Shown one piece after another: positions 1 to 29,069 of a stretch of 29,069 nucleotides of DNA. The stretch spans positions 1 to 29,069 of IMG/VR virus record IMGVR_UViG_3300025132_000208; one strand, given 5' to 3'. This stretch comes from a virus. Position 1 is the stretch's first letter. Each line of letters opens with the position of its first letter. Made by a program: the position numbers and the translations under genes. The notes under the pieces are model-generated. The model searched no databases, had not been told where the DNA came from, and saw only the letters and a list, made by a program, of their open reading frames with translations.

Positions 1-452
1 ATTGCAGATACTGCAATCATATCTGATGGAATACTATACCTACTGTCACGTATGTGACCATGATTACTTATATCCTCGTCATGCACTAAACCTCTAGGTG
101 TTCTTTGTATAATAGATTCGTTTATTAATTCATGTATTCTTGTAGGAGGAAACTCTGATCTCCAAAATTCATACGTGTCATTAGTCGCTGTGCTTGCAGA
201 GGCAGCAGGAGTAAACGTAAAGGTACCTGTACTACTTGCGTAGTCTGTGACACGCCTTATAAGTCCATCATTTGTCCCTGAAGTAAATACTAACCATCCA
301 CCATTGTACTCGTCATCTCCACCAATCAAAGTTGTGTCTAGCAATGTAGTCGTACTACCATTGCCAGTTGCAGAACTTGATGGTAACTGATCTAAGTTAG
401 CAGCAACAGCTCTTCTTATTTGTTCTCTAGTTCTACTTTGTATAGCAGCCAC
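1..452 (-). CDS. Head-tail connector-like protein, 3' part beyond the window
   Basis: This open frame starts with GTG at 452-450 and runs off the left edge, giving about 150 residues. It begins VAAIQSRTREQIRRAVAANL and contains GGWLVFTSGTNDGLIRRVTD followed by a Ser/Thr/Ala-rich stretch. The start is chosen because an in-frame TAG (the stop of the preceding gene) lies 6 nt upstream and an AAGG-type Shine-Dalgarno sits just before it. It is missed by ATG-only gene finding. Its place after capsid and decoration genes in a TerL-portal-scaffold-capsid order is where phages encode head completion or head-tail joining proteins; that role is inferred from position. Only the N-terminal part is visible. 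Confidence 0.7.
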   Translation of the reverse strand, partial: MAAIQSRTREQIRRAVAANLDQLPSSSATGNGSTTTLLDTTLIGGDDEYNGGWLVFTSGTNDGLIRRVTDYASSTGTFTFTPAASASTATNDTYEFWRSEFPPTRIHELINESIIQRTPRGLVHDEDISNHGHIRDSRYSIPSDMIAVSA

Positions 453-458
453 AATTAC

Positions 459-800
459 CTACCTTGTGTTTCTTTTTTGTCTACGCCATTCGGCTATAGA
501 TTTCATTGCGCCTTTTAAATCATCTAGTTGTGCTTTAGAAACTTGTTTCGGTTGATTCTTTGCTTGTTGCTTTGCTTCTTTTTCTGCTATCTCTGTTTGT
601 TTATGTAACAGTTCTTGAAGTTGACCACCAGTTAATCTACTTGCACCTGGTATATACACAGGTTTATTTTGTGGTCCAACATGAAAAGTCTCTTCTTCAG
701 CAGATCCTAAAATCCTAGATACATCTTTAGAAGAACCAACCTGTTTCAAACCACGCCTTATACCTTCTGATACTGGTAAATATATTTGTCTCTTAGCCAT
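459..800 (-). CDS. Hypothetical virion-module protein (113 aa)
   Basis: This is a leftward gene of the late operon with ATG at 800 and an AGAGGAA ribosome-binding site. I do not recognise a family. The protein has a short N-terminal segment (AKRQIYLPVSEGIRRGL), a charged helical stretch around residues 60-85 rich in Lys, Glu and Gln that could be coiled-coil, and a strongly basic C-terminus (EWRRQKRNTR). It has no membrane segment. It lies between the likely decoration protein and the connector-like gene, so a head-assembly role is plausible but inferred only from context. Confidence 0.7.
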   Translation of the reverse strand: MAKRQIYLPVSEGIRRGLKQVGSSKDVSRILGSAEEETFHVGPQNKPVYIPGASRLTGGQLQELLHKQTEIAEKEAKQQAKNQPKQVSKAQLDDLKGAMKSIAEWRRQKRNTR

Positions 801-820
801 TTTAATTCCTCTATGTTGTA

Positions 821-853
821 ACTAACACCCCCCCCTTAAAGGGGGGTGTTAGT
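821..853. repeat. Long CTAACA hairpin, copy A (C-run / TTTAA / G-run)
   Basis: An inverted repeat sits in the gap between two head genes. The left arm is ACTAACA followed by eight C, the centre is TTAAA, and the right arm is six G followed by TGTTAGT. Thirteen pairs form, with two unpaired C. No T-run follows on either strand, so it is not an ordinary intrinsic terminator. The same design occurs at 15924-15953 and 27828-27863. Confidence 0.85.
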
Positions 854-865
854 AAGTTAAGTCTA

Positions 866-1612
866 TTAGTCTATGTTCAAGAAAGCTAAACAGTAATCTG
901 TGTCGACAGCGTTAATACCCTGGCAAACACCGATTTCTTGTTCATTTTCATCTGTACCATCTCTGTCAAGTTTAATGAACGCTCCTGGTTGACCACTATT
1001 ACCTTCAAGTCTTAGTGGCTCACCTGAAACAGCTGCACCACCCATTAGAATTGATGCAAGTCCATTAGTTTGAACATAACCATATTCACTAGCTGCAAGA
1101 CTTGTGGTTGTTACACCAACTGTTCTTGAAACAACTGTTGTTGGACTAACTACAACTTCGTTGTATGGGTTTTCTATCAAACCTGATAAAGTTGTGCTAT
1201 CTAAAGCGTCAACTAACTTATCATTTTCATCTAGTGTCAATGTAAGTGTTGCACTAGCATCTGCAGCAGGGTGGCTCTTTATACGATAAATCTGACCTTC
1301 ACCAGTTCCATCATTTGTGTAAAGATAACCATCTGAATACTGATTTGCAGTAGCAGCTGTGCCACCTAAAGTAACTGTTACTTCAGATGCTCCAGCAGCA
1401 GCAGCAGCAGTTACCAAGTCCATGTCATGGTTTGCAACCATTTGTTTAGAAGCTACTCCTTTACCTGCAGTAATTGCACCACTACCATTTTTGACGTACT
1501 TAAACTTTCGACCATCTGGCAACTCTAGCACAGTTCCTAAAGCTCTTCGCTTGGCTGTGCTGGTTTCTTTTTCGTCACCAAACTTACCGAATATTGTATG
1601 TGGAAAAGACAT
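866..1612 (-). CDS. Probable head decoration or accessory capsid protein (248 aa)
   Basis: ATG at 1612 has an AGAGGT Shine-Dalgarno. The protein is rich in Ala, Gly, Thr and Val and looks all-beta with many short repeats of the TLTLTLDEN kind; it has an alanine run near residues 69-76 and no membrane segment. The early motif LELPDGRKFKYVKNGSGAIT and the position two genes after the capsid protein fit surface-exposed decoration or stabilisation proteins of HK97-like heads. This function is inferred from composition and gene order. A minor capsid or head-fibre role is the main alternative. Confidence 0.65.
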   Translation of the reverse strand: MSFPHTIFGKFGDEKETSTAKRRALGTVLELPDGRKFKYVKNGSGAITAGKGVASKQMVANHDMDLVTAAAAAGASEVTVTLGGTAATANQYSDGYLYTNDGTGEGQIYRIKSHPAADASATLTLTLDENDKLVDALDSTTLSGLIENPYNEVVVSPTTVVSRTVGVTTTSLAASEYGYVQTNGLASILMGGAAVSGEPLRLEGNSGQPGAFIKLDRDGTDENEQEIGVCQGINAVDTDYCLAFLNID

Positions 1613-1642
1613 TTGAATACCTCTTTCTGTTTTTCCTAGTTA

Positions 1643-1691
1643 GCAGGCTATTAAGTCCTGCGATCGGTCGAAATTAAAGGCTCGTCCGATC
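1643..1691 (-). other. Pair of adjacent stem-loops between two head genes
   Basis: In the gap between the 84-aa and 248-aa genes, GATCGG (1662-1667) pairs with CCGATC (1686-1691), with an inner CGA/TCG helix. Next to it GCAGG (1643-1647) pairs with CCTGC (1657-1661). No T-run follows on the minus strand, so RNA processing or mRNA stabilisation between segments of the late transcript is more likely than termination. Confidence 0.5.
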
Positions 1692-1692
1692 A

Positions 1693-1947
1693 TTACACCT
1701 TATCGTCCAAAACAGCTTTGGCTTTATCAAGGGCAGCATTACTTGTTTTAGCAACAGGTTTACTCTCCTCTTTAACTTCAACTGTTTCTTCAGGAGGACT
1801 TTTGACAAATCCACGTTTCAAGTATACATCAACAAATGTTGCTGGCAAGTTTGGACACTCTACCCATTTCCCTGATGATGATTTTTTCCATAGGGATATT
1901 TTTTTCACTCCCCCTACTGACATACTCATTGTTGCGTCTCTAGCCAT
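1693..1947 (-). CDS. Small hypothetical head-module protein (84 aa)
   Basis: ATG at 1947 is preceded by a strong AGGAGG site. The N-terminal half (residues 12-45) looks like a small beta domain with KKISLWKKSSSGKWVECPNL. The C-terminal half is low-complexity and charged (KSPPEETVEVKEESKPVAKT) and is probably disordered. It lies directly downstream of the major capsid protein. I do not recognise the family. A capsid-associated or cementing role is possible but rests on position only. Confidence 0.7.
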   Translation of the reverse strand: MARDATMSMSVGGVKKISLWKKSSSGKWVECPNLPATFVDVYLKRGFVKSPPEETVEVKEESKPVAKTSNAALDKAKAVLDDKV

Positions 1948-1977
1948 AAAAGCCTCCTGAATTATTTTTATTTTTTA

Positions 1978-2856
1978 TTATGATGCGTTAGTTACTGGGT
2001 TACCAATTTCATACTGTATACCAGCACCTTTAGTATCGTCTACTTCAAAAACTGCATAATCTTCTGTTACTACTACTTCAAAAGCTCGCAAAGAAATATC
2101 TCTATCTCTTTCCTCTCTTCTTTCTCGTGCAGCAAGATGTCCTAGTGCAGTTCTGTCAGCAATAACTCCAACACCTGAAGCACCTTCATGTACTGGAATG
2201 TTACCATCTTCAAAGAAAGGTACTCCAGCAATCTTAACACCAGTATAGTAATCGCTTACTGCTGGGTTATTGAATGCGTCAGGTAGTGGGTATGTTGCTA
2301 ACGTGTTACCAATGCTAGATGCAAGTTTCCAAATAGCATTTGGGTGATGTACTACATAAATATCATTACCAAATTTATCTGCTTTTGCATTTGCAATTAT
2401 AGCAGAAGCATTTGTCAAATTAAGATCTTTGTTATCTTCACCTAAAAGTGTTCCACCATTTAAAGTTGGAAAAAGTGCAATAATATCTGTGTCTTTTTTT
2501 CGAGCCATTGCGTCACCCATCTGGCGACCAATGATTCTAAATACATCTTCGTTGTTTTGTTGTACCAAAGTATCAGTTATGATTACTTTTAGACCTACTT
2601 CAGCTGTTGTGGCTGTAACTGTGGAGACATCAATGTCCTCACTATCAACCATATCAACACCTTCTACTAAGTCCTCAGCATCCATCTGCCCTACTTTTGG
2701 AATTGTTAATTGGAACTCACCTTTGCCTAAGTTAAATTTCTCAATCAAACCTACCATAGGTGCGTTATGCTCTTCTGTGTATCGTGCAGCAGCGAGCATT
2801 ATTCTCGACATATTCTGTAAATTGCCAGTAGTCGAAGTTTGTGTACTGTTTGCCAT
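1978..2856 (-). CDS. Major capsid protein (HK97-like fold expected)
   Basis: This 292-aa protein has ATG at 2856 and a GAGGTAA site. Length, position right after the scaffold-like gene, and internal features all fit an HK97-fold capsid protein: an N-terminal helix-rich segment, a central VTATTAEVGLKVIITDTLVQ strand region followed by a long helix (NNEDVFRIIGRQMGDAMARK), then NDIYVVHHPNAIWKLA and a C-terminal beta domain ending in DYAVFEVDDTKGAGIQYEIG. HK97-like capsid proteins typically carry such a long spine helix. The assignment rests on synteny and pattern, since no catalytic motif exists to confirm it. Confidence 0.82.
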   Translation of the reverse strand: MANSTQTSTTGNLQNMSRIMLAAARYTEEHNAPMVGLIEKFNLGKGEFQLTIPKVGQMDAEDLVEGVDMVDSEDIDVSTVTATTAEVGLKVIITDTLVQQNNEDVFRIIGRQMGDAMARKKDTDIIALFPTLNGGTLLGEDNKDLNLTNASAIIANAKADKFGNDIYVVHHPNAIWKLASSIGNTLATYPLPDAFNNPAVSDYYTGVKIAGVPFFEDGNIPVHEGASGVGVIADRTALGHLAARERREERDRDISLRAFEVVVTEDYAVFEVDDTKGAGIQYEIGNPVTNAS

Positions 2857-2874
2857 TTTAATTTACCTCATTAA

Positions 2875-3729
2875 TTAGCCAAATATAGACAGTCCTAGCT
2901 TTTTAGCAGCTGTTCTTGCCATATCTGTTGTTACGTTTGGATCGCCAGAATTGTATCTGTCGATTACATCTTCTGCATCTGTAGGCGCAACATCAGGTGA
3001 GGGAGAAGCATTAGTCATAGTTTGTGCTGGAGTATTCTTAGCCAATTGTTCTTCTAGTTTTTTAGTTCTAAATAAATTCTTAGCCATTTTTTCCATAACT
3101 GCAGGATTATCAATATCTTGCAGTTCTTGATAAGGAACTTGGTATTGTGCAGCCAGCTCATAAGCCTTTGCAAGTTGAGTGCGTTGATTCATTTCTTGGT
3201 TTTTTCCCTGAATCTCTCTGGCAATTTTAGCATTTTCCATTTTAGCTACATAAGCTTCTTTAGCCATAATAGCATTGTCATTTGCTAACTGCCTTGCCAT
3301 TTGCTCATCTAACCCTTGACTCATATACTTTTGAGTTAGTTGTTGTTCGTAACTTGCAACTTGCTCATCTAATTTATTTAGATTAGCTTGTTCTTCAGCT
3401 TTAATACGCTGTTGTTCTGCTTTTTGCAACTGAGTTTCTAACTCAGCCATCCTCTTATCTGTACTAGACTGATACTTTCTAAACGCTTCACTTGATTGTA
3501 GTTCTGCATTTGCATCAGATGGTTGTTCGGTTTGAGATCTCGACTCTGGTTCATTAACCTGGATAGAGTTATCACTATTTTCTATAGATTCATTTGACTC
3601 CTCAACAACTGGCGTTGGTTCTTCAACTGGAGTTGAAGCATCAGTCGTAGAAGAAGCATTTGTATCTACAGGTATATCAGTAATTTCTACCTGTGATTCT
3701 TTCCCTGCATCATTTTGCTCTGTTACCAT
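2875..3729 (-). CDS. Capsid scaffolding protein
   Basis: The protein of about 284 aa has the composition of a scaffold. The N-terminal ~80 residues are acidic and Ser/Thr/Pro-rich (for example DASTPVEEPTPVVEES). A long Gln/Glu/Lys/Ala-rich coiled-coil spans about residues 85-190, and a basic helical C-terminus follows. I use the ATG at 3729 (MVTEQNDAG) because GGGAG lies 8-9 nt upstream; a GTG at 3756 in the same frame lacks a good site and overlaps the CTAACAGGTGTTAG dyad. It sits immediately before the capsid gene, as scaffolds usually do, and would direct procapsid assembly. No protease gene is visible nearby. Confidence 0.8.
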   Translation of the reverse strand: MVTEQNDAGKESQVEITDIPVDTNASSTTDASTPVEEPTPVVEESNESIENSDNSIQVNEPESRSQTEQPSDANAELQSSEAFRKYQSSTDKRMAELETQLQKAEQQRIKAEEQANLNKLDEQVASYEQQLTQKYMSQGLDEQMARQLANDNAIMAKEAYVAKMENAKIAREIQGKNQEMNQRTQLAKAYELAAQYQVPYQELQDIDNPAVMEKMAKNLFRTKKLEEQLAKNTPAQTMTNASPSPDVAPTDAEDVIDRYNSGDPNVTTDMARTAAKKLGLSIFG

Positions 3730-3749
3730 TATATTTTTTCTCCCATAAC

Positions 3750-3763
3750 CTAACACCTGTTAG
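3750..3763. promoter_or_regulatory. CTAACA-NN-TGTTAG dyad upstream of scaffold/capsid genes
   Basis: A perfect 6-2-6 dyad lies in the gap before the scaffold gene and reads CTAACAGGTGTTAG on the minus strand, identical to the core at 17161-17174. An overlapping outer inverted repeat (TAACCTA at 46-52 and TAGGTTA at 68-74 of the 3700s) would compete with it as RNA. The form is that of an operator for a dimeric helix-turn-helix protein or of a small RNA hairpin. Confidence 0.6.
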
Positions 3764-3812
3764 ATGGTAGGTTACAATTGTTTAGGTTTCTATATAAATC
3801 ATAATTGAATAT

Positions 3813-6800
3813 TTATCTATTTGCAACTGTTTGTTGATATGTTGTTCCCCCTACTTCTCTTTGCAACTCTCTAACTTCATCAAACCTGGAAGGATCTGTA
3901 GGTGATATATTACCCATGTGTAGTTTAGTAATTTTTTGCTGTATTCTAAACGACATTGCTACCTCTCTTGTAAAGTTTGTATTTAGTTGAAAAAATTGCA
4001 AAGGGAAAGGAGTAGTATATTTGTTTGCTAAAATAAATTCTCTTTCTTCAGGAGTCAATCTATTCAAATATCTTGCCAAAAGATTTTCAGCTCTATCATA
4101 GTCTCCATCAAAAGTAGCTTTATCATAAATACTTTGTTGGTAATCATAATAACCTTTTGATGCTAACTTAAATTCTCTCAAAGGATCAGTTTCAGATATT
4201 GTAAATTCATCCCTAGATGGCACACCAAATGTAGCTAAATTAATTCCTCTTTTTATAGTTTTCATTCTTGAGTGTGCATTTCTAATTTCCCTAGATTTTT
4301 CACTTCTGTTTAATTTAGGGTTGGCTAAAATTATCATCATTGTATCTTGGAAATCTGAATGAAGTGATGCAACCTGTTCTGTGTATTCATTAGGAGAAAA
4401 TCTACTTGCATTGTAATAAAGAATATCTGTGTAATCTTGTTCAAACTCCCACAACTCATTATATTGCCTTCTAAATTCTGATTGAGCTACAGTATTTTTA
4501 TTAGGGTATACAGACATATTCATACCCATAAAAGCAGGCAATGCAAGTGCAAGTGCTGCATTTTGACCTTCTAATCTAGCAAGTTCTGTAATTTCTTGTA
4601 TAAACAAAGGTGCAAACTCTTGTATACTTTCAACATCTGTTGGAATAAAAGCATCTGCAGCGCTAGTAATTTCATCTCCATAAAAATCCTGCCCTGTTGT
4701 AAGACTAACAATACTTCTTGCACCTGGGCTAAGTTTAGTTCCTAAAAAGTTTACAATAATTTCAGTAGTCTCAGTTTGATAAGGTTGCCCTGTTTGAGAT
4801 AACAATTCACCATTAGGAGCTGTATTATGAACAACTCTATTGATAAGTCTTAAGACAGGTCCCATACCTGCAGTCAAATCTATATTTATATTATCTTTTT
4901 TTAGTTTCAAAAAATTACTTTTACGTGAATCCATTTCTACATTAAAACCATTCAAAACTAAAAGGCTACCTATGCCTGTAACAACTGACGCAAAACCTAT
5001 CATGTCTTTTGCCATTTTACTTGCAATAGATGTATCTGATCTTGAATTTCTTATTACTTCATTGAAAAATAAAACAGGAACTTGAAATCGTGAAGCTACC
5101 CATCTTGGTGCTAACGCCACAGCATTTAGTTCTCCTGCAATTTTTTGCAACCCACCTAACTCTCCTCTACCAGTTCCAGCATTTACAAAACGAACATATT
5201 TTTTCATTTTGTCATTGATTATGTCTTTTGAATCTCCACTATTTTTCAAAACATTATAATAATCTTTAGTTAGCCTATATCTAATTGTATTCAAAAATGC
5301 AGTATGAAATCTTTCACCTGCTCTTATCAAATTACCTACACCAGGAACTTTCTTAATCCAGTTAGATATAAAAGCTTCTTCCCTCAAAGATAAAGGACTA
5401 TCTGGATCTGCAATATACAAACCATAACCTGTACCTTCATCTACGTTAGTTATAGGATTTATAGCTCTGTAATCACTAGGTGTAGTAAACCTAGAAAAAT
5501 CAGGATCTTTATATATGTTAGCCATTGCTCGATTATAATTTGTACTGCTATAAAAAGTTTTCATTGATTTAGCTATATCATTTACATACTTTACAGGATT
5601 CCCACTAAACAACAAACCTTGATTAAATACTGATCCTAAATCTCCACCCAAAACTAACATTCTAGGAATATTTAAAATTTCCACTAAAGAAGTAGTTAGT
5701 TTTTGTCTCAGGCTCATATTAGTAAATTTATCTAATTGTCTTTGCCTTTTTACTGCAGCTATAGCAGCATCATCTAAACCAAAAACCCTAGCCAAAGCAT
5801 TAGCTTCTGTTCTAGTAAGCGCTTCTCCTGCAATATCTAAAGTTTCTTCAAGTTTATCTACACCTATTGGTCCAAATTCATCTATATCACTAAGTTTTAT
5901 ACCTGTTATTTTTTGCAACGCTGAAAGAATATTTAAATGATCAAAAGATCTTATATTTCCTGTTTTTGTTATAGTAAATCTATTGGCGTATGCAAGTAAA
6001 CCTTTAAACTCTTCATAAGACATATCTAAGGGTTCAAATCCTAATTTAGCAAACTGACCACGTGCGCCACCATAAGCATTTTTAGCCTGTATAACAGGAT
6101 CTTCTGAAGATCTAAGACCTTTACCAATTTTTTTAGCCTGACCTTTTCTAAACTCAGTCAAATCTTTTTCATTTCTTTTTATAAGCACAGCTGCTTGATC
6201 AATTAATGCTGGTAATCTTTTTACAACTTCAGAACCTATAACAAAAAACCCTTCAGGAGTTATTTCTCCATTATTAAATAATTTACTATCTCCAGACTCT
6301 CTAACTTGTTTAACTGTTCTAGGAACAATACCTTGCAATATTGCAGGGATTTCTTTATTCGCACTATGGTAAGTTAAGGTTTCATTGATGTAAGCATCTT
6401 CACTATCAAAACCTTTAAAAATACCTGTCAATCTTTTTATAAGATTTATAATTGTTTGCCCTAATGACGTAACAGTTTGTTCTATATTTTTATCATCTAT
6501 AAGTTTCTTACTTGTATTTTTCCCTTTAGCACCCTTATTAAGGTCTCTTAATATCTTTCTTCCATCTTGAGTTTCAAAAGATTTTCTAGTATTATTACTT
6601 CTTGAAAAAGATAACTCATTTTTTCTATTAGGATTTTCAGTTCGCCTTACAAAATTTTTATTAATATTAACATCATCACCAACTAATATTATTTGTCTAT
6701 GTATTCCATTTGTATTTTGCTGTCCAGCTAGCCATGTTATACCATCTACACCTGAATCTTGATAAAGTTTATTCAAGCCATCTAACTTTTTATTTCCTTT

Positions 6801-9800
6801 AGAAAATTTTACTCTGTTATTTTTATAACTTTGTACTATATCTTCTATGAAATAACTATTTTTCTTTAGTAATAAAGATTGACTTATAAATTGTTCATTA
6901 GTATTTGCTGTCCTTGCAACAATAGGATCTACAACTAAATTAAGATCTAAAGACCTATCAATACGTTTACTAAAATCTTTTACAATAAACCATTCTGCTG
7001 CTTTAGCAATTTCAAGAGCAGCAATATTTGATTCTCTTTCTTTTTGAATAGCTTTTGTTTGTAAAGGATATTTTTGCGTAGCAGAAATAAACCTAGTATC
7101 TCCTAATTGTTCATCAGACAATTTTGTAAACGCTGTTATGTAGGCATCATGTAATCTAAAATCGTTATCCCCAAACAAAACATTGCCATATGTTGTTCTT
7201 ACATAATTATCAGTAGGATAATAATCATAAGGATTTGATGATAATCTTCTAGAAGGAAATTGAGTTTCAAATAAATCATTAACTTTCATTAAATCTTTTA
7301 TTATTTTATTATCTTTAGGATCAAAAAATCTCATAGGAACTGCAGTAGAATCACTAAGTAAATCTATAACTGTTCTTACAGTAGCATGAGTACTTATGTT
7401 TTTTGCTAAAAGATTAACATCTAAATTATTATCTATTGCATAAATTTCTTTTTGTTTTAATATCAATTCTTTATAATTTGAATAACCATATTCTCTAGCA
7501 ATAAAATCAACATTATTGTTATAATCTTGTATAACTTTTTCTATTGGCGCACCTATGTAATTATCAAAGTTTAATTCTTTATCAGCATACCTATTTGCAA
7601 GTTGAGTATTATAAAATTTATCCATCAAAGACTCTGCTGCTAGATCTCTGTAATTAGGATCAAGATTGTCAAAAACTCCAAAATTATCTGCACGCAACAC
7701 CCTAGACTCTGGTATTGCAATATTAAATGCTTCAATAGACTGGTTAAATTCATTTAAGCCTGAAGCCTTAGTAAAAGGTTTAGTAGCAAACATATCACCA
7801 GAAAGGTGCATACCAGGTGACAAATAACTGTCAAATATTGGTGTATTAGAATGAATAAAAGAATCGCTTACAGGAAATCCAGTATGAAAAACTAATGCAG
7901 GAGTACCATCTTCATACTTAAATGCACTACCCCTAACAGCAACTTCTTCATCAGGCGTAAGATCATTTAATATTTTTCCATTATCTCTATTTTCAATTAT
8001 CATATCTAAACTTTTTCTAGCTTCGATACTTTGTGTTTGCAAAGTAGTGTAAATAATTATTGGAGAATCATTATCTATTTGAGCAGCTTGTCTAACTATT
8101 TCATCTGTCCCTGATGTATTTTCTAATTGCAAGAGCCGATTTATAACACTTTTATTATTTGGATTTTCTAAAATTTGTTCAGCAAAAGGTTTAGATATAC
8201 TAGATAATAATTTAGTTTCCATATTAGGTATTTTTGCACTATTAATTTCTATTGTTTTTTGTACATCTATAGTTTCAAAATTTCTCATACCTGCAAAATT
8301 ATCTGCATTGATAGCATCTTTATTAAAATAATTCAAAGCATATTCAAACAAATCATTTGCTTTTGTTCTTAACACTTGTGTTGGTAAATCAGCATTTAAG
8401 TCAGCATTGATAAGTGTAGAAATAATTGTTGCAGGTTGCTGTGTAATAATTTCCCTAGAAGATCCAAATAATTGAGGCATTATATTTCCTTCAACTATAT
8501 TATCCAAAACTATTTTAAAATCATCATACGCAGATTCTAAAACTTCATCTGTAACACCTGACAAATCTACTGCAATATTTTCTTTTCTGAAAACTTTATC
8601 AAATAAAGCTTTTAGTGTTTTTGCTAATTGAATAAATATATTATCGTATTTACTTATAAAGTTTGGATCAGTTACTTTTTGTAATCCCCAATAAGAAAAC
8701 AAATCTGCAAATGCTTCATGAACATCAGTAACAAAGTTTACATTTGGTTTAGAAGCATACTTGAATGTGTATATATTGTCCCAGTTTCTAAAATTAATCA
8801 AATCTAATTTATCTAAATCACCTTTATTAGTTATTGGATCTTCTAACAATTTTCTTTTTTGAATTATTTGATTTTTTATTGCTACAGATAAATCATCAAA
8901 CTCTTGTTGAGGCAATGCTCTAAATACATCTGGGAGTGTTGCATGAGCAAATTCATGTATCAAGGTTGCAAGGTCATCTACTTCATCTATACCTTTTTGA
9001 AACAATTGTATTGTAGATGCAAACCTTGGCATTGGATCTGCATACCTTAATATATTTCCATCAATTACTTGAGATAAACTTCCTACTGGATGTGTAACTG
9101 TTCTTCCCATTCCATAAGGTGAATTTAAATCTACATTCTTTGGATCAACTTGGTCAGAAATACCTCTAATTGCAAACTTGATATATTCTTGCTCTCCTAA
9201 ACCTAAGGAACTTGCTAAAAATTTTAGTAGAGGACTAAAAACTTCTTTAGTTGTTTGCCTGGAAGCCTGACTAATATTCAAAACCTCACCCACACCATCT
9301 ATGTAGTCATCAATGTTTTCAACTTTTTTGGTAATTTCTTTACCACGAATTTTAGCATTGATTGTATTTTCTGATGGGTTGAACCTAGCAAGAGATGGTT
9401 CAGTTTCACCTATTCTATTTATTCCTCTTTGTTCTTTAAAATCTCTTATAGCTTCTAATGAACGCCTTACATTATCTGCTCTTTGCAAATTAAAATCACT
9501 AGGAGATCTTCTTAAAATACCTTCTTGCAAAATCAATCTAGGTTCATCAATTACTGTAAATAAATCTCCTGGTAATCCTAAGTCAGATGGTGGAAAATTT
9601 ATATCTCCATAAGTAATTGGTCCAGACTCTCCAGCTTGCTGTAATTCTTGAGAGGTTCTTCTAACTGGATTAGCTAAAGGCTGATCAGATAATGCTCCTA
9701 AGGTAAAATCAAAAGCAGCAGCATTTTGTTGCTCAGGAGTTACTGCGTTTCTAGCAAAAGATATTTCTTCTAACGATAGTTGGTTAGAACCAGGAACATC

Positions 9801-10493
9801 TTTAGGATTATTATCTACCTGTTCTAATTGCTCTGCGTTTCTAAGAACCTTGTTACCATATGACCTGTTATATTTATTTATACTTTTGAATACTACACCA
9901 CCACCTAACAAACCACCAACTAAAGCTGCTCCTACTTGAAATGGTACTGGTAATCCTGCTTCAACTGCAGCATTAGCAACTCCTTTTGCAACTGGAACTG
10001 CACCAAGTCCTATGGCTGCTTCACCTGCAAACCTTTTACTAAATCCAGATACTCCAGTTGCATTAGTTTTTACAACTGGTTCTATAATAGCTGCTGCTGG
10101 TCTAGTAAGTAATTTAGCTTTGTTACTTGCTCTTAGTGCAGCTGAAACCCTGTTACCAACACCTGCTGTTCCAGCCAATAAAGCTATTTCAAAAGGAGAA
10201 GTTAGTTCAGTTATTTCATTTATAACACCTTCAAATGTTACTTCATCTGGAACTAAAGGATCTATTATTTCTGCTGCTCTTTTAAAAGTTGGAACTTCTT
10301 TTAATCTTTCTAAACCTTGATCAATCAAACCTAATCCAGGAACTAAGTTTTGTCTATACGCTCCTCTCAAAGGAGTAGGTAGTGATTCACCTATTCTTTC
10401 TGCTGTACCCCTAGGAATTATAGGTTGAAATAAATTAGAAACAAAACTAGTAAAATCTGGAACTCTAGGATTAGGAAACTGCTGTTGTACCAT
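3813..10493 (-). CDS. Giant polyvalent virion protein with zincin-like and ADP-ribosyltransferase-like regions
   Basis: This 2226-aa protein starts at an ATG (10493) behind AGGAG. Residues 155-203 are Gly/Ala-rich and hydrophobic and could enter membranes. A zinc-metallopeptidase signature follows: HEFAH at 513-517 and HEAFADLF at 592-599, offering H513, H517 and E593 as ligands with E514 as catalyst. ALVFHTGF (866-873) and a later GVDGITWLAG (1248-1257) plus RQIILVGDDVNI resemble first and last elements of ADP-ribosyltransferase-like domains of phage polyvalent proteins, with a long insert. Residues 1605-1805 (GGDLGSVFNQGLL, REEAFISNWIKKVPGVG, NAGTGRGELGG, PRWVASRFQVPVL) match the conserved C-terminal region I know from large phage polyvalent proteins. 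Hydrophobic segments lie at 1831-1850 and 1977-1996. Its place between portal-linked genes and scaffold suggests an internal or ejected virion protein. Enzymatic activity is inferred. Confidence 0.75.
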   Translation of the reverse strand: MVQQQFPNPRVPDFTSFVSNLFQPIIPRGTAERIGESLPTPLRGAYRQNLVPGLGLIDQGLERLKEVPTFKRAAEIIDPLVPDEVTFEGVINEITELTSPFEIALLAGTAGVGNRVSAALRASNKAKLLTRPAAAIIEPVVKTNATGVSGFSKRFAGEAAIGLGAVPVAKGVANAAVEAGLPVPFQVGAALVGGLLGGGVVFKSINKYNRSYGNKVLRNAEQLEQVDNNPKDVPGSNQLSLEEISFARNAVTPEQQNAAAFDFTLGALSDQPLANPVRRTSQELQQAGESGPITYGDINFPPSDLGLPGDLFTVIDEPRLILQEGILRRSPSDFNLQRADNVRRSLEAIRDFKEQRGINRIGETEPSLARFNPSENTINAKIRGKEITKKVENIDDYIDGVGEVLNISQASRQTTKEVFSPLLKFLASSLGLGEQEYIKFAIRGISDQVDPKNVDLNSPYGMGRTVTHPVGSLSQVIDGNILRYADPMPRFASTIQLFQKGIDEVDDLATLIHEFAHATLPDVFRALPQQEFDDLSVAIKNQIIQKRKLLEDPITNKGDLDKLDLINFRNWDNIYTFKYASKPNVNFVTDVHEAFADLFSYWGLQKVTDPNFISKYDNIFIQLAKTLKALFDKVFRKENIAVDLSGVTDEVLESAYDDFKIVLDNIVEGNIMPQLFGSSREIITQQPATIISTLINADLNADLPTQVLRTKANDLFEYALNYFNKDAINADNFAGMRNFETIDVQKTIEINSAKIPNMETKLLSSISKPFAEQILENPNNKSVINRLLQLENTSGTDEIVRQAAQIDNDSPIIIYTTLQTQSIEARKSLDMIIENRDNGKILNDLTPDEEVAVRGSAFKYEDGTPALVFHTGFPVSDSFIHSNTPIFDSYLSPGMHLSGDMFATKPFTKASGLNEFNQSIEAFNIAIPESRVLRADNFGVFDNLDPNYRDLAAESLMDKFYNTQLANRYADKELNFDNYIGAPIEKVIQDYNNNVDFIAREYGYSNYKELILKQKEIYAIDNNLDVNLLAKNISTHATVRTVIDLLSDSTAVPMRFFDPKDNKIIKDLMKVNDLFETQFPSRRLSSNPYDYYPTDNYVRTTYGNVLFGDNDFRLHDAYITAFTKLSDEQLGDTRFISATQKYPLQTKAIQKERESNIAALEIAKAAEWFIVKDFSKRIDRSLDLNLVVDPIVARTANTNEQFISQSLLLKKNSYFIEDIVQSYKNNRVKFSKGNKKLDGLNKLYQDSGVDGITWLAGQQNTNGIHRQIILVGDDVNINKNFVRRTENPNRKNELSFSRSNNTRKSFETQDGRKILRDLNKGAKGKNTSKKLIDDKNIEQTVTSLGQTIINLIKRLTGIFKGFDSEDAYINETLTYHSANKEIPAILQGIVPRTVKQVRESGDSKLFNNGEITPEGFFVIGSEVVKRLPALIDQAAVLIKRNEKDLTEFRKGQAKKIGKGLRSSEDPVIQAKNAYGGARGQFAKLGFEPLDMSYEEFKGLLAYANRFTITKTGNIRSFDHLNILSALQKITGIKLSDIDEFGPIGVDKLEETLDIAGEALTRTEANALARVFGLDDAAIAAVKRQRQLDKFTNMSLRQKLTTSLVEILNIPRMLVLGGDLGSVFNQGLLFSGNPVKYVNDIAKSMKTFYSSTNYNRAMANIYKDPDFSRFTTPSDYRAINPITNVDEGTGYGLYIADPDSPLSLREEAFISNWIKKVPGVGNLIRAGERFHTAFLNTIRYRLTKDYYNVLKNSGDSKDIINDKMKKYVRFVNAGTGRGELGGLQKIAGELNAVALAPRWVASRFQVPVLFFNEVIRNSRSDTSIASKMAKDMIGFASVVTGIGSLLVLNGFNVEMDSRKSNFLKLKKDNINIDLTAGMGPVLRLINRVVHNTAPNGELLSQTGQPYQTETTEIIVNFLGTKLSPGARSIVSLTTGQDFYGDEITSAADAFIPTDVESIQEFAPLFIQEITELARLEGQNAALALALPAFMGMNMSVYPNKNTVAQSEFRRQYNELWEFEQDYTDILYYNASRFSPNEYTEQVASLHSDFQDTMMIILANPKLNRSEKSREIRNAHSRMKTIKRGINLATFGVPSRDEFTISETDPLREFKLASKGYYDYQQSIYDKATFDGDYDRAENLLARYLNRLTPEEREFILANKYTTPFPLQFFQLNTNFTREVAMSFRIQQKITKLHMGNISPTDPSRFDEVRELQREVGGTTYQQTVANR

Positions 10494-10502
10494 GCTGTAC
10501 TC

Positions 10503-10823
10503 CTAGTAATATAAAAATCTTGTTCTTGGTCTATATCTACTCAACTGGTTATATTGTCTGCCCATTTGTGCAAATCGTTCTGTAAATGGAAATTCTTGCA
10601 AGAAATCTGTAAATGTTAAATCACCAGAGGTGTCTCCACTTAATATGTTTTCACCTAGTTGACCATAAAAATCAGATAAAGCAGACTGATATATATCCTG
10701 TGCTTGTCGTCTTTGAGCAGGAGTATCTCTAAAACCTTCTTGTTTTCTTAGTGTTCCAAAAAACGCTGCCCTTGGCTCATCTTCTAAAAAATTCTGAAAT
10801 ACATCATCTAAGCCATTTGCCAT
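10503..10823 (-). CDS. Hypothetical virion-module protein (106 aa)
   Basis: Its ATG overlaps the stop of the upstream 538-aa gene (TAATG), so the two are probably translationally coupled. The protein is helical and polar and ends in an Arg/Tyr-rich tail (RQYNQLSRYRPRTRFLYY). No catalytic motif, signal peptide or membrane segment is visible. It shares with the C-terminal part of the 538-aa protein a style rich in Phe, Gln and Arg. Position beside the giant protein suggests a virion internal component or chaperone, but I do not recognise a family. Confidence 0.7.
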   Translation of the reverse strand: MANGLDDVFQNFLEDEPRAAFFGTLRKQEGFRDTPAQRRQAQDIYQSALSDFYGQLGENILSGDTSGDLTFTDFLQEFPFTERFAQMGRQYNQLSRYRPRTRFLYY

Positions 10824-12439
10824 TATAAACCTGCCCTTTGTGCTGCAAATTCTAAGAATGTAGGAGTATCTGTCCCACTAAATGTTGGAGCAAATGCTCC
10901 TTGTCCTGCTCTGCCTAACTGATAATCTGCAAAAAGTTCTTCAGCGCTTGGTCGCCTTAGACTTCTATAAACAGGGGATCTAAATCTATTTTGTAATGCC
11001 TGGTCAATTAATTGAGTAGCAAAAAGCGCACCTTCACCTGAGCCAGTACCTAATGGATCGTAAATATTAGCTGTAGCTCCAAATGCTTCATTTGATGGAG
11101 TAAATCCTCTTAATGCTGAAAAAGCATCTGCAAATTGTTGTCTGCCAATATTACCTATTCCAGTATTTTGTCCTGCTGCTAAACCACCTAGTCTTGATAA
11201 ATATTCTCCAAAACTTTCTGCACCACCACCTAGTTGCTCACTTTCTTGCAAACCCCCTGGTAAACCTAACTGGTTTAATTGAGCGAGTGTATTAAATGTA
11301 GTTTGCAAAGGATTAAATAAACCTTGTATTTGCCTTCTAAAAGGACCTCTTCTAAAAGCATCTCCATATAAAGGAGCAACTTGTTGTACAAAAGAAGTAA
11401 AAGGATCATCAACAAAATCAGTATCTATTGGTAAAGTTTCTCCAGGTGCTAATGCACCACCTCCACCTCCACCAAGATTAGGATCTCCACCAAGATTAGG
11501 ATCTGCACCAGGACCAGGATTTGCACCATTACTAGTATCTTTACCAGAAGGAGCTCGATAGTAAATACTGCTCGGATCTAAATCAGCAGGATTAATCAAC
11601 CCTGCTGCAATAGCCTCGGCTATACCACCTCCACCCATTCCTCCAATACCTTCACTATCAGCACCACTTTCAGCACCACCAAAAACACCCATATTACCTG
11701 CTGTTTGTCCAAAAGCTCCTGGTTGTTCATATATATCAGCTGCAAAACCAACACCAGGAGTAAACTGAACATTAGCATATGGGTTTCCTCCTTTTCCTCC
11801 TGATACTCTAGTAGCAGCTCCAGGAGTTGCATTTATTAAACTAGCCACTCCATCAGGGAAACCTCTTAAGCTTTCAAGTGTACTAAAATAATCATTTATA
11901 ATAGCAATTTGAGTTTGAATTTCTGAATCAGAAACACCTTTGTCTCTTAATTCATCTTCAAAAATACTTATAACAGTATTCAACCTGTCTTGATTAAAAA
12001 CAGACTCGTTTCTTACACCCCTATTTATAACATCTATAATACCTTCAGGAGTATTTATGTCTTTTGACCTCAGCCTGGGATCTCTATTACCAGCACTTCC
12101 TTTAACACGTGGGTTCCAGTTGTTAACATTGCTAATAGCATTTTGAATAAATTCAGCAACATCTACTCTAACATCAGTATCTGGGTTACGAATACCTGAT
12201 ACTCCAATTGTTGCTGGATCTATAGATAGTCCTTGTTGTAAATCTGTGTTGTAAATCGGTACAGGAGCTAGAGATGCAGCACCAATATTTGTAGCTACTA
12301 CTTCAGCATTACCTATTGTGCCTGCAGGATACAAATTCCTAGCTTGATTTCTTGCTTGTGCTTGTGAATCAGCATCTACTAAAACTTCTTCTCGATTCCC
12401 ATCTGGTTCAACAATTGTAAAACGATATCGATTAGCCAT
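10823..12439 (-). CDS. Gly-rich putative internal virion protein (538 aa)
   Basis: The ATG at 12439 overlaps the portal stop (TAATG). Residues 1-45 form a small domain (YRFTIVEPDGNREEVLVDAD) with a predicted beta-hairpin. Residues 250-335 are a long Gly/Pro/Asn-rich linker that includes the DPNLGG repeat. The C-terminal 200 residues are Phe/Gln/Leu/Arg-rich and likely helical. It lies between portal and giant protein, where short-tailed phages place internal core or ejection proteins. I do not recognise a defined family. A role in the portal-associated core is an inference from order. Confidence 0.7.
   Translation of the reverse strand: MANRYRFTIVEPDGNREEVLVDADSQAQARNQARNLYPAGTIGNAEVVATNIGAASLAPVPIYNTDLQQGLSIDPATIGVSGIRNPDTDVRVDVAEFIQNAISNVNNWNPRVKGSAGNRDPRLRSKDINTPEGIIDVINRGVRNESVFNQDRLNTVISIFEDELRDKGVSDSEIQTQIAIINDYFSTLESLRGFPDGVASLINATPGAATRVSGGKGGNPYANVQFTPGVGFAADIYEQPGAFGQTAGNMGVFGGAESGADSEGIGGMGGGGIAEAIAAGLINPADLDPSSIYYRAPSGKDTSNGANPGPGADPNLGGDPNLGGGGGGALAPGETLPIDTDFVDDPFTSFVQQVAPLYGDAFRRGPFRRQIQGLFNPLQTTFNTLAQLNQLGLPGGLQESEQLGGGAESFGEYLSRLGGLAAGQNTGIGNIGRQQFADAFSALRGFTPSNEAFGATANIYDPLGTGSGEGALFATQLIDQALQNRFRSPVYRSLRRPSAEELFADYQLGRAGQGAFAPTFSGTDTPTFLEFAAQRAGL
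11469..11504. repeat. Two tandem 18-bp units within the Gly-rich linker
   Basis: The unit CCACCAAGATTAGGATCT is repeated twice without a gap and encodes two copies of DPNLGG in the 538-aa protein. This looks like recent in-frame slippage in a disordered linker. Confidence 0.9.
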
Positions 12440-14292
12440 TATCTATTCTCCATTGGATTAACTCTTGGTCCAGGTCCCCCTGGTGTTCCTGGAGGAGCTT
12501 GCCTAGGATCGCCTACTCTAGTAAACCCCTGCATTTGTGATGATATCACACTTCCATTAACATTTGGAGGTCCTTGTCTACCTTGTTGGGGTGGTTGTTG
12601 AGCCTGTTGAGCCTGTTGAGCCTGCATTCCAGCAGCAGCAATCAACTGTTGGAATTGTAAGTCCTGAGCAGTTTCTTGTTGTTTATCCTGCTTCAATGTT
12701 TTTCTCAACATATCAATGTAAATCAACGCTTTATCTTCTTCTCCAGTCTGCATCAAACCTTCAATCAATGTTATCAACAATGCTTTAGGATCTGTTACAT
12801 GAGCCTGTTGTGCAGATATAGCATTCTTGAATTGATCTACATCATTTATCTGCATAATATTTTCCCATATCCATTCATCTGGTGCTAGAGGTGATGGTCC
12901 ATCTCTCATCATTTGTGCCATAGTCACAAGTTGTGGTTCATCTTGTGGCATACGTACACCAAACTTAATATCAATAGCACCTGCTCCTTCAATATCACTT
13001 GGTTTTATTTGTTCATTGAAATAACTTGCAACATCATTATGTCTACCTCTAACTTCTACTGCATTGAAACCACCCATCTCATATTGCATTGTTATAATTT
13101 CAGTTATTTGTTTATAACAAGCAGTAATACTTTTTACTCTTGGTTCTATCTGGTGAGCAGAACCTTCTTGTAAAACTCTTGCTGCAAATCCTGAAATAGC
13201 AAATGGCAATTCACCATAACTTACATTACTCAAACCACCACGTTGAAGTTCTCCTGATACCAAAGCAACAAAGTTGTTAGTATCTATTGGCATTGTAACT
13301 TCATCCATTAGTTTTATATCAGTACCAGCAGGTAGTGGAACTTCACTTCCATCCTGCCATGGATCAGCATCTAGTGTAGTTGTTCCATCTGGCGAAACAA
13401 TTTTGTAAGGTCTGCGAACTGCTCTTCTAACAAGTGTTTTATATGCACTCATAGCAAAGTTCAAGTCATCATATATTTCTCTGTTTGATGCAAATATAGA
13501 TTCACCATAATCTCTAGCAGTATCATCTCCAGATATTTCGTCTTGTATCCATGGTGCTGGTCCTGTTGCTCCTAAAAATACTGGCGCACAAGGTTCTCCA
13601 TTTGAATCTTTTACATTGTGTTTAGTTAATTTTTTCCCAACATGACTTTGATCGTCACCATCAACTATAATTACACCGTTTTCTTCTCGTGAATAATAGT
13701 CCCAAACAGTTATTCCAGCAGATGTTTCCCCTTCAACTGCAGGCTCTACGTCTACGTTATACGTAGACTTGATAGCAGAAGGTGAGCGTTTTGTTTTGTG
13801 TGCTAACCAAATAATACCTTTTTCGTCCATTTCATAACAAATATGTAGTGGATCAAAAGGTGTAATATCTACAAAAGTAGAACCATCTTCATGTTTATTC
13901 AACATGGCTCTACCTGCATACCAACCTCGAAGTGTAATATAAAATGCTATTTGTTCTCTAATTGATGGCTGTCCATATCGTTGCATTCTTTCGTCTGCAA
14001 GATTCAATGCACCAATTACAAACTTTTCTTTTTTGTTACCAGCACTTCTGTCGTCTACCTTTGCTGTCATTGGAACTTTAATAGACATTTGTGCATTAGT
14101 TAGGTATGAAATAATTTTATCTGCTAGTATTCGTGGAGCGTTAGATGTGTAACTTTGATAACCAGTTCCTGCATCATAAGCGTTCATGCGATACAGACCA
14201 TAGTCTTGTTCCATCCTAGTTCGTCTAGTACGAAATCCAGGTGACTCCCAAATTGTTTCAATCTTATGTAGAATATCGTCTATTTTAGCCAT
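12439..14292 (-). CDS. Portal protein
   Basis: The 617-aa protein is encoded directly downstream of the terminase, as portals normally are; its ATG follows the terL stop without a gap. Length is normal for portals of this kind. The N-terminal half contains the clamp-like region with DDTARDYGESIFASNREIYD and DLNFAMSAYKTLVRRAVRRP, and a conserved-looking PFAISGFAARVLQEGSAHQI segment lies mid-protein. The last ~75 residues are Gln/Pro/Gly-rich and disordered. It would form the dodecameric channel at the capsid vertex and dock the terminase. Assignment rests on synteny, size and overall pattern. Confidence 0.85.
   Translation of the reverse strand: MAKIDDILHKIETIWESPGFRTRRTRMEQDYGLYRMNAYDAGTGYQSYTSNAPRILADKIISYLTNAQMSIKVPMTAKVDDRSAGNKKEKFVIGALNLADERMQRYGQPSIREQIAFYITLRGWYAGRAMLNKHEDGSTFVDITPFDPLHICYEMDEKGIIWLAHKTKRSPSAIKSTYNVDVEPAVEGETSAGITVWDYYSREENGVIIVDGDDQSHVGKKLTKHNVKDSNGEPCAPVFLGATGPAPWIQDEISGDDTARDYGESIFASNREIYDDLNFAMSAYKTLVRRAVRRPYKIVSPDGTTTLDADPWQDGSEVPLPAGTDIKLMDEVTMPIDTNNFVALVSGELQRGGLSNVSYGELPFAISGFAARVLQEGSAHQIEPRVKSITACYKQITEIITMQYEMGGFNAVEVRGRHNDVASYFNEQIKPSDIEGAGAIDIKFGVRMPQDEPQLVTMAQMMRDGPSPLAPDEWIWENIMQINDVDQFKNAISAQQAHVTDPKALLITLIEGLMQTGEEDKALIYIDMLRKTLKQDKQQETAQDLQFQQLIAAAGMQAQQAQQAQQPPQQGRQGPPNVNGSVISSQMQGFTRVGDPRQAPPGTPGGPGPRVNPMENR
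12596..12622. repeat. Three tandem 9-bp units in the portal tail
   Basis: TGTTGAGCC is repeated three times and encodes a Gln-Ala-Gln run in the disordered portal C-terminus. It is a low-complexity expansion. Confidence 0.9.
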
Positions 14293-15669
14293 TTACCACC
14301 TGTTTACTGTTATTAATTTTGTTGCACCTGCAGCTCTTGCATATCCAAAGTTTACCACAAGTCCATATGTTATTGCCTTAATTCCATGGTTGAAAGCGTC
14401 CCTTGGTTCTCTTCCAACAACATTTCCCTCTCTGTCAGTTCTCCATGTGTAGACATGAATTTGGTCATCAAATGGATTTGAACAACCACCCAATTCTGAT
14501 ATAACACCTTTACATTTTGGACTGATAATCAAGTTAGGTTGTTTAGTTACTGGGTTTTCTTTTAGAAAAGTATTAAACCTTTCTATCCCATCTAGTATAC
14601 CAACTCTTTCAGACTGCATATAAAGTCCAGCTTTTTCTAACCAAGTATCAACTGGTCTTGATTCACCAAAATTATGAGCTGCAATATCAATTACTCCATG
14701 TTCTACGTCTTTCCACCATGGTCTCATAGTACAAATCTCTATAATTTCTTCTGTAATCTTCTCCCTTTCAAACACTTCATCAATTATTCTAACCTGTTCA
14801 CCTATGATTTGTACAGCCATTACAGCATATGCTGACTTTGTTACCTGAGAATAACCTGGATCAATCCACAGGTGTACAGGTTCATCCATAATATACTCTG
14901 CTTTATCTGAAACATGTTTTGATGAGTCAAACATATTGTGTACAAGACCTTTTGGAGGTGCTGGTTTTCCAGCAACACGTTCATTAAACCAATCTTCAGA
15001 GTGCAATCTTTGTAACGATAAGATTTCTTCATCTTCTCTACCACCTGGATACACTTCCTGGTTAGTCCATGAAGGTAGTGAGAAAGATATTGCGTCATCT
15101 TCTTTGTTATAGAACTGCCAAGACTCCCATTGTGATGGATACCATCCTAATGACATTTCAAACGTCCCTTCAAGAAACAAATATCCACGTTTTTCTGCAA
15201 TACGACCACGTAATCTCAAAAAACTCTCTTGATCTATCTGTGACGCCTCACATGCAACTATCATTCTAGGTGCTTCCATAGCCAAACTTCTGTAGTCTTG
15301 TGCAGACTTAGTTTTTATCTGGAAAGTACCTGGATCTGTTGCTGTTCCACACACCACAGTCATTTCACCTGGATCTATTCTTTTAGTTTGTTTTACCAAA
15401 AAACCTAGTTTCGACAATATATCAGTCAAATAGTTCCACTCTGCTCTGGTTCTTTCGTAATCTCTGGCTACTAACCAGACAATATCACCATTCTGGAACT
15501 CATCTAGTGTGTTAATAATCGATAATGCACCAAGAAAGCTTTTTCCTGCTCGTTCTCCACCAGCCACTAACTTGATTCTGGCTTTGTAATCAAGGATCTG
15601 GTCTTGTTCTTTCCAAGTCCTAAAGCCAACAGCTTCTAATAACGCTTTTCTATCTTCTTTTAAAAACAT
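14293..15669 (-). CDS. terL: Terminase large subunit (ATPase and nuclease)
   Basis: This 458-aa protein is the DNA-packaging motor. The N-terminal ATPase has a Walker A at 37-44 (GGERAGKS) and a Walker B-like strand ending in acidic E141 (RMIVACEAS); the usual aspartate before it is Cys. GYLFLEGTF (162-170) fits the coupling motif. The C-terminal RNase H-like nuclease shows LWIDPGYS (D270), HGVIDIAAHN (D328) and REPRDAFNHGIKA (D424), giving three acidic residues for two-metal catalysis. The start is fixed by a GGAGGT site 4 nt upstream. No small terminase gene is recognisable upstream. Its leader can fold into a structure that would hide this ribosome-binding site. Confidence 0.95.
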   Translation of the reverse strand: MFLKEDRKALLEAVGFRTWKEQDQILDYKARIKLVAGGERAGKSFLGALSIINTLDEFQNGDIVWLVARDYERTRAEWNYLTDILSKLGFLVKQTKRIDPGEMTVVCGTATDPGTFQIKTKSAQDYRSLAMEAPRMIVACEASQIDQESFLRLRGRIAEKRGYLFLEGTFEMSLGWYPSQWESWQFYNKEDDAISFSLPSWTNQEVYPGGREDEEILSLQRLHSEDWFNERVAGKPAPPKGLVHNMFDSSKHVSDKAEYIMDEPVHLWIDPGYSQVTKSAYAVMAVQIIGEQVRIIDEVFEREKITEEIIEICTMRPWWKDVEHGVIDIAAHNFGESRPVDTWLEKAGLYMQSERVGILDGIERFNTFLKENPVTKQPNLIISPKCKGVISELGGCSNPFDDQIHVYTWRTDREGNVVGREPRDAFNHGIKAITYGLVVNFGYARAAGATKLITVNRW

Positions 15670-15673
15670 TGTA

Positions 15674-15736
15674 CCTCCTATATTAGCATAAACCCCAAAA
15701 TGTAGGAGGCGAAGCTTACACCAGGGGCTTATGCTA
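15674..15736 (-). promoter_or_regulatory. terL leader stem and candidate ribosome-site-sequestering pseudoknot
   Basis: Read on the minus strand, TAGCATAAGCCCC (15736-15724) pairs with GGGGTTTATGCTA (15696-15684) over all 13 positions, including one G-U pair; on the plus strand that position is an A-C mismatch. An inner helix GGTGTA/TACATT brings CCTCCTA (15709-15703) into the loop. This is a perfect complement of TAGGAGG (15680-15674), the terL ribosome-binding site just 3' of the stem. Pairing would form a pseudoknot and block terL translation. The pairing is seen in the sequence; the regulatory effect is inferred. Confidence 0.65.
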
Positions 15737-15747
15737 TTAGCTAAAAA

Positions 15748-15771
15748 TGTTAGTTACGTACCATACTAACA
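15748..15771. repeat. Reversed-order inverted pair TGTTAGT / ACTAACA
   Basis: TGTTAGT (15748-15754) and ACTAACA (15765-15771) form a 7-bp stem with a 10-nt loop. The same hexamers as the dyad family occur here in the opposite order. It lies in the leader between the candidate late promoter and the terL structure. Confidence 0.7.
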
Positions 15772-15837
15772 GATGTAACCCTAAAGAGGTCCATTCGGAA
15801 GAAAGTACCCCTGATACGACATCCAGCTAATACCATT

Positions 15838-15867
15838 ATTCTACAGTCTACTAACAACTGTTGGCAA
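15838..15867 (-). promoter_or_regulatory. Candidate sigma70-type late promoter
   Basis: On the minus strand TTGCCA (15867-15862) and TAGAAT (15843-15838) are separated by 18 nt, each matching five of six consensus bases. It points at terL and would give a leader of about 160 nt. The imperfect dyad at 15851-15864 occupies the spacer and overlaps the -35 box, a classical repressor arrangement. Confidence 0.45.
15851..15864. promoter_or_regulatory. Imperfect CTAACA-NN-TGTTGG dyad over the late promoter
   Basis: CTAACAACTGTTGG differs by one base from the CTAACA-NN-TGTTAG dyads at 3750, 17161 and 17752 and keeps the 2-nt centre. Its overlap with the candidate -35 box supports an operator reading. 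Confidence 0.45.
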
Positions 15868-15923
15868 ACAATAAGAGAAAAGAGAGGGGGAAACCTTTAA
15901 GGAAGGGGGTGAGATATGAGATA

Positions 15924-15953
15924 ACTAACAACCCCTTTAAAAGGGTTGTTAGT
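15924..15953. repeat. Long CTAACA hairpin, copy B
   Basis: ACTAACAACCC (15924-15934) and GGGTTGTTAGT (15943-15953) form an 11-bp perfect stem around CTTTAAAA. A bare CCTTTAAGG core without arms lies about 25 nt to its left. No T-run follows. It is part of the family with 821-853 and 27828-27863. Confidence 0.88.
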
Positions 15954-16030
15954 AACAACAAGGGGTAGAAAAAATAGGATCAAAAAAATATACAAGGGAC
16001 TCCTATGGCAACAACAAGCTGTCAAGATGG

Positions 16031-16100
16031 TACCTACCACCACATACATACACATCACAACAGCATACCCCCACCTATCACCATTACCACCACCACCATC
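16031..16100. other. Nearly G-free C/A-rich tract
   Basis: The plus strand of this 70-nt stretch contains a single G (16063) and many CAC, ACC and CCAC steps, so the other strand is G/T-rich with repeated GGTGG. Such strand asymmetry in the divergent intergenic region fits a single-strand-binding or unwinding element, a replication start or a packaging signal. Nothing in the sequence decides between them. Confidence 0.6.
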
Positions 16101-16304
16101 CGTTCTATAAGATTGGTCTATTTGCTTAGGGACGAGATGTTTGGGGGAGTTTGAGATTCCCAAATTAGCGAACGTCTGCCCCTCTTACGCACATACTTCA
16201 CGCACGAAGAGAGGTGGAATTCTGAGGAACTCTCACGTTCATTGGCACGCCCAGGCGCACCCACCTGCGCGCGAATTTGAACGCAGACTTTTTCCCAGTT
16301 TTTT

Positions 16305-16325
16305 CACTCTCTCTTCTAGAGAGTG
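16305..16325 (+). terminator. Stem-loop followed by TTTT
   Basis: CACTCTCT (16305-16312) pairs with AGAGAGTG (16318-16325) over a 5-nt loop and is followed by TTTTG. This is a short terminator-like element on the plus strand lying ahead of the rightward operon. Together with the next hairpin it could act as an attenuator or shield the early promoter from read-through. Confidence 0.45.
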
Positions 16326-16351
16326 TTTTGTCGTTTGAGATTGAAATTTTT

Positions 16352-16409
16352 CCCCCCGTCAAATCCCTCTCTTCGAAAGAGAGGGTTTTGACTGGGGGAA
16401 TTTTTTTTT
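16352..16409 (+). terminator. Long intrinsic terminator upstream of the early operon
   Basis: Nested pairing: CCCCC/GGGGG, then GTCAAA/TTTGAC, then CCCTCTCTT/AAGAGAGGG closed by a CGA loop, 20 pairs with two mismatches. The right arm is followed by AA and nine T, so it terminates on the plus strand. The minus-strand side has no matching T-run. It is odd for a strong plus-strand terminator to sit just before the first rightward gene. Confidence 0.7.
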
Positions 16410-16417
16410 GGTAGACT
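16388..16417 (+). promoter_or_regulatory. Candidate early promoter overlapping the terminator
   Basis: TTGACT (16388-16393) and TAGACT (16412-16417) are separated by 18 nt. A transcript starting near 16424 would begin with the stem-loop at 16425-16442. The -35 box lies inside the right arm of the terminator hairpin and the spacer contains the T-run, so terminator and promoter share sequence. Consensus match is fair and no experimental support exists. Confidence 0.4.
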
Positions 16418-16424
16418 TGAGATA

Positions 16425-16464
16425 TCAGTCGATTTCGGCTGAGCAAACCAAGTCATGGTGACTT
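16425..16464 (+). other. Two leader stem-loops before the 171-aa gene
   Basis: TCAGTCG/CGGCTGA with loop ATTT (16425-16442) contains one T-G pair that is allowed only in a plus-strand RNA. AAGTCA/TGACTT with loop TGG (16450-16464) is perfect. They would be the 5' end of the early transcript if the candidate promoter is correct, and they start the hairpin series that continues through the next gene. Confidence 0.6.
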
Positions 16465-16504
16465 CGATGGAACACCTATGGCACAAAATTGAAGGAGTTA
16501 GACT

Positions 16505-17020
16505 ATGTCTAAGACGAACACAAAAGTGTCCCCAAAGGGGACAAAATCAACCCAATTGCTAAAGCAATTGGAGGGCAGGAGTTTAGAAACGAAGTTTCTA
16601 AAAGCCTTGAAAATCGGAGTTCCTACGGAACTCCAGCCAAAGGGTTTTCTAAAGAAAACCCAATCTCACAAACTCCTCCTTTCCTTAGGAAAGGAGATTG
16701 GATTCGACTCAAAAACCCTAAAGGGTTTTGGGAAAACGAAACGAGACGTTAGAGAACTACGTTCTCTAATCTCAGCCCAAATTCATTGGGACGAAGTCCC
16801 AATCTCCAAGAAACGAAAGACGAAGTCTTTCGTGACAGGTGGGAACGGCGACAAGTCGATGGCACCTGCCGAGACTCCAAAGGAGTCTGGCACACGTAAA
16901 AAGTCCCCAAAGGGGACTCGTGCGAAGTCTCCAAAGGAGACTCCAGTCAGCCGAACGGAGTTCGACCAACTTGTGCAGATGGTGCAAGGCATAGCCTTGA
17001 AACTGGGCGCTAAGTCCTAA
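16505..17020 (+). CDS. Basic hypothetical protein (171 aa) encoded by a hairpin array
   Basis: This is the first gene of the rightward operon, with ATG at 16505 and an AAGGAG site. The protein is very basic and low in complexity, with repeated SPKGT, SPKGTR and SPKET segments, a Lys/Ser/Thr/Pro-rich middle, and a C-terminal helix (residues ~150-168, RTEFDQLVQMVQGIALKLG) that may oligomerise. The charge suggests nucleic-acid binding. I know no family for it. The DNA is extraordinary: at least 17 small perfect hairpins cover about 60% of the frame, and their loops fall in all three codon phases, so amino-acid repeats alone do not create them. The last hairpin has the TAA stop as its loop. It may be a real protein, a structural RNA/DNA with a tolerated frame, or both. 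Confidence 0.6.
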   Translation: MSKTNTKVSPKGTKSTQLLKQLEGRSLETKFLKALKIGVPTELQPKGFLKKTQSHKLLLSLGKEIGFDSKTLKGFGKTKRDVRELRSLISAQIHWDEVPISKKRKTKSFVTGGNGDKSMAPAETPKESGTRKKSPKGTRAKSPKETPVSRTEFDQLVQMVQGIALKLGAKS

Positions 17021-17067
17021 GGACTTCACACACACAGACGTGCGCTCGGCTTAGGTCGAGCCACGTC
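16527..17067 (+). repeat. Array of small perfect hairpins
   Basis: Successive stem-loops lie at 16527-16543, 16552-16571, 16582-16602, 16616-16634, 16642-16661, 16676-16696, 16712-16729, 16749-16769, 16785-16803, 16813-16833, 16836-16868, 16872-16888, 16902-16918, 16926-16942, 16952-16964, 16985-16999, 17012-17026 and 17037-17067. Stems are mostly 7-9 bp; loops are typically AAA, GAA, TAC, TTA or TAAA. Stem sequences differ, so this is not copying of one repeat. Three stems are closed as C-GAA-G, a loop known to be unusually stable in DNA. The hairpin at 17037-17067 contains a G-T pair that favours plus-strand RNA. Confidence 0.9.
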
Positions 17068-17156
17068 AAAAAGCCAAGCGAGAACAGGCGAAACACGTAC
17101 ACGTATACGTACGAGTCTAGCGAGATTGGACGACTCGCTACTGATGAGCCAAGTCC

Positions 17157-17178
17157 CACACTAACAGGTGTTAGTGTG
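17157..17178. promoter_or_regulatory. Extended CTAACA-GG-TGTTAG dyad
   Basis: A perfect 10-bp inverted repeat with a GG centre has CTAACAGGTGTTAG (17161-17174) as its core, flanked by CACA and TGTG. It lies about 30 nt before the 117-aa gene and is followed by GCATAAACTT, which recurs near the next dyad. It could be an operator or an RNA hairpin in the gap between the first and second early genes. Confidence 0.7.
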
Positions 17179-17206
17179 TGCATAAACTTGAAAAAAGGAG
17201 CAAATT

Positions 17207-17560
17207 ATGAACGCCTTAAAAACACGTGCAACACATGGCAAATATTGGATAAATGGGAACGAGCGAACACGTACGAGAAATTGGACTGTGCGCTATGGGG
17301 AGTACGAGGATATATACACTCGTGCAGGTGAAATCTTGGAAAAGATTTCCAAGAGTCAAAAATTTTGGGTAGGCTACGAGCCGACCGAACGAGAGGACGA
17401 TTGCTCATGTGAGCAGATATGTTCGTACTGCAAGGCTCAGATGACCAAGCGAGTGAACGAGAGATTGAGCGAGGGTGCTGAGATTGGATATCAACATGAT
17501 GGGACACCTATCATGTACGAGCAAGTGAGCAAAACCAAAGTATTCTTATACTACGTATAA
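17207..17560 (+). CDS. Hypothetical early protein with Cys cluster (117 aa)
   Basis: ATG at 17207 follows AAAAAAGGAG. The sequence has no family I recognise. A CSCEQICSYC segment near residues 67-76 supplies four Cys that could bind zinc. The rest is polar with aromatic residues and no membrane segment. The coding DNA also contains hairpins like those of the preceding gene: TCTTGGAAA/TTTCCAAGA with loop AGA (17334-17354), TGCTCA/TGAGCA (17402-17415) and ACATGAT/ATCATGT (17494-17516). It is dense in the pentamers ACGAG and GCGAG. Confidence 0.7.
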   Translation: MNALKTRATHGKYWINGNERTRTRNWTVRYGEYEDIYTRAGEILEKISKSQKFWVGYEPTEREDDCSCEQICSYCKAQMTKRVNERLSEGAEIGYQHDGTPIMYEQVSKTKVFLYYV

Positions 17561-17576
17561 GCGAGAGGAGAAAATT

Positions 17577-17744
17577 ATGAACGAGTGTACAACGTGCATT
17601 TACGACCGAGTAGGCGAGATAATCGCCTACTGCTTACCCCACTTACGAGCGAGTGAGGGTGGGTGTGTGAAATGTGGACAAAAGGTCTACGATTTTGAGG
17701 GTGGAGTGTGTGTTGCGTGTGATGTTGTGGAAGTGAAAAACTAA
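17577..17744 (+). CDS. Small zinc-ribbon-like protein (55 aa)
   Basis: ATG at 17577 lies behind GAGGAG. The 55-residue product contains CTTC, CVKC and CVAC pairs plus a further Cys, the pattern of a small zinc-binding ribbon. Function is unknown; such mini zinc proteins in early operons often bind nucleic acid or host proteins. Its coding sequence includes a perfect hairpin GTAGGCGA/TCGCCTAC (17610-17630). The stop codon lies in a CTAACA hexamer. Confidence 0.7.
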   Translation: MNECTTCIYDRVGEIIAYCLPHLRASEGGCVKCGQKVYDFEGGVCVACDVVEVKN

Positions 17745-17751
17745 CAGAGTA

Positions 17752-17765
17752 CTAACAAGTGTTAG
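17752..17765. promoter_or_regulatory. CTAACA-AG-TGTTAG dyad
   Basis: A perfect 6-2-6 dyad lies 8 nt after the 55-aa gene, with another single CTAACA at 17741-17746. It is followed by GCATAAG and, further on, GCATAAACTT, the octamer context also seen after the 17157 dyad. Confidence 0.65.
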
Positions 17766-17774
17766 CGCATAAGC

Positions 17775-17806
17775 ACGTGGGGTAGGGCATAAACTTTACC
17801 CCACGT
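17775..17806 (+). promoter_or_regulatory. 10-bp hairpin directly before a ribosome-binding site
   Basis: ACGTGGGGTA (17775-17784) and TACCCCACGT (17797-17806) pair perfectly around a 12-nt loop. The GGAG of the 109-aa gene begins about 5 nt after the stem. No T-run follows, so a translational or RNA-stability role is more likely than termination. Confidence 0.6.
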
Positions 17807-17821
17807 AATAGGAGCATAAAA

Positions 17822-18151
17822 ATGAGATACGAGATAAGCGACCGAGTATTAGACCGAATTGCTAAGTTGGAGCAGTTCGAGGAGGAGCATAATGAGACTG
17901 CGTGGAGTGTGTGGGTAGATGGAATTGAGAGACCACGAAAACCTATGACGATAGTTCAAGCAGGGGAATATGCTGAGAGCATATTTGATTGTGGGTATGG
18001 GGACGAAGTCGTGGAGATAAAGCCATTTGAAACTGGGGAGCAACAGGAGATGAACGAGATACATGTGCAGGAGATGAACGAGGTATTATGGAGTGTGAGG
18101 GAGATGTATGTGCATGGATTTGGAATTGCGAGGAGGGGATATGAAAAATAG
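17822..18151 (+). CDS. Hypothetical protein with VWVxGxE domain (109 aa)
   Basis: ATG at 17822 has an AGGAG site 8 nt upstream. Residues ~28-70 (WSVWVDGIERPRKPMTIVQA then a helix and YGDEVVEI) resemble the complete products of two genes just downstream at 18414 and 18568, so the three appear to be paralogues of a compact beta-alpha-beta domain. Function is unknown. The coding DNA carries one more small hairpin with a 3-nt loop (AATATGCT-GAG-AGCATATT, 17967-17985). Confidence 0.72.
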   Translation: MRYEISDRVLDRIAKLEQFEEEHNETAWSVWVDGIERPRKPMTIVQAGEYAESIFDCGYGDEVVEIKPFETGEQQEMNEIHVQEMNEVLWSVREMYVHGFGIARRGYEK

Positions 18152-18287
18152 ATGGGAACGTAGGGACGCAAAAGAACATAGCAAGAGGAGATTTGTATCA
18201 GACAATCGCAGGTCAGTTCAAGTATCCTCTCGCATGTGGTACGAGTTGGACAAAACAAAACAAACTGCGAGGAAAAAATACAGATAG
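18141..18287 (+). CDS. Small basic protein (48 aa)
   Basis: ATG at 18141 lies 5 nt after an AGGAGG and overlaps the previous stop by 11 nt. The product is very rich in Arg and Lys (for example KNRWERRDAKEHSKRRF) and ends in a basic tail, suggesting nucleic-acid binding. It is short and unrecognised; the strong ribosome-binding site and tight packing are the case for it being real. Confidence 0.6.
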   Translation: MKNRWERRDAKEHSKRRFVSDNRRSVQVSSRMWYELDKTKQTARKKYR

Positions 18288-18295
18288 GAGCATAC

Positions 18296-18421
18296 ATGGA
18301 TTACGAAACATACAAGCACTTAATCGAGTTGGATTGCGTAGTGTGTGTGATAGATGATAAAGGCTACTTGCACGAGTGCATAGATTGTGTAGAAAATAAG
18401 ATAGGAGTTGAGCATGAATAG
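18296..18421 (+). CDS. Tiny Cys-pair protein (41 aa)
   Basis: The start is the ATG at 18296 behind ATAGGAG rather than an earlier GTG at 18236 that lacks a site. The product MDYETYKHLIELDC... has CVVC and CIDC pairs spaced to bind one zinc. Function is unknown. Its end overlaps the next gene by 8 nt. Confidence 0.6.
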   Translation: MDYETYKHLIELDCVVCVIDDKGYLHECIDCVENKIGVEHE

Positions 18422-18575
18422 AAAAGAATTGTATTCAGTATGGGTAGGTGGAGTTGAAGTTAACGACCACCTAATAGATTACGAAAGTGCGTTTGGATTA
18501 GCATACAGGTACCAAGTTTTGGGATATGATGACGTGCATATCGCATTGGCTTCATTGGAGGAAACTAATGGGTAA
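18414..18575 (+). CDS. VWVGGVE-domain small protein (53 aa)
   Basis: ATG at 18414 follows ATAGGAG. The protein (ELYSVWVGGVEVNDHLIDYE, then an alpha helix and LGYDDVHIA) is a full-length copy of the same small domain as its neighbour at 18568 and part of 17822. The layout looks like beta-hairpin, helix, beta-strand. Function is unknown. Tandem arrangement indicates duplication within the phage lineage. Confidence 0.7.
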   Translation: MNRKELYSVWVGGVEVNDHLIDYESAFGLAYRYQVLGYDDVHIALASLEETNG

Positions 18576-18753
18576 AGATAGATATCGAGTGTGGGTAGGA
18601 GATGTAGAAGTTGCGTATGATGTGACACTCAAAGAAGCAAAAATAACTGCAAGTGAGTTTGCGTGTGAGTATTATACAGGCATAGACATTGAGAAGTTGG
18701 AGGACGAGGATTGTGATTTGACAAGCGATTGCGAGGAGATGGGGTTTGAATAG
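18568..18753 (+). CDS. VWVGDVE-domain small protein (61 aa)
   Basis: I use the ATG at 18568 with a GGAGG site 7 nt upstream; it overlaps the previous stop by 8 nt. The sequence MGKDRYRVWVGDVEVAYDVT then an Ala/Lys helix and YYTGIDIEKLE aligns by eye with the upstream paralogue, followed by an acidic tail with two Cys. Function is unknown. Confidence 0.72.
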   Translation: MGKDRYRVWVGDVEVAYDVTLKEAKITASEFACEYYTGIDIEKLEDEDCDLTSDCEEMGFE

Positions 18754-18771
18754 AAAAGCAAAATTATTTAC

Positions 18772-18832
18772 TTACTTTCTTATATTTATTTCTTTTAATT
18801 TATTGAAAGAAATAAATAAAGAAAGAAAGTAA
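18772..18832 (+). other. Long A/T hairpin in an intergenic gap
   Basis: TTTATTTCTTT (18785-18795) pairs with AAAGAAATAAA (18806-18816), and outside it TTACTTTCT (18772-18780) pairs with AGAAAGTAA (18824-18832). About 20 pairs form with an internal loop. It separates the cluster ending at 18753 from the next gene at 18870. No T-run follows; RNase processing or transcript stabilisation is possible. Confidence 0.6.
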
Positions 18833-18869
18833 AGATAAAAAGAAAACTGGAAAAGTTTGGAGAAAAATT

Positions 18870-19031
18870 ATGGACAACAAAAAAACAATTAGCATACATA
18901 ACTACTCAATCGGACAGCAGTATTTCATAACTGTTTTCCCAAAAGAGAACGAGCAACTGGAGGAAACGATTGAGAGGTATGGAGAGGATATAAGCAACAT
19001 AGAATACATGGAGATAGGAGAAAAAATATGA
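18870..19031 (+). CDS. Small hypothetical protein (53 aa)
   Basis: ATG at 18870 is preceded by GGAG. The product (MDNKKTISIHNYSIGQQYFI...) is acidic toward the C-terminus with a likely helix ENEQLEETIERYGEDIS. No family is recognised. Its TGA overlaps the ATG of the next gene (ATGA), indicating translational coupling. Confidence 0.65.
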   Translation: MDNKKTISIHNYSIGQQYFITVFPKENEQLEETIERYGEDISNIEYMEIGEKI

Positions 19032-19369
19032 GCCACGTAAATGATTGGCATGATAGCAAGACTGCAAGTAGAGAGGATTTGCTTTCAGATATACGTTATG
19101 GATTAGTTTGTTATTTTCATGATGATGATTTGAAAGATGACATCATGAGGGGCTTGGTAGATTACAGGGTGTATGGAGACAACACCATACTAAATTGGTG
19201 GACTGAGTTGGACGAGAGAGCGTTTCAATTGGCAGATGAGAGAAAGATTGCTATACCTAAATTATTGAGAGGTAATATGACTAGTTTTTCAGACTGCGAC
19301 ACCGATTATATTAGGTTGATGCACGAGGTATTGATAACAGAATTTGATTGCACAGGAGTAAGTAGATGA
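19028..19369 (+). CDS. Hypothetical early protein (113 aa)
   Basis: It starts at an ATGA overlap with the previous gene and ends in another ATGA overlap with the next. The protein is acidic and mostly helical, with aromatic-rich NWWTELDERAF. No known motif is visible. It ends at the first copy of the GGAGTAAGTA(A/G)ATGAGT junction repeat. Confidence 0.72.
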   Translation: MSHVNDWHDSKTASREDLLSDIRYGLVCYFHDDDLKDDIMRGLVDYRVYGDNTILNWWTELDERAFQLADERKIAIPKLLRGNMTSFSDCDTDYIRLMHEVLITEFDCTGVSR

Positions 19370-19371
19370 GT
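19355..19371 (+). repeat. Junction repeat, copy 1
   Basis: GGAGTAAGTAGATGAGT combines the ribosome-binding site, the end of one gene and the MS start of the next. Near-identical 17-mers lie at 19475-19491 and 19679-19695, so two small genes are each bounded by the same element. Confidence 0.8.
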
Positions 19372-19485
19372 AGTTGTTTTTGTGATGATGAAAAACATGA
19401 AATATGTTTTGATGGATTGATAGGAATTTATAATGAAAATTGTAAGTGTTGTAAACAAAGTGACGTAATAGATAGGAGTAAGTAA
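19366..19485 (+). CDS. Tiny Cys-rich protein (39 aa)
   Basis: ATG at 19366 uses the GGAG of the junction repeat. The product has CFC near the N-terminus, a mid Cys and CKCC, six Cys in 39 residues, consistent with a metal-binding knuckle. Function is unknown. The stop is immediately followed by the next ATG. Confidence 0.6.
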   Translation: MSSCFCDDEKHEICFDGLIGIYNENCKCCKQSDVIDRSK

Positions 19486-19491
19486 ATGAGT
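19475..19491 (+). repeat. Junction repeat, copy 2
   Basis: GGAGTAAGTAAATGAGT is identical to copy 3 and differs in one base from copy 1. It encodes the ending SK-stop of one gene and the MS start of the next. Confidence 0.85.
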
Positions 19492-19689
19492 GATGAAAAA
19501 GTTTTTTATAAAAATCTTAGGGCATTTGAGGAGGGTATTTTAGATTATTTTATATTAGGTTATTCTATAGAAAATAATCCTATTGAAAAAAAACCTAACG
19601 GCTCTCATATAAATAATTATTATCATGAGGGTATATCGTTTGCCGACAAATTAAAAACCCATTTAGGTATTAGCAGAGGGAGTAAGTAA
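19486..19689 (+). CDS. Small hypothetical protein (67 aa)
   Basis: The gene is bounded on both sides by the 17-nt junction repeat and reads from MSDEKVFYKN to RGSK. It is noticeably AT-rich compared with the neighbours, with many AAT, TAT and TTT codons, which together with the flanking repeats suggests later insertion. No family is recognised. An aromatic-rich segment (ILDYFILGYSIENN) is too short and polar to be a membrane span. Confidence 0.65.
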   Translation: MSDEKVFYKNLRAFEEGILDYFILGYSIENNPIEKKPNGSHINNYYHEGISFADKLKTHLGISRGSK

Positions 19690-19695
19690 ATGAGT
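19679..19695 (+). repeat. Junction repeat, copy 3
   Basis: GGAGTAAGTAAATGAGT at the boundary of the 67-aa and 73-aa genes is exactly the same as copy 2, 204 nt upstream. Confidence 0.85.
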
Positions 19696-19911
19696 TTAGA
19701 TAGAATAGTTTTTACACTAGAGGAGTATATGTTCTTTGGACAAAATGGTGGCAAACAACACAGTTTTCCTGAACACGCAGAGGGAACTATAGAAAGGTTT
19801 AAGAAACAAGTGAAAGCAACAGGTAACGAAATAGTGGGAACACACAGAGAACAAGATACTCAGAGATGGTATCTTGATGATGATGACATGACTATGAAAG
19901 GTTGGAAATAA
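19690..19911 (+). CDS. Small hypothetical protein (73 aa)
   Basis: ATG directly follows the previous stop and uses the GGAG of the junction repeat. The protein (MSLDRIVFTLEEYMFFGQ...) is mixed alpha/beta with a basic helix ERFKKQVKATGNEIV and an acidic DDDDM stretch near the C-terminus. No known motif is visible. Its TAA overlaps the next ATG. Confidence 0.68.
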   Translation: MSLDRIVFTLEEYMFFGQNGGKQHSFPEHAEGTIERFKKQVKATGNEIVGTHREQDTQRWYLDDDDMTMKGWK

Positions 19912-20261
19912 TGATACAAACAGTAACCGAACATGACTTCATAAGTGCGTTTTTAAATCACACTTATAACACTTTTAGTTATGAGGGATTGAAGTCTTTG
20001 TTTGAACACTTTGAGGATGTGATTGAGGACACAGGAGAACAAATAGAATTGGACGTGGTGGCTATGTGTGGAGAGTATGAGGAGTTTGAAAACCTAGATG
20101 GCTTTCATGCAAGGTATGGTAAAACGATTTTTAGTCGTAATGATGATAATGTTCTGCAACCTTTAAACATTACCCATATAAGGACAATTGATGAATTACA
20201 ACAAGTTACGACAGTTATACCAGTACGAAATACAGACAGAATAATAGTTTGGTGTATCTAA
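19911..20261 (+). CDS. Conserved phage protein of unknown function (116 aa)
   Basis: The start is the ATG at 19911 in a TAATG overlap; an upstream in-frame TTG is less likely. The segment FSYEGLKSLFEHFEDVIEDT followed by GEQIELDVVAMCGEYEEFE is a pattern I recognise from many small phage proteins of unknown function. The rest contains a second alpha/beta part (TIDELQQVTTVIPV). It acts presumably in the cytoplasm during early infection. The role is not known. Confidence 0.75.
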   Translation: MIQTVTEHDFISAFLNHTYNTFSYEGLKSLFEHFEDVIEDTGEQIELDVVAMCGEYEEFENLDGFHARYGKTIFSRNDDNVLQPLNITHIRTIDELQQVTTVIPVRNTDRIIVWCI

Positions 20262-20278
20262 ACAGAAAGGAGTACGTA

Positions 20279-20605
20279 ATGGATCCAACACAGGGATTAG
20301 TAATACATTTGGGGGACAAGTGTGTGGACTGCCGACAGGATACAAGTCAAGGTAGTGGCAGGTTTGTCAACAGGATACCTGCGTCTGTCGACAGGCAGAC
20401 TCGACATGGAGAGTGGATAGGGTTAGAGGGTTATCAATGTGCCGAGTGTAGAGAGATGGAGTGTGAGGGAAAAGATTGTGACTACATGGTGCTAGATGAT
20501 TACACAATAATTGATAGCAGTATATTGTGTGATAGTTGTGTAGCGAAAATACCTGCTGACGAAAAAATAAGATTACAAAAGGAGCAAAAAGCATGGTTCA
20601 GTTAA
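20279..20605 (+). CDS. Zinc-binding hypothetical protein (108 aa)
   Basis: I place the start at ATG 20279, 8 nt after AAAGGAG, instead of an upstream GTG at 20249. The protein has CVDC, CAEC, a further C-x4-C and CDSC pairs spread along the chain, enough for two zinc sites. This resembles treble-clef or ribbon architecture but I cannot assign a family. It overlaps the next gene by 13 nt. Confidence 0.7.
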   Translation: MDPTQGLVIHLGDKCVDCRQDTSQGSGRFVNRIPASVDRQTRHGEWIGLEGYQCAECREMECEGKDCDYMVLDDYTIIDSSILCDSCVAKIPADEKIRLQKEQKAWFS

Positions 20606-20844
20606 GCGAGAACGAAAAGTTAGAAAGAGCAACAGAGAAAGCATTGGAAAGAATACAGGATATTCTGTTTGATGAGACTTGTTCTGATGCAGACAAAGTT
20701 GTGATGGTGGGCATCAATGCTTTGAGGTTTATGTACAGGACAGAGTACGCAACTGCAGGGTGGACTAACATATGGGGTTGGTTAGGTGGATTATTGTCAG
20801 ATTTTACAGAGGAGGCTATGAGAGATGCAAGAGAACGAGACTAG
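20593..20844 (+). CDS. Helical hypothetical protein (83 aa)
   Basis: ATG at 20593 is preceded by AAAAGGAG. The protein is helical: an N-terminal charged helix (ENEKLERATEKALERIQDIL), a middle segment with DADKVVMVGINALRFM, then an aromatic TNIWGWLGGLLSDFTEE stretch that may pack on a membrane or partner. No known motif is visible. Confidence 0.7.
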   Translation: MVQLSENEKLERATEKALERIQDILFDETCSDADKVVMVGINALRFMYRTEYATAGWTNIWGWLGGLLSDFTEEAMRDARERD

Positions 20845-21094
20845 ATATATAGACGACATAATAGACGAGATTATGGAGTATCGAGAGAAATACAATACCG
20901 AAACCTTTGACGAGGATGATGGTTTCTTGTTGAGGAAAACAAAAAATGGTAGGTACGAGTGGCTCAGTACCAATTGTGGTTTCTTGGATAACCCAACTCC
21001 TGATTGTGATGGGTGTGACACAGTAGAGGACTGGGTAAAAGGAGATGATGTCGTACTAAAAATTTCACTAGCAGAAAGACTAACAGACTACTAG
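20825..21094 (+). CDS. Hypothetical acidic protein (89 aa)
   Basis: ATG at 20825 overlaps the preceding gene by 20 nt and is served by GAGGAGG about 9 nt upstream. The product is acidic, with an N-terminal helix (RYIDDIIDEIMEYREKY) and a small domain containing NCGFLDNPTPDCDGCD, three Cys that might bind metal. Function is unknown. Confidence 0.68.
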   Translation: MQENETRYIDDIIDEIMEYREKYNTETFDEDDGFLLRKTKNGRYEWLSTNCGFLDNPTPDCDGCDTVEDWVKGDDVVLKISLAERLTDY

Positions 21095-21107
21095 AAAGGA
21101 GGTAAAA

Positions 21108-21341
21108 ATGGCTACAAAAAAAGAGATAGAACAAGCGATAGTATCTATGTGTGAAAAGTATTCAAACATTGTTAATGCGCTAGACTACTTCAAAACTGAA
21201 GCAGACAACTACATCTATGAAGCACAATGTGCGATAGAAAACTTAGATGGTTTGTCATACGATATAGATGATATATCTAGTCAAGCAAACGACATCATTG
21301 CATTGCTACAAGAGAAAGGAATACTCAAAGATGGCGATTAA
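21108..21341 (+). CDS. Coiled-coil hypothetical protein (77 aa)
   Basis: ATG at 21108 has a strong AAAGGAGG site. Nearly the whole protein is predicted helical with heptad-like hydrophobics (EIEQAIVSMCEKYSNIVNAL and DDISSQANDIIALLQEKG), so a small oligomeric coiled coil is likely. Function is unknown. It overlaps the next gene by 11 nt. Confidence 0.7.
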   Translation: MATKKEIEQAIVSMCEKYSNIVNALDYFKTEADNYIYEAQCAIENLDGLSYDIDDISSQANDIIALLQEKGILKDGD

Positions 21342-21474
21342 GTACAGGTACTCGACAACGCATTGGAAACTTTGGTTTTACTTTGCGTTGTCTACTGCAT
21401 TGTTTGTCACGATCGTGATGTGTACAATGTGGTATCAACTATACAAACTAACAATAGATTGCAAAGGAGCATGA
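21331..21474 (+). CDS. Single-span membrane protein (47 aa)
   Basis: The ATG at 21331 (MAIKYRYSTTHWKLWF) is chosen over an out-of-context ATG at 21268 because AAAGGA precedes it and most of the longer version would overlap the upstream gene. Residues about 15-35 (WFYFALSTALFVTIVMCTMW) form one clear membrane helix with a basic N-terminus, so an N-in orientation is expected. It may be an early membrane-acting or superinfection-type protein; this is a guess from topology. Confidence 0.65.
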   Translation: MAIKYRYSTTHWKLWFYFALSTALFVTIVMCTMWYQLYKLTIDCKGA

Positions 21475-21475
21475 T

Positions 21476-21709
21476 ATGGATTACATGAAAAAGTATTCAG
21501 AAACAATTGATATTGTGATGCAACTGTCGGGTGTCATTTCCGATATAAGGAAGCATTGCGAACAAGTGATAGAAAGCAATGAGCAATGGGCAAAAGACAA
21601 TAACGTGGATGTAGAAATGGATGATGTAAGAACTGGTGAGAATGCTATGGCTAAAGACATTTTATCATTTATAGAAACAAATGAAGAGTGGGAGAAAAAA
21701 TATGGGTAA
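21476..21709 (+). CDS. Helical hypothetical protein (77 aa)
   Basis: ATG at 21476 follows AAAGGAG. The protein is acidic and helical throughout (SETIDIVMQLSGVISDIRKH and AMAKDILSFIETNEEWEKK). No known motif is visible. It overlaps the next gene by 8 nt. Confidence 0.7.
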   Translation: MDYMKKYSETIDIVMQLSGVISDIRKHCEQVIESNEQWAKDNNVDVEMDDVRTGENAMAKDILSFIETNEEWEKKYG

Positions 21710-22091
21710 TAGAGCAGTAATTACAAACAAAGCATGGGACGACATAGGTATCTACTTGCATTGGAATGGTGGTAGAAACTCAGTTGAACAGTTCCTTGCG
21801 TATGCTAAGCATTACGACATTAGAGATGATGACTATGGCTTGGCAAGGTTGGTTCAAATTATCGGCAACTTTATGGGTGGAACTATGTCTGTAGGTGTTG
21901 GCAGATTAGGTAGACAAGACTGCAACAACTATGACAATGGTACTTACTGGATAAAAGATTGGGAGATAGTTGACAGAGAGTTTCATGAGTACGAGGATGG
22001 TACTCCTAAACCTGAGCAAGAAGGTAATGAGAGAGAACTTTACAAATCAGTATGCGAGGTAAATCAATATGCTTTCGAAGTACAGTATTAA
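21702..22091 (+). CDS. Conserved MGNRAVI-type phage protein (129 aa)
   Basis: The start is ATG 21702 behind GGGAG; an upstream ATG at 21681 lies inside the previous gene. The opening MGNRAVITNKAW, then IGIYLHWNGGRNSVEQFLAY, and QIIGNFMGGTMSVGVGRLGR with YDNGTYWIKDWEI are signature stretches of a widespread phage and bacterial family of unknown function. The whole family domain is present, with an extra acidic C-terminal tail. Molecular role is not known. Confidence 0.8.
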   Translation: MGNRAVITNKAWDDIGIYLHWNGGRNSVEQFLAYAKHYDIRDDDYGLARLVQIIGNFMGGTMSVGVGRLGRQDCNNYDNGTYWIKDWEIVDREFHEYEDGTPKPEQEGNERELYKSVCEVNQYAFEVQY

Positions 22092-22452
22092 AAACAAGTG
22101 TGGTAGGTGTCTGACTGGAGCAATGTTAGATTACTATGGTGATGAACGTTGTGTTAATTGTGGTTGGCGAAACGAACCGAAAGCCAAAACTTCACATTTA
22201 TTCACAATAAAACACAGACAAACTGAAAGTGTATTGGACTTACAAATTATTGCAGACAGGCGTAAAGCTGAGAGATATTTATCTCGTTGTGCAGGATCTA
22301 AGCGCAGGGGTAAGTTGACTTCAGAAATGATAGCGAAGTGTCCAGTTTGCAATGGAGATATACCAATCGACTTTGATGGGTATCTCGTCAATCACAGACC
22401 AACAGAATGGTTTGCAGAAAAATTAAAACAAGCATTGGAGGAAACCAAATGA
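22069..22452 (+). CDS. Zinc-ribbon protein (127 aa)
   Basis: ATG at 22069 overlaps the upstream gene by 23 nt and has a GAGG site 8 nt before it. Residues 11-32 hold CGRC and CVNC pairs with 15-17 residues between, a typical zinc ribbon. A second CPVC pair (about residues 90-93) may form another site with a basic CAGSKRRGK stretch before it. Likely a nucleic-acid-binding early protein; the target is unknown. Confidence 0.72.
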   Translation: MLSKYSIKNKCGRCLTGAMLDYYGDERCVNCGWRNEPKAKTSHLFTIKHRQTESVLDLQIIADRRKAERYLSRCAGSKRRGKLTSEMIAKCPVCNGDIPIDFDGYLVNHRPTEWFAEKLKQALEETK

Positions 22453-22880
22453 ACACAAAAATAGATAAGATAGCAAACGTAAGCAAGGTGGTAACAAATT
22501 TCAATAATCTAACATTAGATTATACAAGGCAGGAGATGAAGAAAAAATTAGAGGAACTTGGTGAGGAAATAGGTCTCGACTTTGAACTAGGTAATTTTAC
22601 CTACGAAGCAAATAGATTTCGTACTACCTTGAAAGTAAAACTTAAGAGCGCATTGACAGAGGAGCAATTCAACGTAGGTGTGCTTTCTCCTTACTCCCTA
22701 AACGACATTATCCAAGTTGATGGCAATCTTTACAAGGTTGTAGGGTGGAGAAAAAAGGCAAGAAAAAGAGCGTTGATAGTTGAAACAGATACTGGCAAAG
22801 TAGGTCACATGATGGCAACAAATCCAAGAACCAATGAACTATGGGATGTAGTAGAAAGTGGGAGCAAAACAAATGAGTAA
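22449..22880 (+). CDS. Hypothetical protein with SH3-like C-terminal part (143 aa)
   Basis: The ATG at 22449 forms an ATGA overlap with the previous stop; a longer frame from 22407 lies inside that gene. The N-terminal half has a charged helix (RQEMKKKLEELGEEIGL). The C-terminal half (SLNDIIQVDGNLYKVVGWRK then RALIVETDTGKVG) looks like a small beta-barrel of SH3-like type, often found in nucleic-acid or protein binders. I do not recognise the family. Confidence 0.7.
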   Translation: MNTKIDKIANVSKVVTNFNNLTLDYTRQEMKKKLEELGEEIGLDFELGNFTYEANRFRTTLKVKLKSALTEEQFNVGVLSPYSLNDIIQVDGNLYKVVGWRKKARKRALIVETDTGKVGHMMATNPRTNELWDVVESGSKTNE

Positions 22881-23145
22881 ACTAAATCAATCAAATAAAT
22901 TCATGGTAAAAGACCTAACGCAAATGCTCAAAGGTCGAAAGGTCGAGGAGATTAGGTGGTTCAGTAACAAAGAATGCTTAGATGCAATGTGGAATCACAG
23001 ACCAGTAGAAATCATTCTGGAGGGTGGCATATCTTTGGTGCCAATGGCAGATGATGAGGGCAACAATGGTGGAGCAATCTCTACCAACATCAGAAACTTT
23101 GAAACAATCTACGTTGCAGAAGTAGACAATGGAGAGGAGGTATAA
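22873..23145 (+). CDS. Hypothetical protein (90 aa)
   Basis: The ATG at 22873 (MSKLNQSNKF) is preferred because GGGAGC lies 9 nt upstream; it overlaps the previous gene by 8 nt. A small alpha/beta domain is suggested by VEEIRWFSNKECLDAMWNHR and VEIILEGGISLVPMADDEGN. No known motif is visible. The tail is acidic. Confidence 0.7.
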   Translation: MSKLNQSNKFMVKDLTQMLKGRKVEEIRWFSNKECLDAMWNHRPVEIILEGGISLVPMADDEGNNGGAISTNIRNFETIYVAEVDNGEEV

Positions 23146-23147
23146 AA

Positions 23148-23393
23148 ATGAAAGTAGTAAAGAAACAAAAAATGCCTGCTGTTTTGCAGGAAAAAGGTCT
23201 CAAAGCATACCCCAAGGGTGCAGAGGTAACCAATCCATATAGTGGAGAAAGCATACAACTAAATGGATTGGAACTAAGTATCTACGACTTATTGATAGGT
23301 TGTGAGAGACACCAAATGTGGGATGAGTTTTACCTATGCAGAGACTGGTTTATGAAAAACAACATCAACGCATACATGACATTGATAGATTAG
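23148..23393 (+). CDS. Hypothetical protein (81 aa)
   Basis: ATG at 23148 follows GAGGAGG. The segment TNPYSGESIQLNGLELSIYD with a following helix and a LCRDWFMKNNINAYMTLID ending is reminiscent of small conserved phage proteins, but I cannot name a family. Two Cys are present but not in metal-binding spacing. Confidence 0.7.
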   Translation: MKVVKKQKMPAVLQEKGLKAYPKGAEVTNPYSGESIQLNGLELSIYDLLIGCERHQMWDEFYLCRDWFMKNNINAYMTLID

Positions 23394-23409
23394 CAGAAAG
23401 GGGTTACGA

Positions 23410-23526
23410 ATGAAATGTCCCGAAGGACACACAGACACGTATCAGTATGACGATTCTCATTTTGGATATGGATTACTGTTGATGTGCAATATCTGTGAGG
23501 ATTTTTACAAACTAGAAAAGGAATAA
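23410..23526 (+). CDS. Tiny zinc-knuckle-like protein (38 aa)
   Basis: ATG at 23410 lies behind AAAGGGG in the gap between two larger genes. The product MKCPEGHTDTYQYDDSHFGY... carries a Cys plus His near the N-terminus and a CNIC pair later, enough for a single zinc site. Function is unknown. Confidence 0.6.
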   Translation: MKCPEGHTDTYQYDDSHFGYGLLLMCNICEDFYKLEKE

Positions 23527-23531
23527 ATACA

Positions 23532-23939
23532 ATGAACGTATCAGTATCAAGGCGACAACAGTCTGTGAACTATGTCGAAAAAATAATTCACAATGAGTTC
23601 AAACAACTACAGGAAAGAATACATGATGAAACACCCAAAGGTGTAGCGATCAAAGAATCTGACCAAGAGTTATTAGACTTTACTGGAAAAGTATTAAAGT
23701 ATAATTTAAATCTCTTGGTATCTGAAATTATGACAACACAAAATGACTTATACTTATCAGAACTGTTGATATTTGTATCTGACGTAGAGTTGCATACAAT
23801 GGACTTAGAGTCTCACCCTAAGTTTGACAGGTCAATAAGAGGAGAACTTCCTGCAAGACCTACAATCTTGTTGGATAAAAAACTTCCTAGACATATACTT
23901 AGGGATAGTATAACATCATACAACCGATACATTAACTAG
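23532..23939 (+). CDS. Helical hypothetical protein (135 aa)
   Basis: ATG at 23532 has GGAA 7-10 nt upstream, a weaker site than its neighbours. The protein is largely helical (VEKIIHNEFKQLQERI and LKYNLNLLVSEIMTTQ) and ends basic. No known motif is visible. Confidence 0.7.
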   Translation: MNVSVSRRQQSVNYVEKIIHNEFKQLQERIHDETPKGVAIKESDQELLDFTGKVLKYNLNLLVSEIMTTQNDLYLSELLIFVSDVELHTMDLESHPKFDRSIRGELPARPTILLDKKLPRHILRDSITSYNRYIN

Positions 23940-23952
23940 CAAAGAGGTAAGC

Positions 23953-24495
23953 ATGAACGAGGATATTCCTTACTTTAAACACAAAATGAAACAAGCAATC
24001 AAAGACATGGGCGAGGACTATGTCAAAGAAATGCTTAAGCAACAAGAAGTAGATTTTTCTGCAGAGAATATAGATAGGGCAAGTAAACTTATGACTAAGT
24101 TTGAATGCGTGTCTATCAACCTGCAGTACAGTAGCAAACTAATGGGTGGCAAAGACATGATAAAAGACAAAAGCGAGGGTGCTTCACTAGCACGTGCTTT
24201 CTTTTCAGAACTGGGTGCCACACTTGCAATGCGACTACAAGCTGCGTTTGAAGTTAACACAGAACACCTAACATTTGATAATCGTAACAAAGTGCAAGAC
24301 GTAATTGCACGATTTATAGATTTTGCAATGTTGATTGGTGGAGTGGGTTCACTTGTAAACAAAAACGTAGACTTTGAATCAGACTTTCTTGTTTTTGAGG
24401 AGCAAATAGAATATATACACATAGGGGTAGTAAAGGCAGATGCTTGTCGTTGCAAGCAATGTGGATGTGGGGGTGTTTGTAGTTGTGATAAATAG
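23953..24495 (+). CDS. Hypothetical protein with Cys-cluster tail (180 aa)
   Basis: ATG at 23953 follows AAAGAGGTAAGC. Residues 1-155 are helical, with EGASLARAFFSELGATLAMR and KVQDVIARFIDFAMLIGGVG. The final 20 residues hold seven Cys (CRCKQCGCGGVCSC), a dense metal-binding or redox cluster appended to an otherwise Cys-poor protein. I do not recognise the family. The arrangement suggests an iron-sulphur or zinc site at the C-terminus, unproven. Confidence 0.7.
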   Translation: MNEDIPYFKHKMKQAIKDMGEDYVKEMLKQQEVDFSAENIDRASKLMTKFECVSINLQYSSKLMGGKDMIKDKSEGASLARAFFSELGATLAMRLQAAFEVNTEHLTFDNRNKVQDVIARFIDFAMLIGGVGSLVNKNVDFESDFLVFEEQIEYIHIGVVKADACRCKQCGCGGVCSCDK

Positions 24496-24516
24496 TTACA
24501 GAAAGGAGGTTAAAAA

Positions 24517-24927
24517 ATGGTAGACCAACAAGAATTACGTGAGAAATGTATCATGTATTCTCAAATCAAAAAGCGAAAAGCAGATGTTGATAGAGCATAC
24601 AGAGAACTTGGTGAGGAAATTATCAGGGACTTAGATAACATGGAAGCACTAAAGGCAGACTTCATTGGTGAGCATGGGGAGATTATGAACGTAGTAATCA
24701 AGAACAATTATGATTACGACATCATGACACTACGCAAACTACATGAGGTAGAGTCGCAATTAGTTTCTCCAAAAGACTTGAACAAGTTGATATACGAGAG
24801 TACAGAGGAGAAAGTAAACAAGAGATTAGCAACAGAGTTAATCAAGAGGGGTGGTGTCGTTGCCGACATAATCAAAGAGGCACGAGCAATCAAAAGTAGA
24901 AAATACATAACAATAAGAGAGGCATAA
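24517..24927 (+). CDS. Helical hypothetical protein (136 aa)
   Basis: ATG at 24517 has a strong AAAGGAGGT site. The N-terminal 60 residues form charged helices (KKRKADVDRAYRELGEEIIR). The C-terminus is basic (IIKEARAIKSRKYITIREA). It is directly followed by the 290-aa gene, so it belongs with the replication genes. A helper or DNA-associated role is possible but no motif proves it. Confidence 0.7.
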   Translation: MVDQQELREKCIMYSQIKKRKADVDRAYRELGEEIIRDLDNMEALKADFIGEHGEIMNVVIKNNYDYDIMTLRKLHEVESQLVSPKDLNKLIYESTEEKVNKRLATELIKRGGVVADIIKEARAIKSRKYITIREA

Positions 24928-24928
24928 A

Positions 24929-25801
24929 ATGGCTACAATTAAATCAGAACAATTTCCATTTGAAGCGATTGACATGAGTCAGAACAAGAGTGGTGGTCTT
25001 ACAACTACCTACATAGAACAGTTTCTGACTATTGACAGAACATTCGACAAATTTGGATATGGTGTTTCATTTGTACAAGATCCTGCGTCTCCAAAACAAA
25101 TATGGAATTTGCAAGGAGAATGGAACGAAACACTAAACAATGGTAGGGGTGGTAGAGATGACTACAAGGGTGATAAATATCAAGCAGGGCAACAAGTATC
25201 TGTGATGTTACAACGCAGAACTTACACGAAAAGAGATGGGACTGAGGGTAATTCAGCAGAAGTCTTACATGGTAAGATATTCCTGATAGATGATGATACT
25301 ACTCAAATCGTCAAGCAGTCTAAAGAAGTTGGTACAGTTGCCGAATCTTCTTCAACGCAAGACACCCATCAACAAGCAATTGGCAAAGGTCAATTGCTCA
25401 ACCTACTTACTCATTCATTCCCACAGGACTTCGGTATATTTGATGGGGACAAAGACAAAATGCAAGAGTGTATCAAGTACGAGTTGACGAACTTAGCACA
25501 AGGTCTGCCACTAGACTTTGCTTACATCAATACAGTAACTGTCAATGAGACAGAGGACATGAGCATTGAGGACGCAGGTAGACTATTGGAGCAAATAGAA
25601 AAACAAGAGCCACTTATGGAGGAAACAGTAGGTGATTGGACTAGCAAGTGTGTCACAATATGGAAAGAAAGATATGGTGATGACGAGTCTAGTCAATTGC
25701 AGTTTACTCAATGGCGCACAGACAACGTAGGTTCCAGGTCGCAATACGAAAACGAAATAGATTATTGGAAAGCGATACACAAGAAGTTAACTGGGGAATA
25801 A
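24929..25801 (+). CDS. Hypothetical replication-module protein (290 aa), possibly OB-fold
   Basis: The ATG lies 1 nt after the previous stop. Residues ~85-125 (QAGQQVSVMLQRRTYTKRDG, then AEVLHGKIFLID) look like OB-fold strands as in single-stranded-DNA-binding proteins. The C-terminal part is acidic and helical (LLEQIEKQEPLMEETVGDW), followed by an aromatic tail. It is encoded just before the primase-helicase, where such proteins are common. I cannot confirm a family. A single-strand-DNA-binding or recombination-mediator role is a low-confidence inference. Confidence 0.6.
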   Translation: MATIKSEQFPFEAIDMSQNKSGGLTTTYIEQFLTIDRTFDKFGYGVSFVQDPASPKQIWNLQGEWNETLNNGRGGRDDYKGDKYQAGQQVSVMLQRRTYTKRDGTEGNSAEVLHGKIFLIDDDTTQIVKQSKEVGTVAESSSTQDTHQQAIGKGQLLNLLTHSFPQDFGIFDGDKDKMQECIKYELTNLAQGLPLDFAYINTVTVNETEDMSIEDAGRLLEQIEKQEPLMEETVGDWTSKCVTIWKERYGDDESSQLQFTQWRTDNVGSRSQYENEIDYWKAIHKKLTGE

Positions 25802-25806
25802 GATAA

Positions 25807-27819
25807 ATGACAAAACTATTGGACGCTGCGTTGGATTACGCACAACAAGGGATGAGTGTTATCCCATTGGTTCCCAAAGATAAAAAGCCTTTGCTTTATT
25901 CGTGGAAAGAATTTCAGAGTAAACGTATGGGTATTGGGGACATGAGAGGATTTTGGAAAGACTCTCCTGAATCAAACATAGGTATTGTAACTGGTGCTAT
26001 ATCAGGGATTACTGTGATTGATGTTGATGGAGAGGAAGGACTTGCATCTTTGAGAGGCGCAGGTATCAAACTTCCTGACACTCACATAGTAAAAACTCCA
26101 AAGGGTTGGCACTTTTACTACAAGTATAATAACTTGTTCAAGACTGGTGCAGGGTTTCTTAAGAACGTAGATGTTAGAAATGACGCAGGATATGTGGTTG
26201 CTCCACCATCCATTGCGTCAGATAAAGACTACTACCTTCTTGAGGATAATGGTGGTGTGTTTTCTGAGTTTGGGGTAGTACCTGAACAATTCTTAGGTAG
26301 ACAACCAAAGACAGTTGAGCCTAACGACAAAGAGAGTGTTGAGCCATGGGTTACAGAGGCACTAGAAAATGGTGCGCCTGAGGGACAAAGAGATGTTACT
26401 GCTACTAGAGTGGCAGGATATTTTTGGGCGAGAGGTATACAAGAGGACATCTTGCAAAGCATACTGGTTGGATTTGGGCAGAAATGTACTCCACCAATGA
26501 ACGAGAATGACATTGCAAGGATAGTCAAGTCTGTAACTAGGTATCAACAAACTAAGATTAGAAACTTCACAGAGGGCAAGATACCTGATCCTATGTGTAA
26601 AGTTGAGGACAATGAATCAGTTGTAGTCAACTGGGCAGAGAATGGAGTCATGATTACATTTTCTCCTACAGGTGGTAGGAATATGTGTGACCTGACTGTT
26701 GAAACCTTTCAGAGTGGTGTACTTCTCGGTCCTGTGAACTTCGACTTGGTATCATTGAGCAGACGTAGAGATGCAGTATCTGTCTTGAGAAACAGACAGA
26801 AAGGTGATGACTGGGACGCAATACTAGACGTAGCTTGTAGAGTTGCGAAAAATGCTAGAGAGGATGACGCAGACTTCATTGATACATCTGTCACCAAGAT
26901 ACAAGTAAACCCTAACAGGTGGCTGATTGATGGGTTACTCCCATTGAAAAAGCCAACTATCTTGTTCGCTACTGGTGGTACAGGTAAGTCATTCTTTGGG
27001 ACTGCTATATCTATGGCAGTATCAAGTATGATAGAAGTGATTGAGGGATTTGAGCCTTTGGATACAGGTCAAGTGTTATACCTTGACTGGGAGACAGACG
27101 AGGAGGAGTTTACTTGGAGAAAACAAGCACTCATCAATTGTTTGAACAATAGAGGGGTGTCAGGAGGCGACTTAGAGGAATCGGACTTCCCTGTCTCTTA
27201 CAGGCGCTGTACAGACAGTCTCGTGGCATTACAGCCACGTTTAAGGAAGTGGTTAGATAGCAATTCATGTCCTTTGATTGTTATTGACTCGCTTATTCCT
27301 GCATTAGACGCAGACGCAAACGACTCTGAAACTGCTAGGCGATTCATGAATATTGTCAGGTCTTTTGACACGACAGTATTGGTGTTGAGTCACACAAGTA
27401 AAGAGGGCAAACTATTCGGTTCTACTTTTTGGTGGAACTTGGCTCGTAATGTTTGGTCTGTTAGCAAGGAGCAGGACATGGGTGAGAGTTACACCGACAT
27501 TGCTTTCACCCATGAAAAGTCTAACAACTCTAGGTTGTATCCACCAATTGGGTTACGTTTCTCCCACGAGAACAACATAGCCTCATTTGAGAGGATTGAA
27601 ACATCACAGTTGAGTAACAACATTGCTAAGTCTATACCAATCAAGGTTAGAATTAGAGAGTTGCTAAAGACAGGTAGGTTGATGTCCTCTAAGGAGATAG
27701 CAGAGGAGTTAGACGCAACAGTAGAGGCAGTAGGGATGGCTTTGAATAGAGGGAAGTCAACATCATTCTCTGAGATACATGATCCTATAGGCAACAGGAA
27801 GTGGAGAATAATTAACTAA
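25807..27819 (+). CDS. Primase-polymerase / RepA-like helicase fusion
   Basis: The 670-aa protein combines functions of replication initiation. Residues 1-160 are a Prim-Pol domain: ITVIDVDGEEG supplies D72 and D74, GWHFYY gives H102, and VDVRNDAGYVVAPPS completes the active-site region. Residues ~190-245 resemble the primase C-terminal helical domain (PEGQRDVTATRVAGYFWARG). Residues ~375-560 are a RecA-fold helicase: Walker A GGTGKS at 390-395, VLYLDWETDEEE, Walker B IVIDS (D494) and a sensor-like VLVLSHTSK. The C-terminus (618-650) is a helix-turn-helix-like segment. Plausibly it primes and unwinds phage DNA. No DNA polymerase gene is visible in the window. The ATG at 25807 directly follows the upstream gene. 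Confidence 0.9.
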   Translation: MTKLLDAALDYAQQGMSVIPLVPKDKKPLLYSWKEFQSKRMGIGDMRGFWKDSPESNIGIVTGAISGITVIDVDGEEGLASLRGAGIKLPDTHIVKTPKGWHFYYKYNNLFKTGAGFLKNVDVRNDAGYVVAPPSIASDKDYYLLEDNGGVFSEFGVVPEQFLGRQPKTVEPNDKESVEPWVTEALENGAPEGQRDVTATRVAGYFWARGIQEDILQSILVGFGQKCTPPMNENDIARIVKSVTRYQQTKIRNFTEGKIPDPMCKVEDNESVVVNWAENGVMITFSPTGGRNMCDLTVETFQSGVLLGPVNFDLVSLSRRRDAVSVLRNRQKGDDWDAILDVACRVAKNAREDDADFIDTSVTKIQVNPNRWLIDGLLPLKKPTILFATGGTGKSFFGTAISMAVSSMIEVIEGFEPLDTGQVLYLDWETDEEEFTWRKQALINCLNNRGVSGGDLEESDFPVSYRRCTDSLVALQPRLRKWLDSNSCPLIVIDSLIPALDADANDSETARRFMNIVRSFDTTVLVLSHTSKEGKLFGSTFWWNLARNVWSVSKEQDMGESYTDIAFTHEKSNNSRLYPPIGLRFSHENNIASFERIETSQLSNNIAKSIPIKVRIRELLKTGRLMSSKEIAEELDATVEAVGMALNRGKSTSFSEIHDPIGNRKWRIIN

Positions 27820-27827
27820 CTAACAAT

Positions 27828-27863
27828 ACTAACAACCCCCCTTTAAGGGGGGGAGTTGTTAGT
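27828..27863. repeat. Long CTAACA hairpin, copy C
   Basis: ACTAACAAC at 27828-27836 and GTTGTTAGT at 27855-27863 bracket a run of C, a TTTAA core and a run of seven G. The stem has about 14 pairs with a small G/A bulge. It lies 8 nt after the primase-helicase stop, and the nuclease ribosome-binding site AAGGAG follows 5 nt later. No T-run follows, so it is not a classical terminator. Confidence 0.88.
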
Positions 27864-27881
27864 TATAAAGGAGAGATTAAG

Positions 27882-28202
27882 ATGACTGCAAGAGGTACTT
27901 GGAAAGCATCTGAAAGACGAATTGCCGAGAAACTAGGGGGTAAAAGAGTCCCTGTTACTGGCAGAGAAAGAGGTTCTGCACCTGATGTAGAACACAAACT
28001 ATACGCAATAGAACACAAATATGGTAAAGTTTTATCATCCAGGTTGCAGACTGCAATTGAACAAGCATACGCAGCTGCTGAAGGAACAGATAAAGTACCA
28101 ATCGTTACCTTTGAACACGCAAGAAAAGGTAACATAGGTAATATAACAGGTGTACTGTTGTTAGTAGATGATTTTATTAAAATATCGGAACAAAAGGTTT
28201 AA
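27882..28202 (+). CDS. PD-(D/E)XK nuclease, Holliday-junction-resolvase-like
   Basis: ATG at 27882 lies behind AAGGAGAG. The 106-aa protein shows E11 in an N-terminal helix, then SAPDVEHK (D35) and YAIEHKYGK (E44-x-K46), the metal-binding and catalytic core of PD-(D/E)XK nucleases. A later basic/hydrophobic strand (VPIVTFEHARKG) follows a helix, as in Hjc-like resolvases and VRR-NUC-type enzymes. Branched-DNA resolution before packaging is the likely role. It is the last gene of the rightward operon. Confidence 0.82.
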   Translation: MTARGTWKASERRIAEKLGGKRVPVTGRERGSAPDVEHKLYAIEHKYGKVLSSRLQTAIEQAYAAAEGTDKVPIVTFEHARKGNIGNITGVLLLVDDFIKISEQKV

Positions 28203-28614
28203 AGAACTGGGAAACAGTTCTCCTGTGCATACCTGCTTGGGAAAGCAAGTGATGTTGCTTACTTCTCTTTCTCACAGGCAAACCAATGGATGTAAAAGCA
28301 ACAAGTTCGTTCATACAAACAGAGTTGTAAACTATATCTACAATTCTGAGCGTCCATAAAGATAGTGAAAGTCTGTCTTGCTTGTTCCGATTCCCTTCTC
28401 AAAAAAAAGACTCCCAAGCGATTAGATTTCTTGGGAGTCATGTTGAACAAAGAATGTTGGATTACGATTGAATGTTCGCATACGATTGTATACCTTATTT
28501 ACGATCCTGTCTATTCCATATTTTTAAACGCAAATCCTGCATTCTGTCTATGAAAAAAGTCAAAACAAAAATCATTGTTTTGAAAAAATAATAAATCAAA
28601 ACTTAAGGGATTGT
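28203..28614. other. Convergent intergenic region with folded start
   Basis: No gene with a ribosome-binding site is visible in this 412-bp stretch. It begins with AGAACTG/CAGTTCT around GGAAA (28203-28221), then CCTGTG (28222-28227) pairs at a distance with CACAGG (28273-28278). Inside, AAGCAA/TTGCTT and TGCTT/AAGCA are alternative helices. No tRNA hallmarks (T-loop, CCA) are visible. It could hold a small RNA or the 3' end of the early transcript. A minus-strand terminator lies at 28401-28439, and a weak AT stem at 28561-28582 lies just past the holin. Confidence 0.65.
28401..28439 (-). terminator. Intrinsic terminator of the leftward transcript
   Basis: GACTCCCAAG (28409-28418) and CTTGGGAGTC (28430-28439) form a perfect 10-bp stem with an 11-nt loop. 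On the minus strand the stem is followed by eight T (the A-run at 28401-28408). It would stop transcription coming from the tail-fibre and holin genes before it enters the early operon. Confidence 0.85.
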
Positions 28615-28767
28615 TTATTCTGACTCTAGGACTTTCATACCTAGAGCAATGATGCCACCAATAGCACCACTAGCAATCTCATTATGCCCTTTATACAGAC
28701 CAACCACAGATAAAACTGCGAGGACTATTATCGCTAGAAATATCTGTGGTCTTAGTTTACCCATCAT
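28615..28767 (-). CDS. Small holin-like membrane protein (50 aa)
   Basis: The frame starts with two consecutive ATG at 28767 and ends at 28615; it is below usual length cut-offs. The product MMGKLRPQIFLAIIVLAVLS then VVGLYKGHNEIASGAIGGIIALGMKVLES has one clear membrane helix (residues 9-25), a second weaker hydrophobic stretch (33-46), and a short polar loop, the layout of small holins near tail and lysis genes. No endolysin lies in the window. The start lies 7 nt after the preceding stop, with a weak ribosome-binding site. Confidence 0.65.
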   Translation of the reverse strand: MMGKLRPQIFLAIIVLAVLSVVGLYKGHNEIASGAIGGIIALGMKVLESE

Positions 28768-28774
28768 GATAAAA

Positions 28775-29069
28775 CTACTTTACGCTAATCGGCACTTCAG
28801 CATTGTTGGTCAATGTAGACTGTGCGATTTTTGTGTCGCTTTGGATTATAAAATCTGCCGAGTCTATTCCATCACCATCTCCAATTGAAGAATTTTGAAT
28901 TGTTAACTTACCAACCTTCAAATTGTTTAGCACAATACCTTCGTCATACGCCTTCAAGTTTTTGATGTGCAACTTGCCTATCTGTGCATCAGCACCACTC
29001 GTGTTGATGACTATTCGGTCATAATCTGAACCTGTAACTGCAGGCAGGTCGATTGCACCACGAGTAGAA
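28775..29069 (-). CDS. Tail-fibre-like protein, C-terminal fragment (enters from the right edge)
   Basis: The frame is open to the right edge and gives about 97 residues ending in EVPISVK. Short alternating hydrophobic stretches (IVLNNLKVGKLTIQNSSIGD, IIQSDTKIAQSTLT) are typical of right-handed beta-helix or pectate-lyase-like tail fibres and spikes. It is followed by the holin-like gene, as is common for tail fibre and lysis genes. The N-terminus and real start are outside the window. Confidence 0.65.
   Translation of the reverse strand, partial: STRGAIDLPAVTGSDYDRIVINTSGADAQIGKLHIKNLKAYDEGIVLNNLKVGKLTIQNSSIGDGDGIDSADFIIQSDTKIAQSTLTNNAEVPISVK

Follow-up and report, generated by a model that had tools for sequence, protein, structure and literature searches.

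What keeps the first early gene of a phage threaded through a row of small, perfect hairpins, with its start codon and its stop codon both inside one? The gene lies in IMGVR_UViG_3300025132_000208, a single viral record of 29,069 bases derived from a metagenome, and the window, as the term is used below, is the whole of that stretch. The virus is one that infects bacteria; a search for a bacterial host or prophage found none. Minus-strand late genes (terminase, portal, capsid and others) occupy the left side and plus-strand early genes the right, the two sets diverging at about 15.67-16.50 kb. The earliest-placed of the early genes (16505-17020, plus strand) encodes 171 amino acids, and the array of hairpins runs through it.

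The surroundings have features of their own. The divergent intergenic region (15670-16500) contains the switch in GC skew, along with a conserved palindrome and a C-rich tract. The palindrome, ACTAACAACCC...GGGTTGTTAGT, is strong and is followed by a G-poor, C/A-rich tract (15930-16110); both have counterparts in relatives with and without the array. Two terminator-like hairpins with T tails (16305-16385, plus strand) stand upstream of the 171-aa gene, and directly 3' of them is a promoter-like site, TTGACT-18-TAGACT (within 16305-16420, plus strand), in a region where the count of promoter matches is not above chance. The late-transcript leader that precedes the terminase (about 15640-15850, minus strand; GGAGGC...CCTAACGAGG...CCCCGGATACGAC as read on the plus strand), is apparently conserved in most relatives, array or not; it is possibly a regulatory RNA and matches nothing in Rfam. 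On the other side of the gene, the plus strand is markedly rich in CGAG at 17000-18500, through coding and noncoding DNA (22 instances in 17-18 kb and 11 in 18-19 kb, with 0-7 in every other kb). Far to the left, between the portal and scaffold genes, a 2226-aa protein (3813-10493, minus strand) carries a HEFAH metalloprotease-like motif and has no Pfam or PHROG match.

Number and form of the hairpins

Fifteen non-overlapping perfect hairpins, with stems of at least 5 bp and loops of 3-4 nt, lie within 16505-17020; 13 of them have stems of at least 7 bp and 8 of at least 8 bp. Together they cover 53% of the bases, a little below the 60% or so given in the preliminary description of this DNA. 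The array begins ahead of the gene, at 16450, and extends to 17178, comprising over that distance 18 perfect hairpins, their stems 6-9 bp long and their loops 3-4 nt. Seventeen of at least 6 bp fall within 16450-17026, in agreement with the earlier figure of at least 17.

Could so many arise by chance or by the coding needs of the protein? Four kinds of shuffle, each replicated 500 times over 16505-17020, were scored for hairpins with a stem of 7 bp or more and a loop of 3-4 nt. Shuffling dinucleotides gave a mean of 0.06 (maximum 2), shuffling synonymous codons within the protein 0.28 (maximum 3), permuting codons 0.07 (maximum 1), and drawing synonymous codons at random by phage usage 0.15 (maximum 2), against the 13 observed. 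The folding energy of 16500-17070 is likewise far from that of shuffled sequence (z = -11.9 on the plus strand and -11.7 on the minus strand). The comparison that the preliminary description had called for thus comes out in favor of the array. The remainder of the 29-kb window contributes just 14 hairpins of the class scored in the shuffles to a total of 27.

Two of the hairpins lie outside the gene altogether: AAGTCA-TGG-TGACTT upstream (16450-16464) and CACACTAAC-AGGT-GTTAGTGTG downstream (17157-17178). Within it are TGTCCCC-AAA-GGGGACA (16527-16543), CCAATTGC-TAAA-GCAATTGG (16552-16571), GGGTTTTC-TAAA-GAAAACCC (16642-16661), AAAACCC-TAAA-GGGTTTT (16712-16729), AGACTCC-AAA-GGAGTCT (16872-16888), AGTCCCC-AAA-GGGGACT (16902-16918), AGTCTCC-AAA-GGAGACT (16926-16942) and CAAGGC-ATA-GCCTTG (16985-16999), together with others considered below in connection with covariation. 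The last to touch the gene, AAGTCC-TAA-GGACTT (17012-17026), uses the stop codon as its loop, as had been noticed at the outset, and loops do start in all three codon phases, also as first described. The claim that the stems are all different needs qualification: their letters mostly differ, but the hairpins at 16527 and 16902 are near-copies, as are those at 16872 and 16926, and these encode S/T-P-K-G/E-T/S repeats. Such two-copy repeats account for just 4 hairpins and were rejected as the source of the array. A repeat array of one sequence (CRISPR, REP, MITE or iterons) was also rejected: there are few two-copy families, of about 20 nt, and the stem letters differ.

What the hairpins share is their shape. 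Over the arrays of this phage and its relatives, the excess of stems above chance is highest at 7 bp and nearly gone past 10. Loops of 3 nt number 118 and those of 4 nt 82 (28, plus 54 whose end bases could pair), with 9 of 5 nt, from which length on they are near background. The closing pair is C-G in 62% of hairpins, and a search of the array hairpins for any stem or flank motif beyond that pair found none. The format C(GNA)G, counted on either strand, accounts for 49% in plus-strand genes, against a background of 27% (p 4e-4), and for 36% in noncoding DNA, against 16% (p 0.016).

Covariation and distribution among relatives

Relatives were gathered by way of the neighboring terminase, giving 70 loci plus a further set at 64-72% identity, and the region upstream of the terminase was read in each. 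The comparison of the window with one close relative, L002, is the most direct view of how stems change. Sixteen pairs are altered on both sides, two of them in the terminator-like hairpin at 16365-16385, which is otherwise not conserved. In the array proper there are 14 two-sided changes, against one pair left unpaired. They include those in the hairpin that contains the start codon, TTAGAC-TAT-GTCTAA (16498-16512), which in L002 reads TTTGGC-TAT-GCCAAA. Four adjacent pairs are compensated in TTTAGAAAC-GAA-GTTTCTAAA (16582-16602); two each in GGAGTTCC-TAC-GGAACTCC (16616-16634), CTCCTTTCC-TTA-GGAAAGGAG (16676-16696) and ATTGGGAC-GAA-GTCCCAAT (16785-16803); and one each in TTAGAGAAC-TAC-GTTCTCTAA (16749-16769) and ACGAAAGAC-GAA-GTCTTTCGT (16813-16833). 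Pairing holds in 97.6% of cells in the L047 group, with 7 two-sided changes against 3.4 in shuffles; when the partner is slid by 1-3 columns, pairing falls to 28-42% and two-sided changes to 0-1. The compensatory changes that the preliminary description proposed to look for in homologues are present.

The stems also change less than what surrounds them. Between close relatives they have changed at 2% of sites, against 14% for the rest of the gene (p = 5e-5): L047 and L059 differ at 3 of 144 stem sites and 39 of 279 other gene sites, and L047 and L038 at 2 of 160 stem sites and 81 of 543 elsewhere (p 9e-8). To judge from these alignments, folded nucleic acid is under selection at the array, its stems covarying and diverging more slowly than the rest, and on the same grounds the stem letters vary freely between viruses while the hairpin shape is retained.

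There is another way to keep hairpins perfect. Template switching during replication, that is, quasipalindrome correction, might both make them and maintain them with no functional selection. It would suit the several compensated changes that fall in adjacent pairs (CCCC and CC runs), the scarcity of intermediates and the retention of structure without sequence. It would not lead one to expect stems that persist as the rest diverges, a pattern resembling purifying selection, nor hairpin density limited to a single locus, and it leaves unexplained why one stem length, one loop length, one closing pair and one type of loop are preferred. I regard this origin as quite improbable.

The array recurs at the same locus in at least seven lineages: the window group (with L002 and L003), the L013 group, the L047 group, L052/L066/L055, L053/L057, L111/L112 and L124. 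It is absent from two, the L004-L010 and L015-L046 groups. These array-less groups stand apart on the terminase tree, which makes the window group the closest kin of the L004 group, as its sister, with a support of 97, and so the array was lost (or gained) more than once. Nor does it keep to one gene. More than 10 hairpins of L111 lie in noncoding DNA, and its copy of the gene family, farther right, has 3; the roughly 45 hairpins of L124 extend over 3 kb, across a minus-strand gene, noncoding DNA and several plus-strand genes. Within array DNA, hairpin density is 14.7 per kb in plus-strand genes, 12.1 per kb in a minus-strand gene and 7.9 per kb in noncoding DNA, and the array is therefore not bound to one transcript sense or frame. 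It is a regional feature, not a property of the 171-aa gene. What was first described as a gene made of hairpins is better described as a gene lying in their path, in that the array passes through noncoding DNA and through genes of both orientations; selection on folded nucleic acid, claimed for the whole gene, holds up, but its confinement to the gene does not.

The gene does encode a genuine protein, as judged by profile matches to its family in array-bearing relatives (E 1e-16 to 1e-52) and by pN/pS of 0.32-0.71. The family evolves fast: the flanks of the window and L003 are 94-95% identical, yet blastn alignments end inside the gene, and direct searches with it, as protein or DNA, brought in no new relatives. 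The short ORF of L002 had suggested a broken frame, an idea that was dropped, the frame being open up to the end of the contig. Members share a K-V-T-G/S-G-x-x-D motif, and the protein is basic, with a predicted helical N-terminal domain and C-terminal helix.

Perhaps the array is there to be bound by this protein, or another of the phage, an oligomeric hairpin binder that coats or bridges it as an autoregulator or as a scaffold for segregation or packaging. The family was detected in loci that bear the array but in no array-less locus, and its predicted form, basic and helical, would be apt. However, some members (the array-poor L113, L117 and L120) have few hairpins, and the fold model is weak (mean pLDDT 63), a search with it finding no fold match. 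I consider such a role unlikely. The same members bear on the case that had been named as refuting the array, homologues that keep the protein and lose the stems: homologues of the protein nearly without hairpins do exist.

RNA or DNA

Is the structure read as RNA or as DNA? The best reason to think of RNA lies just downstream of the gene, where 17086-17154 (plus strand) is a probable type II hammerhead ribozyme. It scores 31.9 bits over the full length of the model RF02276, whose gathering score is 37, and has the conserved core CTGATGA/GAAA and three complete stems, with a predicted cut after C17117. A stem of the element is compensated in L003. Type II hammerheads are present in the L013 group (39.7 bits for one), and type III in L066 and L113; none was found in the 5 array-less loci searched. 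Hammerheads of both types thus recur on the 3' side of the first early gene, in array-bearing relatives as well as the array-poor L113 (upstream offset about 2448); other positions are 5137-5201 and 4513-4579 in L156 and 4768-4822 in L073. L156 also has a tRNA-Ala (TGC) gene (6584-6663), which Rfam scores as tmRNA too, with like matches in L028 and L113.

It is probable, going by the motif, that a putative hammerhead cuts the early transcript shortly after the array gene, which makes a live rival of an RNA dense in hairpins whose 3' end is defined. Such a transcript, its end freed by the ribozyme, could be stable or else unreadable to nucleases, Rho or regulators of translation. The strong folding of the plus strand and the placing of start and stop codons in hairpins accord with it, and so does the distribution of hammerheads. 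So too do the loop purines, which are chiefly on the coding strand, even in the single minus-strand gene.

Against it are the pairs themselves. RNA function normally tolerates G-U, and a cruciform would not: a G-T on one strand corresponds to C-A on its complement, and a cruciform requires pairing in both. Among 242 hairpins, 212 are perfect, and the internal mismatches of the rest are 8 G-T, 4 A-C and 18 other, which amounts to no preference for wobble (8 vs 4, p 0.39). The first non-pair beyond the stem tells the same story, with 42 G-T (36 expected) and 58 A-C (61 expected). Loop length peaks at 3 nt, and the superstable RNA tetraloops (UNCG, GNRA) are few. Folding is equally strong on the minus strand, arrays occur also in noncoding DNA and in a gene of opposite sense, and Rfam gave only weak sub-threshold matches over the array, with no family at gathering score. 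An RNA-level element is in my judgment somewhat unlikely, and its specific forms proposed earlier, a packaging or decoy RNA, drew no support from the analysis. The evidence favors a DNA-level element, as cruciforms or single-strand hairpins, over a structured mRNA.

What else in these genomes might act on DNA hairpins? In each of the 5 array-bearing contigs whose skew was profiled, the array coincides with the GC-skew switch. The window encodes a fusion of Prim-Pol, PriCT_1 and RepA-like AAA_25 helicase (25807-27819, plus strand; PF09250, PF08708, PF13481), followed by a putative Hjc-like Holliday junction resolvase (27882-28202, plus strand; PHROG 2002, E 1.7e-5). In the resolvase, E11, D35, E44 and K46 are invariant, and its model (pLDDT 71) best matches, in the PDB, archaeal Hjc 1gef (E 0.01, probability 0.85). 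Array-bearing contigs of sufficient length have the resolvase directly after or close to Prim-Pol, so that it co-occurs with the array; the array-less G016, G017 and G020 carry RusA. The Prim-Pol of G020 is 85% identical to that of the window, yet G020 has RusA. Prim-Pol was set aside as an array-specific partner, being present in array-less relatives too. The earlier suggestion that it loads onto single-strand hairpins is compatible with an origin here, though by the same token not specific to the array. Intergenic GTTAC repeats number 7-17 in array-less contigs against 2-6 in array-bearing ones, apart from two exceptions of 10-11 (p 8e-4), as if these repeats and hairpins were alternative architectures.

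Two other gene distributions may be recorded. A 136-aa protein with no assigned function (24517-24927, plus strand) is encoded in 7 contigs that bear the array, in 1 that is array-poor and in 0 of 4 array-less ones. An AAA_5 ATPase paired with a VWA-like domain (L135, 7426-10214), resembling CobS/CobT-like phage genes, occurs in array-bearing and array-poor relatives and not in the window.

A proposed role and its precedents

I propose, with confidence a little short of even, that the array is a DNA-level element at the divergence point and presumed origin, recognized by shape rather than sequence, whose hairpins extrude as structure-specific sites. A row of mini-hairpins, of about 7 bp with a 3-nt loop and a C-G closing pair, sits where late and early genes diverge. 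Transcription in both directions would be expected to leave the DNA there negatively supercoiled, and replication may begin there as well. Once supercoiled or single-stranded, the repeats would extrude as small cruciforms or hairpins, offering structure-specific sites to the replication and recombination machinery of the phage: perhaps to the Prim-Pol-helicase, for loading or priming, perhaps to the Hjc-like resolvase, for processing, or to both. The first early gene would have been drawn into the array, its codons tolerating it. The model draws on the skew switch, the division between resolvase and RusA, the contrast in GTTAC and the precedent of pRN1.

Several points stand against it. Transcription alone can produce a skew switch where divergent genes meet. 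Prim-Pol occurs without the array, the link to the resolvase comes down to three array-less contigs in two lineages, and G050 and G052, which are array-poor, have the resolvase with few hairpins. Hammerheads beside several arrays point to RNA-level processing, the coding-strand bias of loop purines is equally expected from mRNA function, and stems of 7 bp are short for cruciforms.

If the proposal is correct, here would be a genetic element conserved by shape alone and shaping the codons of a real gene, with covariation of DNA hairpins readable straight from close phage relatives. It would allow a test, in a natural setting, of whether small cruciforms arise and function in cells, and it would point to replication origins or control regions of a type that escapes searches by sequence. 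Homology searches cannot detect elements that consist of shape only, and similar ones may therefore sit unnoticed in other viromes.

Among known systems, the hairpin promoters of phage N4 are closest in format. They too have short stems, 3-nt loops, a C-G closing pair and a GNA loop (PMC4496689), a format found in about half of the C-G-closed triloops of the arrays rather than in all hairpins. N4 promoters extrude from supercoiled DNA, their stem letters partly free so long as pairing holds, and it is in this that the array is likened to them (PMC4496689). Extrusion requires the C-G pair and the 5' G and 3' A of the loop, and it takes place at sub-physiological superhelical density (PMC4496689). 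Might the array then be a set of promoters for a virion RNA polymerase? N4 has three, with conserved bases read by that enzyme, whereas arrays comprise 13-45 sites in which just the closing pair is conserved, with no common stem or start motif. No RNA polymerase family was matched by Pfam or PHROGs among the window proteins scanned, the 2226-aa protein included, although a very divergent one could escape and the record may be incomplete. Despite the shared format, this function seems highly improbable.

In RNA viruses, coding regions with conserved RNA structure offer a second parallel, the same bases writing a protein and a fold and changing in compensation. Unlike them, the array belongs to a double-stranded DNA phage, has no preference for wobble pairs, and extends past genes and into one of opposite sense. 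The element at 17086-17154 does have a described counterpart: type II hammerhead ribozymes (RF02276; PMC3088659) share both its core and its permuted topology, but it is a neighbor of the array and not the array itself.

In genomic setting the array resembles the stem-loop origins of pRN1-type plasmids (PMC4234260) and the ssiA and ssiB priming hairpins of RSF1010 (PMC4434180), each accompanied in the same genome by a replication protein with an archaeo-eukaryotic primase domain. In the pRN1 family of Prim-Pol plasmids the stem-loop at the origin keeps its structure and not its sequence (PMC4234260), as the array does. However, pRN1 has one stem-loop of 100 bp, and RSF1010 one site of 40 nt per strand with sequence-specific contacts; here there are many unrelated mini-hairpins, partly inside a gene, whose role at an origin is conjectural. 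The array is real, selected and recurrent. As the preliminary description surmised, the open-access literature yielded no phage system, nor any counterpart, of this kind. It may be, with a probability somewhat below even, that tens of unrelated hairpins of 7 bp and 3 nt are selected through coding and noncoding DNA as a sequence-free element of shape only, an origin or processing site for structure-specific enzymes with a protein gene written inside. By its look the array is a control or replication element that works through shape, of a kind not described before.
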